From Aeromicrobium marinum DSM 15272 (lineage in GTDB: Bacteria; Actinomycetota; Actinomycetes; Propionibacteriales; Nocardioidaceae), in contig NZ_CM001024.1 of the NCBI RefSeq assembly GCF_000160775.2, positions 2,818,691 through 2,882,690 of the forward strand: a stretch of DNA of 64,000 bases, in the 5' to 3' direction. The notes beneath the pieces were generated by a model. The model ran no database searches and was not told where the DNA came from. It saw nothing but the letters and a program-made list of their open reading frames with translations. Made by a program: the position numbers and the translations under genes. Position 1 is the first letter of the stretch. Each line of letters starts with the position of its first letter. Shown here in pieces: positions 1 to 64,000 of the stretch.

Positions 1-176
1 GGGGGCGGCGCGGGCCGGTCGGCGTCGAAGCGGTGGACGAACGACGCGTCGGCCGGCGGGGGCGGCGTGCTGGCCGGTCCCGAGGGGATCGGAACCGTCG
101 GCTCAGCCGCCGAGGCGTCCTGCTCGTGGGGCGGGACGGAGGGTCGGGGCGAGAACGGGTCAGTCGGTTCGCTCAT
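1..176 (-). CDS. N-terminus of proline-rich protein, probably HtrA/PepD-type serine protease (partial)
   Basis: Reading leftwards from an ATG at 176, the frame stays open for 58 codons to the window edge. It encodes a hydrophilic, proline- and serine-rich segment with no membrane helix yet. The start lies 16 nt after the end of the mprB reading frame on the same strand. In mycobacteria mprA-mprB is followed by pepD, an HtrA-family envelope protease whose cytoplasmic N-terminus is also proline-rich and precedes a single transmembrane helix and a trypsin-like domain. No catalytic residue is inside the window, so the family assignment rests on gene order and composition only. Confidence 0.5.
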   Translation of the reverse strand, partial: MSEPTDPFSPRPSVPPHEQDASAAEPTVPIPSGPASTPPPPADASFVHRFDADRPAPP

Positions 177-192
177 GGGTCAAGAGTCCTCT

Positions 193-1626
193 TCATCGCT
201 GAGACAGGTCTGAGAGCCGTGTGTGAGGCCCGGAAGAATCGGGTGCGGCCGGGATCGACAGCGAGAACGTCGCGCCCTCGCCCGGGTCGGAGGTGACGGT
301 GACCGATCCGCCGTGGCGTTCGGCACAGCGGCGGACGATCGACAGCCCGAGCCCCGAGCCGGGCAGGGTGCGTGCCTCGGTCGACCGGTAGAACCGGTCG
401 AACACGTGGGGCAGATCGTCGGGGCTGATGCCCGGTCCGTCGTCGGACACCACCACCGCGCCACCGGTCAGCCGCACCCGGACGGTGCCGCCGGCCGGGC
501 TCCACTTGGCGGCGTTGTCGAGCAGGTTGGTGACGGCGCGCTCGAGCATGCGGGGTTCGCCGATGACCATCCACGGGGACAGGTCCACGTCGAAGGTCAG
601 CGACGGCGCCCGCAGTCGGACCCGGTCGAGCGACTGGGTGACGACCTCGGCCAGGTCGAGCGGCTCCGGGTCGTTCTGCAGGGGTTCGTCGCGGGCGAGC
701 TCCACGAGGTCGCCGATCAGGGTGGTCAGCTCCTCGACCTGGGCGCCGACGTCGGCCATGATCTCGTCGCGCTGGTCGTCCGAGAGCGGACGGTCCGAGC
801 GGCCCGCCTGCCGGAGCAGCTCGATGTTGGTGCGCAGGCTGGTGAGCGGGGTGCGCAGCTCGTGCCCGGCGTCGGCGACGAGCTGGCGCTGGCCCTCCTG
901 CGAGGCGTCGAGCGCCACCAGCATCTGGTTGAACGCGATGGTGAGCCGGGCCAGCTCGTCGCGGCCGGACACCTCGATCGGGTGCAGCTCGTGGGTGCGG
1001 GCGACGTGCTCGGCGGCGGCGGTCAGCCGGCGCACGGGACGCAGCCCGTTGGCGGCGACCGTCCAGCCGACCATCCCGGCCACGAGTCCGCCGGCAGTGC
1101 TGGTGAGCAGCAGGATGAGACCCAGCCGGTCGAGCGTCCTGGTGACCGACTCCATCGGCTGCACCATGACGAGCGCGGACCCGGGGCCGGCCTGCACGGC
1201 GACGACGCGGTACGGGTCACCGTCGATGGTCGCCGTCCGGGCGGACGATGCCTTGCGCCCGATCGAGACCTCCAGCTCCTTGTGCGTGGGGCGGATGCTC
1301 TGGTTGCCGGTGAGCGTGGCGATCAGCTGGCCGCCCTCGACCCGGAAGATGTCGATGCCGGCGACGTCGAGCAGCTCGGCCTGGGTCCCGGTGAGGTCAC
1401 CGGGCGAGTAGCCGGCCGCGACCGCCTGCTCGGCGCGAGCGGTGATCGAGGTGTCGAGGTTGCTCACCAGCTCGGCCCGCACGACGAAGTACACCAGCGC
1501 GCTCATGGACCCGAGCGTCAGTGCCACCGCGGCGGTGGTGATGAGCGTGACGCGGGCCGCCAGCGAGACCTTGCTGGTGAACCGGTGGACCCGCCGGTGG
1601 GCGGCGTCGGTGGCTCCACGGATCAC
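193..1626 (-). CDS. mprB: MprB-type sensor histidine kinase
   Basis: Membrane sensor kinase of an envelope-stress two-component system, 477 aa. Domains in order: an N-terminal transmembrane helix (about residues 25-50), an extracytoplasmic sensor region, a second helix near 165-190, a HAMP linker, a HisKA box with the phosphoacceptor in GHELRTPL, and an ATPase domain with N box [12 protein letters not shown]1 box DDGPGIS and G2 box GSGLGLSIV. Its ATG overlaps the stop of mprA by 4 nt (ATGA), so the two are translationally coupled. MprB in mycobacteria senses cell-envelope damage through its extracellular domain. The probable protease gene immediately downstream fits that role. All kinase motifs are intact. 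Confidence 0.88.
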
Positions 1627-2312
1627 GGCGGGGTCTCGCGCAGGACGTAGCCGACCCCTCGGACCGTGTGGAGCAGCCGGGACTCACCCTCGGCCTCGAG
1701 CTTGCGCCGGACGTAGCCGACGTAGACCTCCAGCGAGTTCGCGGTGGTGGGGAAGTCGAAGCCCCAGACCTCCTCCAGGATGAACGAGCGCTCCAGCACG
1801 CGCCGGGGGCGGCGCAGGAACAGCTCCAGCAGGGCGAACTCGGTGCGGGTCAGGGACAGAGCGCGGTCCCCGCGTCGCACGTCGCGGGTGCCCGGGTCGA
1901 GCGACAGGTCGGCGAAGACCAGCGGCGCCTCGTCCTCCAGCTCGGCGGACCGGCTGGACCGTCGCAGCAGCGCGCGCAGCCGGGCCAGCAGCTCCTCGAG
2001 CGCGAAGGGCTTGGTGAGGTAGTCGTCGGCACCGGCGTCGAGACCGTCGACCCGGTCGGTCACCGCGTCGCGGGCCGTCAGCACGAGGATGGGCACGTCG
2101 TTGCCGGCACTGCGCAGCGCGCGGGTGGCGTCGAGGCCTCCGAGCCGGGGCATCATGACGTCCATGACGATGGCGTCGGGCTGCACCTGGGGGGTCCGGG
2201 CGAGTGCCTCGGCCCCGTCGGAGGCCAGCTCGACGGTGTACCCGTTGAACTCCAGCGAGCGACGCAACGAGTCGCGGACGGCTCGGTCGTCGTCGACCAC
2301 CAGGATGCGCAT
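1623..2312 (-). CDS. mprA: MprA-type OmpR-family response regulator
   Basis: DNA-binding partner of the adjacent kinase, 229 aa, the usual OmpR-family length. The receiver domain (1-120) has the acidic pocket VVDDD, phosphoacceptor Asp51 in VMDVMMP, the TAR threonine and the KPF lysine near residue 100. A winged-helix domain follows, with [11 protein letters not shown] and a C-terminus ending [15 protein letters not shown], essentially the ending of mycobacterial MprA. It is the first gene of an mprA-mprB-(protease) operon on the minus strand. A CAGACT hexamer six nt before the ATG could be a weak leaderless -10 box. Identification by sequence memory is strong. Confidence 0.9.
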
Positions 2313-2368
2313 GGGTCCAGTCTGCCCCGGATCCCTGAACCCCGGCTGAGATCACCCCCGCCCCCGGG

Positions 2369-2479
2369 CGGTAGGTGGGCAACCGAACCCACCGGCGGGC
2401 GGTAGGTGAGCAACCCCATGCGGGCCGTGATCGGTTGCCCACCCACCGCCGGCCACCGGGAAGGGTTGCTCACCTACCG
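2369..2479. repeat. 111-bp four-arm palindromic repeat element, copy A
   Basis: Four 16-bp arms of consensus CGGTAGGTGRGCAACC occur as two direct copies (2369-2384, 2400-2415) followed by two inverted copies (2433-2448, 2464-2479). Successive arms are offset by 31, 33 and 31 nt. The same architecture with identical spacing recurs at 5310-5420. Both copies sit in intergenic DNA; this one lies between mprA and the fructosamine kinase. The arms could form one long or two nested hairpins, or serve as an array of protein binding sites on one helix face (about three turns apart). Confidence 0.85.
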
Positions 2480-2521
2480 CCGGTCCGGGGTGGCGCCTGC
2501 GGCCGGCGGCGGGGCGTCGCG

Positions 2522-3382
2522 TCAGAGCAGCGAGCGTGCGGCGTCGGCCGCGCGGGGACCGTAGCTGCCGCCGAACATCACCGCGTGCACCAGCAGCGGG
2601 TGCAGGTGGTGCAGGGCGACCCGGTCTCGCCATCCCTCGGCCAGCGGGGCGGCCTCGTCGTAGGCGTCGATGATCCGCTGCAGGTGAGGAGCGCCGAACA
2701 GGGCGAGCATCGCCAGGTCGGTCTCCCGGTGACCGCCGTGGGCGGCCGGGTCGATGATCCAGGCGTCACCGTCGACGCCCCACACGATGTTGCCCGACCA
2801 CAGGTCACCGTGCAGCCGGGCCGGGGGCTCGAGGTCGCCGGCGAGGTCGTGGATGCGCCGCACGGCCGCCTCGATGACGGCGGCCTCCTCGGGCAGCAGG
2901 GCGGCCCGGTCGACGGCCGCCCGGACGTACGGCATGACGCGACGCGACGCGTAGAACTCCGGCCACGTGGGCAACGGACGGTTGGGCAGGGGGGCGAGGC
3001 CGACGAACCCGTCGGTGTCGGCGCCGAACGTCGGCGCGCCGGCCGCGTGCGTGACGGCGAGCGCACGGCCCAGGCGCTCGGCGGAGTCACCGGACGGTTT
3101 GGCGGGCTCGACCCAGGCGAGCACGAGGCAGTCGTCGGCGGCGGCGAGCAGCTCGGGGACGCGGGCGCCGCCGGCCTCGGCGAGCCAGCGCAGACCGGCC
3201 GCCTCGGCTTCGAAGAACCCGGCGGGAGCGTGCGGTCGGGTCTTGATCACGGCGCTGCGACCGTCGGTGAGCCGCAGGCGGGTGGAGGTGCAGATGTCGC
3301 CCCCCGCCACCGGGGTCGTGGACACCACACCGGTGCCGAGCAGCTGCTCGGCCCGCTGCGCCGTCCCCGTCATGCGTGCCAT
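2522..3382 (-). CDS. Fructosamine/ketoamine 3-kinase family protein
   Basis: ATP-dependent small-molecule kinase of the FN3K family (PF03881), 286 aa, normal family length. It has the APH-like fold: an N-terminal lobe with the ATP-lysine in SAVIKTRP, and a catalytic loop LHGDLWSGN followed by the metal-binding DPA (WIIDPAAHGG). Bacterial members phosphorylate C3 of protein-bound ribulosamine or erythrulosamine, which destabilises the sugar adduct and repairs glycated protein. It is the last gene of a minus-strand run after a small membrane protein and a low-molecular-weight phosphatase. I chose the ATG at 3382 because a TAACCT -10-like box lies 7 nt upstream, suggesting its own leaderless promoter. 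An ATG at 3373 is possible. Confidence 0.85.
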   Translation of the reverse strand: MARMTGTAQRAEQLLGTGVVSTTPVAGGDICTSTRLRLTDGRSAVIKTRPHAPAGFFEAEAAGLRWLAEAGGARVPELLAAADDCLVLAWVEPAKPSGDSAERLGRALAVTHAAGAPTFGADTDGFVGLAPLPNRPLPTWPEFYASRRVMPYVRAAVDRAALLPEEAAVIEAAVRRIHDLAGDLEPPARLHGDLWSGNIVWGVDGDAWIIDPAAHGGHRETDLAMLALFGAPHLQRIIDAYDEAAPLAEGWRDRVALHHLHPLLVHAVMFGGSYGPRAADAARSLL

Positions 3383-3389
3383 GAGCGTG

Positions 3390-3395
3390 AGGTTA
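3390..3395 (-). promoter_or_regulatory. -10 box TAACCT, leaderless start of the ketoamine kinase gene
   Basis: On the minus strand TAACCT is followed by 7 nt and the ATG at 3382. No Shine-Dalgarno sequence lies between. Confidence 0.45.
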
Positions 3396-3421
3396 CCGGG
3401 TGGTTCGGCTCTGCGGCCCGG

Positions 3422-3925
3422 TCAGGAGCGAGGTGCCGTACGGGCGCGGAGGTGCTCGACGATGCCGTCGACCGTGCGCTCGACCATCTCCAGGACGTCG
3501 CGGAAGCCCTCGTCGCCCCCGAACCAGGGATCGGGGACCTCGTCGTCCCGGTCGTCGGCGGCCGGGTCGAAGCTGCGGAACATCCGCACCTGCTCCTGGG
3601 CGTCGACCGTGGGCGCGAGGTCGGACATGTTCGCGAGGTTCGATGCGTCCATCGCGAGCAGCAGGTCGTGCTCGGCGTACCAGTCGACCGTGAACTTCCG
3701 GGCCCGGTGACGACTGGCGTCGTAGCCGGCCTCGGCGAGGGTGGCCGCCGCGCGCGGGTCCATCGGTTCGCCCACGTGCCAGTCACCGGTGCCGGCCGAG
3801 GCGACGGTGACGCGGTCGCCGAGCCCGGCCTCGGCGAGCCGGTGCTCAAGAACCACGTGGGCCATGGGCGACCGGCAGATGTTGCCGAGGCAGACGACCG
3901 CGACCCGGTAGGGCTCGGCCGGCAT
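3422..3925 (-). CDS. Low-molecular-weight protein-tyrosine phosphatase
   Basis: Cytoplasmic phosphatase of the LMW-PTP family, 167 aa. The P-loop VVCLGNICRSPMA (CX5R-S) is at residues about 9-21 and the general-acid loop DPWFGG near residue 130, so the active site is complete. The ATG overlaps the stop of the upstream membrane-protein gene by one nt (TGATG). LMW-PTPs remove phosphate from tyrosine, and members of the family also hydrolyse protein-bound ribulosamine 5-phosphate. Placement in one run with the ketoamine kinase makes that deglycation role plausible. A role in exopolysaccharide control through BY-kinase dephosphorylation is the alternative, since a BY-kinase is encoded at 45.5 kb. 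Confidence 0.9.
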   Translation of the reverse strand: MPAEPYRVAVVCLGNICRSPMAHVVLEHRLAEAGLGDRVTVASAGTGDWHVGEPMDPRAAATLAEAGYDASRHRARKFTVDWYAEHDLLLAMDASNLANMSDLAPTVDAQEQVRMFRSFDPAADDRDDEVPDPWFGGDEGFRDVLEMVERTVDGIVEHLRARTAPRS

Positions 3926-4308
3926 CAGCGCTTGCCGACGAGGCCGGCCACGACGGTCTGCGACATCGAGATGACGACGGAGGCGAGGACGGCCCACCAG
4001 AACCCGTCGACGAAGAAGGTGACGTCGAACGCGTCGGTGATGCGCTGCGTGAGCAGCAGAAGCAGCGCGTTGATGACCAGCAGCGCCAGGCCCAGGGTGA
4101 TGATGATGAACGGCAGGGACAGGACCTTGACGATCGGTCCGATGATGGAGCTGACCAGCGTGAACACCAGGGCCACGACGAGCAGCGTGATGACCCGCTG
4201 CGTCGCCGGGTCGTTCGGGTCGCCGATGTCCATGCGGTCGCCGAGCAGCCACGCGGAGAAGGCGAGCGCCACGGCGCTGACCAACCAGGTCGAGAGGAAG
4301 CGTTCCAT
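3925..4308 (-). CDS. Phage-holin-family small membrane protein (PF04020 type)
   Basis: Integral membrane protein of 127 aa with four hydrophobic helices (about residues 5-22, 38-55, 60-85, 105-125). Tandem IGPIVKVLSLPF and ITLGLALLVINALLLLL segments are typical of the DUF360/phage_holin_4_2 family found in most actinobacteria. The biochemical function is unknown, and the holin name comes from topology only. Its stop overlaps the phosphatase start by one nucleotide, so it heads a coupled gene pair. I start it at the ATG at 4308, because the upstream in-frame extension has no membrane character and would run antisense through the DMT gene. Confidence 0.8.
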   Translation of the reverse strand: MERFLSTWLVSAVALAFSAWLLGDRMDIGDPNDPATQRVITLLVVALVFTLVSSIIGPIVKVLSLPFIIITLGLALLVINALLLLLTQRITDAFDVTFFVDGFWWAVLASVVISMSQTVVAGLVGKR

Positions 4309-4334
4309 GACCTGATTGTGGCACCACCGGTCCG

Positions 4335-5279
4335 TCAGGTCGGGGGTGGCAGCGGTGCCGGTTCGCTGCGGCGGGAGGTCTGGGCGAGCACGACCCCGCT
4401 CAGCACCATCGCCATGCCCAGGATCTGCAGGGGCGTGAGCGTCTCGCGGAACCACCCCCAGCCGACCAGGGCGGCCACGACCGGTTCCAGCATGGCCACG
4501 ACGCTCACGATCGTCGCCGACAGCATCCGCAGGGCCACGAGCAGCAGGAAGAACGGCGCCACCGTGCCCAGCACCACGACCCACCCCATGGCGGCCCAGG
4601 CCGGCACGACGACCTCGTCGAAGCGGCCGAGGGCGGAGGCGTCCGCCCCGAGGGCATCGGCGGTCCACACCGGCTGGACGAGGTTCATCACGACGGTCGC
4701 CGCCGCGAACGACCAGACGATGACCTGCAGGGGGGAGTCCGCGTCCACCCCGCGTTCGCCGAGCAGGAAGTAGGTGGCGAAGCAGACCGCGGCGAGCAGG
4801 GCCATGGCGACGCCCAGCCCGTCGAACTCCAGCCCGCTCCAGATGCGGCTCACGACGGCCAGCCCCAGCACGGCCAGGCCCAGCGCCGGCCACATCCGCG
4901 GGGCCACCGGCTCGGACCGCACGAACCGCACCCACAGCACCACCAGCACGGGGCCGAGGTACTCCAGTAGCAGGGCGATCCCCAGCGGCAACCGGTTGAT
5001 GGCCACGTTGTAGGTCCACTGCACCCCGGTCACGCCCACCAGGCCCAGGCCGACCACCAGCAGCAGGGACCGCCCCCGGGGCGGGCGCAGCGCCGCCCGG
5101 TCGACGGCCACGGCGACGAGGACCAGCACGGCAAGGGCGGCGGTGATGCGCACCGACGTGAAGGTGTCGGTGGGGGTGCCCGAGCGCAACGGGATGCGGG
5201 AGACGCCGGCGTTGACCCCGAACAGCACGGCCGCGGCGACGACGAGCAGGTAGCCGAGCCGGGGCGATCGCGACGTCAC
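4335..5279 (-). CDS. EamA/DMT-superfamily transporter
   Basis: Inner-membrane metabolite exporter, 314 aa, with ten predicted helices arranged as two five-helix EamA repeats (helix 1 begins LGYLLVVAAAVLFGVNAG). Repeat 1 ends with YNVAINRLPLGIALLLEYLGPV, and repeat 2 carries the matching RMLSATIVSVVAMLEPVVAALVGW motif, the family signature. The substrate is unknown; relatives export amino acids or purines. I chose the GTG at 5279. The reading frame is open to 5414, but that extension is entirely the 111-bp palindromic repeat and gives low-complexity sequence unlike any EamA N-terminus. The gene stands alone between the small membrane protein and the divergent pat gene. Confidence 0.82.
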   Translation of the reverse strand: MTSRSPRLGYLLVVAAAVLFGVNAGVSRIPLRSGTPTDTFTSVRITAALAVLVLVAVAVDRAALRPPRGRSLLLVVGLGLVGVTGVQWTYNVAINRLPLGIALLLEYLGPVLVVLWVRFVRSEPVAPRMWPALGLAVLGLAVVSRIWSGLEFDGLGVAMALLAAVCFATYFLLGERGVDADSPLQVIVWSFAAATVVMNLVQPVWTADALGADASALGRFDEVVVPAWAAMGWVVVLGTVAPFFLLLVALRMLSATIVSVVAMLEPVVAALVGWGWFRETLTPLQILGMAMVLSGVVLAQTSRRSEPAPLPPPT

Positions 5280-5309
5280 CGGCCGATTCAACCAGCCCGC
5301 CCGGGTCGG

Positions 5310-5420
5310 CGGTAGGTGGGCAACCCTTCGCGCGGTGCGGCGGTGGGTGGGCAACCCTTCAGCCGCGGCAATCGGTTGCTCACCCACCGCCGGCGGTGAG
5401 GTTCGGTGGCTCACCTACCG
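5310..5420. repeat. 111-bp four-arm palindromic repeat element, copy B
   Basis: Arms at 5310-5325 and 5341-5356 (direct) and 5374-5389 and 5405-5420 (inverted) match the arms of copy A at 2369-2479. The offsets are the same 31, 33 and 31 nt. The spacers differ between copies except for short G/C-rich patches and an ATC just before the third arm, so arm identity and spacing are what is conserved. It fills the divergent gap between the DMT gene and pat. Confidence 0.85.
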
Positions 5421-5426
5421 CTCACC

Positions 5427-5432
5427 TATCCT
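5427..5432 (+). promoter_or_regulatory. -10 box TATCCT, leaderless start of pat
   Basis: TATCCT is followed by 6 nt and the ATG at 5439. This spacing places the transcript start at or next to the A of ATG and decides that start over the upstream ATG at 5406. Confidence 0.55.
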
Positions 5433-5438
5433 CAGGGG

Positions 5439-6494
5439 ATGGTCGCTCCCACGCCTCGTCCCGCGCTCGCGGGGATCCCCGTCTACCGCGCGGGACGACC
5501 GGCCGCCGACCCCGCGTCGAAGCTGTCGAGCAACGAGCTGCCGTTCGATCCGCTGCCGGGGGTGCTCGACCGCGCCGTCGCCGAGCTGCGTCACGTCAAC
5601 CGCTACCCCGACGCCGGCTGCACCGCGCTCACGACCGCGCTCGCCGGGCACCACGAGGTGGATCCGGACCGGATCGCGATCGGGACCGGGTCGGTCGCGG
5701 TCCTCTATGCCCTGCTGTCGGCCTTCTGCGGCCCGGGCGATGAGGTGGTCCTGCCCTGGCGGTCGTTCGAGGCGTACCCGATCGCGGTGGAGCTCACCGG
5801 CGCCGCGGGGGTGCGGGTGCCGGTCGGTGCCGACGGCACCCACGACCTCGCCGGCATGGCGGCCGCGATCACCCCGCGCACCCGGGCGGTGCTGGTCTGC
5901 ACGCCCAACAACCCGACCGGCCCGGTCGTGACGGCCGACGAGCTGGCGTCCCTCGTGGCCGCCGTCCCTCCGTCGGTGCTCCTGGTCGTGGACGAGGCCT
6001 ACGTCGAGTTCGTCACCGATCCGGCGGCGGCGTCCGGCCCGGACTGGCTCGACCGCGAGAACGTCGTGGTGCTCCGCACCTTCTCCAAGGCCCACGGCCT
6101 GGCGGCCCTGCGGGTCGGCTACGCCCTGGCGCACGCCCCGGTCGCCGAGGCCGTCCGCAAGGTGCTGCCGCCGTTCGGGGTCTCCGACGTCGCCCAGGCG
6201 GCCGCCATCGCCTCGTTGGAGAGCCTCGACGCGATGGGCGAGCGCGTGGCTGCCGTGGTGGCCGAGCGGGACGCGGTGGTCGCCGGCCTGCGCGGTCAGG
6301 GGTGGGACGTGCCGCAGGCGCAGGGCAACTTCGTCTGGCTCCCGCTCGGTGCGGAGGCCGTCGAGTTCGCCGCCGCTGCCCAGCCGCTGTCGGTCCGGGC
6401 GTTCGCCGGCGAGGGCGTCCGGGTGACCATCGGGCTGCCCGAGGTGAACGAGCAGTTCCTCGCCACGACACGGCGGTGGCGCACCGGCTCCTGA
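5439..6494 (+). CDS. pat: Aromatic/histidinol-phosphate aminotransferase (Pat)
   Basis: PLP-dependent class I/II aminotransferase, 351 aa. The Schiff-base lysine is Lys217 in RTFSKAHGLAALRVGYA. Other signatures are the cofactor-ring Asp in VVDEAYVEF, CTPNNPTGPV and the substrate-arginine region near the C-terminus. The N-terminal motif PALAGIPVYRAG and LSSNELPFDPLP match mycobacterial/corynebacterial Pat, which transaminates aromatic 2-oxo acids. HisC proper is the close alternative. Start chosen at 5439 because of the leaderless promoter. The upstream ATG at 5406 lies inside the repeat element. It precedes a branched-chain 2-oxoacid dehydrogenase operon, a neighbourhood common in actinobacteria and consistent with amino-acid turnover. 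Confidence 0.82.
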   Translation: MVAPTPRPALAGIPVYRAGRPAADPASKLSSNELPFDPLPGVLDRAVAELRHVNRYPDAGCTALTTALAGHHEVDPDRIAIGTGSVAVLYALLSAFCGPGDEVVLPWRSFEAYPIAVELTGAAGVRVPVGADGTHDLAGMAAAITPRTRAVLVCTPNNPTGPVVTADELASLVAAVPPSVLLVVDEAYVEFVTDPAAASGPDWLDRENVVVLRTFSKAHGLAALRVGYALAHAPVAEAVRKVLPPFGVSDVAQAAAIASLESLDAMGERVAAVVAERDAVVAGLRGQGWDVPQAQGNFVWLPLGAEAVEFAAAAQPLSVRAFAGEGVRVTIGLPEVNEQFLATTRRWRTGS

Positions 6495-6625
6495 TCGGGT
6501 TACCGTGGAGGCACGGTGTGACCCCGTTCACACCGTGGTCGCCCTCCCGGCCCCACCACGGCCGGCGGACGACCCCGACGCACCGGCCGCGGAGACCCCG
6601 CAGGCCGGCTGACCGAGGGAGCCGC

Positions 6626-7741
6626 ATGACTGCGCCCGTGCACCACCCGACCGGCCCCGAGCCCGTCCAGCTCCTGACCCCCGAGGGGATCAGGACCGAC
6701 CACCCCGACCACGTGTTCGACGGCGACACCGCGGCCGTCGCGGCGCTGTACCGCGACCTCGTGCTGGTCCGCCGCGTCGACACCGAGGCCTACGCGCTGC
6801 AGCGGCACGGCGAGCTGGGTCTCTGGCCACCGTCCCTCGGTCAGGAGGCGTGCCAGGTCGGTTCGGCCCGCGCCCTGCGTCGCCAGGACTTCGCCTTCCC
6901 GACCTACCGCGACCATGGGGTCGCCTGGAGCCGGGGCGTCCCGCCCGAGAAGCTGCTGGGGCTCTACCGAGGCGTCTCGCTCGGCGGCTGGGACCCCGCC
7001 GACCACGGCTACGCCCTGCCGGCGATCATCATCGGCGCGCAGACGCTGCACGCTGCCGGGTACGCGATGGGCGTGACCTTCGACGGCGACGTCGGCACGG
7101 GCGATCCCGACCGTGACACCGCCGTCATCGCCTACCTGGGCGACGGCGCCACCAGCCAGGGAGACGTCAACGAGGCGCTGGACTGGGCCGCGGTGTTCGG
7201 CCTGCCGGTCGTCTTCCTCATCGAGAACAACCAGTACGCCATCAGCTCGCCGGTCGCGCGCCAGAGCGCCGTACCCCTGGCGCAGCGGGCCGAGGGCTTC
7301 GGGCTCCCGGGAGTGCGGGTCGACGGCAACGACGTGCTGGCCTGCCACGCGGTCACGTCCGCGGCGCTCACGCGGGCGCGCGACGGGGAGGGGGCGACCC
7401 TCATCGAGGCCGTCACCTACCGGATGGGCGCCCACACCACCTCCGACGACCCCGGCCGCTACCGCGAGGCCGCCGAGACGGAGGAGTGGTCGGCCCGTGA
7501 TCCGCTGCTGCGGGTCCGGCGCCACCTGGAGTCGGTCGACTGGCCGGAGTCGTTCTTCGACGACCTCGACACTGAGGCCGACGACCTCGGCGAGCGCCTC
7601 CGGGCGGCCTGCCGCGCCCTGCCCGAGCCGGATCTCGCGACCCTGTTCGACCGGGTCCACGTCGACCCCGACCCGACCCTCGCGGCCCAGCGCGAGGAGT
7701 ACGTCGCCTGGCGTGCGGGGTTCGACGGGAGCGCGGCATGA
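6626..7741 (+). CDS. bkdA: Branched-chain 2-oxoacid dehydrogenase E1 component, alpha subunit
   Basis: Thiamine-diphosphate-dependent decarboxylase subunit, 371 aa, which with the E1 beta subunit decarboxylates branched-chain 2-oxo acids and reductively acylates E2 lipoamide. The TPP motif begins GDGATSQGD and ends with IENNQYAIS about 28 residues later. The region YRMGAHTTSDDPGRYR is typical of E1 alpha phosphorylation-loop regions. ATG at 6626 chosen with GAGGGAGCC upstream. Earlier in-frame codons run through pat in another frame. The stop overlaps the next start (ATGA), giving tight coupling with bkdB and then bkdC. A PDH E1 alpha is the alternative, but two-subunit E1 complexes in actinobacteria are usually Bkd. 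Confidence 0.88.
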   Translation: MTAPVHHPTGPEPVQLLTPEGIRTDHPDHVFDGDTAAVAALYRDLVLVRRVDTEAYALQRHGELGLWPPSLGQEACQVGSARALRRQDFAFPTYRDHGVAWSRGVPPEKLLGLYRGVSLGGWDPADHGYALPAIIIGAQTLHAAGYAMGVTFDGDVGTGDPDRDTAVIAYLGDGATSQGDVNEALDWAAVFGLPVVFLIENNQYAISSPVARQSAVPLAQRAEGFGLPGVRVDGNDVLACHAVTSAALTRARDGEGATLIEAVTYRMGAHTTSDDPGRYREAAETEEWSARDPLLRVRRHLESVDWPESFFDDLDTEADDLGERLRAACRALPEPDLATLFDRVHVDPDPTLAAQREEYVAWRAGFDGSAA

Positions 7742-8727
7742 TCGCCCGCGAGAAGGTCAGCATCGCCGGGGCCCTCAACGCCGGCCTCCGGGCCGCGATG
7801 GAGTCCGACGACCGGGTGCTGCTGATCGGCGAGGACATCGGCCGGCTCGGCGGCGTCTTCCGCGTCACCGAGGGTCTGCAGAAGGACTTCGGCGGTCAGC
7901 GGGTGATCGACGCGCCGTTGGCGGAGTCCGCGATCGTCGGCACGTCCGTCGGCCTGGCGATGCGTGGCTACCGGCCGGTGATCGAGATCCAGTTCGACGG
8001 GTTCGTCTACCCGGCGTACGACCAGATCGTCAACCAGGTCGCACGGTTGCACTTCCGCAGCGAGGGCGCCGTGCGCATGCCGATCGTGATCCGGATCCCC
8101 TACGGCGGTGGCATCGGTGCCGTCGAGCACCACTCCGACAGTCCCGAGGCCCAGTTCGTCCTGACGGCCGGCCTGCGCGTGCTGGCCCCCGCGACCCCCC
8201 ACGACGCCTTCTGGATGGTGCAGCAGGCGATCGCGTCGGACGACCCGGTGGTCCTGATGGAGCCCAAGCGCCGGTACTGGGAGACCGGCCCGGTCGGTGA
8301 CACCCCCGACCCGATGTCGGCCTCCGTGGTCCGTCGGGACGGAGCCGACCTGACCCTCGTCACCTACGGACCGATGCTGCGCACCTGTCTGGACGCGGCG
8401 GACGCCGCGGCCGAGGACGGGCTGGACCTGGGGGTCGTCGACCTGCGGTCGTTGTCGCCCCTGGACCTCGGACCGGTGGTCGAGTCGGTGCGGCGGACCG
8501 GGCACGCGGTCGTGGTCCACGAGGCGCAGCGCACGCTCGGCCTCGGCGCGGAGGTCGCCACCCGCCTGACGCAGGAGTGCTTCTACTCCCTCGAGGCGCC
8601 GGTCCACCGGGTCACCGGCTACGACCTGCCGTACCCGCCGAGCCGGGTCGAGGACGACTTCCTGCCCGACGTCGACCGCATCCTCGACACCGTCGACGCG
8701 GTGCTGGCCTACGGGGAGGCGCGATGA
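7738..8727 (+). CDS. bkdB: Branched-chain 2-oxoacid dehydrogenase E1 component, beta subunit
   Basis: Partner of the preceding subunit, 329 aa, with the transketolase pyrimidine-binding domain first (GEDIGRLGGVFRVTEGL, then APLAESAIVGTSVGLAMRGYRPVIEIQF) and the transketolase C-terminal domain last (DLRSLSPLDLGPVVESVRRTGHAVVVHEAQRT contains the conserved glutamate). The family requires an alpha2beta2 heterotetramer. Starts inside the alpha-subunit stop (ATGA) and ends inside the E2 start (ATGA). Length and motifs are normal. Confidence 0.9.
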   Translation: MIAREKVSIAGALNAGLRAAMESDDRVLLIGEDIGRLGGVFRVTEGLQKDFGGQRVIDAPLAESAIVGTSVGLAMRGYRPVIEIQFDGFVYPAYDQIVNQVARLHFRSEGAVRMPIVIRIPYGGGIGAVEHHSDSPEAQFVLTAGLRVLAPATPHDAFWMVQQAIASDDPVVLMEPKRRYWETGPVGDTPDPMSASVVRRDGADLTLVTYGPMLRTCLDAADAAAEDGLDLGVVDLRSLSPLDLGPVVESVRRTGHAVVVHEAQRTLGLGAEVATRLTQECFYSLEAPVHRVTGYDLPYPPSRVEDDFLPDVDRILDTVDAVLAYGEAR

Positions 8728-9965
8728 GCGAGTTCAGGCTCCCCGACGTCGGCGAGGGTCTCACCGAGGCCGACATCGTCACCTGGCACGTCGCGGTCGG
8801 CGACGTGGTCGCGGTCAACGACGTCCTGGTCGACATCGAGACCGCCAAGTCGATCGTCGAGCTGCCCAGCCCCTTCGCGGGGGAGGTGACCGAGCTGCTC
8901 GTCGAGGAGGGTCGAACCGTCACCGTGGGCACGCCGATCGTCCGCATCGGCGCCCCCGCGTCCGGGGCGGACGCAGGGGCGGAGACGTCCCAGGACACCG
9001 CTGCGCCCGAGCGCCACGGGGTGCTCGTGGGCTACGGACCACGCGAGGGCCGCCCTCATCGCCGGCGCCGTCGTACGTCGTCGGCCGTGGACGCGCCGGT
9101 CGTGGCCCCGGTTGCGTCCCGCCCGTTGGCGAAGCCGCCGGTCCGCAAGCTGGCCAAGGACCTGGGGGTCGACCTGACCGAGGTGCCGTGCGACGGTGTC
9201 GTGACCCGCGCCGACGTCGAGGCGTTCGCCCGGGACCGGGAGCAGGCCGTGACGCCCGTGGCCCCGCCCGGTGGCGACCGCCGTGTCCCTGTCACGGGGG
9301 TGCGCCGGGCGACCGCGGAGGCGATGGTGGCCTCGGCGTTCACCGCGCCTCACGTCACCGAGTGGGTCACGGTCGACGTCAGCCGCACCATGGCGCTGCT
9401 CGAGCGGCTGCGCTCCGACCGTGCGTGGAGCGAGGTGTCGTTGACGCCGCTCGCGCTGGTGGCGCGTGCCGTCTGTCTGGCGTTGCGCCGCACACCCGAG
9501 CTGACCGGGGCGTGGGACGGTGACGCGATCACCTACCCGGAGCAGGTCGACCTCGGCATCGCGGCCGCGACCGAGCGGGGGCTGGTGGTGCCCAACATCC
9601 GCGGCGCCGACGCCCTCGATCTGAGGGGTCTCGCCACCGCTCTGTCGGAACTGACGGCCACGGCGCGGGCGGGCCGGGTCCAGCCGGCCGATCTGGCCGG
9701 TGGCACCTTCACCATCACCAACATCGGCGTGTTCGGCATCGACGCGGGCACCCCGATCCTGAACCCGGGACAGTCCGGCATCCTGGCCGTCGGGGCGATC
9801 AACCGGCGGCCGTGGGTCGACGAGCACGACCAGGTGGTGCCCCGCTGGGTCACGACGCTCGCGCTGAGCTTCGACCACCGCGTCGTCGACGGTGAGCAGG
9901 GCTCGCGGTTCCTCGCCGACGTCGCGTCGGTGCTGCGCGACCCGGACCTCGCGCTCACCTGGTGA
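8724..9965 (+). CDS. bkdC: 2-oxoacid dehydrogenase E2 (dihydrolipoyl acyltransferase)
   Basis: Core acyltransferase, 413 aa. A single lipoyl domain (1-75) carries the lipoylation site Lys42 in DIETAKSIVE. A linker rich in Ala/Pro/Arg follows, then a peripheral-subunit-binding domain (about 135-170, VRKLAKDLGVDL) and a catalytic domain ending with SFDHRVVDGEQG, the HxxxDG active-site motif. It moves the acyl group from lipoamide to CoA. E3 is not encoded in the window and is presumably shared. Third gene of a fully overlapping operon. The 455-nt repeat region begins directly after its stop. Confidence 0.9.
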   Translation: MSEFRLPDVGEGLTEADIVTWHVAVGDVVAVNDVLVDIETAKSIVELPSPFAGEVTELLVEEGRTVTVGTPIVRIGAPASGADAGAETSQDTAAPERHGVLVGYGPREGRPHRRRRRTSSAVDAPVVAPVASRPLAKPPVRKLAKDLGVDLTEVPCDGVVTRADVEAFARDREQAVTPVAPPGGDRRVPVTGVRRATAEAMVASAFTAPHVTEWVTVDVSRTMALLERLRSDRAWSEVSLTPLALVARAVCLALRRTPELTGAWDGDAITYPEQVDLGIAAATERGLVVPNIRGADALDLRGLATALSELTATARAGRVQPADLAGGTFTITNIGVFGIDAGTPILNPGQSGILAVGAINRRPWVDEHDQVVPRWVTTLALSFDHRVVDGEQGSRFLADVASVLRDPDLALTW

Positions 9966-9984
9966 CGACTGCGAGCCCTCCCTC

Positions 9985-10067
9985 GGTGGTCGAGGCGCGA
10001 GCCGCCGGCCCGCTGGTCGAGGCGCGAGCTGCCGGCTCGCTGGTTGAGGTGCGAGCTTGCGAGCCTC
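9985..10067 (+). repeat. Three tandem degenerate 27-bp units (TGGTYGAGGYGCGAGC...)
   Basis: Three consecutive units of about 27 bp share TGGTYGAGGYGCGAGC and begin near 9986, 10013 and 10040. The third unit runs into CCTCGAAACCACC, making an imperfect palindrome with its own beginning. Directly after the bkdC stop codon. Confidence 0.7.
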
Positions 10068-10083
10068 GAAACCACCTGGGGCC

Positions 10084-10216
10084 GGTGTGGTTTCGAGGCT
10101 GCTCGTTCCTCGCAGCACCTCAACCACCGAGATCGCTCGCGAGCTGGTGTTCGCCAGTCCGCGAGGAACGAGCGGACGTGAGCGGAGCGAGGCGAACTCG
10201 CGTGAGGGACGCCTCG
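10084..10216 (+). repeat. Direct repeat unit 1 (133 bp)
   Basis: Nearly identical to 10258-10390, offset 174 nt. Begins GGTGTGGTTTCGAGGCTG and ends GTGAGGG[A/T]CGCCTCG. Contains a hairpin between GGTTTCGAGGCTGC and GCAGCACCTCAACC. Confidence 0.8.
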
Positions 10217-10257
10217 GGCTCCGCCCTCACGGTCGCTGCGCTCCCTGGCGACCACAG

Positions 10258-10390
10258 GGTGTGGTTTCGAGGCTGCTCGTTCCTCGCAGCACCTCAACCA
10301 CCGAGACCGCGCGCGAGCTGGTGTTCGCCAGTCCGCGAGGAACGAGCGGGCGTGAGCGGAGCGAGGCGAAGCCGCGTGAGGGTCGCCTCG
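10258..10390 (+). repeat. Direct repeat unit 2 (133 bp)
   Basis: Second copy of the unit at 10084-10216 with only scattered substitutions, for example ACCGCG for ATCGCT after the hairpin. Ends about 30 nt before the DUF2945 stop codon. Confidence 0.8.
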
Positions 10391-10420
10391 AGCGGCTCCC
10401 GGGCGCCCGCGATGGGGGCC

Positions 10421-10624
10421 TCAGGTCTTCGTGAGGCTGGACTCCCGGTGGGCGGCGGTGGCACCGGTCTTCTCCGACGTGACGATCCAGTAGGGATCGT
10501 CGTCCGAGGCGTTGAACTGCTGCCGGTCGTGCTGGAAACGCGAGGTCCGCTTCTCGTCGGCGGTGCCGTACGTCGGCCCCTGGGAGGTGTTCCACTGCAC
10601 GCGGTCGCCCTTGGTGATCGTCAT
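10421..10624 (-). CDS. DUF2945 (hypervirulence-associated, Tudor-like) small protein
   Basis: A 67-aa cytoplasmic protein starting MTITKGDRVQWNTSQGPTYG and ending with a WIVTSEKTGATAAH-type segment. It matches the short DUF2945/HVA-Tudor family found across bacteria, with KGDxVxWxTxxG at the start and ExTGxxAAH near the end. Function unknown; the fold is a small beta barrel. The ATG at 10624 is chosen because the family starts just before the KGD motif. The frame is open much further upstream only because it lies antisense to the transporter. Its end abuts the repeat block. Confidence 0.8.
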   Translation of the reverse strand: MTITKGDRVQWNTSQGPTYGTADEKRTSRFQHDRQQFNASDDDPYWIVTSEKTGATAAHRESSLTKT

Positions 10625-10648
10625 GCGGGGGGCGTACCCCGACGGACC

Positions 10649-10654
10649 TAGGAT
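10649..10654 (+). promoter_or_regulatory. -10 box TAGGAT, leaderless start of MFS gene
   Basis: TAGGAT lies 6 nt before the GTG at 10661 with no ribosome binding site between. Confidence 0.55.
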
Positions 10655-10660
10655 GAACCG

Positions 10661-11908
10661 GTGAGTCGGGCAGCGGGGTGGGTCTGGGCGGTCGCGTTCT
10701 CGGTGTACCTGCTCGCGGTGTTCCACCGGTCGTCGCTGGCCGTCGCCGGTCTCGTGGCGAGCGAGCGGTTCGGCATCACCGCAGCCCAGCTGGCCACCTT
10801 CGTGACGCTGCAGCTGCTGGTCTACGCGAGTCTGCAGATCCCGGTCGGGCTCGCGATCGACCGGCTGGGTCCGCGGCGGGTCCTCACCTGTGGGCTCGTG
10901 GTGATGACGGTCGGGCAGCTCACGTTCGCCGTCGTCGACACCTACCCGGCGGCCGTCCTGGCCCGGGTGCTGGTGGGCGCGGGCGACGCGATGACGTTCG
11001 GCTGCGTGCTGCGGCTGGTGAGCGCTTGGTTCTCCCCACGCCGCGTGCCGCTGATGACCCAGCTGACCGGGGTGGGCGGCCAGTTCGGGGCCATCCTCGC
11101 CGCCGTCCCGATGACATGGGCCTTCGGTGAGTTCGGCTGGACCCGCACCTACGCCGGGGCCGCGTCGATCGGCATCGTCCTGCTGGTCGCGCTCCTGCTG
11201 GTGGTGCACGACGCGCCGGGGGCGCGCCGGGTCGTCGGTCCGCGGATGTCGGTCGGTCTGGTGCGCCGCAGCCTCGCCGACTCCTGGAGCCACCCCGGCA
11301 CCCGGCTGGGCTTCTGGACGCACTTCACGACCCAGTTCAGCGCCACGACCCTCGGGATGTTGTGGGGATACCCGTTCCTGGTCCGCGGCGAGGGCCGGTC
11401 GGAGGCGACGGCGGGAGTGCTGCTGACCGTGCTGGTGGTCGCCGTCATGACGGCGGGGCCGATCATCGCGTGGCTCGTGACCCGTCACCCCTACCACCGT
11501 TCCGACCTCGTGATGGGGGTCGTCGGCGCGATCGTCGTGGTGTGGACCCTGGTGCTGGCGTGGCCCGGCGATGCACCCCTGGCCGTGCTCGTCGCCCTCG
11601 TGGTCGTGGTGGGGATCGGCGGCCCGGCCTCGATGATCGGCTTCGAGTACGGGCGCGAGTTCAATCCGTCCCACCGGCTGGGGGCGGCGATCGGCATCAT
11701 CAACCAGGGCGGGTTCCTCGCGACCCTGGTGCTCGTGGTCGCGATCGGCCTCGTGCTGGACTGGCGGACGCCCGAGGGTGCGGGTTTCACCCCCGAGGCG
11801 TTCCGGTGGGCGATGGCGTGCCAGTACGTGCTGTGGGCGTTGGGCCTCGGGCAGATCTGGCGCTACCGGCGCCGGACGAGACGTCTGGCCGGGCTCAGGA
11901 CTCCTTGA
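10661..11908 (+). CDS. Major facilitator superfamily transporter
   Basis: Twelve-helix MFS permease, 415 aa. Helix 1 starts VWAVAFSVYLLAVFHRSSLAVAG. The inter-helix 2-3 loop has the MFS signature as GLAIDRLGPRRVLTCG. The family includes nitrate/nitrite- and sugar-type porters, and no substrate can be read from sequence. The start is GTG with a -10 box 6 nt upstream, so translation is probably leaderless. The last 14 nt overlap the 3' end of the convergent GNAT gene (11895-11908). Confidence 0.8.
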   Translation: MSRAAGWVWAVAFSVYLLAVFHRSSLAVAGLVASERFGITAAQLATFVTLQLLVYASLQIPVGLAIDRLGPRRVLTCGLVVMTVGQLTFAVVDTYPAAVLARVLVGAGDAMTFGCVLRLVSAWFSPRRVPLMTQLTGVGGQFGAILAAVPMTWAFGEFGWTRTYAGAASIGIVLLVALLLVVHDAPGARRVVGPRMSVGLVRRSLADSWSHPGTRLGFWTHFTTQFSATTLGMLWGYPFLVRGEGRSEATAGVLLTVLVVAVMTAGPIIAWLVTRHPYHRSDLVMGVVGAIVVVWTLVLAWPGDAPLAVLVALVVVVGIGGPASMIGFEYGREFNPSHRLGAAIGIINQGGFLATLVLVVAIGLVLDWRTPEGAGFTPEAFRWAMACQYVLWALGLGQIWRYRRRTRRLAGLRTP

Positions 11909-12383
11909 CCAGCATCAGGTTGGTCTTGCCGGCGTGGTCGAGCTCGCCGACCGGCTCGTACCCGCGGCTGCGGTGGAAGGCCAGCGAGACGTCGTTCGTG
12001 TCGTAGACCTCCAGCGCGACGGGCGTCTCGGTCTCGATCTCGTCGTACAGCTGGGAGGCGACGCCCTGACGGCGGTGGGTCTCGGCGACGACGATGCGGT
12101 CGAGGTACACGTACTCCTCGAAGCGCTTCTCGAACCACTCGTAGCGGCTGGACTCGTAGTCGGCACCCGGGGGCAGGGTGATCACGAAACCGGCGATGTC
12201 GCCGCCGTCGTCGAGCACGAGGGCCTGGTCGGCCTGGTCGACGAGGTGGGCCAGCTTCTGCTCGTCGAGCGGACCGACGCCCTCGAGGGCGTTCTGGTTG
12301 AGGTCGATGATGGTGTCGAAGTCATCGGGCTCGATCTCGCGGATGGTCGTGTCGGGGACGGTGGCAGTCATGGACGGGCTCAT
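11895..12383 (-). CDS. GNAT-family N-acetyltransferase
   Basis: Single-domain acetyltransferase of 162 aa. Motif A is YLDRIVVAETHRRQGVASQL, containing the acetyl-CoA pyrophosphate-binding R/Q-x-x-G-x-A signature, and motif B is LEVYDTNDVSLAFHRSRGYEPVG. The substrate is unknown. The start ATG at 12383 is followed by a second ATG four codons later. A TAACCT box 8 nt before the first supports the upstream one. It converges on, and overlaps, the MFS gene. Confidence 0.82.
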   Translation of the reverse strand: MSPSMTATVPDTTIREIEPDDFDTIIDLNQNALEGVGPLDEQKLAHLVDQADQALVLDDGGDIAGFVITLPPGADYESSRYEWFEKRFEEYVYLDRIVVAETHRRQGVASQLYDEIETETPVALEVYDTNDVSLAFHRSRGYEPVGELDHAGKTNLMLVKES

Positions 12384-12391
12384 TGACGTAC

Positions 12392-12397
12392 AGGTTA
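12392..12397 (-). promoter_or_regulatory. -10 box TAACCT upstream of GNAT gene
   Basis: Minus-strand TAACCT, 8 nt before the ATG at 12383. Probably leaderless. A TTGACA lies directly adjacent upstream but is too close to serve as its -35. Confidence 0.4.
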
Positions 12398-12441
12398 TGT
12401 CAACCAGCCGGATTCGGCCAGCCGGTCCGGGCTCGACCCGC

Positions 12442-13374
12442 TCAGACGGTGAAGTCGAGCCCGACCGCGCGTTCGGAGGCGGACCACACGTCGCGGGCCA
12501 GCTCGGGGTCCCGCGCGGCGCTGGTCATGCCGACCCGGTGGGGCCGTCCGCGCATCTGACGGAACCCCTTCGGACCGATGTACTCCCCGCCGGTCAGGGT
12601 CGGGTCGCTGGCCGCCATCAGCAGCGGCCAGGCGCCGGCCCTGGCGGACTGTCCGATGACCTTGGTGACCTGGTGCATGCCGAACCCGATCGGGCCGCCA
12701 CCCCCCACGCCGACGCCGGTCCGGGTGAGGTTGGTCGCCGCGTACCCGGGGTGGGCCGCCACGCTGACCACGTCGACCCCGGCCGCCGTCGCCCGACGGT
12801 CGAGCTCGAGCGCGAACAGCAGGTTGGCCAGCTTGGACTCGCCGTACGACCGCCAGCGCCGGTAGGGGCGCTTGGATCCCTCGGGGGTCAGGCTGTCGAG
12901 GTCCAGGGAGCCGACCGTGGTGTGCGCCATCGACGACACCTGCACCAGCCGTGCCGACGACGCCACCAGCAGCGGCCACAGCACGGCCGTCCACGCGAAG
13001 TGTCCGAGGTGGTTGGTGGCGATCTGCAGCTCGAACCCGTCGACCGTGCGGCGCTCCGGCGGGATCATGATGCCGGCGTTGTTGATGAGCAGGTCGATCC
13101 GGTCGTAGGCGTCGACCACACCCTGCGCCGACCGCTTCGACGCCGTGAGGTCGGCGAGGTCGAGCTCGACGACGTCGACGCTGGTGCCGGGCGACTCCTT
13201 CGCGAGCCAGCTCAGTGTCTCGTCGGCCTTGGCGGTGTCGCGGGCGGTCACGACCAGATCCGCGCCGTGCCGGCCGAGCTCGCGGGCGGTGTGGCGCCCC
13301 AGTCCCCCCGTCACTCCGGTGATGAGGGCGCGACGGCCCGTGAGGTCGCCGATGTCGTCCGTCGTCCATGCCAT
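12442..13374 (-). CDS. Short-chain dehydrogenase/reductase (retinol-dehydrogenase/WWOX-like)
   Basis: NAD(P)-dependent oxidoreductase, 310 aa, longer than classical SDRs and resembling the LPOR/retinol-dehydrogenase-like group. The cofactor motif is TGVTGGLG (TGxxxGxG), NNAG appears as LLINNAGIM, and the active-site tyrosine and lysine are in YGESKLANLL. The substrate is unknown. I start at the ATG at 13374. A GTG 18 nt upstream is in frame but sits inside the TACGCT -10 box whose spacing (7 nt) points to 13374. Confidence 0.82.
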   Translation of the reverse strand: MAWTTDDIGDLTGRRALITGVTGGLGRHTARELGRHGADLVVTARDTAKADETLSWLAKESPGTSVDVVELDLADLTASKRSAQGVVDAYDRIDLLINNAGIMIPPERRTVDGFELQIATNHLGHFAWTAVLWPLLVASSARLVQVSSMAHTTVGSLDLDSLTPEGSKRPYRRWRSYGESKLANLLFALELDRRATAAGVDVVSVAAHPGYAATNLTRTGVGVGGGGPIGFGMHQVTKVIGQSARAGAWPLLMAASDPTLTGGEYIGPKGFRQMRGRPHRVGMTSAARDPELARDVWSASERAVGLDFTV

Positions 13375-13381
13375 GGCCCAC

Positions 13382-13387
13382 AGCGTA
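13382..13387 (-). promoter_or_regulatory. -10 box TACGCT, leaderless start of SDR gene
   Basis: Minus-strand TACGCT, 7 nt before the ATG at 13374. It argues against the longer GTG start at 13392. Confidence 0.5.
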
Positions 13388-13441
13388 GCCACCGGTGACC
13401 GGGTCCGCCGCGTCGTCGCGCGACGTGGGCAGCGGCCGGTG

Positions 13442-13969
13442 CTACGCGTCCGATCCGGCAGCGCGACGGCGCTGCACGAACACGGCGATCGCCAGCACCA
13501 GGCCGGCCCCGGTGCCGATGGCGCCGATCCGTCCGCCCCGGCCGGCCGCGTCGAATCCGTCGACCACGGCGAAGCCGTACGCCGCGGTGTCGGTGCGTCC
13601 GTCCTCGGGCACGCACGTCACCACCAGGCCGTCCTCGCTCTCGGCCTCGACGGCGAGCAGGTACCACCGCACGCCGGAGGAGTCCACCGACAGGTCGAGC
13701 GTCGCCTCCGGCACCTCCTCCGGTTCGGCCTCGGGGTCGTCGGCGGGCCGGGTGGAGCAGACGATCGTGCGGTCGGGCTGGCTCTGGTCGGTGAACACCG
13801 CGAGGGTGCGGCCGGCGGCGTCGACGGGGGCGTTCGCCGGCGTGACCGTGGCGGTACGGACCTCGTCCCACGCGCCGGCCGCGATGACGGTGCCCACCAT
13901 CGAGCTGCCGAGGGCCACGAGGAAGGCCGCGAGGTACCAGAGGGGGTTCGTCAGTCGCACGGCCACCAC
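13442..13969 (-). CDS. Hypothetical membrane-anchored protein with DUF3592-like layout
   Basis: Unrecognised 175-aa protein with an N-terminal hydrophobic helix (about 9-32), an acidic extracytoplasmic domain rich in Asp/Glu containing two cysteines (near residues 70 and 117) that could pair, a C-terminal helix (about 148-166), and a basic QRRR tail. Topology is two helices with a beta-rich domain between, as in DUF3592-type proteins. No catalytic motif seen. GTG start. The downstream gene on the same strand is the SDR; the upstream one is the maleylpyruvate-isomerase-like gene. Confidence 0.6.
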   Translation of the reverse strand: MVAVRLTNPLWYLAAFLVALGSSMVGTVIAAGAWDEVRTATVTPANAPVDAAGRTLAVFTDQSQPDRTIVCSTRPADDPEAEPEEVPEATLDLSVDSSGVRWYLLAVEAESEDGLVVTCVPEDGRTDTAAYGFAVVDGFDAAGRGGRIGAIGTGAGLVLAIAVFVQRRRAAGSDA

Positions 13970-13997
13970 CCTGTCACGGTTCGATGCTTCCCACGGC

Positions 13998-14798
13998 TCA
14001 GAACGTGACGGTCATGGCCGCGACGACCCGTCGGCCGAGGTCGACGTCGCCGTCGATCTCGACCGGGACGGACTCGGCCCCTCGGCGACCGGCGGCGAGG
14101 ACGCAGAACGTCTCGCTGTCCAACGTGATCGTGGTCGTGGCGGACGCCACAGCGTCGTCGCGGCGGGCGCGTCCGTCCTCGCCGACGGTGACGCCGAGCT
14201 CCAGCTCGACCGGTCCGGTGACCTGCCAGCGGACCGTCGTCCCCATCGGGGCTCCGACCTTCTTGCCGACCACGAACGGCATGGCGGCGGCGAGCGACTG
14301 CAGGGTCACGACGGCGGCCGCACGGTCGAGACCGCCGGACCGCCCGACCGCCCGGCGGATGTCCTGCTCGTGCGTCCAGGCATCGATGACCCGGTTGCGC
14401 AGCAGCGTGTCCCACGTCCAGGAGACGCCGCCCGGGGTGAGGGGCGCGGGGGCGGAGGCGTCGTCGGGCAGGTCCGACAGGGCCGCCGTCCGTGCCTCGA
14501 CGGCCGCGCGCAGCTCGTCCACGACCTGCGAGGCGGGACGGCCCCGACGGGCGAGCACACCGGCCTCGGTGTAGTCGGAGGCCAGCGTGGATCCACCGTC
14601 GACGTCGGGCCGCGTGTCGGCCTCGATCCCGGCCAGCACGCTCTCGAGATGAGCCAGGTGGGCCAGCACGTCCTGGACCGTCCACCCGGGACAGTCCGTG
14701 GGGGCGGACAGGTCGTCCGCACCGAGGGTCGGGGCCAGGTCGAGGACCGAGGTCATCGTGTCGGCCCACGCGTCGACGTGCGTGCGCAGCATGCTCAT
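13998..14798 (-). CDS. Maleylpyruvate-isomerase-family (TIGR03083, mycothiol-dependent DinB-like) protein
   Basis: 266-aa protein with the DinB-fold N-terminal domain signature CPGWTVQDVLAHLAHLE, where the histidine is a metal ligand, and a second ligand segment DAWTHEQDIRRAVG. A C-terminal SCP2-like domain follows. Actinobacterial relatives use mycothiol as thiol cofactor in isomerisation or detoxification. The substrate of this paralogue is unknown. Either of two ATGs (14798 or 14792) could start it. Confidence 0.78.
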   Translation of the reverse strand: MSMLRTHVDAWADTMTSVLDLAPTLGADDLSAPTDCPGWTVQDVLAHLAHLESVLAGIEADTRPDVDGGSTLASDYTEAGVLARRGRPASQVVDELRAAVEARTAALSDLPDDASAPAPLTPGGVSWTWDTLLRNRVIDAWTHEQDIRRAVGRSGGLDRAAAVVTLQSLAAAMPFVVGKKVGAPMGTTVRWQVTGPVELELGVTVGEDGRARRDDAVASATTTITLDSETFCVLAAGRRGAESVPVEIDGDVDLGRRVVAAMTVTF

Positions 14799-14915
14799 GG
14801 GACTCCGTTCGGCGGACGATCGGCCCCACCTTCCCACATCCTGGCCCCGGACCGGCCGCGCGGCGAACGGTGCGGTGTCTTGACCGCGGTCGCCAGGAGG
14901 CGGAGGATCCGCCCC

Positions 14916-15326
14916 ATGGATGAAATCTTTCTGATCGGCCGGCTGATGTTCTGCTTCCTGATCGTCATGTCCGGAGTCGGGCACCTGATGGCGACCGACG
15001 CGATGGCGGGCTACGCCGAGATGCGAGGCGTCTCGAACGCGAAGCTGATGACCCAGGTCAGCGGTGTCGCGCTGCTGGCGGGCGGCCTCTCGGTCGCCCT
15101 CGGCATCTTCGGTGACCTCGGGGCGCTGGGTCTGGCGATCCTCCTGGTCATCATGGCCGTGACGATGCACGCCTTCTGGAAGGAGACCGACGCCATGAAC
15201 AAGCAGATGGAGATGGTCGCCTTCAACAAGGACATCGCACTGGCCGGTGGAGCGCTCGTGATGTTCTCGATCCTGTCGAGCGACTTCGCGCCGTACACGC
15301 TGGTGGATCCCTTCATCAACTGGTGA
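14916..15326 (+). CDS. DoxX-family small membrane protein
   Basis: 136-aa four-helix membrane protein (helices about 4-22, 47-66, 70-92, 108-126). The first helix is followed by GHLM, as in DoxX-family proteins, and the pattern AxLLAGGLSVALG is typical. DoxX members are linked to thiosulfate:quinone or thiol redox balance, but small actinobacterial ones are uncharacterised. A 17-bp tandem duplication covers its last codons and stop. A strong bidirectional terminator follows. Confidence 0.72.
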   Translation: MDEIFLIGRLMFCFLIVMSGVGHLMATDAMAGYAEMRGVSNAKLMTQVSGVALLAGGLSVALGIFGDLGALGLAILLVIMAVTMHAFWKETDAMNKQMEMVAFNKDIALAGGALVMFSILSSDFAPYTLVDPFINW

Positions 15327-15348
15327 CCAGGATCAACTGGTGACCAGC
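15315..15348 (+). repeat. 17-bp tandem duplication across the DoxX stop codon
   Basis: ATCAACTGGTGACCAG occurs at 15315-15330 and 15332-15347. The first copy encodes Ile-Asn-Trp-stop. The second lies in the 3' untranslated region. Confidence 0.7.
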
Positions 15349-15362
15349 ACCCCCTGACGCAC

Positions 15363-15400
15363 GACGAAGGCCCCCACCCGTCCGGGTGGGGGCCTTCGTC
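15363..15400. terminator. Bidirectional intrinsic terminator between DoxX and fadE5-like genes
   Basis: A perfect 18-bp inverted repeat (15363-15380 with 15383-15400) with a 2-nt centre. The stem contains GGCCCCCACCC-type G/C runs. It lies between convergent genes and can stop transcription from both. No U-tract, as is usual in GC-rich actinobacteria. Confidence 0.85.
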
Positions 15401-15409
15401 ACGCGGGGA

Positions 15410-17281
15410 TCAGAACGCGGCTTCGTCCAGCTCCATGATCGACGCGTCGACGCTCTCGGCCATGACGCGCTGGGCGGTCAGACCCGGCAGCACGTTGCGG
15501 GCGAAGAACGACGCCGCCGCGACCTTGCCCTCGTAGAAGGCCTTCTCCGACGCCGGCAGCTCGCCACCGAGCTTCTCGAGCGCCACCTCGGCGCCGCGGA
15601 GCAGCAGCCACGAGACGACCAGGTCGCCGAGCACGTACACCAGGCGGGTCGTGTTGAGCCCGACCTTGTAGATGTTCTGGATGTCGCCGGCCTCGTCGGC
15701 CGGGTTCGACGCCATCAGGTCGCCGAAGACGGCACCCAGGATGGCCTGCGTGTCCTCCAGGCCCTTGGCGAGCAGGTCGCGCTCGACCTTGAGGCGGCCG
15801 TTCCCGGACTCGGCCGCGATGAACTTCTCGATCTCGCCGGAGACGAAGCCGATGGCCTGGCCCTTGTCCTTGACGATCTTGCGGAAGAACAGGTCCTGGC
15901 CCTGGATCGCGGTGGTGCCCTCGTACAGCGTGTCGATCTTCGCGTCGCGCACGTACTGCTCGACCGGGTAGTCCTGCAGGAAGCCCGAGCCGCCGAAGGT
16001 CTGCAGCGACTCGGTGCCCAGCAGGACCCACGAACGCTCGGAGCCGTAGCCCTTGACCAGCGGCAGGAGCAGGTCGTTGATCGCCTCGGACAGCGAGGCG
16101 TCCTCGCCGGCCGCCGTCTTGATCATGACGTCGTCCTGCCAGGTGGCGGTGTAGAGCATCAGCGAGCGCAGGCCCTCGGCGAACGCCTTCTGCGTGAGCA
16201 GGGAGCGGCGCACGTCGGGGTGGTGGGTGATCGTGACGCGCGGCGCGGTCTTGTCGGCGGCCTGCGTCAGGTCGGCGCCCTGCACGCGCTCCTTGGCGAA
16301 CTCCAGCGCGTTGAGGTAGCCGGTCGACAGGGTCGCGATGGCCTTGGCGCCCACGAACATGCGGGCGTTCTCGATGACGCGGAACATCTGGTTGATGCCG
16401 TCGTGGACCTCGCCGAGGAGCCAGCCCCGGGCGGGACCGCCGAGGTTGGTGTCGCCGAAGGTGACCTCGCAGGTCGTGGAGACCTTGATGCCCATCTTCT
16501 TCTCGACGTTGGTCACGTAGGCGCCGTTGCGCTCGCCGGTGAGCTCGCCGGTCTCGTGGTCGAAGTGGATCTTGGGCACGAGGAACAGGCTGAGCCCCTT
16601 GGTGCCGGGTCCGCCGACACCCTCGACGCCGACCGGGCGGGCCAGCACGAGGTGCATGATGTTCTCGCTCATGTCGTGCTCGGCCGACGTGATGAACCGT
16701 TTGACGCCCTCGATGTTCCAGGAGCCGTCCTCGTTGGGGAAGGCCTTGGTGCGGCCGGCGCCGACGTCGGAGCCGGCGTCCGGCTCGGTCAGCACCATGG
16801 TGGCGCCCCACTGCTTCTCGATCATGTGGCCGGCGATCGTGCGGTCACGCTCGATGCCGTTCTCGAAGACGATCCGGGCGAAGGCGGGGCCGGCGGCGTA
16901 CATCCAGATCGCCGGGTTCGCGCCGAGCACGAACTCCGCGCCACCCCAGATCAGCGAGGCGGGGGCCACCTGACCACCGAGCTCCTCGGGGACCTGCAGG
17001 CGCCACCACTCCGCGTCCATCCACGCCTTGTACGAGGCGGCGAAGGCCGGGTTCATGGTGACGGTCTTCTCGGCCGGGTCGTAGACCGGCGGGTTGCGGT
17101 CGGCGTCGTCGAAGGAGGCGGCCAGGTCGTCGCGGGACAACCGGTCGATCTCGGACAGGATGCTCTTCGCGGTGTCGGTGTCGACCTCCTCGAACGGGCC
17201 GGTGCCGAGGATATCCTGGCGACCGAACAGCTCGAAGAGGTTGAACTCGACGTCGCGCAGGTTGCTCTTGTAGTGGCTCAT
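15410..17281 (-). CDS. fadE5: Acyl-CoA dehydrogenase, FadE5 type
   Basis: FAD-dependent enzyme of beta-oxidation, 623 aa, the long ACAD subclass. It starts [20 protein letters not shown], almost the start of mycobacterial FadE5, a broad-chain-length acyl-CoA dehydrogenase. FAD/substrate segment [13 protein letters not shown], catalytic glutamate in [15 protein letters not shown], and a C-terminal extension typical of the class (residues about 480-623). Preceded by AAGG about 10 nt upstream of ATG and by a TetR-like palindrome at 17331-17342. Single-gene unit ending at a strong terminator. Confidence 0.9.
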
Positions 17282-17330
17282 GGGGTCCCTTGCTTCTGGG
17301 GGGCGTCGGGGGAGCGGCGCAGCAGGCGTC

Positions 17331-17342
17331 TACTGGCCGGTA
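17331..17342. promoter_or_regulatory. Candidate TetR-type operator of the fadE5-like gene
   Basis: TACTGGCCGGTA is a 12-bp palindrome with one mismatched pair. It sits about 50 nt upstream of the fadE5 start, near where a transcript would begin after the minus-strand CATACT hexamer at about 17348-17353. Fatty-acid regulators of the TetR family bind such palindromes. The regulator itself is not adjacent. Confidence 0.35.
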
Positions 17343-17390
17343 ACTTGAGTATGCGCGATCGCCGGACCGCGGGCAAACCCGAGGAAGTCC

Positions 17391-17984
17391 TCAGGTCGGG
17401 CGGCCGCGGAGCCAGTCGGGCAGCTCGACCAGCGAGGCGAGCACGTGGTGCGCGCCGGCCCCGAACAGGTCGCTCGAGGAGCACGGGCCCGTGCTGACCC
17501 CGACGCCGGTGGTGCCCGACGACACCGCGGCCTCCATGTCGTGCACGTGGTCGCCGACGTAGACCTCGGCCGCTCCGCGGCGCAGCACGTCGGCCTTGCC
17601 GTCGCGCCACACGTCGCCGACGACCTCGTCGACCTGCAGGCCGAGGTGCTCGACGTGCAGGACCGCGTTGGCCCGGTTCTTGGCGGTGACGACCACCACC
17701 CGCCCCCGCGAGCGCGCCGCCGCCAGTGCCTCGTGCGCCCCGGGAAGGACCTCGACCCGCTGCGGAGCGACGGCCGGGTAGAGCGCGCGGTAGCGGTCGG
17801 CCAGGGCCGGCACGTCCTCGGCGGGGAACCAGTGGGCCAGCTCGTGCTCGACGGGCGGTCCCAGCCGCGACACGACCAGGTCGACGTCGATCCAGGTGCC
17901 CGTCTCGGCGGACAGGGCCTCGTAGGCCGCTCCGACCCCCGGGCGGGAGTCGATCAGCGTCATGTCCAGGTCGAACCCGATCAC
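17391..17984 (-). CDS. HAD-superfamily hydrolase (phosphoglycolate-phosphatase-like)
   Basis: Phosphatase of 197 aa with motif I FDLDMTLIDS (nucleophile Asp and general acid Asp), cap domain of subfamily IA type (alpha-helical, residues about 16-80), motif II VVVTAKNRAN, and motif IV VYVGDHVHDMEAA. It is a two-carbon phosphate or small sugar-phosphate phosphatase by family; the substrate is not determinable. GTG start 7 nt after the stop of the upstream holin-X-like gene, so they are likely co-transcribed. Confidence 0.82.
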   Translation of the reverse strand: MIGFDLDMTLIDSRPGVGAAYEALSAETGTWIDVDLVVSRLGPPVEHELAHWFPAEDVPALADRYRALYPAVAPQRVEVLPGAHEALAAARSRGRVVVVTAKNRANAVLHVEHLGLQVDEVVGDVWRDGKADVLRRGAAEVYVGDHVHDMEAAVSSGTTGVGVSTGPCSSSDLFGAGAHHVLASLVELPDWLRGRPT

Positions 17985-17991
17985 GTGACGA

Positions 17992-18399
17992 TCACGAGGC
18001 GGAGTGCTGACCCTTCAGGGCGGCCGGGATCTGCTTGGCGGTCTCGATGCTCTGCTCGGGCGCGCGGATCTTCTTGACCCGGTTGACGCCCACGAGCACC
18101 AGCAGCGCCGCGAGCAGCACGTAGGCACCCGAGACGATGAGGAAGCACCACGCCGGGTGCAGCCCGGTCATGGTGAGGAAGAACGCGGCCGCGATCGACA
18201 GCAGGATGATGACGAGCAGGCCGATGAACCCGGCCACGAGGAACAGGGCGGTGCCCAGCAGGCCGGCCTTGACGCTGAACCTCAGCTCGGCCTTGGCCAG
18301 CTCGATCTGCGCCTGCACCAGCGCCGAGAGGTCCCGCGTCGCGTCGGCGACGAGGCGACCGATGGTGGGGTCGTCCGTGATCTCGTCCTGCGTGCTCAT
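17992..18399 (-). CDS. Actinobacterial holin-X family protein (PF07332)
   Basis: 135-aa membrane protein: an N-terminal amphipathic segment (DEITDDPTIGRLVADATRDLSALVQAQIEL-type start, split by a KAEL motif), then two hydrophobic helices around residues 45-70 and 80-105, and a basic tail. This is the layout of the putative actinobacterial holin-X/phage-holin family, common beside acs in actinobacteria. Function unknown. Leaderless start from a TAGGCT box. Confidence 0.75.
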   Translation of the reverse strand: MSTQDEITDDPTIGRLVADATRDLSALVQAQIELAKAELRFSVKAGLLGTALFLVAGFIGLLVIILLSIAAAFFLTMTGLHPAWCFLIVSGAYVLLAALLVLVGVNRVKKIRAPEQSIETAKQIPAALKGQHSAS

Positions 18400-18405
18400 G
18401 AGCCG

Positions 18406-18411
18406 AGCCTA
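18406..18411 (-). promoter_or_regulatory. -10 box TAGGCT, leaderless start of holin-X gene
   Basis: Minus-strand TAGGCT, 6 nt before the ATG at 18399. Confidence 0.5.
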
Positions 18412-18458
18412 CAAGTCGTGCGCCCTGTCGCGCGGTCGGCCGCCCGGCACGGCACGTC

Positions 18459-20429
18459 TCAGTCGTCGGTCGAGGTGGACCGCATGCCCGAGGAGATGAG
18501 GTCCATGACCGAGGAGTCGGCCAGGGTCGTGGCGTCGCCGACCTCGCGGTTCTCCGCGACGTCGCGCAGGAGCCGGCGCATGATCTTGCCGGAGCGGGTC
18601 TTGGGCAGCTCGGGCACGACCATGACCGAGCGCGGCTTGGCGATCGGCCCGATCTCCTTCGCGACGTGGTTGCGCAGGTCGGCCACGATGTCGGCCCCGC
18701 CGTCGCCCGCCGACTCGCGCAGGATCACGAAGGCGACCACGGCCTGGCCGGTCGTCTCGTCGTCGGCCCCGACCACCGCGGCCTCGGCGACCGACGGGTG
18801 CGAGACCAGGGCGGACTCGATCTCCGTGGTCGAGAGGCGGTGGCCGGAGATGTTCATGACGTCGTCGACCCGGCCGAGCAGCCAGATGGCGCCGTCGTCG
18901 TCCTTCTTGGCGCCGTCGCCGGCGAAGTAGTAGCCGGGCCAGCGCGACCAGTAGGTGTCGCGGTAGCGCTGGTCGTCGCCCCAGATGGTGCGCAGCATCG
19001 ACGGCCAGGGTTCGGTGACCACGAGGTAGCCGCCCTCGCCGTTGCCGACCGGCGTGCCGGCGTCGTCGACGACCTCGACGCTGATGCCGGGGAACGCGGT
19101 CATGGCGGAGCCGGGCTTGGCGTCGGTGACACCGGGCAGCGGGGTGATCATGTGGGCGCCGGTCTCGGTCTGCCACCACGTGTCGACGATCGGCGCGGTG
19201 CCGCCGCCGATGTTCTCGCGGTACCAGACGTAGGCCTCGGGGTTGATCGACTCGCCGACCGAACCGAGGATCCGCAGGCTCGACAGGTCGTGCTCGGCGG
19301 GGATCTCGTCGCCCCACTTCATGAACGTCCGCACCGCGGTGGGGGCGGTGTAGAACTTCGTGACGCCGTACTCGGCCACGATCTCCCACCAGCGGCCCTT
19401 GTGCGGGGTGTCGGGGGTGCCCTCGTACAGCACCTGGGTGGCGCCGGCGGCGGTCGGGCCGTAGACGATGTAGGAGTGTCCGGTGACCCAGCCGACGTCG
19501 GCGGTGCACCAGTACACGTCGTCGTCCTTGAGGTCGAACGTGCCCCAGAAGGTGTAGGCGGCCTGCGTCAGGTAGCCGCCCGAGGTGTGCAGGATGCCCT
19601 TGGGCTTGCCCGTCGTGCCGGACGTGTACATGACGTAGAGCGGCTGCTCGGCGTCGAAGGCCTCGGGCGTGTGGTCGGCCGAGGACTCGTCGACGACCTC
19701 GTGCCACCACAGGTCGATGTCGCTGTCGAACGCGACCTCCTGACCCGTGCGGCGGACCACCAGCACGTTCTCGACGATCGCGGAGCTGGCGTTGTCGATC
19801 TTGACCAGGGCCTCGTCGACGGCCGGTTTGAGGGCGCTCGGTGCCCCCCGGCGGTAGCCGCCGTCGGCGGTCACGACGAGCTTCGCGCCGCAGTCCTCGA
19901 TCCGCGTGGCCAGGGCGTCGGAGGAGAACCCTCCGAACACGACGATGTGGATCGCCCCCAGGCGGGCCGAGGCGAGCATCGCGATGACGGCCTCGGGGAT
20001 CATCGGCAGGTAGATGGCGATCCGGTCGCCGGCCTCCACCCCGAGCTCGGTGAAGGCGTTGGCCGCCCGGCTGACCTCGTCCTTGAGGTCGCTGTAGGTG
20101 ATCGTGCGGGTGTCGCCCGGCTCGCCGACGAAGTGGAACGCGACCTTGTCGCCGTGGCCGTTCTCGACGTGGCGGTCGACGCAGTTGTACGCCACGTTGA
20201 GCTTGCCCCCGACGAACCACTTCGCGAACGGCGGGTCGGACCAGTCGAGCACCTCGGTGAACGGCGTCGCCCAGTCCAGCCGTTCGGCGGCGGCTCCCCA
20301 GAACCCCAACCGGTCCTCGGCGGCGCGGTCGTACGCCTCGGCCGTGAGGTTCGCGTGCGCCGCGATCTCGGCGGGGGGCGAGAAGATGCGGTCCTCGTGG
20401 GACAGGTTGCTGATGCCGTGCTCGGTCAC
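18459..20429 (-). CDS. acs: Acetyl-CoA synthetase (acetate-CoA ligase)
   Basis: AMP-forming enzyme converting acetate, ATP and CoA to acetyl-CoA, 656 aa, the normal length. N-terminal ACAS_N domain, P-loop YTSGTTGKPKGI, acetate pocket segment DTWWQTETGAHM, hinge GRVDDVMNISGHRLST, and the regulatory lysine in PKTRSGKIMRR that is reversibly acetylated in the family. Start set at the GTG at 20429 because AGGAG (20435-20439 on the complement) stands 5 nt before it. The frame is open 48 nt further. Next to an acetate-type symporter gene, giving uptake plus activation. Confidence 0.93.
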   Translation of the reverse strand: MTEHGISNLSHEDRIFSPPAEIAAHANLTAEAYDRAAEDRLGFWGAAAERLDWATPFTEVLDWSDPPFAKWFVGGKLNVAYNCVDRHVENGHGDKVAFHFVGEPGDTRTITYSDLKDEVSRAANAFTELGVEAGDRIAIYLPMIPEAVIAMLASARLGAIHIVVFGGFSSDALATRIEDCGAKLVVTADGGYRRGAPSALKPAVDEALVKIDNASSAIVENVLVVRRTGQEVAFDSDIDLWWHEVVDESSADHTPEAFDAEQPLYVMYTSGTTGKPKGILHTSGGYLTQAAYTFWGTFDLKDDDVYWCTADVGWVTGHSYIVYGPTAAGATQVLYEGTPDTPHKGRWWEIVAEYGVTKFYTAPTAVRTFMKWGDEIPAEHDLSSLRILGSVGESINPEAYVWYRENIGGGTAPIVDTWWQTETGAHMITPLPGVTDAKPGSAMTAFPGISVEVVDDAGTPVGNGEGGYLVVTEPWPSMLRTIWGDDQRYRDTYWSRWPGYYFAGDGAKKDDDGAIWLLGRVDDVMNISGHRLSTTEIESALVSHPSVAEAAVVGADDETTGQAVVAFVILRESAGDGGADIVADLRNHVAKEIGPIAKPRSVMVVPELPKTRSGKIMRRLLRDVAENREVGDATTLADSSVMDLISSGMRSTSTDD

Positions 20430-20598
20430 AGGTGCTCCTGGTTCGGGGGACGTCCCTTGCATTGTGTCGCAGAGCACAGCGTGGGGGGAGCGGGGTTGCC
20501 GTGGGGTTGCGACGGGCGCCGCACCCCGTTCGCCGACCGGTGCGCAGAGGGCGACCAGCGGTCGCGGCGACGCGACGAACGGTCGGGTCCCCGGGGGG

Positions 20599-22098
20599 TC
20601 AGGGGCGCCGGAGCTGCACGTTCTCGGGCAGGTGCAGGCGGATCATGGTGCGGTTGACGTCGTCGGGGACCCGGCTCCGGGTGAGCAGGGAGACGCCGAT
20701 CATCAGACCGAAGCCCAGCGGCACCGACCATGCGGCCGGCTGGCCGAGGAGCGCCCCGACCCAGCCCTCGGGGTCGGTCGTGATGGTGAGGACGGGGGCC
20801 AGTGTGGCGGCCAACCCGCCACCGACGAGGCCGGCCAGCGCGCCGGGGGCGGTGAGGCCGCGCCACCAGATGCCGAGCACCAGCAGCGGGCAGAACGTGG
20901 ACGCGGCCAGCGCGAACGCGAAGGTGACCGAGTTCGCGACGGGGATGCGTTCGGCGGCCAGCGCCAGGGCCAGGGGCACCGTGACGGTGATCGCCGCGGC
21001 GACCCGCAGGGCGGGGATGCCCGTGAGCCGGCCGCCGAACATCCGCCGTGCCGAGATGGTCTGGCCGACGACCCCGGCGATCGACATCGTCAGCCCGGAG
21101 GACGTCGACAGGAAGGCCGCGAAGGCCCCGGCGGTGAGCAGGGCGGTCAGCAGGTCCGCGCCCGACCCCAGCATCCGGCCGGGCAGCGCCAGCACGACGG
21201 TGTCGGCCTGACCGGTCCCGATCAGGTCGCTCGCGTAGATCCGGCCGAGCACGCCGTACGCGGTGGGCAGCAGGTAGAACAACATCAGGAGGCCGAGCAC
21301 GATGACCGTCGTACGGCGGGCGGCCGCCCCGTCGGGGTTGGTGTAGAACCGCACGACCACGTGCGGCAGCCCCATGGTGCCGAGGAAGGTCGCCACGATC
21401 ACCGAGTAGGTGACGTAGAGGTCGATCGGTGTGCCGCCGTTCTGCGGCAGCAGCCAGTCGGCGTCGACCACGGGCGACGGGGCGCCGTCGGACCGCCAGG
21501 CCAACCAGAGGAAGAACAGCGGCACGAGCAGGCAGGTGAGCTTCAACCAGTACTGGAACGCCTGCACGAACGTGATCGACCGCATGCCTCCCGACATGAC
21601 GTTGACCACCACGATGGCCGCGACCAGGACGGTGCCGACCCACCCGGGAGCGTCGGTGACGGCGCTGACGGTCAGTCCTGCGCCTTGGAACTGCGGCATC
21701 AGGTACAGCCATCCGATCGCCACGACGAGCAGGCCGGCCGCGCGGCGGACGGTCGGCGACCGCAGCCGCAGCTGGGCGAAGTCGGGGATCGTGTACGCGC
21801 CGGAACGTCGCAGCGGCGCCGAGACGAACACCAGCAGGAACAGGTACCCGGTGGTCCACCCGATCGGGTACCAGAGCATGTCGGCGCCGGCCACCAGCAC
21901 GAGTCCCGCCACGCCGAGGAAGGACGCCGCCGACAGGTACTCGCCGCCGATCGCCGATCCGTTGAGTCGCGGACTCACCGAGCGTGAGGCGACGTAGAAG
22001 TCGCTGGTGGTGCGGCTCAGTCGCATCCCGAGGGCGCCGATGCCCAGGGTGGCGACGGTGACCAGGACGATCGCGACGATGTCGTAGGAGCTGCTCAC
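20599..22098 (-). CDS. Solute:sodium symporter (SSS family, acetate/monocarboxylate type)
   Basis: Secondary transporter of 499 aa with about thirteen hydrophobic helices. Family signatures include the region FYVASRSVSPRLNGSAIGGEYLSAASFLGVAGL, typical of ActP/MctC acetate and pyruvate permeases. Its GTG overlaps the stop of the preceding small membrane-protein gene (GTGA). Genes for a LytS/LytTR system lie immediately upstream and acs downstream, so acetate, propionate or pyruvate is the likely substrate. The 170 nt before acs leave room for a separate acs promoter. Confidence 0.85.
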   Translation of the reverse strand: MSSSYDIVAIVLVTVATLGIGALGMRLSRTTSDFYVASRSVSPRLNGSAIGGEYLSAASFLGVAGLVLVAGADMLWYPIGWTTGYLFLLVFVSAPLRRSGAYTIPDFAQLRLRSPTVRRAAGLLVVAIGWLYLMPQFQGAGLTVSAVTDAPGWVGTVLVAAIVVVNVMSGGMRSITFVQAFQYWLKLTCLLVPLFFLWLAWRSDGAPSPVVDADWLLPQNGGTPIDLYVTYSVIVATFLGTMGLPHVVVRFYTNPDGAAARRTTVIVLGLLMLFYLLPTAYGVLGRIYASDLIGTGQADTVVLALPGRMLGSGADLLTALLTAGAFAAFLSTSSGLTMSIAGVVGQTISARRMFGGRLTGIPALRVAAAITVTVPLALALAAERIPVANSVTFAFALAASTFCPLLVLGIWWRGLTAPGALAGLVGGGLAATLAPVLTITTDPEGWVGALLGQPAAWSVPLGFGLMIGVSLLTRSRVPDDVNRTMIRLHLPENVQLRRP

Positions 22099-22502
22099 GG
22101 GTCCTCCTGCGCCTCCACCAGCGCGGCGAAGTCCCGCTCGGCCCGGGTCGCGAACCGCACGTACAGCACCCCCAGCAGGATCAGGCCCGGGTACACGCCG
22201 ACGCCGAGGACGAGCCACGGCAGCGGGACCCCGAACAGCCGGGCCTCGGACAGGTCGTCGGACAGCGCGAAGGCCAGGGGCAGCACCCCCACCGTCAGCA
22301 GGACGGTCGAGACCACCGTCAGGGCGGCCCGCAGCTGCGTGCGCACGAGTGACCGGACGTACACCTCGCCGACCCCGCTGGTCTCGTCGATCTCCTGCCG
22401 GACGCTGCGCCGTACGTGGGCCGGCGCCGAGGTCAGCGGACTCGTGATCCGGACCCGGCCCGGGGCGGGTGGGTCGGTGGGCGCCGGGTCAGGCCCGCTC
22501 AC
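22095..22502 (-). CDS. Small two-helix membrane partner of the symporter
   Basis: 135-aa protein with a proline-rich cytoplasmic N-terminus (1-25), a RSVRQEIDETSGVGEVYVRSL amphipathic stretch, and two helices (about 60-82 and 92-113). It occupies the position that DUF485 (YjcH-like) proteins hold beside ActP in other bacteria, and it overlaps both neighbours (14 nt with the response regulator, 4 nt with the symporter). An accessory role in symporter assembly or stability is inferred from this arrangement. Confidence 0.68.
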   Translation of the reverse strand: MSGPDPAPTDPPAPGRVRITSPLTSAPAHVRRSVRQEIDETSGVGEVYVRSLVRTQLRAALTVVSTVLLTVGVLPLAFALSDDLSEARLFGVPLPWLVLGVGVYPGLILLGVLYVRFATRAERDFAALVEAQEDP

Positions 22503-23220
22503 GGATGTGCTCCCGCAGCTCGCGCGTGTGCCGGCGCGCCACGTCGATCTCGACGACGACCGATCCGCGGGCGACCACGACGGCCGACCGACCGGCCTGC
22601 GAACGGACCTCGCGGACGTGGGCCAGGTTCACCACGTGGCTGCGGTGCACCCGGACGAAACCGTGCTCGGCCCAGGCGTCGGCGAGGTGGCTGATCGGCA
22701 TCCGCACGAGGTGCGACGTGCCGTCGGCGGTGTGCAGGCGCACGTAGTCGCCCTGGGCCTCGACGTCGGTGATCGTGGCGCGGCTGACGAAGCGGGTCAC
22801 CCCGGCGAGCTCCACGGCGATCCGGTCGTCGGAGGACCCCGGTGCGGCCTCGACGTCGGCGCACGCGCGCCGGACGCTCTCGCGCAGTCGGTCCTCCCGG
22901 ACCGGCTTGAGCAGGTAGTCGACCGCGTTCATCTCGAAGGCCTCGACCGCGTGCGCCTCGTGGGCCGTCACGAACACGATGCGGGGCGGGTCGGTGAAGC
23001 GGGCGAGCAGCCGGGCGATGTCCAGCCCGGTGAGGCCCGGCATCGCCACGTCGAGGAACACCAGGTCCACGTCGCCGCCCTCGAGCACCCGGAGGGCCTC
23101 GGTCCCGGACCGCGCGGACCGCACCGACGAGACGCGGTCGTCGGACTCCAGCAGCCACACGATCTCGTCCAGGACGGGTTGTTCGTCGTCGACGACCAGG
23201 GCTCGGAGCGACGGGGTCAT
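22489..23220 (-). CDS. LytTR-family response regulator
   Basis: 243-aa transcription regulator. The receiver domain has VVDDE and phosphoacceptor Asp57 in LVFLDVAMPG. A LytTR DNA-binding domain occupies residues about 140-243 (VTRFVSRATITDVEAQGDYV, HLVRMPI, FVRVHRSHVVN). Starts within the kinase stop (ATGA) and runs 14 nt into the symporter accessory gene, so kinase, regulator, accessory protein and symporter form one coupled operon. LytTR regulators paired with LytS-type kinases often control carboxylate uptake (pyruvate, acetate). Here the target is probably this operon or acs. Confidence 0.88.
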   Translation of the reverse strand: MTPSLRALVVDDEQPVLDEIVWLLESDDRVSSVRSARSGTEALRVLEGGDVDLVFLDVAMPGLTGLDIARLLARFTDPPRIVFVTAHEAHAVEAFEMNAVDYLLKPVREDRLRESVRRACADVEAAPGSSDDRIAVELAGVTRFVSRATITDVEAQGDYVRLHTADGTSHLVRMPISHLADAWAEHGFVRVHRSHVVNLAHVREVRSQAGRSAVVVARGSVVVEIDVARRHTRELREHIRERA

Positions 23221-24374
23221 GGAGAGATCGTAGGTGTGATCGCCGTCACGGTGGTGGGGGCGTACTTCGGGACGCGCAACGAGACCTTGGTCCCCAGGCC
23301 CGGCGCGGTCTCGACGACGATCCCGTAGTCGTTGCCGTACACGGCCCGCAGCCGCTCGTCGACGTTGGCCAGCCCGACCGAGCCGGACACCGACCGACCG
23401 GCGAGGGCCGCCCGCACGGTCTCGGGGTCCGCGCCCGCGCCGTCGTCCTCGATCTCGATGAGGCACTCCGTCGCGGCGTCACGGGCCGACACCGTGATCG
23501 TCCCCGTCCCGGGCCTGGCCTCGAGGCCGTGCCGGACGGCGTTCTCGACCAGCGGCTGGACCGACAGGAACGGCAGGGTCACGTTGAGCACCTCGGGAGC
23601 GACGCTGACCACGACCCGCAGCCGCTCACCGAACCGGGCCTTCTCCAGCACCAGGTAGCGCTCGATCGACCGCAGCTCCTCGGCCAGCGTCGTGAACTCG
23701 CCGTGCTGGCGGAAGGAGTAGCGGGTGAAGTCGGCGAACTCCAGCAGCAGCGCCCGGGCGCGCTCGGGGTCGGTGCGGACGAACGACGCGATCGCCCCGA
23801 GCGAGTTGTAGATGAAGTGGGGGGAGATCTGGGCCCGCAGCGCGCGCAGCTCGGCCTCCATGAGCGCCGTGCGGGACGCAGCGAGCTCGGCCAGCTCCAG
23901 CTGGCTCGACATCCATCGCGCGACCTCGCTGGTGGCCCGGGCCAGGCCCGCCGACGTCTCCTCGGCGACCACCACGACGCTGCCGACCACCCGGTCCTCG
24001 ACGACCAGCGGTGCCGCGATCGCGGTGCCGGACGCCTGGGTGCCGCCGCCGGCGATCACGGCGTCGACGAGGTCCTGCACCGCGGCCGGTGCCGGCGGCC
24101 CCGACCAGGCGAGGGTGCCGTGGGTGCCCGTGATGCCCACGGTCGGACGGCCCAGCAGGGCCTGCACGTGCGGCAGCGACCGGCGGGCACTGTCGGCGTC
24201 GAGGCCCCCGCGCAGGGCAGGGGCGACCAAGGAGGCGGTGTGCAGCGTGGCGTAGGTCGCGCGGTCCTCGGCCGAGCCGAGGCCGGGCCGGCGACCGAGC
24301 AGCCACCACCGGATGCCGGCCGCCGCGGCGACCACGCCGACGGCGATGCCCAGTGCGAGACCGAGGTCCTCCAT
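23217..24374 (-). CDS. LytS/YpdA-type sensor histidine kinase
   Basis: 385-aa kinase. One N-terminal helix (about 6-25), a GAF-like sensory domain (about 40-165), then the His_kinase domain with the phosphoacceptor in [13 protein letters not shown] (PF06580 type) and an ATPase domain with [20 protein letters not shown] and [13 protein letters not shown] single helix with a cytoplasmic GAF domain suggests sensing an internal metabolite instead of an external ligand. First gene of the kinase-regulator-symporter operon, with a leaderless -10 box. Confidence 0.88.
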
Positions 24375-24380
24375 CGTCGG

Positions 24381-24386
24381 ACCGTA
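24381..24386 (-). promoter_or_regulatory. -10 box TACGGT, leaderless start of LytS-type kinase operon
   Basis: Minus-strand TACGGT, 6 nt before the ATG at 24374. Confidence 0.5.
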
Positions 24387-24474
24387 CCGCGCCGGAAGCC
24401 GACCGGCCTGCGCTGACGGAGCAACGGGCGATAACTTGGGGTCAAGAGACTTATCAAAACCGACGGAGCACCTC

Positions 24475-26691
24475 GTGACCGACTCGACCATCATCTACAC
24501 CCACACCGACGAGGCGCCGGCCCTGGCCACGTACTCCTTCCTCCCGGTCGTCCAGACCTACGCGGCCACCGCCGGGGTCGCCGTCCAGACCCGCGACATC
24601 TCGCTGGCCGGCCGCATCATCAGCCAGTTCCCTGAGTTCCTCACCGAGGACCAGCGGGTCGACGACGCGCTCGCCGAGCTGGGAGCGCTGGCCAAGACGC
24701 CGGGCGCCAACATCATCAAGCTGCCGAACGTCTCGGCGTCGATCCCCCAGCTGAAGGCCGCCGTGGCCGAGCTGCAGCAGCAGGGCTACGCGCTGCCGAA
24801 CTACCCCGACTCGCCGCAGACCGACGAGGAGCGCGACGTGCGCGCTCGCTACGACAAGGTCAAGGGCAGCGCGGTCAACCCGGTCCTGCGTGAGGGCAAC
24901 TCCGACCGCCGCGCACCGGCCTCGGTCAAGAACTACGCCAAGGCGCACCCCCACTCGATGGGTGCCTGGTCGGCCGACTCCCGCACCAACGTCGCCACGA
25001 TGGGCGCCGACGACTTCGCGGCCAACGAGCAGTCGGTCGTCATCGCCGCCGACGACACGCTGCGCATCGAGCTGGTCGGCGCGGACGGCACCACCACGGT
25101 CCTGCGCGAGTCCGTGCCGGTGCTGGCGGGCGAGGTCGTCGACGCCAGCGTCCTGCGGGTCGCCTCGCTGCGGGAGTTCCTCACCGCGCAGATCGCCCGG
25201 GCCAAGGACGAGGGCGTCCTGTTCTCGGTGCACCTGAAGGCCACCATGATGAAGGTGTCCGACCCGATCATCTTCGGCCACGTGGTCCGCGCCTTCTTCC
25301 CGAAGACGTTCGCCGCCCACGGCGAGCAGCTGGCGGCGGCCGGGCTGTCGGCCAACGACGGTCTGGGCGGCATCCTCGCCGGCCTCACCGGGGTCGACGG
25401 CGGCGCCGAGATCGCTGCCTCGTTCGAGGCCGAGCTGGCCGACGGACCCGAGCTGGCGATGGTCGACTCCGACCGCGGCATCTCCAACCTGCACGTGCCG
25501 AGCGACGTCATCGTCGACGCCTCCATGCCCGCGATGATCCGGACCTCCGGTCACATGTGGGGCCCGGACGGTGAGGAGGCCGACACGCTCGCGGTCATCC
25601 CCGACAGCAGCTACGCCTCGATCTACCAGGTCACGATCGACGACTGCCGGACGCACGGCGCCTACGACCCGGCCACGATGGGCTCGGTGTCGAACGTCGG
25701 CCTGATGGCGCAGGCCGCCGAGGAGTACGGCAGCCACGACAAGACGTTCGAGATCCCCGCGGCCGGCACGGTGCGGGTGGTCGACGGCGGCGGCCGGACC
25801 CTGCTGGAGCACGAGGTCGATGCCGGTGACGTGTGGCGGGCCTGCCAGACCAAGGACGTGCCGATCCGTGACTGGGTCAAGCTGGCCGTCAGCCGCGCCC
25901 GCGCCACCGGCGACCCGGCGGTGTTCTGGCTCGACGAGAACCGCGCGCACGACGCCAACCTCATCGGCAAGGTCACGGAGTACCTGCGCGACCACGACAC
26001 CGACGGTCTGGAGATCTCGGTGGCGACGCCGGCCGACGCGATCGCCTTCTCCCTGGAGCGGATCCGCCGCGGCGAGGACACCATCAGCGTCACGGGCAAC
26101 GTGCTGCGCGACTACCTCACCGACCTGTTCCCGATCCTCGAGCTCGGCACCAGCGCCAAGATGCTGTCGGTCGTGCCGCTGATCAACGGTGGCGGGCTGT
26201 TCGAGACCGGAGCCGGCGGGTCGGCCCCGAAGCACGTCCAGCAGCTGGTCAAGGAGAACTACCTCCGCTGGGACAGTCTCGGAGAGTTCCTCGCGCTGGC
26301 GGTCAGCTTCGAGCACCTGGCCCAGACCACCGACAACGCCCGCGCCCAGGTGCTGGCGGACACCCTCGACCGCGCCACCGGCACGTTCCTCGGCGAGAAC
26401 CGGTCGCCGGGGCGCAAGCTCGGCACGATCGACAACCGGGGCAGCCACTTCTACCTGGCGCTGTACTGGGCCCAGGAGCTGGCCGCGCAGACCGACGACG
26501 CCGAGCTGGCGGAGGCCTTCGCGCAGCTGGCGGGTTCGCTGAAGGACAACGAGGACACGATCGTGGCGGAGCTGCTCGCGGTGCAGGGCTCCCCGGCCGA
26601 GATCGGCGGCTACTACCGCCCCGACGACGCCCTGGCCGAGGCCGTCATGCGCCCCTCGACCACCCTCAACGAGGTCCTCGCCACCCTCTGA
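24475..26691 (+). CDS. icd: Monomeric NADP-dependent isocitrate dehydrogenase
   Basis: TCA-cycle enzyme oxidising isocitrate to 2-oxoglutarate, 738 aa, exactly the length of the single-subunit IDH class typical of actinobacteria. Recognisable segments: [20 protein letters not shown] at the N-terminus, [17 protein letters not shown], and [19 protein letters not shown] in the catalytic core. The start is the GTG at 24475, which matches the family N-terminus and has GGAG upstream. An ATG at 24313 opens the same frame but overlaps the divergent kinase gene. The upstream gap is A/T-rich for this genome and includes CTTGGGGTCAAG. Ends just before the hairpin at 26703. Confidence 0.93.
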
Positions 26692-26702
26692 CCCCACCCC
26701 CG

Positions 26703-26769
26703 ACCCAGATGTGCTCCCGAATCAACCTTTTCCGACGCAGGAACGGTTGATTCGGGAGCACATCTGGGT
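26703..26769. repeat. Perfect 25-bp inverted repeat between icd and bioN
   Basis: Arms 26703-26727 and 26745-26769 are perfectly complementary, with a 17-nt loop. The arms contain CCAGATGTGCTCCCGAAT. Outside the arms complementarity continues imperfectly as CCCCAC/GTGGGG. It lies between convergent genes and may terminate both. The long, moderately A/T-containing stem is unlike a normal terminator here and recalls a mobile palindromic element. Confidence 0.85.
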
Positions 26770-26790
26770 GGGGGTGGAGGGGGTCGGGGG

Positions 26791-27399
26791 TCAGGAGTCG
26801 TCGAGCCCTCGGGCGGCGAGGGCGTCGCCCGTGGCGTACGCGTGGGCGACGACGCGGATCGCGAACGGCACCAGCAGGGCGCGCGGGCTGCGGTCCAGGC
26901 CGCGGGCCCGCGCTGCTGCGCGAGTCTCCTGGGCGACCTCCAGCACGGCCGGCAGCGCCCGCAGCACCAGGGCGAACGCCAGGGCGATCCGCTCGGGGCG
27001 CCCGCCCACGAACCGCACCGGTGACGCGATCCGCTCGACGGTGCCCAGCAGGTCGTCGACGGCGGTCGTCGCGGTGAAGGCGAGCCCCACCAGGAACAGG
27101 GCGAACAGGCTTCCGACGACGGTGGCGGCGACGTCCGGTCCGCGCTGCCAGGTCTGGAACGCCGCGACGAGGACCATGAGCAGCAGGAAGCCACGCATCG
27201 TCCGCAGGGTGCGGCGCAAGGCGAGACCCGACCACACGGCCACCGCGACCGCGACGACCGCGAACGCCGGGGAGGTGATCGGGCCCCGCAGCAGGACCAC
27301 CGCGATCGACCAGAGAGCGACCACCGCCAGCTTCGGGCCCGCCGGCAGGCGGTGCAGCAGGCTCGTACCGGGGCGGTAGACGCCGAGCAGCTCAGACAT
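26791..27399 (-). CDS. bioN: Energy-coupling factor transporter transmembrane protein (BioN/EcfT)
   Basis: 202-aa membrane component of an ECF importer. Four to five helices, then the coupling region with the two Ala-Arg-Gly motifs (AAARARGLDRSP and DALAARGLDD) that contact the ATPase, diagnostic for EcfT. Lies 8 nt after bioM. The order bioY-bioM-bioN is that of actinobacterial biotin importers. Confidence 0.88.
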   Translation of the reverse strand: MSELLGVYRPGTSLLHRLPAGPKLAVVALWSIAVVLLRGPITSPAFAVVAVAVAVWSGLALRRTLRTMRGFLLLMVLVAAFQTWQRGPDVAATVVGSLFALFLVGLAFTATTAVDDLLGTVERIASPVRFVGGRPERIALAFALVLRALPAVLEVAQETRAAARARGLDRSPRALLVPFAIRVVAHAYATGDALAARGLDDS

Positions 27400-27407
27400 C
27401 GGCCGGG

Positions 27408-28097
27408 TCAGACATCGACGAGCCCGACGTAGTGCTCGACCGCCGCCTCCGCGGCGCCGTCGTGCACGACCCGGCCGTCGTCGACGACCAGCACCCGGTC
27501 GCAGCGCCGGGCGAGGGCCAGGTCGTGGGTGACCAGCACCAGCTGCTGCTGCAGGCCGAACAGGTGGTCGGCCACGGTCCGGGTGTTGCGCAGGTCGAGC
27601 AGGGTCGTCGGTTCGTCCGCGACCACGACGTCCGGTCCGGTCGCGAGCACCCCGGCCAAGGCCAGGAGCTGCTTCTGGCCGCCCGACAGCGAGTGCACCG
27701 GCACGTCGGCACGGTCGGCGAGACCGATCGAGTCGAGCACCTCGCGGGCCCGCCGTCGTCGCTCGGCCTTGTCGGGCACGCTGCGCCGCAGCGAGAGCGA
27801 GACGTCCTCGAGCGGGGTGGGCATGACCAGCTGCGCGTCGGGGTGGGTGAACACGAACCCCACCCGACGGCGGACCTCGCGTCCCTGCGTCGCGACGTCG
27901 AGCCCGTCGACGCGCACGGCGCCGGTGGCCGGCAGGGCCAGCCCGTTCAGCAGTCGGGCGAGGGTCGACTTGCCGGAGCCGTTGGCACCGATGATCCCGA
28001 CGCGGCGTTCGTCGAGCGTCAGGGTCGTCGGTCCGAGCAGCGTGACCGGTCCGTCGGGTGAGTCGACGACGACGGAGGCACCCTCCAGCTCAATCAT
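27408..28097 (-). CDS. bioM: Energy-coupling factor transporter ATPase (BioM)
   Basis: ABC ATPase of 229 aa. Walker A GANGSGKST, Q loop region FTHPDAQLVMPT, signature LSGGQKQLLALAGVL, Walker B VVVADEPTTLLDLRN, and the H-loop VLVTHDLAL. It powers biotin uptake through BioN and BioY. Starts about 25 nt after bioY. Only one ATPase is encoded, as in BioMNY systems, where it works as a homodimer. Confidence 0.9.
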   Translation of the reverse strand: MIELEGASVVVDSPDGPVTLLGPTTLTLDERRVGIIGANGSGKSTLARLLNGLALPATGAVRVDGLDVATQGREVRRRVGFVFTHPDAQLVMPTPLEDVSLSLRRSVPDKAERRRRAREVLDSIGLADRADVPVHSLSGGQKQLLALAGVLATGPDVVVADEPTTLLDLRNTRTVADHLFGLQQQLVLVTHDLALARRCDRVLVVDDGRVVHDGAAEAAVEHYVGLVDV

Positions 28098-28122
28098 GCG
28101 GCTGCTCGGTCACGGGGTGAGG

Positions 28123-28716
28123 CTACCCGCGGGTGAGGCGGGGGAAGGCGCGGTGCACGGCGGCGGCGACGATCGCCGCGATCACGCCCTTGGCGATGTC
28201 GGCGAGGAAGAACGGCGTCGCGTAGCCCCAGGCGACGCCGAGCGGCACGTCGAGGGCCCGGGCCATGCCCAGGGTGCCGAGCGTCCCGACCACGGCCACC
28301 GTGGCGACGGCGGCAGCGACCGAGACGGCCACCGTGAACGGGGTGGGTCCGCGGCGGACCATCGCCGAGGCGACCACGCCGACGAGGAACGCCGCGATCG
28401 GGAAGGCCAGCAGGTAGCCACCCGTGGCACCGCCCCACACACCGGGTCCGGCCTGGCCCTGGGCGAAGATCGGCACTCCGGCGGTCGCGACGGCCAGGTA
28501 GAGCGCGACCGCGACGAAGCCGCGCTTCGCGCCGAGGACGGCACCGGCGAGGAACACGCCGAACATCTGCAGGGTGAACGGCACGTTGGCGACGCCGTTG
28601 ATCGCGGGCAGCACGGCACAGACGCCGATGACGGCGGCGAAAGTGGTGACGAGCGCGAGGTCCGTCGACGGGGAGCGGCGACGGGTGGGTGCAGCGGTGG
28701 GGCCGGGCGTGGTCAT
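28123..28716 (-). CDS. bioY: Biotin-specific substrate-binding membrane protein (BioY)
   Basis: 197-aa S-component with six helices. Signatures include GVANVPFTLQMFGVFLAGAV followed by GGATGGYLLAFPIAAFLVG, both diagnostic for BioY, the biotin-binding subunit. First gene of the bioYMN operon. Its start lies 9-10 nt from the first of two TGAAC-N3-GTTC palindromes, so binding of the divergent TetR regulator would block transcription directly. Confidence 0.92.
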   Translation of the reverse strand: MTTPGPTAAPTRRRSPSTDLALVTTFAAVIGVCAVLPAINGVANVPFTLQMFGVFLAGAVLGAKRGFVAVALYLAVATAGVPIFAQGQAGPGVWGGATGGYLLAFPIAAFLVGVVASAMVRRGPTPFTVAVSVAAAVATVAVVGTLGTLGMARALDVPLGVAWGYATPFFLADIAKGVIAAIVAAAVHRAFPRLTRG

Positions 28717-28725
28717 GAGATCTCC

Positions 28726-28753
28726 TGAACGGTGTTCACCTGAACGGTGTTCG
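28726..28753. promoter_or_regulatory. Tandem BioQ-type operators
   Basis: A perfect 13-bp palindrome TGAACGGTGTTCA (28726-28738) is followed 15 nt on by a second copy with one change, TGAACGGTGTTCG (28741-28753). The TGAAC-N3-GTTaC/GTTCA form agrees with the motif I recall for the TetR-type biotin regulator BioQ of Corynebacterium. Situated exactly between bioY and the divergent TetR gene. Confidence 0.8.
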
Positions 28754-28754
28754 G

Positions 28755-28760
28755 TAGTGT
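28755..28760 (+). promoter_or_regulatory. -10 box TAGTGT of bioQ
   Basis: Begins one nt after the second operator, so a repressor there would overlap the promoter. The transcript would have a leader of about 34 nt with GAGGGGGAGGG before the ATG at 28801. Confidence 0.45.
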
Positions 28761-28800
28761 GGCACAGCCAGTCCGGCGCGGTCGAACGAGGGGGAGGGTC

Positions 28801-29283
28801 ATGGCCCACACACGCGACGACGTCGTCGCGGGAGCGCTGCGGGTGCTCGACGGCTTCGGTCTGGAGTTCTGCTCCATGCGCCGCGTCGCGGCCGAGCTCG
28901 ACGTGCAGGCCAGCGCCCTGTACCACCACGTGCCGAACAAGCAGACCCTGCTGGCGCTCATGGCCGATCGCATCGTCGACGGGGTGGAGGTCACCCAGGA
29001 CGTCGCTGCCTCGATGCACCGACTGCGGGAGGCGATGCTGGCGATCCGGGACGGCGCCGACGTCGTGGCCACGGCCACGGCGTTCCGTCTGGGGACCTCG
29101 GCCGTCGAGGAGGCGCTCATCGCGAGCATCGGCCCCGACGTCGCCCGCACCCTGCTGATCTACGTCGTCGGCCACACCCAGACGACGCAGCTCCACCGTC
29201 AGGCGGCCGACGCGGGCGCCATCACCCTCGACCCGGATCTCGACGCCTCCTTCGAGCGAGGACTCGGCATCATCCTGCGCTGA
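28801..29283 (+). CDS. bioQ: TetR-family regulator, probably BioQ
   Basis: 160-aa repressor. The N-terminal helix-turn-helix (residues about 1-50) has the classical FCSMRRVAAELDVQASALYHHVPNKQTLLALM pattern in two halves. The C-terminal ligand/dimer domain is short for TetR proteins (most are about 190-210 aa), as in BioQ. Divergent from bioYMN, with two operators between, so it is expected to repress biotin uptake and itself. Strong purine-rich ribosome binding site before ATG. Confidence 0.82.
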   Translation: MAHTRDDVVAGALRVLDGFGLEFCSMRRVAAELDVQASALYHHVPNKQTLLALMADRIVDGVEVTQDVAASMHRLREAMLAIRDGADVVATATAFRLGTSAVEEALIASIGPDVARTLLIYVVGHTQTTQLHRQAADAGAITLDPDLDASFERGLGIILR

Positions 29284-29370
29284 ACACGGGCAGAGCGCAG
29301 CGAGGCAGGCGTCCGGGCGGAGCCCGGCAGCGACGGAGTCGCTGGAGCGGCGAGGAACGAACCGCGCGCC

Positions 29371-30840
<1,470 letters not shown>

Positions 30841-30873
30841 CGTCGGAGCGGTCCGCCGGACGACGGTGACGTG

Positions 30874-30879
30874 TAGTCT
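30874..30879 (+). promoter_or_regulatory. -10 box TAGTCT, start of first glycan-cluster methyltransferase
   Basis: TAGTCT, 8 nt before the GTG at 30888. Divergent from the guaB1 promoter only about 35 nt away. Confidence 0.45.
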
Positions 30880-30887
30880 CCTGATCC

Positions 30888-31541
30888 GTGAATCCCACGC
30901 TGCGCAAGGTCGTCCGTCCGCTGGTCATGTCCGCCAACACGCCGCTGGCGAAGGCGCGCACCCGCCGTGTGCTCGCGAAGGCCCCGCGGCCGCTGAAGCT
31001 GGAGATCGGCGGGCTCGTGCAGCGACCCGGCTGGGTCGTCACGAACGTCAACGCGGTCACCCGGAACTACCTCGACGCCACCGTGCGGTGGCCGCTGGAG
31101 GACGCCTCGGTCTCGCACGTGTACTCCGACAACGTGATCGAGCACCTGCCCCTGGAGGCGACCCGTGCCATGCTGCGCGAGGCGCACCGGTGCCTGCAGC
31201 CCGGTGGCGTGATCCGCCTGATCACCCCGGACGTCCGCGCCCACGTCGAGATGTACCTGTCCGGAGCGCCCGCGCTCGACAGCGCCGCCGCTCAGCACTA
31301 CCGGGCCCTCGGCCTGCACGTGGAGCACCCGATCGACGTGCTGCGGGTGCCGATCGGGGAGTTCGGGCACCACGCGGGCTACATGTACGACCTCGAGACC
31401 CTCACGGTCGAGCTCGAGCGCGCCGGGTTCCACTCGGTCGTCCGCACCCCCACGGGTTCCAGCGAGCATCCGGACTTCGACGGTCTCGACCAGCGCACCA
31501 GTGAGGGCGGCGCGCAGCTGTCGGTCGAGGCGACCCGCTGA
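30888..31541 (+). CDS. Class I SAM-dependent methyltransferase (Methyltransf_11 type)
   Basis: 217-aa protein. Motif I is KLEIGGLVQRPGWV, a divergent form of the E/DxGxGxG SAM loop common in polysaccharide-cluster methyltransferases that begin with 'lnLGcG'-like segments. Motif II/III region EDASVSHVYSDNVIEHLP and post-motif EAHRCLQPGGVIRLITPD are typical. It marks the left edge of the glycan gene cluster and probably methylates a sugar. The weak SAM loop makes activity uncertain. Confidence 0.7.
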   Translation: MNPTLRKVVRPLVMSANTPLAKARTRRVLAKAPRPLKLEIGGLVQRPGWVVTNVNAVTRNYLDATVRWPLEDASVSHVYSDNVIEHLPLEATRAMLREAHRCLQPGGVIRLITPDVRAHVEMYLSGAPALDSAAAQHYRALGLHVEHPIDVLRVPIGEFGHHAGYMYDLETLTVELERAGFHSVVRTPTGSSEHPDFDGLDQRTSEGGAQLSVEATR

Positions 31542-31548
31542 CCCTCGC

Positions 31549-32424
31549 TCAGGCGGGGACGCGCAGCACGAACTCGCTGGTGTGGGCCGAGCTGTCGGCC
31601 TGACGCCGCAGCATCACCGCCCGCAGCGCGGCCAGGCCGCCGGGAGTGAACCGCACCGTGGTCTTGACCGCGTTCTTGGCCCGTGACCGCCCCTTCATGC
31701 GCAGCCACTCACGGCTGAACATCTCGTCGGGCAGCCAGCGGCGCGAGTGGTGGACGACCTCGAGGCCGATCTTCGCGGCGTAGCGGTCCATGGTGCGGTC
31801 ACCGAGGAAGTACAGGTGGTCGCCCAGGCTCCAGTGCAGCATGTCGCCCTGCTCCACGCCGGCGGTCATCTCGCCGGTGACCATCACGACCACGCCGCCG
31901 GGCCGCAGGATCCGGGCCAGCTCGGTGAAGGTCTGCGTCGGGCTGATCAGGTGCGAGAAGACGTTGATCATGCTGATGACGTCGAAGCTGGCGTCGGGGT
32001 AGCCGACGTCCTCGACCGGCACACCGTGCACGGGGGCTCCCGTCAGGCGGCGGGCCGTGGCGAGCCGGTCCGCGCTGAGCTCGATGCCTTCTGCCGTGTA
32101 GCCCGCCTCCTGGGCCAGGCCCATCAGCAGGCCGGCGCCGCACCCGATGTCCAGCCACGCGCCGCCGTCGACGTGCCGGCGGGCGAGGTCGACGTAGCCG
32201 CGGAACCGGTCGGCCAGGATCCGTTCGGAGGCGCTCTGCTTGCTGGCGCCGACGATCTCCTGCGAACCGGCGTAGTGTCCGGCCTCCATCTCGGTCATGC
32301 GACGCTCCGGCGCCGGGATGTCGTCGATCGAGAGCAGGTCGCAGTCGGGGCACTGGCCGAGCCGGACCCCGTTCTCGGTGAACAGCGGGAGCCACGTGGT
32401 GGATCCGCAGCAGTCGCACGCCAT
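31549..32424 (-). CDS. Zinc-ribbon class I SAM methyltransferase
   Basis: 291-aa protein. An N-terminal four-cysteine ribbon (Cys-x-x-Cys at residues about 3-6 and Cys-x-x-Cys near 25-28) precedes a methyltransferase domain with WLDIGCGAGLLMGLAQEAGYTAEG-type motif I and RILRPGGVVVMVTGE. The layout is that of sugar 3-C-methyltransferases and related Methyltransf_23 proteins in glycan clusters. Transcribed away from the glycosyltransferase gene. A clear GAGGAG ribosome binding site supports the ATG at 32424. Confidence 0.78.
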   Translation of the reverse strand: MACDCCGSTTWLPLFTENGVRLGQCPDCDLLSIDDIPAPERRMTEMEAGHYAGSQEIVGASKQSASERILADRFRGYVDLARRHVDGGAWLDIGCGAGLLMGLAQEAGYTAEGIELSADRLATARRLTGAPVHGVPVEDVGYPDASFDVISMINVFSHLISPTQTFTELARILRPGGVVVMVTGEMTAGVEQGDMLHWSLGDHLYFLGDRTMDRYAAKIGLEVVHHSRRWLPDEMFSREWLRMKGRSRAKNAVKTTVRFTPGGLAALRAVMLRRQADSSAHTSEFVLRVPA

Positions 32425-32495
32425 GTCGCGATCTCCTCGGGCCGGGGTCTGGGTCGGACGGCGGCCACGCTACCCGACCGGTGCGGTCGCGTGAC

Positions 32496-32501
32496 TATCC
32501 T
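32496..32501 (+). promoter_or_regulatory. -10 box TATCCT, leaderless promoter of the 13-aa leader peptide
   Basis: TATCCT, 7 nt before the ATG at 32509, so the transcript should begin at that ATG and not at the glycosyltransferase start at 32550. Confidence 0.55.
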
Positions 32502-32508
32502 CTGGCCC

Positions 32509-32550
32509 ATGCCCGAACACCTCGACACCTGTGGCGGGGGTCCCGCCTGA
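32509..32550 (+). CDS. 13-aa leader peptide MPEHLDTCGGGPA overlapping the glycosyltransferase start
   Basis: A short frame beginning at a leaderless ATG encodes MPEHLDTCGGGPA. Its TGA shares its A with the ATG of the following glycosyltransferase (TGATG at 32548-32552). Ribosomes reaching the stop could restart on the next gene, so the peptide would couple or tune expression. A GTGGCGGGGG stretch near the end could alternatively act as a weak ribosome binding site. No homologue recognised. Confidence 0.45.
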   Translation: MPEHLDTCGGGPA

Positions 32551-33650
32551 TGGGCCTCACCGTGCTCGTGGAGCCGTACCCGGGCGGACATCGCTCGCAG
32601 GCCGTCGCCAATGTCGCCGCCGTCGCCGCGCGGAGCTCCGACGTGCTGGTGCTCACCTCGGTGGGGGGGACCGACGACCCGGCCTACCGGGAGTACCTCG
32701 GACACCTGGACCACCGGGTCGAGGAGGTGTTCACCGACGTGTACCCGCCGATCGGTGAGATCGCCCGGCAGATCGATCGTCTCTGCCGCAGCGAGGACGT
32801 CGACACCGTGGTGCTGATGGACGCCGACCAGGCCCTCAAGCGCTGGTGGTTCGAGCTGCCCCGGGCGTTCGGTCTGCGGCGGCGGCCGCGCATCGTGTTC
32901 ATGCTGACCCGCTACCCGGCGCAGCTGCGGATCACCGACTGGGTCGGGTGGCGGCTGCGGGCGCCGAAGGCCGTCCTCGCGGTCGTGGCCCGTCTCACCG
33001 GCTCGCTGCACCGGGTGGCCGGCTTCGCCGGTCGCGACGACATGACGGTCGGGTGGATCGTCAAGCGCGCACGGGACCCCGCCATCTGCACGGCCAGCGC
33101 CCGCGACCGCGAGGCCTGGCGCGAGGCCCACGGACTCCCGGTGGACCGGCGCATCGTCGGCATCTGCGGGGGTGTCTCCGAGCGCAAGCACCCCGACCTG
33201 GTGTGGGACGCGATCGTGTCGTCCGGCGTCGACGCCGACCTGCTGCTGGCCGGCGGTCTGTCCGAGGGCGTCGCCGCCTGGGTCGACGGACTCGCGCCCG
33301 AGGACCGCGCCCGCGTGCACGTGCGGGCGGGGTTCCTGCCCAACGACGTCCTCGACCAGCTCGTGGCAGCGTGCGACGTCGCGGCGCTCGTGATGACCAA
33401 CAACGGTCCCAGCGGGATCATGGGCAAGGCCCTGGCCGCCGGCGTGCCGGTGGTCACGGCCGGGTCGCAGGTCAGGGCGCGCGAGGTGGCTGCCACCGAC
33501 GGCGGCGAGTCCGCAACCTTCGACCGGGACGCCATCGGTGCGGCGATCGGCCGGGCGCTGGCGCGTGACCCCGACGCGCCGAGGCAGGGCAGCGTGCCCC
33601 CGGCGACCGCCGAGACGTTCGCCGAGAGCGTCCTCGGCGTCCGCTCTTGA
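32550..33650 (+). CDS. Glycosyltransferase, GT4-like (GT-B fold)
   Basis: 366-aa putative sugar transferase. The N-terminal domain begins MGLTVLVEPYPGGHRSQAV with the glycine-rich acceptor-side loop. The C-terminal domain has GICGGVSERKHPDLVWDAI, a GFLPNDVLDQLVAACDV segment and PSGIMGKALAAGVPVVT, equivalent to the donor-binding EX7E-type region, but with Gly-Ile-Met-Gly-Lys where many GT4 enzymes have a first glutamate. Cytoplasmic or membrane-peripheral. The donor sugar is unknown. Probably expressed through the leader peptide immediately upstream. Confidence 0.72.
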   Translation: MGLTVLVEPYPGGHRSQAVANVAAVAARSSDVLVLTSVGGTDDPAYREYLGHLDHRVEEVFTDVYPPIGEIARQIDRLCRSEDVDTVVLMDADQALKRWWFELPRAFGLRRRPRIVFMLTRYPAQLRITDWVGWRLRAPKAVLAVVARLTGSLHRVAGFAGRDDMTVGWIVKRARDPAICTASARDREAWREAHGLPVDRRIVGICGGVSERKHPDLVWDAIVSSGVDADLLLAGGLSEGVAAWVDGLAPEDRARVHVRAGFLPNDVLDQLVAACDVAALVMTNNGPSGIMGKALAAGVPVVTAGSQVRAREVAATDGGESATFDRDAIGAAIGRALARDPDAPRQGSVPPATAETFAESVLGVRS

Positions 33651-33687
33651 TATCGTCCGGTGGCCAGCCCGATCGAGGAGGAGTCCG

Positions 33688-34779
33688 TTGCGCGTCGCCG
33701 TGCTGATGACCGGCCTGACGGCCTACCAGGACACCTGTTTCCAGCAGCTGAGTGAGCTGGGCAACGACCTGCTGCTGGTCCATCCCGGGTCGATGCCGTT
33801 CGCGCCCTTCGGCGAGGACAGTTTCAACCGCACGGTGCAGCGGCTCGTCTGGGACGACGCCATGCCTACACCGGACGAGCTCCTGCCCGTGCTGGAGGCC
33901 TTCGACCCGGACGTCGTCATCATGTGGTCCTGGGACGGCAAGGGCTACCGCGCCGCGATGAAGCGCTACCGGGGCCGGGCGCTCCGCGTGATCTTCACCA
34001 GCAACTTCTGGCACGGCAGCCTCAAGCAGTGGGCCGGCCTCCTCGCCGGCCGGTTCTACGTGCTCCCGCTGTTCGATGCCGCCTGGGTGCCGGGCGAGCG
34101 GTCCGAGCTGTTCGCCCGCCGGATCGGCTTCGAGGGTCGACAGATCATCCGCGGGGCCAACTCGGCCGACACGCCGAAGTTCGACCGCGGCGCCCGGGAC
34201 ACCGCCGAGCTCGCCGGCCGGCGCCGGTTCCTGTTCACCGGGCGGCTGATCTGGCACAAGGCCCCGGCCGAGCTCGCCGAGGCCTACCGCCGGTACCGCG
34301 AGCTGGTCGACGACCCGTGGGACCTCGACGTCGCCGGCGACGGTCCGCTCCGCACGGCCTTCGAGGGGGTCCCGGGGGTCCGCATGCACGGATTCGTGCA
34401 GCCGGCCGACCTCGCGGACCTCATGCACACCTCGTCGTGCTTCCTGCTCCCCTCGCACCTGGAGTGGTACGGCGTCGTCGTCCACGAGGCCGCCGTGGCC
34501 GGGCTCCCGGTCATCTGCTCCGACGGGGTGGGAGCGGTGCCGCACCTGCTGCAGGACGGGTTCAACGGCTGGACGGTGCCGGCCGGCGACACCGAGGCGC
34601 TCACCGAGGCGATGGTCCGGATGTCCTCGGTCGACACGACCCGGCTCGCGGCGATGTCGGCGGGCAGCCGCGCCCTGGGCAGTCGTCTGTCCCCGACCAT
34701 CTGGGCCCAGAACCTGCACGAACAGCTGGAGTCGCGGCTGCACAAGGGTGACTGGCGATCGAAGGAGACGGTCCGATGA
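33688..34779 (+). CDS. Glycosyltransferase, GT4 family
   Basis: 363-aa retaining GT-B enzyme: LFTGRLIWHKAPAELAEAYRRY starts the donor domain. LPSHLEWYGVVVHEAAVAGLPVIC has the EX7E-like pair and phosphate-binding context of GT4 enzymes. Initiation is at TTG 33688, decided by GAGGAGGAG at 33675-33683 and the fact that no ATG or GTG fits the domain start. The stop overlaps the next start (ATGA), coupling it to the FkbM methyltransferase. Confidence 0.82.
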   Translation: MRVAVLMTGLTAYQDTCFQQLSELGNDLLLVHPGSMPFAPFGEDSFNRTVQRLVWDDAMPTPDELLPVLEAFDPDVVIMWSWDGKGYRAAMKRYRGRALRVIFTSNFWHGSLKQWAGLLAGRFYVLPLFDAAWVPGERSELFARRIGFEGRQIIRGANSADTPKFDRGARDTAELAGRRRFLFTGRLIWHKAPAELAEAYRRYRELVDDPWDLDVAGDGPLRTAFEGVPGVRMHGFVQPADLADLMHTSSCFLLPSHLEWYGVVVHEAAVAGLPVICSDGVGAVPHLLQDGFNGWTVPAGDTEALTEAMVRMSSVDTTRLAAMSAGSRALGSRLSPTIWAQNLHEQLESRLHKGDWRSKETVR

Positions 34780-35501
34780 GCGCACGACACCGCGTGGTGG
34801 CCGCGGTCGCGACCCGGCTCGGCCGCCGCGGCTTCGAGCTGCGTCGGCACTCGGCGGTGCGCCGCCAGTCGGTGCTGACCCGCCACGGGGTCGACCTCGT
34901 CCTCGACGTCGGCGCCGCCGGCGGCGGCTACGGCTCGTCGTTGCGAGCCTTCGGCTACACCGGCGACATCGTGTCCTTCGAGCCGTTGTCGACCCCCTTC
35001 GCCGACCTGGGCGCCGTGATCGCCGGCGACCCCCGGTGGACGGCCCGCAACGTCGCGCTGGGGCAGGAGGCCGGGGAGGTCGTCATCAACGTGGCGTCCA
35101 ACAGCACCAGCAGCTCGATCCTGCCGATGCTCGACGCCCACGTCGACGCCGCACCGCAGGTGACCTACGTCGGGACCGAGACCGTGACCGTCGCCCGGCT
35201 CGACGACGAGGCCCGCGAGGTGGTGGCCGGTCACCGGCGCCCGTTCCTCAAGATCGACACGCAGGGTTTCGAGCGCGAGGTGCTCGCGGGAGGTGCGGAC
35301 ACCGTCGCGGCCTGCGTCGGGCTCCAGCTCGAGCTGTCGCTCGTGCCGCTCTACGGCGGCGGCATGCTGATCGACGAGGCCGTCTCGTGGGCGTACGACC
35401 ACGGGTTCCGGATGGTCGGGCTCGAGCAGGGCTACGCGGCGCCCACGGGGGAGATCCTGCAGATCGACGGCGTGTTCGTCCGAGCCGACCCGGCGGCCTG
35501 A
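34776..35501 (+). CDS. FkbM-family SAM methyltransferase (1)
   Basis: 241-aa sugar O-methyltransferase candidate. Motif I LVLDVGAAGGGYGSSLRAFG, acidic loop FEPLS, the FkbM-type LKIDTQGFEREVLAG and LQLELSLVPLYGGGMLIDEA, and an ending LQIDGVFVRAD. It is clearly paralogous to the protein encoded at 43582-44328, which shares the KIDTQGFE, LQLELS and QxDGxFVR blocks. FkbM enzymes methylate hydroxyls of sugars or polyketides. Confidence 0.85.
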   Translation: MSARHRVVAAVATRLGRRGFELRRHSAVRRQSVLTRHGVDLVLDVGAAGGGYGSSLRAFGYTGDIVSFEPLSTPFADLGAVIAGDPRWTARNVALGQEAGEVVINVASNSTSSSILPMLDAHVDAAPQVTYVGTETVTVARLDDEAREVVAGHRRPFLKIDTQGFEREVLAGGADTVAACVGLQLELSLVPLYGGGMLIDEAVSWAYDHGFRMVGLEQGYAAPTGEILQIDGVFVRADPAA

Positions 35502-35511
35502 GCGGCTGTAG

Positions 35512-35517
35512 TAGCGT
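35512..35517 (+). promoter_or_regulatory. -10 box TAGCGT, leaderless internal promoter of the acyl-transfer cassette
   Basis: TAGCGT, 7 nt before the GTG at 35525, giving the hexapeptide transferase and following genes their own promoter inside the cluster. Confidence 0.5.
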
Positions 35518-35524
35518 TCGTGCG

Positions 35525-36109
35525 GTGTCGAAATCGTCCGTTCCCACCGCCTCGGACCAGCTCGGTTTCAGCCAGCTCGTCCTCTCCGACTACGCGCGGT
35601 ACCGGCCGGGTGGCAAGGCCGGTTGGCTGCACGTCCTGCTGCGTCTGCCGTCGACCCCCGGGCTGCTGGCCTCGATCATCCTGCGCGCCCAGCAGTGCCT
35701 GTTCAGGTCGGGCCGGGTCAACCTGGCGCACGCACTGCGGACGCCCGCCAACGTGCTGGTCGGCTGTGACTTCGGCGCCGGCATGCAGGTGGGGCGCGGC
35801 TTCATGATGGTGCACCCGGTCGGCACGACCATCGGCTTCGGACTGGTCATCGGCGACGACGTGACCTTCGCCGGCGGGGTCACCTGCGCGGCCCGGCACT
35901 ACGACCCGAAGCCCGGTCAGGAGCAGGAGTTCCCCACGATCTGCGACGGGGCCGTCATCGGTGCGGGCGCCGTGCTCGTCGGCGGCGTGCGCATCGGGAC
36001 CAACGCCATGGTGGGTGCCAACGCGGTCGTGCTGTCCGACGTGCCCGACGACGCGGTCGTGATGGGCTCGCCCGCCCGCCGGGTCGGCACCCGGGAGGCG
36101 GCTTCATGA
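35525..36109 (+). CDS. Left-handed beta-helix (hexapeptide) acyltransferase
   Basis: 194-aa transferase. A helical N-terminus (1-65) is followed by hexapeptide repeats: VGCDFGAGMQVGRGFMMVH, TIGFGLVIGDDVTFAGGV, CDGAVIGAGAVLVGGVRIG, GTNAMVGANAVVLSDV. The catalytic-type histidines are in MMVHPVG and ARHYD, as in serine O-acetyltransferases and sugar acyltransferases. In this setting it probably O- or N-acylates a sugar. The acyl donor may be acetyl-CoA or the acyl carrier protein encoded 0.9 kb downstream. Leaderless GTG. The stop overlaps the next start (ATGA). Confidence 0.8.
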   Translation: MSKSSVPTASDQLGFSQLVLSDYARYRPGGKAGWLHVLLRLPSTPGLLASIILRAQQCLFRSGRVNLAHALRTPANVLVGCDFGAGMQVGRGFMMVHPVGTTIGFGLVIGDDVTFAGGVTCAARHYDPKPGQEQEFPTICDGAVIGAGAVLVGGVRIGTNAMVGANAVVLSDVPDDAVVMGSPARRVGTREAAS

Positions 36110-36963
36110 ACGACGACCTGGTGGGCTACGACCCCGCACCGCACTACGACCGCATCACGGCCGCCTGGCAGCTGCTCCTCGGCGACGAGCTGCACTACGG
36201 AGTCTTCGACTCCGGCGACGAGCCGTTGCCCGTCGCCACCCGGGCGCTGACCGCACGGATGATCGACGGCGGCCGGCTCGCCGACCCCGCCCCGCACGGA
36301 GGCCCGTTGCGGGTGCTCGACGTCGGCTGCGGCTCCGGTGCACCGGCGTGCGAGCTGGCCACCGACCACGGCGTCGAGGTGGTGGGCATCACGACCAGCG
36401 CCGTCGGCGTCGCGACCGCTCGGGCCCGCGCCGCCGACCTCGGTCTGTCCGGGGTCTCCTTCGAGCAGCGCGACGGCACCGACAACGGCTTCGACGACGC
36501 GCAGTTCGACCGGGCGTGGGTGCTGGAGTCGTCACACCTCATGCGCGACAAGGACGCCCTGGTCTCCGAGTGCGCCCGGGTGCTGCGCCCCGGCGGCCGG
36601 CTCGTGCTGTGCGACCTCGTGCGGTGGCGCGAGATCGGCTTCGCCGAGGTGCGGGAGCGTCGGGTCGACTTCGCGGTGCTGCGGGACGCGTTCGGCGACG
36701 CGCACTTCCGCACCCTCGACGACTACGCGGCGCTGGCGGAGTCCCACGGGCTCGTCGTCGACCGCGTCGACGACCTCACGGCCCTCACCCTGCCGACGTT
36801 CGACCGCTGGCGCGCCAACGCCGACCTGCACCACGACGCCGTCGTGGAGCTGATCGGCACCGAGGGCCACACCGCCTTCGTCCGCTCGTGCGACATCCTC
36901 GAGCAGTTCTGGCGGGACGGCACCTTCGGGTACGGGCTGATCTCCGCCACCCGGCCGACATGA
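36106..36963 (+). CDS. Class I SAM methyltransferase (Coq5/UbiE or small-molecule type)
   Basis: 285-aa enzyme with motif I RVLDVGCGSGAPACELA, motif II VSFEQRDGTDNGFDDAQFDRAWVLES and motif III RVLRPGGRLVLCDLV. The N-terminal YDRITAAWQLLLGDELHYGVFDSGDEPL is typical of the cyclopropane/gamma-tocopherol type group that methylates small molecules or lipids and not DNA. Coupled to the hexapeptide transferase and lying just before the acyl carrier protein, it may act on the carrier-bound acyl group or on a sugar. Confidence 0.78.
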   Translation: MNDDLVGYDPAPHYDRITAAWQLLLGDELHYGVFDSGDEPLPVATRALTARMIDGGRLADPAPHGGPLRVLDVGCGSGAPACELATDHGVEVVGITTSAVGVATARARAADLGLSGVSFEQRDGTDNGFDDAQFDRAWVLESSHLMRDKDALVSECARVLRPGGRLVLCDLVRWREIGFAEVRERRVDFAVLRDAFGDAHFRTLDDYAALAESHGLVVDRVDDLTALTLPTFDRWRANADLHHDAVVELIGTEGHTAFVRSCDILEQFWRDGTFGYGLISATRPT

Positions 36964-37027
36964 CAGGATGGCCCCGTCACCGCGCCCCGCGGACAGCCCC
37001 GGACCCGCCACGAGAAATGAGCGACTC

Positions 37028-37279
37028 ATGAGCCCCACGGCCGCCGCCATCGAGACCACGGTCGTCGACTTCCTGACCGAGCTCGGCAAGCTCCCCGCCG
37101 ACTTCGGGCCCGAGACCCCGTTGTACGCCGACGGGGCGGGCCTCGACTCGCTGGAGACCGCCGAGCTGTCGGCGATGCTCGAGGACGTCCACGGCAGCGA
37201 CCCGTACTCCACGGGCGAGATGCCGCAGACCCTCGGGGAGATCCTGGCCTTCTACGCGGGCGCCGGCGCCCAGGCCTGA
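37028..37279 (+). CDS. Stand-alone acyl carrier protein
   Basis: 83-aa four-helix carrier. The phosphopantetheine attachment serine is Ser41 in GAGLDSLETAELS, preceded by the acidic ETPLYADG loop typical of carrier proteins. Not the fatty-acid AcpP context: it sits between a methyltransferase and an AMP-forming ligase inside a glycan cluster. It probably carries an acyl or aminoacyl group activated by the next gene's product. ATG at 37028. Confidence 0.88.
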   Translation: MSPTAAAIETTVVDFLTELGKLPADFGPETPLYADGAGLDSLETAELSAMLEDVHGSDPYSTGEMPQTLGEILAFYAGAGAQA

Positions 37280-37285
37280 CCCCCC

Positions 37286-38653
37286 TTGTACGAACTGATC
37301 GACCGGATCGCCGGGGCTGACCCGGACCGCCCGGCGATCGTGACCCACGCGGGCAGCCGGTCCTACGCCGAGCTGGCCGCCGACGCCCGCCGGGTTGCTG
37401 CGGCGTTGCGGGCCGAGGGGATCACCCGGTTCGCGATCGTCGACCACGACGCGGACGTGGTGGTCGCGCTGGTGGCCGGTGCCGCGCTCGCCGGTGTCGA
37501 GGCGTGCCAGTACCCGCCGGCCGAGCCCTCCGAGGTCGCCGAGCTGCTCGGCCGGTTCGACCACGACGTCCTCGTGACCGACCGTGTCGACCTCGCCGAC
37601 CTCGGGGCCCGGGTCCTCGCCTCGGCGGTGCTCGTCGGTGGCACCGACGACCGGGCGCCGGACCGGGCGCCGGTCGACGCCCGACCCCACCTCGTGCTGA
37701 CGACCGGGACCACCGGTGCGCCCCGCGGGGTGCGGCACGACTGGAGCCGGCTGCTGCGCGGAACCCCTCGGGTCCGGCCGGCCGCGGGCGAGCGCTGGCT
37801 GCTGGCCTACGGTCTGCACCAGTTCGCCGGACTGCAGGTGCTGCTGCACGTGTTCGCCGCCGGTGCCACGCTGGTCGCCCCGGCTCCCCGGCGTCCGCTG
37901 GAGGGTCTGGCGGCGATGCGCGCGCTGGGCGTCACCCACGCCAGCGCCACGCCGACGTACTGGCGGTTCCTGCTGGCCGAGATGCGCTCCGACGGGGGGC
38001 CGGTCCCGGCACTGCAGCAGGTGACCCTGGGCGGCGAGGCCATTCCCGGACCGCTCCTGCAGGACCTGCGGCGCACGTTCCCCGACGCCGCCGTGTCGCA
38101 GGTGTACGCCGCCAGCGAGTTCGGTTCCACGGGGTCCATGCGCGACGGCCGGCCCGGACTGTCGGTCTCGGTGCTCGACCGTGGCGACGACGCCGACGTC
38201 GACATGCGGGTGGTCGACGGCGAGCTGTGGATCCGCTCGCGGGCCGGCATGCTCGGCTACTACGGCGAGCCACCGGTCGACGCGGACGCCTGGCGGCCCA
38301 CCGGTGACCGCGTCGAGATCGACGGTGACCGGGTGCTGTTCCGCGGCCGGACCTCCGAGATCATCAACGTCGGTGGCGTCAAGGTGCACCCCCTGCCGAT
38401 CGAGGAGCGGGTGTCGGCCGTGCCCGGCGTCGACATGGCGCGGGTCCACGGGCGTCCCAACCCGATGACCGGGGCGATCGTCGCCCTGGAGGTCGTGGCG
38501 GCCCCGGGGTCCGACCAGCAGGCGCTGAAGGCCGCCATCCGGGCGGCGTGCGAGGATCTCCCCGCGGCAGCGCGGCCGCGCAGCATCCGTTTCGTCGACG
38601 ACATCGTCACCGCCGGCAGCAAGATCGTCAGGAGACAGACCAGTGAGCACTGA
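37286..38653 (+). CDS. AMP-forming acyl-ACP/acyl-CoA ligase
   Basis: 455-aa ANL-superfamily adenylation enzyme, short for acyl-CoA synthetases (usually 500-550 aa) and close to carrier-loading ligases. P-loop LTTGTTGAPRGVRHD, A5-type YAASEFGSTG, A7/A8 hinge GRTSEIINVGGVKVHP, and the C-terminal catalytic lysine in TAGSKIVRR. Expected to load a small carboxylic acid onto the adjacent carrier protein. TTG start 6 nt after the carrier stop. The last 11 nt overlap the reductase gene. Confidence 0.83.
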   Translation: MYELIDRIAGADPDRPAIVTHAGSRSYAELAADARRVAAALRAEGITRFAIVDHDADVVVALVAGAALAGVEACQYPPAEPSEVAELLGRFDHDVLVTDRVDLADLGARVLASAVLVGGTDDRAPDRAPVDARPHLVLTTGTTGAPRGVRHDWSRLLRGTPRVRPAAGERWLLAYGLHQFAGLQVLLHVFAAGATLVAPAPRRPLEGLAAMRALGVTHASATPTYWRFLLAEMRSDGGPVPALQQVTLGGEAIPGPLLQDLRRTFPDAAVSQVYAASEFGSTGSMRDGRPGLSVSVLDRGDDADVDMRVVDGELWIRSRAGMLGYYGEPPVDADAWRPTGDRVEIDGDRVLFRGRTSEIINVGGVKVHPLPIEERVSAVPGVDMARVHGRPNPMTGAIVALEVVAAPGSDQQALKAAIRAACEDLPAAARPRSIRFVDDIVTAGSKIVRRQTSEH

Positions 38654-39422
38654 GACCAACGGGACTGAGACCAACGGAACCGGGACCAACGGGACCGGAC
38701 CCCGGATCGTCATCGTGACCGGCGGCAGCCGGGGCCTCGGCGCCGGCATCGTCGCGTCCTACCTCGCGTCCGGCGACCGGGTCGCGGCGTGCGCGCGCTC
38801 GGTCACCCCCGAGGTCGAGGCCTGGCGCGAGCAGTACCCCGACCACTTCCTGTTCGCCCCGGCCGACCTCTCCAGCTCCGCCGACGCGAAGGCGTTCGTC
38901 GACGCCGTCATCGACCGCTGGGACCGGGTGGACGTGCTGATCAACAACGCCGGTGTCGCCCGCGACGGCATCCTGGGGATGGCCAGCGACGAGGACATCG
39001 ACGTGGTCGTCGACCTCAACATCAAGGGCACCCTGTACATGTCGCGCCTGGTGAGCCGGCGGATGCTCGCCCGTCGGTCCGGCTCGATCGTCAACATCTC
39101 GTCGATCGTGGGCCGGTCCGGGTACCGCGGGCTCGGCGTCTACAGCGCCACCAAGGCCGCGCTCGACGGGCTGACGCGGTCGATGGCCCGCGAGCTGGGA
39201 TCCCGCGGCATCACGGTCAACGGCATCGCCCCCGGCTACCTGAGGACCGAGATGAGCCATGGCCTCGACGAGGGCCAGATGGACCAGATCGTGCGGCGCA
39301 CCCCGGCCGGACGGCTCGGCGACCCCGACGACATCGCGCGGGTGTGCCAGTTCCTGACCGATCCGCGCAACGACTACCTGACCGGCCAGGTGATCGTGGT
39401 CGACGGCGGCCTCACGAGCTGA
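38643..39422 (+). CDS. FabG-like short-chain dehydrogenase/reductase
   Basis: 259-aa classical SDR with TGGSRGLGAGI (cofactor loop), LINNAGVARDGI, catalytic Ser in VNISSIVGRSGYRGLGVYSATKAAL-type block (Ser, Tyr, Lys all present) and C-terminal GQVIVVDGG. Closest in pattern to 3-oxoacyl-ACP reductases. After the carrier and ligase, it may reduce a carrier-bound 3-oxoacyl group. The N-terminus has a peculiar ETNGT repeat from three 15-bp DNA repeats that precedes the true fold. GTG start overlapping the ligase. Confidence 0.87.
   Translation: MSTETNGTETNGTGTNGTGPRIVIVTGGSRGLGAGIVASYLASGDRVAACARSVTPEVEAWREQYPDHFLFAPADLSSSADAKAFVDAVIDRWDRVDVLINNAGVARDGILGMASDEDIDVVVDLNIKGTLYMSRLVSRRMLARRSGSIVNISSIVGRSGYRGLGVYSATKAALDGLTRSMARELGSRGITVNGIAPGYLRTEMSHGLDEGQMDQIVRRTPAGRLGDPDDIARVCQFLTDPRNDYLTGQVIVVDGGLTS
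38652..38696 (+). repeat. Three 15-bp in-frame tandem repeats in the reductase N-terminus
   Basis: Units GAGACCAACGGGACT, GAGACCAACGGAACC and GGGACCAACGGGACC (38652-38666, 38667-38681, 38682-38696) encode Glu/Gly-Thr-Asn-Gly-Thr repeats ahead of the Rossmann fold. Confidence 0.9.
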
Positions 39423-40689
39423 CCACCCGTGGGGTCCGCCGCACCGCGACCCCGAGGGCCAGACAGCTCAGCACCGCGACCACCACCATCGACATGCCCA
39501 CCGCCGGCAGCTCGTCGGCCAGGGACGCCACGACGATTCCGGCCGCGAGCACCGGGGTGAGGGCGAGCTCGATCCAGGAGGCCGTCGTGCCGCGCCCCTG
39601 ACCCTGGAGCACGGCGATGAGCACCTTCCGGACCCCGAAGAAGCCGTCGGCCACGATGAGCCACCTCGCGACCTCGACGGCTCCGACGAACTCCTCGCCG
39701 AAGGCCAGCCGGATGACCGGCTCGACGACGACCTGCAGGGCGACGACGACCAGCGCCACGAACACGACCGTGAGACCGATCCACCGGCGGGCGACGGCTC
39801 GTTGGGCGGCCGGGTCGTCATGGCTGCGGGCGACCTGGGGCAGCACGATGATCGCCACCGCGTTGCCGACGATCCCGCACAGGTTGGCCACGGCGATGGC
39901 CGAGGCGTAGAGACCCAGAGCCGCGTTGCCGAGCAGACCGCCGACCAGGATCCGGTCGAGCCCGATGCTGTCCAGCGGTCGCACGCTGCTCACGTAGGTC
40001 TGGCGGGCGTCGGTCCACAGCCGGGACTCGTCGAGGGCGTCCTCGGCGCGGCCGGTGGGAGGAGCCAGGGCGAGCACGGCGACGAGCAGGCCGACGGTCG
40101 AGACGCCGATGAAGGCCGCCAGCACCGCCTCCGGGCTCCACGACCAGCCGGCCACCCAGACGGTGCCGAGGACCAGCACGTAGAGCGCGTGCGGCACGAG
40201 CGCCACGACGACCATCCGCTCCAGGGCGTTGATCTCGCCCTGGAGCGCCGCGATCAGCAGCCGGGAGGCGATGGTCTGCAGGGTCAGCACCAGCACGATC
40301 GCGGCCACCGCGACGGTGTCGGTCGACGGGTCGTCGCGCGACAGCCAGGCGAGTCCGCCGGCGACGGCCACCGCGGGGATCAGCACGAGCCAGCCACGAC
40401 GTCGCACGATCCCCCGCAGCCCGTCGCGCGTGGCGACCCGGCGCTCGGCGATGTTCTTGGCCAGCGCCGTCGGCAGACTGCCGCCGAAGGTCAGCTGCGA
40501 GGCGAGCAGGCTCAGCGCGAACACCAGGGCGACGACACCACGACCCTCGACGCCGAGGATGCGTGCGGTGACGATGCCGGTCACGGTGGTCAGCGCCTGC
40601 AGACCGAAGGTCCCGACGATGACGACGACGGCGGTGCGCGCGGTGCCGGGACCACGCGGAGCCGGGGTTGCTCCACCCTCGTCGGTCAC
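39412..40689 (-). CDS. Oligosaccharide flippase family protein (Wzx/MATE-like)
   Basis: 425-aa polytopic membrane protein with about twelve to fourteen helices; TARILGVEGRGVVALVFALSLLASQLTFGG near the N-terminus is the characteristic polysaccharide-exporter (PST/MVF) segment. Expected to flip lipid-linked oligosaccharides to the outer membrane leaflet. Opposite in orientation to the surrounding genes. Its 3' end overlaps the reductase gene by 11 nt. GTG start with a leaderless TATGCT box. Confidence 0.83.
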   Translation of the reverse strand: MTDEGGATPAPRGPGTARTAVVVIVGTFGLQALTTVTGIVTARILGVEGRGVVALVFALSLLASQLTFGGSLPTALAKNIAERRVATRDGLRGIVRRRGWLVLIPAVAVAGGLAWLSRDDPSTDTVAVAAIVLVLTLQTIASRLLIAALQGEINALERMVVVALVPHALYVLVLGTVWVAGWSWSPEAVLAAFIGVSTVGLLVAVLALAPPTGRAEDALDESRLWTDARQTYVSSVRPLDSIGLDRILVGGLLGNAALGLYASAIAVANLCGIVGNAVAIIVLPQVARSHDDPAAQRAVARRWIGLTVVFVALVVVALQVVVEPVIRLAFGEEFVGAVEVARWLIVADGFFGVRKVLIAVLQGQGRGTTASWIELALTPVLAAGIVVASLADELPAVGMSMVVVAVLSCLALGVAVRRTPRVVSS

Positions 40690-40695
40690 GGGTGC

Positions 40696-40701
40696 AGCAT
40701 A
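40696..40701 (-). promoter_or_regulatory. -10 box TATGCT, leaderless start of flippase gene
   Basis: Minus-strand TATGCT, 6 nt before the GTG at 40689. Confidence 0.5.
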
Positions 40702-40748
40702 CTTTCCCTGTCGCCCAGGTGATCCGAACCCCGACCGATGGAGGCTCA

Positions 40749-41567
40749 GTGCCGACGCCCCGCCCGCTCCCCGTCCGCGTGCTCGTGAAGGGTCCGTCCA
40801 CCGTCAACTGGATCTCGTGGATGGGCGGGCCACGGCAGGACATGGCCTTCCCGCGGGTCATCGAGGAGCAGTTGCTGGAGGCCGGTCGCGCCGCCGAGGT
40901 CCGGGCCATCACCATGACCTCGGAGAAGGCGTCCTGGCTGTTGCGGACCTGGCAGCGCGAGGTCCTCGGGTACTCGCCGGACGTCATCGTCCTCACCTAC
41001 GGGCACTACGAGTCGGTGCACCTGTTCCTGCCCCGCTGGCTCGAGCGGCACGGCAACAGCCTGAAGGGCCGCAGCGGTCGCGGGCGGCGCCTGTACCGCC
41101 GGCTCGTCGTGCGACCGGTCTGGCGCGGGCTGGCCCACCTGCAGGCGAAGGTCGACAGCGTGGTCGGTCCCCACGTGGGGGTCCGCAGGGCACGCCGGGT
41201 CGCGGCCGACATCGAGCAGTACGTGCACCGGGTCCAGCAGGTCGGGAGTCCGATGGTCCTGGTGTTCGAGGTCCTGCCGCCGGGCCCCCGGGTCACCGGA
41301 TGGTTCCCCGGCATGGCCCGCCGCATCGAGCTGGTCAACCGGGAGTTCGCGGCGATGGTCGAACGCATCGGGCTCGACCACGTGCGACTCTTCCCCGTCA
41401 TGCCCCTGGCCGAGAAGTACGCCGACGGCGACATGGGGCTGGCCGAGCCCGACGGGTTCCACTACTCGCCGGTGCTGCACCGCGGCATCGGTGAGGCGCT
41501 CGCGCGGGAGATCGACGCCTGGGCCGGCACCCAGTCGCATCTCTCCGATCTCGGCTCGGACGGTTGA
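40749..41567 (+). CDS. SGNH-hydrolase-like protein in glycan cluster
   Basis: 272-aa protein. It begins with a beta strand and VKGPSTVNWISWMGG, where the family has its block I serine, continues with VIVLTYGHYESVHLF (block II/III-like) and ends with the block V pattern EPDGFHYSPVLHRGIG containing Asp-x-x-His. This suggests a GDSL/SGNH esterase or acyltransferase fold, but block I is unusual, so catalysis is uncertain. No signal peptide. Possibly removes or adds O-acyl groups on the glycan. Confidence 0.55.
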   Translation: MPTPRPLPVRVLVKGPSTVNWISWMGGPRQDMAFPRVIEEQLLEAGRAAEVRAITMTSEKASWLLRTWQREVLGYSPDVIVLTYGHYESVHLFLPRWLERHGNSLKGRSGRGRRLYRRLVVRPVWRGLAHLQAKVDSVVGPHVGVRRARRVAADIEQYVHRVQQVGSPMVLVFEVLPPGPRVTGWFPGMARRIELVNREFAAMVERIGLDHVRLFPVMPLAEKYADGDMGLAEPDGFHYSPVLHRGIGEALAREIDAWAGTQSHLSDLGSDG

Positions 41568-41591
41568 CGTCGGACCGCGGCGCGGGTTCCG

Positions 41592-41597
41592 TACGAT
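41592..41597 (+). promoter_or_regulatory. -10 box TACGAT, leaderless start of methyltransferase gene
   Basis: TACGAT, 7 nt before the ATG at 41605. Confidence 0.5.
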
Positions 41598-41604
41598 CAT
41601 CCCC

Positions 41605-42633
41605 ATGGCCAGTCACCCGGTGAGCACCGTCTCCATGCCCCCGACGCCCCCGACGCCCTCCGCCAAGCAGCGCGTGGCACGGGTCCTGCCCTCCGCGGCG
41701 GTCCGCGGGCTCGACCGGCTGGTGTTCCGAGCCCGTCGCGCGCGCATCCGCGGGGTGCAGCGGGTGTTCGGCGCGCTGGGCTACAACGTCGTCAAGAAGG
41801 CCGACTACTACTCGACCCTGCCGGTGCTGGCCGAGATCGAGCAGACACGGGCCCGGTGGGACCGGCCGAGCGAGCTGGTCGGCGTCGACGCCGACGTGGC
41901 CTCGATGTCCGAGACGCTGTCCGGCCTCGTGCAGCGGTGGGAGGCCGAGTACGCCGCGGACACCGGCGACTACCTGGCCAACACCCGGCGCGGCTTCGGG
42001 CCGGGCTACCCGAAGCTGGACTCCCGCACGCTCTACTACATGCTGCGGGAGCACCGCCCGGCCCGCTACCTCGAGGTCGGGTCCGGCCTGTCGACGTACT
42101 ACGCCTCCTTGGCCGCGCGACGCAACGCCGAGGACGGCCGGCCGTTGCAGATCACCTGCATCGAGCCGTACCCGTTCGAGGCGCTGCGCACCCTGCCCGA
42201 CTTCGAGCTGGTCGAGGGCTTCGTGCAGGACGTCCCCCTGTCGACGTTCGAGGCGCTCGAGTCCGGCGACCTGCTGTTCATCGACTCCTCCCACGCGCTC
42301 AAGATCGACAGCGACGTGGCGTTCCTGTTCCTCGAGGTCCTGCCGCGGCTCAAGCCGGGCGTGCTCGTGCACATCCACGACGTGCACTTCCCCTTCAACG
42401 GCCCGTACCCCGCCGACACGTGGCTGTTCGGTGAGCGCTGGCCGGTGTACTGGAACGAGGCGATGGTCGTGCAGACCTTCCTGACGTTCAACTCCGCCTA
42501 CGAGGTCCTGCTGTCGACGCCGATGATCCGCCACGCCGACGAGTCGGTGCTGACGGGGCTGCTGCCCGACTACACGCCGTTGACCGAGGACGCCAACCCG
42601 CCGTCGTCGCTCTGGCTGCGCCGCAAGGACTGA
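41605..42633 (+). CDS. Methyltransf_24-type SAM methyltransferase
   Basis: 342-aa protein. After an N-terminal basic region, motif I is RYLEVGSGLSTYYASLAARR, the acidic pair is CIEPYPFE, and the motif LLFIDSSHALKIDSD with later VHIHDVHFPF is the Methyltransf_24 pattern, where Asp/His residues may bind a metal. Members are found in surface-polysaccharide loci and are presumed to methylate sugars. Leaderless ATG. Convergent with the GMD-like gene that ends at 42635. Confidence 0.78.
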   Translation: MASHPVSTVSMPPTPPTPSAKQRVARVLPSAAVRGLDRLVFRARRARIRGVQRVFGALGYNVVKKADYYSTLPVLAEIEQTRARWDRPSELVGVDADVASMSETLSGLVQRWEAEYAADTGDYLANTRRGFGPGYPKLDSRTLYYMLREHRPARYLEVGSGLSTYYASLAARRNAEDGRPLQITCIEPYPFEALRTLPDFELVEGFVQDVPLSTFEALESGDLLFIDSSHALKIDSDVAFLFLEVLPRLKPGVLVHIHDVHFPFNGPYPADTWLFGERWPVYWNEAMVVQTFLTFNSAYEVLLSTPMIRHADESVLTGLLPDYTPLTEDANPPSSLWLRRKD

Positions 42634-42634
42634 C

Positions 42635-43579
42635 TCACCGCCGCGGCCGCTCGAGCGCCTCGCGCTCGGCGTCGACCATGAGCCGGGCGACCTCGAGCGC
42701 CCGGGTCCGCGCCTGCCACCCGATGGTGCTCCGGGCCCGGGCCGGGTCGCCGATCAGGGAGTCGTCGGGCACCGGTCGGTCCAGCGCGGCGTCGTGCAGC
42801 ACGTGGTCGGTCCACTCCAGGCCCGCATGGGCGAAGGCGGCCGCGCAGAACTCGGCGACGGTGTGTCCCTCCCCGGTGGCCAGGACGAGGTCGGCGGGGG
42901 TGTCGGCCTGCAGCATCCGCCACATGGCCTCCACGTACTCCGGCGCCCACCCCCAGTCGCGGACCGATCCGAGCCGGCCGAGCTCGAGCGGGTCGGTGGC
43001 GCCTGCCTCGATCCGGGCCGCGGCCCGCGCGATCCGCCGCGTGACCACCGTCCCGGCGCGCCGCGGGGACTCGTGGTTGAACAGGATCGCGGCGACCGCG
43101 AACCGGCCCCGGGACTCCCGGGCCAGGGTGGTCGCGCGGTGCGCCGCGGCCTTGCTGGCCCCGTAGGGCGAGCGGGGGTCGACCGGGGCGTCCTCGTCCT
43201 GCGGGTGGGGCGACGAGGCGAACATCGCGGCGGTGGAGGCCAGGAGGAACCTCGCCCCCGGCGCGGCGTTGTCGAGGGCCTCGAGCAGGTGGGCCGTGCC
43301 GGTCGCGTTGGTGGCCTGCGTCAGCTCCGGCTGCTCGAACGACCTCCCGACGTCGCTCTGGGCGGCGAGGTGGTACACCTCGTGCGGGTCGACCGCCGCC
43401 ACCAGCCGGGTCAGCCCCTGCACGTCCCCCAGGTCGCCGACGTGAAGCTGCACCGGCGTCGGGCCCGCGACGGGCGGCCGGCGCACCAGCCCGTGCACCT
43501 CGTAGCCGCGGGCGACCAGCAGCTCGCAGAGGTAGGAGCCGTCCTGGCCGGTGACCCCGGTGACGAGCGCCCGGCGCAC
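42635..43579 (-). CDS. GDP-mannose 4,6-dehydratase-like SDR lacking the catalytic glutamate
   Basis: 314-aa extended SDR with the GMD signature TGVTGQDGSYLCELL and Tyr139-x3-Lys143 (PYGASK). Where GDP-mannose 4,6-dehydratases have Thr-x-Glu (for example ASTSE), this one reads STAAMF: Thr116 is kept but the glutamate position is Ala118. Hence it is probably not a normal dehydratase; reductase, epimerase or structural roles are possible. GTG start 2 nt after the FkbM stop, so it is in one operon with the genes upstream (43582-45287). Confidence 0.78.
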   Translation of the reverse strand: MRRALVTGVTGQDGSYLCELLVARGYEVHGLVRRPPVAGPTPVQLHVGDLGDVQGLTRLVAAVDPHEVYHLAAQSDVGRSFEQPELTQATNATGTAHLLEALDNAAPGARFLLASTAAMFASSPHPQDEDAPVDPRSPYGASKAAAHRATTLARESRGRFAVAAILFNHESPRRAGTVVTRRIARAAARIEAGATDPLELGRLGSVRDWGWAPEYVEAMWRMLQADTPADLVLATGEGHTVAEFCAAAFAHAGLEWTDHVLHDAALDRPVPDDSLIGDPARARSTIGWQARTRALEVARLMVDAEREALERPRR

Positions 43580-43581
43580 GG

Positions 43582-44328
43582 TCAGTCGTCGGCGCGGCGG
43601 ACGAACAGTCCGTCGACCTGCAGCATGCGCCCGGACGCGTCCGAGATCCCGGTCTCGAGCTGCTGGATCCGGTAGCCGTCGGCCGCCATCTGCGCCACCA
43701 GCTCGTCGAAGAGCAGCTGGTCGGCGTACAGCTCGACGAACGACAGCTCGAGCTGGATCGCCGCCACCTGCCCGATCAGGTCACCGGCGCCGCGCAGGAC
43801 CTCGCCCTCGAACCCCTGGGTGTCGATCTTGAGCAGGGCTCGGGACGGGTCCACGCCGTGGGTCGTCACGATCTCGGTGACGGTCGTGACCGGCACCTCC
43901 TCGGTCGCGATGAAACGCGACTGCGGAGCGGCGTCGAGATGGGCCGAGGTCATGTCGCGGAGGGAGGAGGAGTAGGAGTTCTCCGAGACGTTGATCGTCG
44001 CGGTGCCCGGCTCCGCCCCGACGGCCACGTTCAGCGCGGTCCACCGGTCGTCGTGCGCCGCGCGCCGGCTGATCTCGGCGTAGGCGCCGCTGAGCGGTTC
44101 GCAGCTGATGATCCGCCCGCCGAAACCCGCGCTGCGGGTGAGGGTGGCGTACTGCCCGACGTTCGCGCCGATGTCGAGCACCGTGTCGATGCCGCGGGAG
44201 TCCAGGGTCCGCACCAACCGGCTGGCGTACGAGCCGCGCCCGATCTCCAGGTCGGCCCGTTGAAGGGTCCGCCGGATCACGAGCTTGGCGGTCTCCCGCA
44301 CCCGGTTGGCGCGGGACTGGTCGGTCAT
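43582..44328 (-). CDS. FkbM-family SAM methyltransferase (2)
   Basis: 248-aa paralogue of the protein at 34776-35501. Motif I TVLDIGANVGQYATLTR, CEPLS acidic loop, LLKIDTQGFEGEVLRG and IQLELSFVELYADQLLFDEL, ending LQVDGLFVRR. Coupled by ATGA to the epimerase gene upstream and 2 nt from the GMD-like gene downstream, so it may methylate the sugar produced by those enzymes. Confidence 0.86.
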   Translation of the reverse strand: MTDQSRANRVRETAKLVIRRTLQRADLEIGRGSYASRLVRTLDSRGIDTVLDIGANVGQYATLTRSAGFGGRIISCEPLSGAYAEISRRAAHDDRWTALNVAVGAEPGTATINVSENSYSSSLRDMTSAHLDAAPQSRFIATEEVPVTTVTEIVTTHGVDPSRALLKIDTQGFEGEVLRGAGDLIGQVAAIQLELSFVELYADQLLFDELVAQMAADGYRIQQLETGISDASGRMLQVDGLFVRRADD

Positions 44329-45287
44329 CGCGAGGACAGCTGGTCGAAGATCCAGGCGTAGGTCTTCTCGAGTCCGTCGTGCAGGCTGATCGACGGCTCC
44401 CAGCCGTAGATGTCGTGGAACATCGTGTTGTCGCTGTTGCGACCACGCACGCCCTGCGGAGCGGTCAGGTCGTGCTGCTTGGTCACGGTGATGCCGGCGA
44501 TCTCCTCGAGGATCCCGATCATCTGGTTGATCGTGACCAGCTCGGACGAGCCGAGGTTGACCGGCTCGATGTTGTCGCCGGCCAGGATCTCCTTCGTGCC
44601 GCGCACGCAGTCGTCGATGTACATGAAGCTGCGGCTCTGCTCACCGTCGCCCCACACATCGATCGTGTGGTTGCCGCTGAGCTTGGCCTCCGCGATCTTG
44701 CGCGACAGCGCGGCGGGGGCCTTCTCGCGGCCGCCCTCGAACGTCCCCTCGGGGCCGTACACGTTGTGGTAGCGGGCGACCCGGGTCTCGATGCCGAAGT
44801 CCTCACGGAAGTGCCGGGCCATCCGCTCGCTGAACAGCTTCTCCCAGCCGTAGCCGTCCTCGGGGTCGGCCGGGTAGGCGTCGGACTCCTTCAGGGCGGT
44901 CACGTTCGGGTCGGTCTGCTTGTCCCCGGCGTACACGCACGCCGAGCTGCTGTAGAAGAAGCGCTGCGTGCCGGCCTCGCGGGCGGCCATCAGCATGTGG
45001 GTGCTGGTCAGCACCGACAGCATGCACTCGGCCTTGTTGTTCTCGATGAACCCCATGCCCCCCATGTCGGCGGCGAGGTTGTAGATCTCGGTCGTGCCCT
45101 CCGACATGCGGCGGGCGTCGTCGAGCAGCGAGCAGTCGGCGACCAGGTTGTCGGCGTCGTCGAAGCGTTGGTACCACTCCTTCTCCGGTTTGACGTCGAC
45201 GGCGCGCACCTCCTTGCCGTCGGCCAACAGCTGGGCTACGAGGTGGCCGCCGATGAAGCCACCGGCTCCGGTCACCAGAACAGTCAT
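44325..45287 (-). CDS. GDP-mannose 3,5-epimerase-like extended SDR
   Basis: 320-aa NAD-dependent enzyme. TGAGGFIGGHLV cofactor loop, then the GDP-mannose 3,5-epimerase hallmarks: LAADMGGMGFIENN, SSSACVYAGDKQ with the catalytic cysteine, YGWEKLF (Tyr-x3-Lys), GGREKAPAALSRK with the second catalytic lysine, WGDGEQSRSF and GVRGRNSDN. Plant enzymes of this family make GDP-L-galactose from GDP-D-mannose. Bacterial relatives are less studied. First gene of a three-gene minus-strand operon, divergent from the BY-kinase gene. Confidence 0.85.
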   Translation of the reverse strand: MTVLVTGAGGFIGGHLVAQLLADGKEVRAVDVKPEKEWYQRFDDADNLVADCSLLDDARRMSEGTTEIYNLAADMGGMGFIENNKAECMLSVLTSTHMLMAAREAGTQRFFYSSSACVYAGDKQTDPNVTALKESDAYPADPEDGYGWEKLFSERMARHFREDFGIETRVARYHNVYGPEGTFEGGREKAPAALSRKIAEAKLSGNHTIDVWGDGEQSRSFMYIDDCVRGTKEILAGDNIEPVNLGSSELVTINQMIGILEEIAGITVTKQHDLTAPQGVRGRNSDNTMFHDIYGWEPSISLHDGLEKTYAWIFDQLSSR

Positions 45288-45437
45288 CGAACACTCCCGA
45301 AGATCGTCGTGTGGGTGCCCAGCCGGTCAGGACGTGTCGGAGGGCGCATCAGGAAGCATAACGACGCTGAGCGGCCGACGTGACGGTCCGGCACGCGGTC
45401 CCGGTGGTGGTGCCCGGTGCCGCCGAGGTGACTCGCA

Positions 45438-45443
45438 TACACT
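45438..45443 (+). promoter_or_regulatory. Candidate -10 box TACACT of the Wzz/BY-kinase operon
   Basis: TACACT lies about 45 nt before the ATG at 45489, which has AAGGGG 4-8 nt upstream. The transcript would thus carry a short leader, unlike the leaderless genes. Confidence 0.35.
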
Positions 45444-45488
45444 CGACCACGCCGCCCCGGACCGCGGGTGGTCCGGTTCAGCAAGGGG

Positions 45489-46901
45489 ATGTCTGTGGAT
45501 CTGCAGCAGTTCGTGTCGGGTCTGAGGGCGCGCTGGAAGTTCAGCGCGGTCACCTTCATCCTCGGTCTTGCGGCCACGGCAGCCATCCTGGCGGTGTGGA
45601 CGCCGCAGTACGGCTCCAGCGTCAAGCTCTTCATCTCCACCCCCACCGGTGGCCAGGCGGAGTTCGCCGCGTCCTTCATCGTGACCCAGCGGGTCGCCTC
45701 GTACTCAGACCTCGCGACCGATCCGTCGGTCCTGCAGGGCGTCGTCGACCGGCTCGACCTCGACATGACCTTCGAGGAGCTGGCCGGCCGCGTCACGTCG
45801 AGCGTCGTGGTCGGCACCCAGACGATCCAGATCGACACCACGGCGCCCACCCCCGAGATGGCGCAGCAGATCGCCGAGGCGGAGGCGGCCGAGCTGGTCG
45901 ACCTGGTGACCCGGCTCGAGCGGCCCGCCGACCCGAACGGGGTGGCAGCCATCGCCGCCCGGGTGGCGGGCGAGCCCAGCTTCAGCGACCAACCCGTGTC
46001 GCCGAACATCCCGATCACGATCGGCGTCGGCGTCCTGCTCAGCCTGTTCATCGCGATCGCCGGTGCCGTGCTGAAGGACCTGCTGGACCGCACGGTGAAG
46101 TCCCGGCACGACGTCGAGGCCATCACCGGCAACGCCGTGCTGTCGACCCTGCCGTACGACCCGCAGGTCAAGAAGGACCCGCTGACCGCCGAGACCGAGG
46201 GTCCGCTGTCCGAGGCCTTCCGGGTGCTGCGGACCAACATGCAGTACGCCAACCTCGACGCCAGGCGCCACGCGATCCTGGTCTCCAGCGCGGTGCCCAA
46301 CGAGGGCAAGACGATGGTGGCGACCAATCTCGCCCTGTCGATGGCGCAGGCGGGACGTTCGGTGCTGCTCATCGACGCCGACATGCGCAACCCGAACGTC
46401 GCGGAGCGGCTCGGGCTCGAGAACTCCGTCGGCATCGTCACGGTCCTGGTGGGCCGCAGCACGATCGACGAGGCGATCCAGCCGCACCCCAGCGGGGTCC
46501 GGTTCATGGGCACCGGACCGATGCCGCCCAACCCGGCCGAGGTGCTCGAGACCCAGGCCATGCGGGACCTGCTCTCCACCCTGCGCGACCGCTACGACAC
46601 CGTCATCATCGATGCGCCCCCGATGCTCCCCGTCGCCGACGCCTCGATCCTCATCACCGAGGTCGACGGTGCCCTGCTGCTCGTCCGGCACGGGTCCACG
46701 ACCCGTGAGCAGCTCCGGCTGGCCGTCTCCCGCGTCGAGGCCGTCGGCGGACGACTGTTCGGTGTCGTGCTGAACCGCACCCCCCGCCGCTCACCCGACA
46801 CCTACGGCTACGGGTACGGCTACGGGTACGGGTACGGCGTCACCGAGAAGGAGCCGCCCGCCCCGAAGTTCGGCGGCCGAGGGCGTCGTGCTCGACGCTG
46901 A
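45489..46901 (+). CDS. Wzz chain-length domain fused to BY-kinase (CpsD/ExoP-like)
   Basis: 470-aa polysaccharide copolymerase. Wzz domain with helices near residues 18-38 and 178-200, then a cytoplasmic tyrosine kinase: Walker A SSAVPNEGKTMVATN, Walker A' VLLIDADMRNP, Walker B TVIIDAPPML. The C-terminal tyrosine cluster is six Tyr-Gly repeats (46803-46838) followed by a basic tail. It autophosphorylates on such tyrosines in the family and regulates polymer length and export. The phosphatase at 3422 is a possible partner. ATG at 45489 chosen for its ribosome binding site; GTG 45468 is less likely. Confidence 0.87.
   Translation: MSVDLQQFVSGLRARWKFSAVTFILGLAATAAILAVWTPQYGSSVKLFISTPTGGQAEFAASFIVTQRVASYSDLATDPSVLQGVVDRLDLDMTFEELAGRVTSSVVVGTQTIQIDTTAPTPEMAQQIAEAEAAELVDLVTRLERPADPNGVAAIAARVAGEPSFSDQPVSPNIPITIGVGVLLSLFIAIAGAVLKDLLDRTVKSRHDVEAITGNAVLSTLPYDPQVKKDPLTAETEGPLSEAFRVLRTNMQYANLDARRHAILVSSAVPNEGKTMVATNLALSMAQAGRSVLLIDADMRNPNVAERLGLENSVGIVTVLVGRSTIDEAIQPHPSGVRFMGTGPMPPNPAEVLETQAMRDLLSTLRDRYDTVIIDAPPMLPVADASILITEVDGALLLVRHGSTTREQLRLAVSRVEAVGGRLFGVVLNRTPRRSPDTYGYGYGYGYGYGVTEKEPPAPKFGGRGRRARR
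46803..46838 (+). repeat. Hexanucleotide repeat coding for (Tyr-Gly)6
   Basis: Six TACGGS units code for the tyrosine tail of the BY-kinase. Copy-number change by slippage would keep the frame and alter the number of phosphorylatable tyrosines. Confidence 0.9.
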
Positions 46902-48267
46902 GGTCCTCGAGCGGGCCGTCTCGGACCGGGCTCCGCGGGGGCCCTACAAGTCGCGGGCCCAGCGCGGTCGGATCGGTGGGGTCGTCCACGCCCTGACCCC
47001 TGTCCTGGCGACCGGTGCCCTGCTGGCCACGATGCTGCCGTTGGGCACGAGGTCCGTCATCGGGGCGGCGCTCGCACTCGGTGCCGTGGCCCTGCTGGTC
47101 GTGGTGATGCTCGTCGGTCTCGAGCGCGCAGCGGTCCTGCTGTTCCTGATCGGCTTCGCCCTCGCGCCGGCGAGCAGCGTCGGATTCTCCTCCGGGGCCG
47201 AGGTGCTCCCGCTGTCCGACCTGGTGCTGCTGGTGGGCGCCATGCTCCTGGTGCCCGTGCTCATCACCCGGCCCTTCTCGGCACAGGCGCTGCTCCTGCT
47301 CGCGGCCGTCGGGTTCGTGACCATGGCCACCGTGGCGGCGATCATCAGCCCGACCCCTCTGCTCAGCCTGTTCTCGGTCGCCCGGCTCGTCATCGGCGTG
47401 CTCGCGCTGCCGCTGCTGTTCGCCTGGTGGCGTCCCGGTGAGCAGATGGCGGTGTGGCTGGGCCTGGCCTACGTGGCGGGCGCGAGCGCCAGCGTCCTGG
47501 AGGCGGTCACGATCGGTGACTCCATCTACGGCCGCTACGTCGGACTGACCCTGCACCCCAACATCTTCGGCCTCTGCTCGTTGTTGGCCCTCGCGGTGAT
47601 CCCGTACCTCCTGCGCCGGGCCTCCCGTCGCTGGCACGGGTGGCTGGTGCTCGCGGCCGCGGTCAACGCCGGCGGGGTGTGGTTCAGCGGTTCGCGGGCC
47701 GCCCTGGTGGTCCTCGCGCTCGCGGTGGTCGTGTACGTGCTGCTGGACCGCTCGGTGCGGACCGCCCTGGTGATCTTCGGTCTGTCGATCCCGCCGACCT
47801 ACTTCGTGGGTCGGGCCGTGACCGAGGGCGAGGACGGCAACAACGCCCTCGGCCGGTTGCTCGGCAACAGCTCGGCCACCCCGTCGGACCTCGACCGGCA
47901 GATGCTGCGGGAGGTCGCGGTCAACGACTTCACCTCGAGCCCGATCTTCGGTGTCGGCTTCGGGGACCCGTTGGCGGCCCACAACGTCTACCTGCAGATC
48001 GCCGCGGCCGGCGGCATCCTCACCGTGACCTTCTTCGTCCTGGTCCTGCTGGCCACTCTCCGGCAGTCGTTCGTCATCGGCCGCCGGCACCTCCTGCTGG
48101 CCATCCCCGCGGTCGCCTACATCACGATCGCGCCGCTCACGTCCCTCATCTGGGAGCGCTACATCTGGGCGGTGCTGGCGCTGCCGTTCCTGTTGCCGGT
48201 GGTGGCCGCCCGGTCCGACCGCGGCGTCCGACGGCCACCCGCGGACGACGCGGCCTCGATGCGATGA
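46888..48267 (+). CDS. O-antigen ligase/polymerase family membrane protein
   Basis: 459-aa integral membrane protein with about eleven helices and a large periplasmic-side loop late in the protein (about 310-370, NNALGRLLGNSSATPSDLDRQM...FGVGFGDPLAAHNVYLQIAAA), where Wzy_C/O-antigen ligase proteins keep their conserved His and Arg (AHN here). Probably polymerises or ligates the exported repeat unit. Its GTG lies 14 nt inside the BY-kinase gene. Stop overlaps the next start (ATGA). Confidence 0.8.
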   Translation: MLDAEVLERAVSDRAPRGPYKSRAQRGRIGGVVHALTPVLATGALLATMLPLGTRSVIGAALALGAVALLVVVMLVGLERAAVLLFLIGFALAPASSVGFSSGAEVLPLSDLVLLVGAMLLVPVLITRPFSAQALLLLAAVGFVTMATVAAIISPTPLLSLFSVARLVIGVLALPLLFAWWRPGEQMAVWLGLAYVAGASASVLEAVTIGDSIYGRYVGLTLHPNIFGLCSLLALAVIPYLLRRASRRWHGWLVLAAAVNAGGVWFSGSRAALVVLALAVVVYVLLDRSVRTALVIFGLSIPPTYFVGRAVTEGEDGNNALGRLLGNSSATPSDLDRQMLREVAVNDFTSSPIFGVGFGDPLAAHNVYLQIAAAGGILTVTFFVLVLLATLRQSFVIGRRHLLLAIPAVAYITIAPLTSLIWERYIWAVLALPFLLPVVAARSDRGVRRPPADDAASMR

Positions 48268-49277
48268 CGTCGTCCCCGCCCACCGCCCTGATCACCGGAG
48301 TCTCCGGCCAGGACGGCATGTACCTCGCCCGGCGGCTGATGGCCGAGGGGTGGCGGGTGGTGGGCACGGTGCGTCCCGGCCTGTCGTCGATCGCGCGGAT
48401 GGGGCCGTACCTCACGGGCGTGCAGGTCGTCGACCACGACCTGCTCGACACCACCGGTTTCGGCGACCTGCTGAGCCGCTTCTCGCCCCGGGCGGTCTAC
48501 AACCTCGCGGCCTTCAGCGCCGTCGGCGCCAGCTGGTCCGATCCCGAGCTGGTGGCTCGCACCAACCTGGTCGCCGTGGCCGAGATGCTCGAGACGCTGC
48601 TGCGCCACCGCGACAAGAACTCCAGCGACGTGCGGTTCTTCCAGGCCTCCAGCGCGGAGGTCTTCGGGTCACGCGTCCAGGGGGCGCTCGATGAGGAGAC
48701 CCCGCACCGTCCCCGCACCCCGTACGCGGTCGCCAAGAGCGCCGCGCACCACCTGGTGATCAGCTACCGCGAGCACCACGACCTGTTCGCCTGCAACGGC
48801 ATCCTGTTCAACCACGAGAGCCCGTTCCGGGGTCACCAGTTCGTCGCCGGGCGCATCGCCCGGGCGGCGGCGACCGCCGCGTGCGGGGGCCGTGCGCCGG
48901 TCGCCCTGGGCGACCTCGACGTCGAGCGCGACTGGGGGGCCGCCGTCGACCACGTCGAGGCGATGCGGCTCAGCCTCGCGCACGACCGCCCGGGCGACTA
49001 CGTCATCGCCACCGGGACGACCCACACCCTGCGCGACATGCTCGACGCCGCCTTCGCGTCGGTCGGCCGGGACGACGCCGAGGACCACGTCGAGATGATG
49101 CCCCACCTGTGGAGCGCGACCCAGGCGGACTCCCTGTGCGGTGATCCCGGCCGGGCGCGCCGGGAGCTCGGCTGGTCGGCCACGACCAGCTTCGAGGACC
49201 TCATCGCCACCATGGTCGCGGTGGACGTGCGGCGCATCACGACAGGTGTCGCCGAGTCCGAGTCGTACCTGTCCTGA
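48264..49277 (+). CDS. GDP-mannose 4,6-dehydratase
   Basis: 337-aa extended SDR. TGVSGQDGMYLARRL cofactor loop, catalytic motif ASSAEVFGS with the glutamate intact, PYAVAKSAAH with Tyr and Lys, and LFNHESPFRG and VERDWGAAVDHVEAM, all diagnostic of GMD. It converts GDP-D-mannose to GDP-4-keto-6-deoxymannose, precursor of rhamnose-, fucose- or talose-type sugars. It contrasts with the glutamate-less paralogue at 42635. ATGA-coupled to the polymerase gene. Confidence 0.86.
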   Translation: MTSSPPTALITGVSGQDGMYLARRLMAEGWRVVGTVRPGLSSIARMGPYLTGVQVVDHDLLDTTGFGDLLSRFSPRAVYNLAAFSAVGASWSDPELVARTNLVAVAEMLETLLRHRDKNSSDVRFFQASSAEVFGSRVQGALDEETPHRPRTPYAVAKSAAHHLVISYREHHDLFACNGILFNHESPFRGHQFVAGRIARAAATAACGGRAPVALGDLDVERDWGAAVDHVEAMRLSLAHDRPGDYVIATGTTHTLRDMLDAAFASVGRDDAEDHVEMMPHLWSATQADSLCGDPGRARRELGWSATTSFEDLIATMVAVDVRRITTGVAESESYLS

Positions 49278-49323
49278 TCGGCGCGCGGGCTGTCGTACGA
49301 TGGCACCGCTTCTCGCCCCCGTA

Positions 49324-49336
49324 GGAAGGCCCTTCC
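49324..49336 (+). promoter_or_regulatory. Palindrome GGAAGGCCCTTCC abutting a start codon
   Basis: The GGAAGG ribosome binding site is mirrored by CCTTCC directly before the ATG at 49337. The hairpin would sequester the site. The same palindrome (one central base changed) precedes the Flp pilin gene at 57785-57797. A TACGAT box at 49296-49301 could be the promoter. Confidence 0.55.
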
Positions 49337-50152
49337 ATGGCCCGCAGCTTGACCTTCGCCCTCCGTCGGGTCCGCCAGACCGTCGGCGGCTTCGACAACG
49401 GCCCCCGCCTGCTGGTCGACATGGCCCGCCAGGCGGTCACCGGCAAGCCCGAGGAGATCACCTTCCGCACCCGCGACGGTGCCGTCGCCACCATCCCCAA
49501 CCGCCCCGGCGCGCGGGTGCCGGTGTACGAGATCTTCGTCGAGGACGAGTACCGGCTCGACTGGTTCACCGCCGACCTCGGCCCCGAGCCGGTCGCGCTC
49601 GACATCGGCGCCCACATCGGCTGCTTCTCCGTCGCCTTCGCCCGCCGCCACCCCGGGGCGCGGGTCGACGCCTACGAGGCCTCGCCGTCGACGGCGGCCT
49701 ACCTGCAGCGCAACATCGCCGACAACCACCTGGGTGACCGCGTCCACGGCAACAACCTCGCCGTGCAGGCGGTCGCCGGCCACCTGGAGCTCGCCGACAA
49801 CGGCGCCGCCAGCGGCCACAACGGCGTGCTGCACCTGGACACCGAGACCCGCCGGGTCACCGTGCCGAGCGTCGCGATGGCCGACGTGCTGCAGGTCAGC
49901 GGCCGGTCGGCCGACCTCGTGAAGATGGACACCGAGGGCGGCGAGTACGACATGGTGCTGGGCTCGCAGCCGGGCGACTGGGCCGGTGTCCGGCGCGTCG
50001 TGATGGAGTACCACAACCTGCCCGGACACTCCTGGGAGGAGCTCGAGACCTTCTTCGACTCCGCAGGTCTGTCCCTCGTGCACCGTCAGAAGTTCGGCAC
50101 CGGGCTGGGCATGGCGTGGCTCTCGCGCGACCCGCTGGCGCCCCCGGCCTGA
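49337..50152 (+). CDS. FkbM-family SAM methyltransferase (3)
   Basis: 271-aa FkbM protein of a second subtype, not a close paralogue of the other two. Motif I ALDIGAHIGCFSVAFAR, YEASPSTAAYLQRN, and VKMDTEGGEYDMVLGS (the KxDTEGGE block typical of FkbM methyltransferases). Starts at the ATG at 49337 behind the palindromic GGAAGGCCCTTCC. Followed closely by the GT61 gene, and both probably act on the same glycan. Confidence 0.83.
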   Translation: MARSLTFALRRVRQTVGGFDNGPRLLVDMARQAVTGKPEEITFRTRDGAVATIPNRPGARVPVYEIFVEDEYRLDWFTADLGPEPVALDIGAHIGCFSVAFARRHPGARVDAYEASPSTAAYLQRNIADNHLGDRVHGNNLAVQAVAGHLELADNGAASGHNGVLHLDTETRRVTVPSVAMADVLQVSGRSADLVKMDTEGGEYDMVLGSQPGDWAGVRRVVMEYHNLPGHSWEELETFFDSAGLSLVHRQKFGTGLGMAWLSRDPLAPPA

Positions 50153-50161
50153 CCGCACCCG

Positions 50162-51373
50162 ATGACGCGACTCCCCGCCCGCCTGCAGCCGCTGTGGCCG
50201 CTGGTCAAGCGGCTGCACCGCCTGGCCTCCTGGTGGTCCGGTCTGGTCGGCCGGCACACCCGCTGGCTGCAGGGTGACCGTGCCCTGCCGGCCCGGGGGA
50301 CGGTGTCGATGGACCAGACCCGGGCGCTGGAACCCGAGCACGTCACGATCCACCGGGTCGGCGACGGCGAGGCGATCCGGCACCCCGACGCGGTGGGCGA
50401 GCCGCCGGCCCACTGGGTCTTCCGCCGCCGTGCCGTCCACGACGTGCCGCCGCTGGCGTCGTTGGAGATCGCCGGCGGGACGGTCGTGGGCGACTACGGC
50501 GCCAACCTGACGCCCGGCGGCACCCTGGACTACGAGACCAGCGAGTACTTCGGCATCCGCGGCTGGCGTGAGCACCCGTTGTTCCTGCGACGCCGGCTGC
50601 CGGAGGTCGAGCACGTGGAGGGCACGGTCGTGTCGCTGGCGACCCGCGGGGGCAGCAGCAACTACTACCACTTCCTCACCGACGTGCTGCCACGCTTCGG
50701 GGTGTTCGAGGCCACCATGCCCGGGCGCACGGTCGACGCACTGTACGTGCCCGCCACCGCCGCCTACCAGCGCACGTTGCTGGACCTGGCCGGGCTGGGG
50801 GACCATCAGGTCATCGCCACCGGCAAGCACCGGGCGGTGCGCGCCGACCACCTGGTCGTGCCGTGCCTCACCAACCCGTCGGAGGTCGCTCCGCGCTGGA
50901 CGGTGGACTGGCTGCGGTCACGGTTGACCCCCACGCGCGACGACGCCCCCCGCACCCGGCTGTACGTCACCCGCGGTCAGGTGCCGAACACCCGACGGCT
51001 GGAGCACGAGGACGAGATCGTGGCCGGGCTGGCCGAGCGGGGTTTCGTCACGGTGGAGCCGGGCGGTCTGACGCCGCAGGAGCAGATCGACACGTTCTCC
51101 GCGGCCGAGGTCGTGGTGGCTCCCCACGGTGCGGCCCTCACGAACCTGCTGTTCGTGCAGCCCGGCACCCGCGTGCTGGAGATGTTCGCCGCGGACTACG
51201 TGAACGCCTGCTACTGGTCGATCTGCCAGGCGATCCCGGGCGTGGAGTACCGCTACCTCGTGGCCGAGGGCGCGGAGCGGCACGGCCCCGGTGACCCGAT
51301 GAACAAGATCCAGGCCGACATCGACATCCCCCCGGCCACGGTGCTGCGGGCGGTCGACGACCTGCTCACCTGA
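50162..51373 (+). CDS. Glycosyltransferase family 61 (DUF563) protein
   Basis: 403-aa protein. N-terminal segment with basic/hydrophobic residues, then a C-terminal DUF563 domain: SSNYYHFLTDVLPRF, LVVPCLTNPSEVAP, and VVVAPHGAALTNLLFVQPGTRVLEMF, the GT61 signature shared with plant and animal EOGT/xylosyltransferases. Bacterial members transfer sugars in capsule loci. Begins 10 nt after the FkbM stop. The last 8 nt overlap the convergent methyltransferase gene. Confidence 0.83.
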   Translation: MTRLPARLQPLWPLVKRLHRLASWWSGLVGRHTRWLQGDRALPARGTVSMDQTRALEPEHVTIHRVGDGEAIRHPDAVGEPPAHWVFRRRAVHDVPPLASLEIAGGTVVGDYGANLTPGGTLDYETSEYFGIRGWREHPLFLRRRLPEVEHVEGTVVSLATRGGSSNYYHFLTDVLPRFGVFEATMPGRTVDALYVPATAAYQRTLLDLAGLGDHQVIATGKHRAVRADHLVVPCLTNPSEVAPRWTVDWLRSRLTPTRDDAPRTRLYVTRGQVPNTRRLEHEDEIVAGLAERGFVTVEPGGLTPQEQIDTFSAAEVVVAPHGAALTNLLFVQPGTRVLEMFAADYVNACYWSICQAIPGVEYRYLVAEGAERHGPGDPMNKIQADIDIPPATVLRAVDDLLT

Positions 51374-52043
51374 AGTCGAGCAGGAGGGTGTCCGGCGGCG
51401 GTGCGTCGGGCGTCATGGAGGACTTGTCCACCCGGGCGCGGAGTCCGTGCGTGCGGTGGCGCAGCCGCAGGAACCCGGTGCCGGACGCGTTGGCGTCGAA
51501 CAGCTCCCGCACCCGGGCCAGCGTGGCGTCGTCGACCCCGGGCCGGGTCGCCCGCACGAACTGCAGCAGACCCGCCAGGTCGAGCTGCTCCCACGCGGCG
51601 AACTCCTCGCTCTCGGCCTCGTGGAACAACCCGGAGGCGCCGAAGGTGTCGACGCCGGTCACACGGGGGGACGCCTCGCCGACGATCCCGCGCAGCTTGC
51701 GCACCCACGGGACGGACTCGTCGTGCGTGCGGTCGAGGGTCGAGACCAGCCCGTCGGGTCGCAGCACGCGCGCGTACTCGGCCAGGGCGGTGGGCGCCTC
51801 GCGCAGGTCCGGCACGAGCACCACGTCGAACGAGTCGGCGACGAACGGCAGGCGCTCACCGGCCGTGCGGACGTACTGGACCTGGGGGTGGCGGGCCACC
51901 GTGACGTCGTCCCCGGCCACGACCACCTCGTGGCCCTGGGCGCTCAGCCGGTAGGCGAGAGCTCCGTCCCCGAGGTGCAGCACGCAGGCCAGGCGCTCGC
52001 CGACGAGCCACTTGGCGATGCGGTCGGCGGGGTCGTCGTTCAC
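51366..52043 (-). CDS. Divergent class I SAM methyltransferase
   Basis: 225-aa protein. SAM loop is CVLHLGDGALAYRLSAQGHEVVVAG (weak motif I with Gly-x-Gly), LPFVADSFDVVLVPDLREAPTAL corresponds to motif II, and ARVLRPDGLVSTLDR to motif III. The protein lies at the right boundary of the glycan cluster, antisense to it. Targets unknown. GTG start with TAGCCT box 7 nt upstream and divergent from the Fic-like gene. Confidence 0.68.
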   Translation of the reverse strand: MNDDPADRIAKWLVGERLACVLHLGDGALAYRLSAQGHEVVVAGDDVTVARHPQVQYVRTAGERLPFVADSFDVVLVPDLREAPTALAEYARVLRPDGLVSTLDRTHDESVPWVRKLRGIVGEASPRVTGVDTFGASGLFHEAESEEFAAWEQLDLAGLLQFVRATRPGVDDATLARVRELFDANASGTGFLRLRHRTHGLRARVDKSSMTPDAPPPDTLLLDFR

Positions 52044-52050
52044 GCTTCGA

Positions 52051-52056
52051 AGGCTA
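52051..52056 (-). promoter_or_regulatory. -10 box TAGCCT, leaderless start of methyltransferase
   Basis: Minus-strand TAGCCT, 7 nt before the GTG at 52043. Back to back with the TACGCT box on the other strand. Confidence 0.5.
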
Positions 52057-52080
52057 CCCGCCGCTCGCTGGGACGGTCGG

Positions 52081-52086
52081 TACGCT
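52081..52086 (+). promoter_or_regulatory. -10 box TACGCT, leaderless start of Fic-like gene
   Basis: TACGCT, 6 nt before the GTG at 52093. Confidence 0.5.
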
Positions 52087-52092
52087 TCGGGC

Positions 52093-52845
52093 GTGTCAGC
52101 ACCACGACCCCCGGGCCCCGGCCGCCCCCTGCCGCCGGACCCGTTCATCTCGGCCGCCTCGCTCGAGGGCATCCCGTCGACCTATGCCGCCGCGCGCGAC
52201 GGCATCGACTCCCTGCTGCGCGATCGGGGGCTGCGGCGGTCCACCCCCGACGACACGTCGCGCTCGCTGCTGCAGGGTGCCGCAGCCACGGCGCGGCTCG
52301 AGGGCAGCATCGTCGACCCGGACGACCTCGCGGCGGGGGAGGGCGACGCGACCGCCCGGGCGGCCCTGCGCCTGTCGTCGCAGCTGCTCGGTCTGCTGTC
52401 CACCTGGAACCGGTCCCCGGTGCAGGCGTTGGCGCGGATGCACGCGCTCGCCGCGGCCGGTTCGGTGCCCGATGCCGAGCTCGGCCGGCCCGTCGACCCC
52501 ACCGGCGTCGGGCGGCTGACGTCGCTCGCGGAGATGCTCGGCCGACCGACGCAGGCCCCCGGACTGGTCGTGGCGGCCCTCGTGCACGCCGAGATCGTGG
52601 CGGCCGGGGCCTTCGCCAGCCACAACGGTGTGGTCGGCCGTGCCGCCGAACGCCTCCTGCTGGTCGCCAAGGGGGTGGACCCGGCGTCGGTCACCGTGCC
52701 GGAGGCCGGTCACGCGGCCGAGCCGGCCGGGTACCGCTCGGCCCTCGCCGCGTACGCGGGCGGGGAGCCGGCGGGCGTGCACCAGTGGCTGATGTACGCG
52801 TCGACCGCCTTCACCCGCGGTGCGGAGGCGTCCCCGCTGGCCTAG
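52093..52845 (+). CDS. Degenerate Fic-fold protein
   Basis: 250-aa protein often labelled oxidoreductase in actinobacteria. It contains a Fic-type inhibitory-helix motif at Thr66-x3-Glu70-Gly71 (TARLEG) and, at residues 164-183, a segment that aligns without gaps to the Fic core HPFxDGNGRxxR. The catalytic His is Gly172, the metal-ligand Asp is Ser176 and the first core Arg is Val180, while Phe174, Asn178, Gly179 and Arg183 remain. It therefore should not AMPylate in the canonical way. Lies beside the HAD-IB/ssd/tad locus. Function unknown. Confidence 0.62.
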   Translation: MSAPRPPGPGRPLPPDPFISAASLEGIPSTYAAARDGIDSLLRDRGLRRSTPDDTSRSLLQGAAATARLEGSIVDPDDLAAGEGDATARAALRLSSQLLGLLSTWNRSPVQALARMHALAAAGSVPDAELGRPVDPTGVGRLTSLAEMLGRPTQAPGLVVAALVHAEIVAAGAFASHNGVVGRAAERLLLVAKGVDPASVTVPEAGHAAEPAGYRSALAAYAGGEPAGVHQWLMYASTAFTRGAEASPLA

Positions 52846-52865
52846 CGGCGCTGCGGCAGAAAAGG

Positions 52866-52895
52866 GGCGGCGCCGACCGTGTGGTCGACGCCGCC
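52866..52895 (+). terminator. Hairpin after the Fic-like gene
   Basis: A 13-bp stem with one mismatch (52866-52878 with 52883-52895) and loop GTGT. About 20 nt after the stop codon. Confidence 0.65.
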
Positions 52896-53088
52896 GGGGT
52901 CCAGCTCACCTGGCTACCAGGCGTGCACTTCGTCATGGTCGTCCCGGTTCGTGATCCGGCGAGGGATCGGTGAATCCGGGAGCGACTGCCCTGTAGGACG
53001 GGTGGTCGCCGCGTGGGTACCTGGGTGCTGGGCCGTCTGTGGTGTTGTTCCTCCACCATGCCTCATGTGACCCGGATCACACAACCCT
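52896..53088. other. Gene-free convergent gap after the hairpin
   Basis: About 190 nt between the Fic-like terminator and the HAD-IB stop codon. I see small self-complementary patches such as GATCCGGCGAGGGATC, but no gene, promoter or known riboswitch. It may hold the terminator region of the minus-strand gene. Confidence 0.4.
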
Positions 53089-53889
53089 TCAGGTGCTGCG
53101 GATCCGGATCCGGCGGCGCAGCACGACCGAGGCCGCGACGCCGCCGAGTGCCCCGGCGACCACCGCCACCGCGGCCGCCCTGCCCACCCGGCCGTCGAGC
53201 GGCAGCCGTGGCCTCAGGGCGACCGGCCGGGCGAAGGTGAGCACCGGCCAGCCGTGCTCGGCGGCCATCCTGCGCAGGGCCTTGTCGGGATTGACCGCGA
53301 AGGGATGACCGACGGCCGCGAGCATCGGGGCGTCGGTCTCGGAGTCGGAGTAGGCGTACGACGCGGCCAGGTCGTACCCGCGCCGCTGGGCCAGCTCGGT
53401 GATGGCGGTGGCCTTGTGCGGCCCGTAGGCGTAGAACTCGATCGCCCCCGTGTAGCGACCGTCGGCCACCTCGAGGGTCGTGGCGATGACGTGGTCGGCG
53501 CCGAGCATCGCGCCGATCGGCTCGACCACCTCGATGCCGGACGCCGAGACGATCACGACGTCACGACCCGCCGCCTGGTGCGCCGCGATCAACGCGACCG
53601 CCTCGTCGTAGACCAGCGGGTCGATGATCGAGTGCAGTGTCTCGGCGACCGCCTGGCGGACCACGGTGACGTCCCACCCCGAGACCATCTCGGTGAGGTA
53701 CGCGCGCATCTTCTCCAGCTGGTCGTGGTCGGCGCCGCTGATCGCGAAGACGAACTGCGCGTAGGCGCTGCGCAGGACCGCCCGGCGGCTGAGCAGACCG
53801 CCGTCGTAGAAGGGGCGGCTGAACGCCAGGGTGCTCGACTTGGCGATGATGGTCTTGTCGAGGTCGAAGAACGCGGCCGCGCGGCTCAT
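53089..53889 (-). CDS. HAD-IB family phosphatase (SerB-like) with C-terminal membrane helix
   Basis: 266-aa protein: motif I AAFFDLDKTIIAKSS, alpha-helical C1 cap, motif II VIVSASGIEVVEP, conserved lysine in GPHKATA and motif III YAYSDSETDAPML. A C-terminal hydrophobic helix (about 236-255) followed by RRRIRIR suggests membrane attachment. This gene beside ssd is conserved in actinobacteria (the SerB2/Rv3661 position in mycobacteria). Substrate unknown. Leaderless ATG. Divergent from ssd. Confidence 0.83.
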   Translation of the reverse strand: MSRAAAFFDLDKTIIAKSSTLAFSRPFYDGGLLSRRAVLRSAYAQFVFAISGADHDQLEKMRAYLTEMVSGWDVTVVRQAVAETLHSIIDPLVYDEAVALIAAHQAAGRDVVIVSASGIEVVEPIGAMLGADHVIATTLEVADGRYTGAIEFYAYGPHKATAITELAQRRGYDLAASYAYSDSETDAPMLAAVGHPFAVNPDKALRRMAAEHGWPVLTFARPVALRPRLPLDGRVGRAAAVAVVAGALGGVAASVVLRRRIRIRST

Positions 53890-53895
53890 CGCCCC

Positions 53896-53901
53896 AGCAT
53901 A
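53896..53901 (-). promoter_or_regulatory. -10 box TATGCT, leaderless start of HAD-IB gene
   Basis: Minus-strand TATGCT, 6 nt before the ATG at 53889. Confidence 0.5.
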
Positions 53902-53997
53902 GGTGTGACCGTCCACAGCCCGGCGACCACGAGCGCGTCGTCCACAGACGATCACCGCCTGCTGCCCTGCCTGACCTCCCGGCGGCACGCTGGCGCC

Positions 53998-55032
53998 ATG
54001 TCGACCTCCCCGCTCGTCGTGACCCGTGACCCCGACGTGCTGGAGCGCGCCACGCGGTGGTGCGCCGCCGTGGGCGCCTCGCCGGAGGTGGCCACGGACG
54101 TCCCCGGCTGCCGGCGGGGTTGGCGGGAGGCCCCGGTGGTGCTCGTCGGTGCCGACCTCGCCGACGACCTCGCCGCGGCCGGACTCGTCCGGCGGGACCG
54201 CGTCTACCTGGTCGCGGCCGGCGACGATCCGGCCGTCTGGCGCGCCGCGGTGCACCTCGGAGCCGCCGCCGTGCTCGAGCCCACGTCCGAGCAGGACGCC
54301 GTCGACGTCCTCGGTGGTGCGGTCGACGGTCGCGGGGAGGCCTGCCTCGTGGCCGTCGTCGGCGCCTGCGGAGGGGTCGGGGCCTCGACGTTCGCCGCCG
54401 GGTTGGCCGTCCGCGGGACCCGCCGGGGTCTGAGGTCCCTGCTGGTCGACGCCGACCCCTGCGCCGGTGGCATCGACCTGCTGATGGGCGCCGAGCACGT
54501 CGACGGGGTCCGGTGGTCCGACCTGGGGCACACCGCCGGTCGGGTCTCCGCCGAGGCACTGGCCGAGGTGGTGCCGACCCATCGCGGCGTCGGACTCGTG
54601 ACCTGGGCCCGCGAGGCGTCGATCGGCGACGTGCGGCCGGGTCCGGTGCTCGACGCCGCGGCACGGGGGTTCGACCTCGTGGTCGCGGACGTGCCCCGCG
54701 ACCCCGGCCGGCTCGGCACCGACGTGCTCGCGCGCGCGGTCCTCACGGTGCTGGTCGTGACCGACGACGTCCGGGGACTCGCAGCGGCCGAGCGGACGAT
54801 GAGCCACCTGGCGGCTCTGACCACCTCCGTGGTCGGGGTGCTCCGTCCACGGGCGGGAGGGGTCGGGCGGTCCGAGACCGCCCGCGTCCTGGGCCTGCCG
54901 GTCCCGGTGCGGGTGCGTCACGACCGACGCCTGCGGACGGCCGTCGACCGCGGGCTCGGGCCCCACCGGTCGCGTCCTCTCGGCCGCGCCGCCGATCCGG
55001 TGCTGGACCTCCTCGGGCTGGACCGGCCGTGA
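53998..55032 (+). CDS. ssd: Septum site-determining protein Ssd/CpaE-like ATPase
   Basis: 344-aa MinD/ParA-superfamily protein. An N-terminal receiver-like domain (1-115) precedes the P-loop GACGGVGASTFAAGLA; the lysine of the standard GKT is Ala, as in actinobacterial Ssd/CpaE proteins. Walker A' VDADPCAGGIDLLMG and DLVVADVPRD follow. It probably positions or energises Flp pilus assembly and has been linked with septum control in mycobacteria. First gene of the tad operon; its stop overlaps tadA (GTGA). Confidence 0.86.
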   Translation: MSTSPLVVTRDPDVLERATRWCAAVGASPEVATDVPGCRRGWREAPVVLVGADLADDLAAAGLVRRDRVYLVAAGDDPAVWRAAVHLGAAAVLEPTSEQDAVDVLGGAVDGRGEACLVAVVGACGGVGASTFAAGLAVRGTRRGLRSLLVDADPCAGGIDLLMGAEHVDGVRWSDLGHTAGRVSAEALAEVVPTHRGVGLVTWAREASIGDVRPGPVLDAAARGFDLVVADVPRDPGRLGTDVLARAVLTVLVVTDDVRGLAAAERTMSHLAALTTSVVGVLRPRAGGVGRSETARVLGLPVPVRVRHDRRLRTAVDRGLGPHRSRPLGRAADPVLDLLGLDRP

Positions 55033-56186
55033 CCGACGTGCCCGTCGACCTGCTGGAGCGGGTCCGCCGACGCCTGGCCGTCGGTGTCGACGAGCCGACG
55101 GCCGGCCACGTCGCCGACGCCCTGCGGGCCGAGACGCACATGTGCGGCAGTGACACGGTGCTGGCGATCCTCGACCGCCTGCGACGGGAGAGTCGCGGGA
55201 TCGGCGCCCTCGAGCCCCTGGTCTCGCTCCCCGGCGTGACCGACGTGCTGGTCAATGGGGCGGAGGCGGTGCACCTCGACCGCGGTCACGGACTGGAGCT
55301 GACCGACGTGTCGTTCGGCTCCGACGCCGAGGTGCGGCGGCTCGCCCAACGGCTAGCGGCCCAGGCCGGCCGACGGCTCGACGACGCGAGCCCGTGGGTC
55401 GATGCCCGGCTCCCCGACGGCACGCGGTTCCATGCCGTTCTCGCACCCGTGGCCCGCCCCGGGACGGTCATCTCGCTCCGGGTCCCGTCGCGACGCACGT
55501 TCTCGTTGGCCGAGCTGGTGGCGGCGGGTGCCGTCGGACCGGCCGGGGCGACCGTCCTGCGGCAGCTGGTGGCGGCCCGTCTGTCGTTCGTCGTGTCCGG
55601 GGGGACCGGCTCCGGCAAGACCACCGTGCTCTCCGCCCTGCTCGGCGAGGTGCCTGCGGCCGAGCGGATCGTGGTCGTCGAGGACGCCACCGAGCTGCGA
55701 CCCGACCATCCGCACGTGGTGGGCCTGGAGGCCAGGCCGGCCAACGTCGAGGGCGCGGGGGTCGTGACGGTGCGCGACCTCGTCCGGCAGGCGCTGCGGA
55801 TGCGACCCGACCGGCTCGTCGTCGGCGAGGTGCGGGGCGCCGAGGTCGTCGATCTGCTGGCCGCCCTCAACACCGGTCACGAGGGCGGGTGCGGCACGGT
55901 GCACGCCAACTCCGCCGCCGACGTCCCTGCCCGGTTCGAGGCTCTCGGGGTCGCCGGGGGACTGCCCCGCGACGCGGTGCACAGTCAGGTGGCGGCCGGA
56001 CTCGACGCCGTCCTGCACCTGGGCAGGGCGGCGGACGGACGCCGCCGCATCGAGCACCTGGCCGCCGTGGTCGTCGACCCGTCCGGCCGGGTGAGCGCGG
56101 TCCCGGCGATCGTGATGGCAGGCGGCGCTGCGCGACCGGGGCCGGCCCACGACGCCCTCGCCGCCAGGCTCGAGCGTGGCCGATGA
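55029..56186 (+). CDS. tadA: Flp pilus assembly ATPase TadA/CpaF
   Basis: 385-aa secretion ATPase driving pilus polymerisation at the cytoplasmic membrane. N-terminal helical region, PGVTDVLVNG start of the nucleotide-binding core, Walker A SGGTGSGKTT, Asp box IVVVEDATELRPDH, Walker B RPDRLVVGEVRGAE, and His box GHEGGCGTVHANSA. Complete motif set. GTG start inside the ssd stop; stop overlaps tadB (ATGA). Confidence 0.92.
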   Translation: MTDVPVDLLERVRRRLAVGVDEPTAGHVADALRAETHMCGSDTVLAILDRLRRESRGIGALEPLVSLPGVTDVLVNGAEAVHLDRGHGLELTDVSFGSDAEVRRLAQRLAAQAGRRLDDASPWVDARLPDGTRFHAVLAPVARPGTVISLRVPSRRTFSLAELVAAGAVGPAGATVLRQLVAARLSFVVSGGTGSGKTTVLSALLGEVPAAERIVVVEDATELRPDHPHVVGLEARPANVEGAGVVTVRDLVRQALRMRPDRLVVGEVRGAEVVDLLAALNTGHEGGCGTVHANSAADVPARFEALGVAGGLPRDAVHSQVAAGLDAVLHLGRAADGRRRIEHLAAVVVDPSGRVSAVPAIVMAGGAARPGPAHDALAARLERGR

Positions 56187-56983
56187 TCCTCACCGTCGCC
56201 GCCATGGCCTGCACGGCCGGGGCCGTCGCCCTGCGGTGGCCGCCCCCGCGGTGGGTGGCCGGCCACCGGCTCGGCCGACCGTCCTCCTCGGTCCGGTGGC
56301 CGCTGGTCGGCGCTGCGGTCCTCGGCGCGATGGTGATCGGGTTCGCGGTCGACGTGCTCGACCGTCCCCCGGTGCTGCTGCTCGTCGCCGCCGGCACGGG
56401 GGTCGCCTGGTTCGTGGTCCGGCAGGTCCGCGCGACCCGCCGGCGCGACCGACGCGACCGGGCCCGGGAGGAGACCACCGAGGTCATCGACCTGCTCGCC
56501 GCGGAGCTGCGGGCCGGCGGGTCCCCGCACCGCGCGGTCCCGTCGCTGTCCGCCGACCTGCCGGTCCTTCTCCCCGTGGCGCGGGCGATGGCCCTCGGCG
56601 GCGACGTGGCCGGGGCCTTCCGCGAGCTCGCCACGGGCGCCGGTCGCGAGGGTTTCGCCGCCCTGGGGGCCGCCTGGCAGGTGGCCGAGCGTTCCGGCGC
56701 GCCGGTCTCGTCGGTGCTGGAGCGGGTGGCCGCCTCGGCCCGGGAGGACGCCGAGAACGCCCGCGAGGTGCGGGCCGGAGCAGCGCCGGCCCGCGCGTCG
56801 GGCCGCCTGATGGCTCTGCTGCCGCTGGTGGGACTCGGGCTCGGCGCCGGCATCGGGGCCGATCCGGTGGCCGTCGTCACCGGATCGATCGTCGGTGCCA
56901 CATCCGTGACCTCGGGTGTCGGTCTGGCCTGCCTCGGGGTGGTCTGGGTCGACCGCATCGCCGACCGCGCGGAGGTGACCTGA
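56183..56983 (+). CDS. tadB: Flp pilus platform protein TadB
   Basis: 266-aa inner-membrane platform protein of the T2SS-F (GspF-like) family. Two helices near residues 38-80, a cytoplasmic helical domain (about 95-200) with ELRAGGSPHRAVPSL and WQVAERSGAPVSSVLERVA, and two helices at the C-terminus. It binds TadA and TadC. Next gene starts on the nucleotide after the stop. Confidence 0.87.
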   Translation: MILTVAAMACTAGAVALRWPPPRWVAGHRLGRPSSSVRWPLVGAAVLGAMVIGFAVDVLDRPPVLLLVAAGTGVAWFVVRQVRATRRRDRRDRAREETTEVIDLLAAELRAGGSPHRAVPSLSADLPVLLPVARAMALGGDVAGAFRELATGAGREGFAALGAAWQVAERSGAPVSSVLERVAASAREDAENAREVRAGAAPARASGRLMALLPLVGLGLGAGIGADPVAVVTGSIVGATSVTSGVGLACLGVVWVDRIADRAEVT

Positions 56984-57682
56984 GTGCTGCCGGCCCTCGT
57001 CGTCGCAGCGGCGGTGTGGTTGGTCGTGCCCGGTCCGCCGCTGCGACGGCGGCGTGCCCTCACCGCCGAGGAGCGACCGCGTCGTCGACCACCCCCCGGA
57101 CTCGTCGTCGGCGTGCTCACCGTCGGTACCGGCATCGTGGTCGTCGGTTGGCCGTGGGGGGCGGTGGTGGGCGCCGCCGCCGTGCCGACCGTCCGCCGGC
57201 TGGTGGATCGCGCCGGGACGACGGCGCGGCAGCGACGGCAGGCCGAGATGGTCCGGCTGCTGCCCGCGGCGCTCGACCTGGTGGTCACCGCGCTCGAGGC
57301 CGGTCGCTCCCCGGGGGGCGCCTTCGCGGTGGTCGCCGATGCGGCCCCGGCCCCGCTCGCGGAGGAGTTGCGCGGCCTCGCCCGTCGGCTCGAGGTCGCG
57401 GCCGACCCCCTGGACGTCTGGGACGCACTGGTGCGGGACCCGACCCTGGCCCCGGTGGGCCGCGCCCTGCGCCGGTCGGAGGTCACCGGCATGCCGGCCG
57501 CACGGGTGGTCGCCCGGGTCGCGGACGACCTGCGACGCACCCGACGGGCCGAGATCGCGCACCGCAGCCGCAGCGTCGGCGTGGCCACGGCGGCACCGCT
57601 CGGACTGTGCTTCCTGCCGGCGTTCTTCCTCGTCGGCATCGTCCCCACGGTCGTCGGCATGGTGCGGGTCGTCGCCCCGTGA
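56984..57682 (+). CDS. tadC: Flp pilus platform protein TadC
   Basis: 232-aa second platform protein with the T2SS-F domain (LLPAALDLVVTALEAGRSPGGAFAVVAD and EVTGMPAARVVARVADDLR) and helices near residues 30-65 and at the C-terminus. GTG start immediately following the tadB stop, with no spacer. Confidence 0.85.
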   Translation: MLPALVVAAAVWLVVPGPPLRRRRALTAEERPRRRPPPGLVVGVLTVGTGIVVVGWPWGAVVGAAAVPTVRRLVDRAGTTARQRRQAEMVRLLPAALDLVVTALEAGRSPGGAFAVVADAAPAPLAEELRGLARRLEVAADPLDVWDALVRDPTLAPVGRALRRSEVTGMPAARVVARVADDLRRTRRAEIAHRSRSVGVATAAPLGLCFLPAFFLVGIVPTVVGMVRVVAP

Positions 57683-57784
57683 CCCGGCCGACCGGTCCAC
57701 ACCCGCGCAGGCGTCCACAGGCGGCCGTCCGGTCCGCACCGCGGGACCGGTCGACCACATCTTCCCGGCGACACATCACCTCAC

Positions 57785-57797
57785 GGAAGGACCTTCC
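57785..57797 (+). promoter_or_regulatory. Palindrome GGAAGGACCTTCC abutting the Flp pilin start
   Basis: The ribosome binding site GGAAGG and its complement CCTTCC form a hairpin ending at the base before ATG. Twin of the site at 49324-49336. Confidence 0.55.
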
Positions 57798-57983
57798 ATG
57801 AACCAGCACCACGCACCGCGTACCCGTCCCGACGAGCGCGGCATGACGACGGCCGAGTACGCCGTCGGCACCGTCGGCGCCTGCACGGTCGGCGGCGTGC
57901 TCGTCAAGATCGGCCAGAGCGAGTGGTTCGGCGACCTCGTCCGCGGCGTCCTGGACAAGATCCCCTCGATCCTGCCGTTCTGA
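57798..57983 (+). CDS. Flp-like pilin (DUF4244)
   Basis: 61-aa prepilin. A hydrophilic leader of 15 residues ends in ...DERG, cleavage is expected before MTTAEYAVGTVG, and the mature protein would have the pilin-typical Glu at position 5 and a hydrophobic helix. The prepilin peptidase is not in the window. Major pilus subunit candidate. Confidence 0.85.
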   Translation: MNQHHAPRTRPDERGMTTAEYAVGTVGACTVGGVLVKIGQSEWFGDLVRGVLDKIPSILPF

Positions 57984-58040
57984 CCGTCCCACCCGGGCGG
58001 GGCCGGGGCCTCGCGCCCCGTCCCCGCCGCTAGGAGCAGC

Positions 58041-58205
58041 ATGTCCACCACCGAGTACACCGTCGGCACCGTCGGCGCGATCCTCATCGCCCTCGTGCTC
58101 CATCGCCTCGGCATCGGCGACGAGATCATGGGCCTCGTCCGCGACCTGTGGGCCCGTGCCCTGGGGTTCGAGATGCCGTCGATCGTCACCCGGCTGTTCC
58201 GATGA
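58041..58205 (+). CDS. Second Flp-like small protein without leader peptide
   Basis: 54-aa protein MSTTEYTVGTVGAILIALVL..., whose first residue aligns with the first mature residue of the preceding pilin (M-T-T-A-E-Y-A-V-G-T vs M-S-T-T-E-Y-T-V-G-T). AGGAG lies 4 nt before ATG. No in-frame start codon exists between the previous stop codon and 58041, although both genes are in the same frame. Stop overlaps the TadE start (ATGA). Too short for usual gene finders. Confidence 0.8.
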   Translation: MSTTEYTVGTVGAILIALVLHRLGIGDEIMGLVRDLWARALGFEMPSIVTRLFR

Positions 58206-58561
58206 CCGGCCGCCGACCCGACCACGGCATGGTCACCGCGGAGCTCGCGGTCATCACCCCGTTCGGCCTGGCCTTCGTCGTCCTGCTGGCGTGGGTCGTC
58301 GGCCTGGGTCACACCCAGGTCCGCCTGACCGATGCCGCACGGGAGGCGGCCCGTGTCGTCGCCCGAGGCGACTCCGTCGCCGACGCCACGGACGTCGCCC
58401 GCCGCAACGCTCCGGACGGGGCGACCGTCGAGGTCGACGAGCAGGGCGGGCTGATCACCGTGACCGTGCGGGCCGGCTCCGGGATCGCCCTGCCGGGCCT
58501 GGCCGACGTCGGTCGGCGCGAGCTGTCCGCGACGGTCACCGCCGCCGCGGAGGATCCGTGA
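58202..58561 (+). CDS. tadE: TadE-like pseudopilin
   Basis: 119-aa minor pilin. Short leader ending ...DHG before MVTAELAVITPFGLAFVVLL (Glu at mature position 5), one helix, then a small extracytoplasmic domain with AAREAARVVARGDS typical of TadE. ATG start chosen because of its overlap with the preceding stop. The following TadE-like gene overlaps its stop (GTGA). Confidence 0.85.
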   Translation: MTGRRPDHGMVTAELAVITPFGLAFVVLLAWVVGLGHTQVRLTDAAREAARVVARGDSVADATDVARRNAPDGATVEVDEQGGLITVTVRAGSGIALPGLADVGRRELSATVTAAAEDP

Positions 58562-58914
58562 CCCGCGACCGGGGGGCCGTGTCGGTCGTCGCGGTCGTGG
58601 TCGCCGTGGGGCTCACGGTGCTCGCCCTGGTGCTGGTCCAGGCGGCGAGCCTCGTGGGCGTCCGACACACCGCGGCCGCCGCGGCGGACCTCGCCGCGCT
58701 CGCCGCCGCCCGCGCCGCCTCCGACGGGGAGGACGGGTGTGCCGCCGCGGACCGCATCGCCGACCGCAACGGTGCCGAGCTGGCCGCCTGTCGCATGGAC
58801 CATGCGGTCTCGACGGTCACCGTCAGGGTCGTGAGCGACCCGTGGTGGGGGTGGCGGTGGTCGGCGGAGCAACGGGCCCGCGCGGCGCCCGTCAGCTACC
58901 TCTCCGGGTCGTGA
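58558..58914 (+). CDS. TadE-like helicase/secretion-neighbourhood protein
   Basis: 118-aa protein with a short leader RDRG, then AVSVVAVVVAVGLTVLALVLVQAA, a pseudopilin-like helix without the mature Glu5, and ADLAALAAARAASDGEDGCAAADRIADRNGA. Two cysteines near residues 60 and 77 could form a disulfide. It matches the Rv3654c-like family that follows TadE in actinobacteria. The last 19 nt overlap the convergent helicase gene. Confidence 0.8.
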   Translation: MTRDRGAVSVVAVVVAVGLTVLALVLVQAASLVGVRHTAAAAADLAALAAARAASDGEDGCAAADRIADRNGAELAACRMDHAVSTVTVRVVSDPWWGWRWSAEQRARAAPVSYLSGS

Positions 58915-61199
58915 GCCGCCTCCAGCACGGCGTCGAGCAGCCGCACGGCGCCGGCCTTGTCGAGCGGCTCGTTGCCGTTGCCGCACTTGGGTGACTGCAC
59001 GCACGACGGGCACCCGCGCGCGCAGGCGCAGGCGGCGATCGCGTCGCGCGTGACCCGCAGCCAGGTCGCCGCCACGTCGTACCCGCGTTCGGCGAACCCG
59101 GCTCCTCCCGGATGTCCGTCGTGCACGAACACGGTCATCCGGCCGGTGTCGGCGTGCAGGGCGGTCGAGACCCCACCGATGTCCCACCGGTCGCAGGTCG
59201 CGAGCAGCGGCAGCAGACCGATCGACGCGTGCTCGGCCGCGTGCGCCGCGCCGGGGACGTCGACCTCGTCGAGCACCGAGCCCACCACGTCGGGGTCCAG
59301 CGTCCACCACACCGCCCGGGTGCGCAGCGACCGCACGGGCAGCTCCAGCGAGACCTCGCCCAGGGTGCCGCGGCCGACCGTGCTGAGCCGCAGGTACGAC
59401 GTCACCTGGGTCATCACGTCGACCGTCCCGAGCGACACCGTGGCGCGTCCCCAGTCGGTGTGGTGGTCGGTGCCGGTGACGGTGATCTCGGTCGCCGACC
59501 GGGCCTGCGTCGTCCAGTCGGGGTCCGCCCGCCGCACGAGCGCGGCCGCGGTGTCGGGGTCGTAGCGCTCGACGAGGTAGGTCTCGCCCTGGTGCACGTA
59601 GACCGCGCCCTCGTGCACGGCGGCGTCGGCCGACCCGGCGTCGACGGTCCCCACCAGCCGGCCCGTGCCGTCGTCGACGATCTGCACCGGCGCTCCTCCG
59701 CTGGACCGGAGGTCGGCGAGGTCCGCCGCCCGGTCGCGCCGGGTCCAGAACCAGCCCGCAGGTCGTTGCCGGAGCCACCCGGCCGCCGCTAGCGCGTCCA
59801 CCCCCTCGCGGGCGCGGGGACCGAAGGTCGTCAGGTCGGTCTCGGTCAGCGGCAGCTCCTGGGCGGCGGCCGCGAGGTGCGGACCCAGGACGTACGGGTT
59901 GTCGGGGTCGAACACCGTGGCCTCGAGCGGGGCGCCGAGCAGCGCTTCGGGGTGGTGCACGAGGTAGGTGTCCAAGGGGTCGGCGCGGGCGACCAGGACG
60001 CCCAACGAGTCCTGGCCGTCGCGCCCGGCCCGACCGAACTGCTGCTGCAGCGCCGCCCGGGTCCCGGGGAACCCCACGGACACGACGGCGTCGAGCCCGG
60101 ACACGTCGATCCCCAGCTCGAGCGCGTTGGTGGAGGCCAGCCCCAGCAGGTCCGCGGTCCGCAGGCGCTGTTCGAGCGCCCGACGTTCCTCCGGCAGGTA
60201 GCCGCCCCGGTAGGTCGCGATGCGACCGGGCAGGTCGGGGTCGATCTCGCCCACCAGGCGCTGTGCGGTGCCGGCGACGCCCTCGGCCCCCCGGCGCGAC
60301 CGCACGAACACCAGGGTGCGGACCCCGCCGGCGACCAGGTCCGCCAGCAGGTGGCCGGCCTCGGTGGCCGCCGGCCGCCTGACCGGCTCGACCGCCTCGT
60401 CGCGCCCGGGGAGCAGGGGCGGCTCCCACAGCGCGATCGTGCGCACGCCGCGCGGGGAGGCGTCGTCGGTCACCGCCGTCACCTCCAGTCCGGTCAGGCG
60501 GCCGGCGAACTCGGCCGGGTCCGCCACCGTGGCCGACGACAGCACGAACCGGGGGTCCGCGCCGTAGTGGTGGCAGATCCGTTGCAGGCGGCGCAGCACC
60601 TGCGCGACGTGGGCCCCGAACACGCCCCGGTAGTGGTGGCACTCGTCGACCACGACGTACCTCAGGCCTCCCAGCAGCCGGGTCCAGCGGGCGTGCCCGG
60701 GCAGCACCGAGTGGTGCAGCGTGTCGGGGTTGGTCAGCACCCAGGCGGCGTGGTCGCGGGCCCAGGCCCGCTCCTCGCGGGTGTTGTCGCCGTCGACGGT
60801 GGCGACCCGCACCGCAGGATCGAGCTCGCGCACCCGTCGCCACTGGTCGGCTGCCAACGCCTTGGTCGGCGCGAGGTACAGCACGCTGGGACGTCGGTGA
60901 CCCTGCAGGGCCTCACCACCTCGACCCGCGTCGAGCGCCGTCAGGGCGGGGGCCTGGAACACCAGCGACTTGCCCGACGAGGTGCCGGTCGCGACGGCGA
61001 CGTGACGCCCGGCCCGCAGATGGGCCAGCGCCTCGGCCTGGTGCCCCCACAGCCGGTCGATCCCGTGCGCGGCGAACGCGGCCCGGGCGGCCGGCGCGAT
61101 CCACTCGGGCCACGGCTCGACGACGGCGTCGCGGGCGGGCACCACCTCCACGTGGGTCACCCGGTCGCCGTGGCGGGCCACGAGGTCGGCAGGTCGCAT
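58896..61199 (-). CDS. MrfA/YprA-like DEAH-box helicase with C-terminal zinc cluster
   Basis: 767-aa SF2 helicase. Q-motif RLWGHQAEAL, Walker A GTSSGKSLVFQAP, motif II DECH (VVVDECHHYRGVFG), motif III SATVAD, motif VI QQFGRAGRDGQ. The C-terminal DUF1998 domain has the cysteine cluster CACARGCPSCVQSPKC for a metal site. MrfA in Bacillus takes part in mitomycin repair. The actinobacterial gene is named for its Tad neighbourhood but is probably a DNA-repair helicase. AGGAGG precedes the ATG. It converges on the pilus operon. Confidence 0.87.
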   Translation of the reverse strand: MRPADLVARHGDRVTHVEVVPARDAVVEPWPEWIAPAARAAFAAHGIDRLWGHQAEALAHLRAGRHVAVATGTSSGKSLVFQAPALTALDAGRGGEALQGHRRPSVLYLAPTKALAADQWRRVRELDPAVRVATVDGDNTREERAWARDHAAWVLTNPDTLHHSVLPGHARWTRLLGGLRYVVVDECHHYRGVFGAHVAQVLRRLQRICHHYGADPRFVLSSATVADPAEFAGRLTGLEVTAVTDDASPRGVRTIALWEPPLLPGRDEAVEPVRRPAATEAGHLLADLVAGGVRTLVFVRSRRGAEGVAGTAQRLVGEIDPDLPGRIATYRGGYLPEERRALEQRLRTADLLGLASTNALELGIDVSGLDAVVSVGFPGTRAALQQQFGRAGRDGQDSLGVLVARADPLDTYLVHHPEALLGAPLEATVFDPDNPYVLGPHLAAAAQELPLTETDLTTFGPRAREGVDALAAAGWLRQRPAGWFWTRRDRAADLADLRSSGGAPVQIVDDGTGRLVGTVDAGSADAAVHEGAVYVHQGETYLVERYDPDTAAALVRRADPDWTTQARSATEITVTGTDHHTDWGRATVSLGTVDVMTQVTSYLRLSTVGRGTLGEVSLELPVRSLRTRAVWWTLDPDVVGSVLDEVDVPGAAHAAEHASIGLLPLLATCDRWDIGGVSTALHADTGRMTVFVHDGHPGGAGFAERGYDVAATWLRVTRDAIAACACARGCPSCVQSPKCGNGNEPLDKAGAVRLLDAVLEAAHDPER

Positions 61200-61286
61200 C
61201 CTCCTGAGTGTGACACCAGCGCGGATGGGTACCGGCGCGACCGGCCCGTGCGTGCCAGAATGACTGCCGTCGAGGAGAGAGTTGCC

Positions 61287-61628
61287 ATGGAGCTGTCGGT
61301 CACCCGGAGATCACTGCCGCCGTTCGAGATCGTCGAGATCGGTGGCGAGATCGACGTGTACACCGCTCCCCGGCTGCGGGAGGCCGTCGTCGCGGCGATC
61401 GACGAGGGACACACCCGGCTGGTGATCGACATCGAGCACGTGGCCTTCCTCGACTCCACCGGTCTCGGCGTGCTCGTCGGCGCGCTCAAGCGGGTGCGCG
61501 GCGACGGCGGCTCGCTCGACATCGTGTGCACCAACGACCGCCTGCTCAAGATCTTCTCGATCACGGGCCTCGACAAGGTGTTCGGGCTGCACGACAGTGT
61601 CGACGCCGCCACCGCCGTGCCGGAGTGA
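61287..61628 (+). CDS. bldG: Anti-sigma-factor antagonist BldG (STAS domain)
   Basis: 113-aa single STAS domain; phosphoserine site Ser57 in VAFLDSTGLGVLVG, the same residue number as in BldG of Streptomyces. Competes for sigma factors by binding anti-sigma kinases. ATG behind GAGGAGAGA. The stop overlaps the following methyltransferase start (GTGA). A bldG-helicase-topA neighbourhood is common in actinobacteria. Confidence 0.88.
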   Translation: MELSVTRRSLPPFEIVEIGGEIDVYTAPRLREAVVAAIDEGHTRLVIDIEHVAFLDSTGLGVLVGALKRVRGDGGSLDIVCTNDRLLKIFSITGLDKVFGLHDSVDAATAVPE

Positions 61629-63091
61629 GGCTCGCTCCTGACCTCGTCGACGCACTGCGGGCGGCCCTGACCGCGGCCGGCCACACCGTCGACGGGGTCT
61701 TCGCCCTGCTCGGCCCCGACGCGCACGCGGCACTGTCGCGCAACGAGACCGTGCCGGCCCGTCGGGCCACGGCGGACGGCTCACCCCTGTCGACCCTGGT
61801 CCGGTTGTTCCAGCTCCAGCTCGCGGTGCCGCGCGACGCCGCCGACCGGGCCCTGCCCGGCCTCGTCGACCCCCTCGTCGCGGGTGGACTGCTGCACTCG
61901 TCGGCCGGCGAGGTGCGGGCGGCGGTCGACGTGCGCCCCTACGGCGACGAGGACCACGACTGGTGGGTCGTGTGCGACCTCACCCCGGGCCTGGACGCCG
62001 GACCGGTCCGGGTCGGGGCCGAGCACGTGCTGGGCATCAGCGAGGCGTCGTCGTCGCTGGCCCACCTCACCGTCCGGACCCCGGTGGCCCGCGCCCTCGA
62101 TCTCGGCACCGGCTGCGGGGTGCAGGCGCTCCACCTCGCCCAGCACGCCGACCGTGTCGTCGCCACCGACGTCAACCCCCGGGCGCTCGCCATGGCCGAG
62201 CTGACCGCGTCCTTGAACGGTGTCACCGTCGACGTGCGCCGGGGCAGTCTCTTCGAGCCGGTGGCGACCGAACGGTTCGACCTCGTCGCCACCAACCCGC
62301 CCTTCGTCGTCTCCCCGCCCGACGGCGACCGGCTGGTGTACCGCGAGACCGGCTTCGAGGGCGACGAGGTCGTGCGGCGCATCGTGCAGGGCGCACCCGA
62401 CCACCTGACCGAGCACGGCTGGTGCCAGGTGCTGGCCAGCTGGATCCACCCGGCCGACCAGGACTGGGCCGATCGTCTGTCCGGCTGGATCGCCCCGACC
62501 GGACTGGACGCGTGGGTGGTGCAGCGCGAGGTGCTCGACCCGGCCTCCTACGCCGAGATGTGGCTCGCCGATGCCGGGCACCGCGGCGGTCCGGGGTACG
62601 TGGACCGCTACGACGCCTGGCTGGGGTGGTTCGAGGCGCGGGGCATCGAGGCGATGGGCTTCGGCTGGATCACCCTGCGCCGCTCCGACCGGGACGTGCC
62701 GCACGTGCGGGTCGAGGAGTGCTCGGCCCCGGTCGCCCCGCCGGTCGGCCCCGGGGCCGTGGAGTGGGCGGGTGTCTCCGAGGCTCTGGCGGCGGGCGCT
62801 CCGCTCGACCGCACGTGGCGCACCCCGGTCGACCTGGTGCAGGACACCCACGGCGCCGTGGGGGCGGCCGACCCGGAGCGGATCGTCGTCCGGAGGCAGT
62901 TCGGTCTGCAGCGTTCCCGGCAGGTCGACACGGTCGAGGCGGCCCTGCTCTCGGCCAGCGACGGCGACCTCACGGCGGGGCAGATCCTCGACGCGGTGGC
63001 GAGTCTGCTGGACCTCGACCCGGCCGCCGTCCGCGAGCAGTACGCGCCGGCGGTGGAGTCGTTGGCCGCCGAGCTGTTCCTCCTTCCCTGA
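61625..63091 (+). CDS. RlmG/RsmC-like class I N-methyltransferase (large)
   Basis: 488-aa protein. N-terminal domain (1-150) resembling the non-catalytic half of HemK/RlmG-type enzymes, then motif I LDLGTGCGVQALHLA, motif IV FDLVATNPPFVVSP (the NPPF/Y motif of N-methyltransferases acting on amino or amide groups), and a C-terminal extension of about 150 aa. The substrate could be RNA guanine or a protein glutamine. GTGA-coupled to bldG, and 93 nt before topA. Confidence 0.8.
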   Translation: MRLAPDLVDALRAALTAAGHTVDGVFALLGPDAHAALSRNETVPARRATADGSPLSTLVRLFQLQLAVPRDAADRALPGLVDPLVAGGLLHSSAGEVRAAVDVRPYGDEDHDWWVVCDLTPGLDAGPVRVGAEHVLGISEASSSLAHLTVRTPVARALDLGTGCGVQALHLAQHADRVVATDVNPRALAMAELTASLNGVTVDVRRGSLFEPVATERFDLVATNPPFVVSPPDGDRLVYRETGFEGDEVVRRIVQGAPDHLTEHGWCQVLASWIHPADQDWADRLSGWIAPTGLDAWVVQREVLDPASYAEMWLADAGHRGGPGYVDRYDAWLGWFEARGIEAMGFGWITLRRSDRDVPHVRVEECSAPVAPPVGPGAVEWAGVSEALAAGAPLDRTWRTPVDLVQDTHGAVGAADPERIVVRRQFGLQRSRQVDTVEAALLSASDGDLTAGQILDAVASLLDLDPAAVREQYAPAVESLAAELFLLP

Positions 63092-63184
63092 GGCCGCGGC
63101 CCGGAGAACGTCACACCGTTTCGTTTGGCGGGCCGTTGACACCGGGGGGTACGGTGTGCCCGTCCGCCCCGGAACAGGAGTCCC

Positions 63185-64000
63185 ATGACCACGCTCGTCA
63201 TCGTCGAGTCACCGAACAAGGTCCGCAGCATCGCGGGCTACCTCGGTGACGGCTACGTCGTGGACTCCTCCGTCGGCCACATCCGGGACCTCCCGCAGGG
63301 CGCCGACCAGATCCCCGAGAAGTACAAGAAGGAGTCCTGGGCGCGTCTCGGCGTCGACATCGAGAACGGCTTCGAGCCGGTCTACGTCGTGTCCGCCGAC
63401 AAGAAGTCGCAGATCACCAAGCTGAAGAAGCTGCTCAAGTCCGCTGACGAGCTCGTGCTCGCGACCGATGAGGACCGTGAGGGCGAGGCGATCGCCTGGC
63501 ACCTGCTCGACGAGCTGAAGCCCAAGGTCCCGGTCAAGCGGATCGTGTTCAACGAGATCACCTCCGAGGCGATCGCCCACGCCATCGCCAACCCTCGCGA
63601 CGTCGACATGGACCTCGTCGACGCGCAGGAGACCCGCCGGATCCTCGACCGCCTGTACGGCTACGAGGTCAGCCCCGTCCTGTGGAAGAAGGTCATGAGC
63701 GGCCTCTCCGCGGGCCGCGTGCAGTCGGTGGCCACCCGCCTGGTGGTCGAGCGCGAGCGGGCGCGGATGGCGTTCCGGGTCGCGCACTACTGGGACCTCG
63801 AGGCGACGTTCGACGCCGGTGCCGACCTGGAGCCACGGCTGTTCCCCGCCAAGCTCGCGACGGTCGACGGTCGCCGGGTGGCGAACGGGTCGCACTTCGA
63901 CGCCGCGGCGCAGCTGAAGAGCCCCGACGTCGTCCACCTCGACGCCGACCGTTCGGCCGCGCTCGCAGCCGCGATCCGTGATCAGCCGCACCAGGTCGTC
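63185..64000 (+). CDS. topA: DNA topoisomerase I, N-terminal part (cut by window end)
   Basis: First 272 codons of a type IA topoisomerase. TOPRIM domain VIVESPNKVRSIAGYLG with Mg-binding DEDREGEAIAWHL, then KRIVFNEITSEAI and SGLSAGRVQSVATRLVVERE leading into the catalytic core. The active-site tyrosine lies beyond 64000. Relaxes negative supercoils. Essential in actinobacteria, which often have only this type IA enzyme. ATG 63185 with GGAACAGGAG before it. Confidence 0.95.
   Translation, partial: MTTLVIVESPNKVRSIAGYLGDGYVVDSSVGHIRDLPQGADQIPEKYKKESWARLGVDIENGFEPVYVVSADKKSQITKLKKLLKSADELVLATDEDREGEAIAWHLLDELKPKVPVKRIVFNEITSEAIAHAIANPRDVDMDLVDAQETRRILDRLYGYEVSPVLWKKVMSGLSAGRVQSVATRLVVERERARMAFRVAHYWDLEATFDAGADLEPRLFPAKLATVDGRRVANGSHFDAAAQLKSPDVVHLDADRSAALAAAIRDQPHQVV

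Follow-up and report, generated by a model that had tools for sequence, protein, structure and literature searches.

A dedicated acyl carrier protein (ACP) and a short AMP-forming ligase lie, together with a reductase, a methyltransferase and an acyltransferase, inside a glycan cluster of Aeromicrobium marinum DSM 15272, which raises the question of what group such an enzyme set might prepare and where it might be attached. In the window, the whole stretch of 64,000 nucleotides that was analysed, these five genes form one contiguous block with the coordinates given by an earlier sequence-only reading (Table 1), and the transferase and methyltransferase genes overlap by 4 bp, the ligase and reductase genes by 11 bp. 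Pfam assigned the five products, in gene order, to Hexapep, Methyltransf_11, PP-binding, AMP-binding plus AMP-binding_C, and adh_short. The surroundings were also as that reading had described them, with three FkbM methyltransferases (genes at 34776, 43582 and 49337) and GDP-mannose-type enzymes, among them GMD-like and GDP-fucose-synthase-like enzymes.

Table 1. Genes of the cassette and its immediate neighbours, with positions in the window
Feature	Position	Strand	Basis
FkbM-family methyltransferase, directly upstream of the cassette	34776..35501	+	Methyltransf_21
SAT-like left-handed beta-helix acyltransferase, 194 aa	35525..36109	+	NCBIfam EPS_EpsC and cysE, both below cut-off
MT36, SAM-dependent methyltransferase, 285 aa, cap enzyme of the Aeromicrobium locus	36106..36963	+	PDB matches
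Dedicated acyl carrier protein (ACP), 83 aa, phosphopantetheine Ser41	37028..37279	+	PP-binding
Short AMP-forming ligase, 455 aa, TTG start	37286..38653	+	AMP-binding and AMP-binding_C
FabG-like short-chain reductase	38643..39422	+	adh_short; 3oxo_ACP_reduc below cut-off
Wzx-type flippase, predicted glycan export	39412..40689	-	Polysacc_synt_3, 39.6 bits
GDSL/SGNH hydrolase-like protein, glycan cluster member	40668..41567	+	Lipase_GDSL_2, 28 bits, below cut-off

The five-gene block is beyond chance, because it recurs gene by gene in relatives. The ligase was detected in 58 of 341 Nocardioidaceae genomes and, at E<=1e-40, in the A. marinum genome only among 396 genomes sampled across the phylum, with four candidates per genome scored in both surveys. 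Loci were taken from A. marinum and 39 further ligase-positive genomes; the other 18 were left out and probably overlap with 16 additional loci, and L025 and L026 (22-25% identity; Bacillota, Clostridiales) were excluded from every count. Gene calls place ACP, ligase and reductase in the same locus in 52 of 57 cases, and tblastn adds L022 and L067 for a total of 54, so that the cassette does travel as a unit, as the sequence-only reading had proposed to check. L042 and L044 hold the ligase without ACP and reductase, and L043 lacks the reductase. A beta-helix transferase (SAT-like or LbH6) lies near the core in 49 loci by gene call (50 with L062 by tblastn), and seven have neither nearby. A glycan marker family was present in 53 of the 57 loci; the FkbM-family gene directly upstream is a conserved neighbour across many SAT-type loci, and the GDSL/SGNH hydrolase-like family occurs in 17.

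Eight ligase matches are covered by long open frames (925-1156 aa), for which gene fusion was considered and rejected; seven were explained otherwise, and the eighth is L042. A PapA gene lies just upstream of the ligase on the opposite strand in L052, L054, L057, L058, L059 and L063, and the long frame over the L067 ligase is broken. This broken ligase and that of L022, which the gene caller missed though its frame is open, stand outside the 55-row ligase tree, and 205 residues were trimmed for the trees from the L052 ligase, the start of which had been mis-called.

The ACP scored 20.9 bits against PP-binding, barely above the cut-off of 20.8, and Ser41, previously named as the attachment residue, is invariant in the 37 aligned ACPs (of 57 called). 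The ligase was modelled in an ANL fold (pLDDT 87.4), and Lys446 is invariant in the 41 aligned ligases (of 55). Neither sequence nor fold comparison pointed to a substrate, with aryl-CoA ligases, DltA, NRPS domains and MatB scoring nearly equal in the latter, and the match to the curated family of AmcH, a 2-oxoglutaryl-ACP ligase, reached 62.4 bits (cut-off 370). Trp226 and Arg227, invariant in the same 41 ligases, may line the pocket. In a gap-free reading by eye, at a place where MAFFT had set a gap, the nearly invariant Phe180 takes the position of Asp235 in the NRPS protein GrsA, which we take to be the amine-binding Asp of alpha-amino acid adenylation domains. As Phe180 replaces this residue, an alpha-amino acid is disfavoured as ligase substrate on the alignment. 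The suggestion of a surface polymer bearing a carrier-derived acyl or aminoacyl group is thus not supported in its aminoacyl part; the acyl part is supported by the glycan markers and, in most loci, by an acyltransferase gene next to the carrier gene.

The reductase reached 226 bits against 3oxo_ACP_reduc (TIGR01830; cut-off 297.75), and its best PDB match was MupS (4yxf), which works in mupirocin synthesis. Ser154, Tyr167, Lys171 and Asn102 are invariant in 54 of 54 sequences, and the first approximately 19 residues show no conservation in most relatives. For the transferase, the beta-helix fold class of the sequence-only reading stood, and its nearest relatives are serine acetyltransferases rather than enzymes of the PglD/NeuD type (EPS_EpsC, 109.7 bits, cut-off 150; cysE, 97.3 bits, cut-off 210.65). 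His97 is invariant in the 19 aligned sequences (of 25), and the AlphaFold model has a pLDDT of 61.4. Compared with 4n69, the serine-site residues are not kept (DH to VH, DRHP to QEFP); these positions of the serine O-acetyltransferase CysE/EpsC presumably are the serine-binding Asp preceding the catalytic His, plus an Arg-His pair. Serine acetylation for cysteine synthesis was rejected as a role, as these residues are missing.

The seven weak DegT matches of the A. marinum genome are all other PLP enzymes, which leaves it without a true DegT aminotransferase, and in none of the 31 genomes searched did a DegT match at E<=1e-15 fall within a cassette locus; both results speak against the sugar N-acylation to which the earlier reading had drawn an analogy. 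No ketosynthase was detected among the scanned window proteins; FabH matches were absent from the A. marinum genome and, in the 31-genome search, from all cassette loci. Ketosynthase types other than FabH were sought in the A. marinum genome only, where the one strong match of seven to the family lies within a 3019-aa type I fatty acid synthase beside AcpS and the six weaker ones are thiolases; discrete ketosynthases partnering an ACP, as in type II fatty acid synthesis, were not found there. FabH-type enzymes occur elsewhere in 22 of the 31 cassette genomes, every one outside Aeromicrobium. Further carrier domains of the A. marinum genome lie within proteins of 284, 851 and 1287 aa, in a search that was not exhaustive, as the carrier domain of the type I synthase itself escaped it. 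Loading of the ACP with ordinary fatty acids for lipid synthesis, named beforehand as the outcome that would speak against a glycan role, is judged unlikely and was rejected, given a synthase of type I and the absence of any detected discrete ketosynthase. Taken with the lack of a true DegT enzyme, the same findings make both N-acylation of a 3- or 4-amino sugar and chain building on the cassette ACP appear unlikely from the gene content.

The methyltransferase belongs to what seems to be an exchangeable position. By PDB search, MT36 is closest to sugar O-methyltransferases, its best matches being 3bus (which we take to be RebM), 6uv6 (D-glucose O-methyltransferase) and MitM. Close to the core, the 57 loci carry MT36 (28), a PapA-type acyltransferase (18), OAT, a CatB/Vat-like O-acetyltransferase (8), or none of these caps (3), and never two; this rule is limited to the core vicinity, as an OAT-family gene occurs in addition to MT36 or PapA in L034, L040, L048, L049 and L050, at a distance of 3-8 kb. 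The cap families were picked after the layouts had been seen, and the names PapA, OAT and LbH6 stand for one to three scanned members each plus BLAST grouping. The PapA count comprises 16 called genes, L052 (full length, 57%) and L067 (in pieces, up to 47%); no PapA match was present in L023, L024 and L044, and the HHxxxDG motif is kept in 15 of the 16 called proteins. On the best ligase tree (55 rows, L052 assigned to PapA by hand, 18 of 52 inner branches weakly supported), cap type changes at least 12 times. Corrected for the tree, mutual exclusion is a weak test with about five independent contrasts, none contrary (p 0.0625; L052 and L067 again assigned by hand).

The SAT-like class varies together with cap type. 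Its identity is 49-62% between MT36 and non-MT36 loci (91 pairs) versus 63-98% within either class (99 pairs), with similar ligase identities in both comparisons, and the MT36/non-MT36 label changes four times on the ligase tree of this set (20 rows) versus once on the SAT tree (21 rows). L010 and L071, for example, are alike in ligase, ACP and reductase and differ in cap and transferase class. However, SAT and cap genes adjoin, so linked exchange alone could account for the co-variation, which is not clean in the LbH6 set.

Overall, the cassette would rather likely serve a ligase-first, elongation-free decoration of a surface glycan with a hydroxyacyl group, perhaps a methoxyacyl group in Aeromicrobium. 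The ligase would activate a small free carboxylic acid as AMP ester and load the intact acid onto the dedicated ACP, where the FabG-like reductase would turn its keto group into a hydroxyl. A single exchangeable cap enzyme, in Aeromicrobium the O-methyltransferase, would then modify a hydroxyl, perhaps the new one of the acyl group and perhaps one of the sugar, and the SAT-like transferase would pass the acyl group to a hydroxyl of the glycan precursor. Among these parts, ACP-dependent acylation of a glycan is highly probable and the absence of elongation in the A. marinum genome quite probable; O- rather than N-acylation is fairly likely, and keto reduction on the ACP slightly less so; a sugar or some other compound might be the substrate of the reductase instead. 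Placement of the methyl on the acyl group rather than the sugar is somewhat doubtful.

In a possible though not the favoured reading, the same ligase, ACP, reductase and transferase attach an unmodified hydroxyacyl group, and the target of MT36, OAT or PapA is a hydroxyl of the sugar, as reported for VioM. The closeness of MT36 to D-glucose O-methyltransferase fits it, as do the OAT member of L021, which resembles CatB/Vat O-acetyltransferases, and the vioM deletion in Pseudomonas syringae, which gives a demethylated modified viosamine, with the methyl at sugar O-2 by the compound name in the available part of the report (PMC3927599). On the other hand, the cap gene is tied to the core across glycan contexts: MT36 lies at most two genes away in 28 of 28 loci and called PapA in 16 of 16, versus 258 of 825 non-core genes, although OAT does so in 8 of 13, and comparison families are rarely this near (FkbM 2/29, GT61 1/23).

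An amino acid as ligase substrate, or an amino sugar as acceptor of the acyl group, is unlikely. The ligase fold is common to DltA and NRPS adenylation domains, and the vio and wfp cassettes N-acylate 4-amino sugars, as far as the available text goes (PMC3927599, PMC6519341), but Phe180 sits where the amine-binding Asp would be, and the DegT searches described above gave only other PLP enzymes in A. marinum and nothing in the cassette loci. A glucosamine-type acceptor is possible. Even less probable is that elongation machinery elsewhere feeds the ACP and that the ligase merely starts or recycles a chain as in a type II synthase. The FabG-like reductase with MupS as nearest solved structure and the FabH-type enzymes of non-Aeromicrobium genomes would suit such a supply, which is opposed by an A. 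marinum genome with a type I synthase and neither a FabH match nor a detected discrete ketosynthase.

Returning to the ligase-first decoration, we would more tentatively extend it to a Nocardioidaceae-specific, elongation-free module, in which the hydroxyl formed on a carrier-bound acid might receive one of three interchangeable caps, namely a methyl group, an acetyl group or, via the PapA-type enzyme, a further acyl group, and the glycan transferase would be matched to the cap. If true, related species would differ in the surface chemistry of one and the same polymer by swapping the cap. The enzyme set is conserved, carries a clear biochemical hypothesis and, at the given similarity, was found in one actinobacterial family only in the genomes sampled. 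The ACP-ligase pair is small and suited to direct assay, and natural locus pairs differing in cap and transferase class, such as L010 and L071, make the role of the cap accessible to testing.

The cassette was not described in the literature searched, with subscription papers mostly outside the search. In Mycobacterium kansasii, the acyl group of kansosamine is an O-methylated 2-methoxypropionyl group. The N-acyl kansosamine lipooligosaccharide is likewise a surface glycan of an actinobacterium and bears a small acyl group, but kansosamine is an amino sugar, and the genes for acyl synthesis are unnamed in the accessible part of that report (PMC4403928). AmcH of cispentacin biosynthesis, a stand-alone adenylate-forming enzyme, loads 2-oxoglutarate, a keto acid, directly on an ACP, a precedent for the loading step proposed, and with AmcB resembles the ligase and dedicated ACP of the cassette, although the 2-oxoglutaryl group there passes to a type II PKS (PMC10698177).

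Closest are two ACP-dependent islands, described here from the available portions of their reports. The viosamine island of P. syringae (vioA, vioB, vioM, vioR, vioS, vioT and acp) shares ACP, FabG-like reductase, acyltransferase and methyltransferase in a glycosylation locus and yields a 3-hydroxybutyryl-type group, but it has the ketosynthase III VioS in the position of the ligase, and its acyl group goes onto the amino group of a 4-amino sugar made by the aminotransferase VioA, with the methyl on the sugar; its target is a proteobacterial flagellin glycan (PMC3927599). The O-polysaccharide R-group genes wfpC-wfpG of Flavobacterium psychrophilum share a locus-specific ACP (wfpD), ketoacyl reductase (wfpF) and acyltransferase (wfpG) and yield 3,5-dihydroxyhexanoyl; they differ among strains, and acyl groups shape surface-glycan antigenicity in this species (PMC6519341). 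In contrast to the cassette, wfp has two ketosynthases (wfpC, wfpE), its main text mentions no ligase, and a PglD/NeuD-type N-acyltransferase acts on Qui2NAc4N where Aeromicrobium has a serine-acetyltransferase-like enzyme (PMC6519341). The Aeromicrobium cassette thus has the dedicated ACP in a glycan locus and the FabG-like reductase with Ser-Tyr-Lys of these islands, without a ketosynthase in the locus or a sugar aminotransferase supplying the acceptor. The earlier view of an undescribed pathway therefore does not extend to the basic scheme, as ACP-dependent glycan acylation is known from vio and wfp, which use ketosynthases; it holds for the variant features, a ligase that replaces the chain-building enzymes and a cap that is swapped between species.

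The five genes that the sequence-only reading had described as one cassette lie on the same strand in tight packing (see table), and their names match the Pfam and NCBIfam results. Their neighbours encode glycosyltransferases, a flippase of the Wzx type, a kinase of the Wzc type and a protein that weakly matches an O-antigen ligase, together with the three FkbM methyltransferases and the GMD-like and GDP-fucose-synthase-like enzymes already noted around the cassette. The Aeromicrobium marinum genome comprises 3.08 Mb in one contig. The original observation was confirmed, and its interpretation is partly supported and now sharpened.

Genes of the acylation cassette in the window
Feature	Coordinates	Strand
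SAT-like (serine-acetyltransferase-like) transferase	35525-36109	+
Methyltransferase MT36	36106-36963	+
ACP	37028-37279	+
Ligase	37286-38653	+
Reductase	38643-39422	+

In the genus, 17 of 49 genomes yielded a ligase match (E<=1e-60); in the Nocardioidaceae as a whole the figure was 58 of 341, from 3 of 26 genera (E<=1e-70), with A. marinum included in both counts; in a phylum-wide sample of 396 genomes A. marinum was the sole match (E<=1e-40). The nearest ligase relatives among named genome records are from Aeromicrobium. For comparison, 57 loci were assembled from the window, 16 genome-record loci (two distant ligase matches having been removed from this set beforehand) and 40 stretches from 39 other genomes, with genes called by a simple codon-based caller and families grouped by BLAST. 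The question raised earlier, whether the cassette travels as a unit, can be answered in the affirmative, as the core of ACP, ligase and reductase was complete in 52 of 57 loci by gene call and in 54 once L022 and L067 were scored by tblastn; L043 has a core without reductase. Gene calls place a beta-helix transferase close to the core of 49 of the 57 loci, with L062 added by tblastn; it is SAT-like in one set of loci and of another family, LbH6, in the other set. Glycan marker families were found in 53 of 57 loci and are absent from L021, L042, L044 and L051. The ligase relatives L042:8009-9352 and L044:7930-9270 lack ACP and reductase, lie outside recognisable glycan clusters and stand beside a luciferase-like monooxygenase (protein scanned in L044, assigned by family grouping in L042). 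A sulfotransferase-family gene occurs in 18 of 57 loci, e.g., L053:2285-3346, the single member scanned (Pfam Sulfotransfer_3 and Sulfotransfer_1 matches), which suggests that some Nocardioides relatives sulfate their surface glycans. In L035, L038 and L041, the place held in other loci by the beta-helix acyltransferase is taken, next to MT36, by a member of the GDSL-lipase family whose start resembles that of a lipoprotein (88 bits to Lipase_GDSL_2 for L041:5720-6559). This protein may serve as an alternative acyltransferase or as an esterase.

Next to this core, three exchangeable cap families were found, namely MT36 (28 genes), a PapA-type acyltransferase (16 called loci, HHxxxDG retained in 15 of 16 proteins) and a beta-helix protein, OAT, in place of MT36 in 8 loci, of which the member scanned was closest to CatB and Vat O-acetyltransferases. 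Two more loci belong to the PapA type, L052 through a full-length match at 57% identity and L067 through a broken match. Hydroxyl modification is known for enzymes of all three kinds, which fits the hydroxyl that the reductase would produce. No two of them were found near one core among the 57 loci, and none of the three near the core of L023, L024 and L044; an OAT-family gene lies farther away in L034, L040, L048, L049 and L050 besides their own MT36 or PapA. At most two genes from the core lie 28/28 MT36, 16/16 called PapA and 8/13 OAT genes, and 258/825 of all non-core genes. Cap state, with 'none' counted as a state, changed at least 12 times on the best ligase tree (55 rows), in which support is weak for 18 of 52 inner branches. 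The exclusion had a p of about 3e-13 with kinship ignored and of 0.0625 after kinship correction (about five independent contrasts, 0 against). It is a hypothesis for new genomes, because the three families were picked after the layouts had been inspected.

The transferase varies together with the cap. In the SAT set, both genes were called in 20 loci, and identity among the SAT proteins there was 49-62% between MT36 and non-MT36 loci (91 pairs) vs 63-98% inside either class (99 pairs), whereas ligase identity was similar for both kinds of pairs. The MT36/non-MT36 label requires four changes on the ligase tree (20 rows) vs one on the SAT tree (21 rows). L071 carries OAT where the window has MT36 and is 80% identical to the window in ligase, 94% in reductase and 75% in ACP, with only 54% in SAT; by these identities it looks like a natural recombinant. 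Linked exchange of adjoining genes is the plain alternative that could account for the co-variation. In L019, gene order is rearranged and SAT is still of the MT class; in the LbH6 set, the co-variation is not clean.

In the proposed mechanism, the ligase would charge Ser41 of the ACP with a small carboxylic acid, probably a keto acid, the reductase would give hydroxyacyl-ACP, MT36 would cap a hydroxyl and SAT would pass the acyl group to the glycan. Conserved residues would allow each step: Lys446 and the phosphate-binding loop of the ligase (41 aligned), the reductase Ser, Tyr, Lys and Asn (54/54) and the ACP Ser (37 aligned). The SAT-like protein retains the catalytic His and has lost the serine-site residues. 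The earlier option of an aminoacyl group is disfavoured for alpha-amino acids, since a gap-free reading of the ligase A4 stretch between flanking anchors places Phe180 at the position that Asp occupies in amino-acid adenylation domains. Seven DegT-family matches in the A. marinum genome (26.7-36.9 bits, above the Pfam cut-off) turned out to be other PLP enzymes, i.e., aminotransferases of classes I/II and V, a Cys/Met enzyme and serine hydroxymethyltransferase, which argues, as far as sequence goes, that A. marinum lacks the usual 3- or 4-amino-sugar acceptor. True DegT proteins scored 204-410 bits elsewhere and were present in 19 of 31 genomes, within the cassette stretch in none of the 31 and at the nearest about 56 kb off (cassette genome G164). 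A precedent for the ligase-first step is AmcH of cispentacin biosynthesis, which is reported to load 2-oxoglutarate on AmcB (PMC10698177).

FabH had no match in A. marinum or in seven other genus genomes tested. Among seven ketosynthase-family matches in A. marinum, the one strong match (98.7 bits) lies inside a protein of 3019 aa that has the domains of a type I fatty acid synthase (L085:1293-10352, adjoining AcpS), and the remaining six (21-36 bits) are all thiolases. The ACP-bound acid is therefore probably unelongated and would keep the carbon number it was loaded with. Further carrier domains were found in proteins of 284, 851 and 1287 aa by a search that is not exhaustive, as it missed the type I synthase's own carrier. 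The latter two proteins, L088:336-2891 (AMP-binding/PP-binding/Acyl_transf_3) and L087:1151-5014 (AMP-binding/PP-binding/hexapeptide), are single polypeptides with ligase and carrier domains fused to an acyltransferase-like part.

The literature searched, which excludes most subscription papers, gave no account of ligase, ACP and reductase occurring as a set in glycan loci of actinobacteria. The Pseudomonas syringae viosamine island (PMC3927599) and the Flavobacterium psychrophilum R-group genes (PMC6519341) share ACP, reductase and acyltransferase with the cassette, but there the acyl group is built by ketosynthases and the acceptor is an amino sugar. In the viosamine case, the methyl is reported to sit on the sugar (PMC3927599), which keeps alive the alternative that MT36 methylates a sugar and not the acyl group. 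On the proposed mechanism, the cassette would be a variation on known ACP-dependent glycan acylation.
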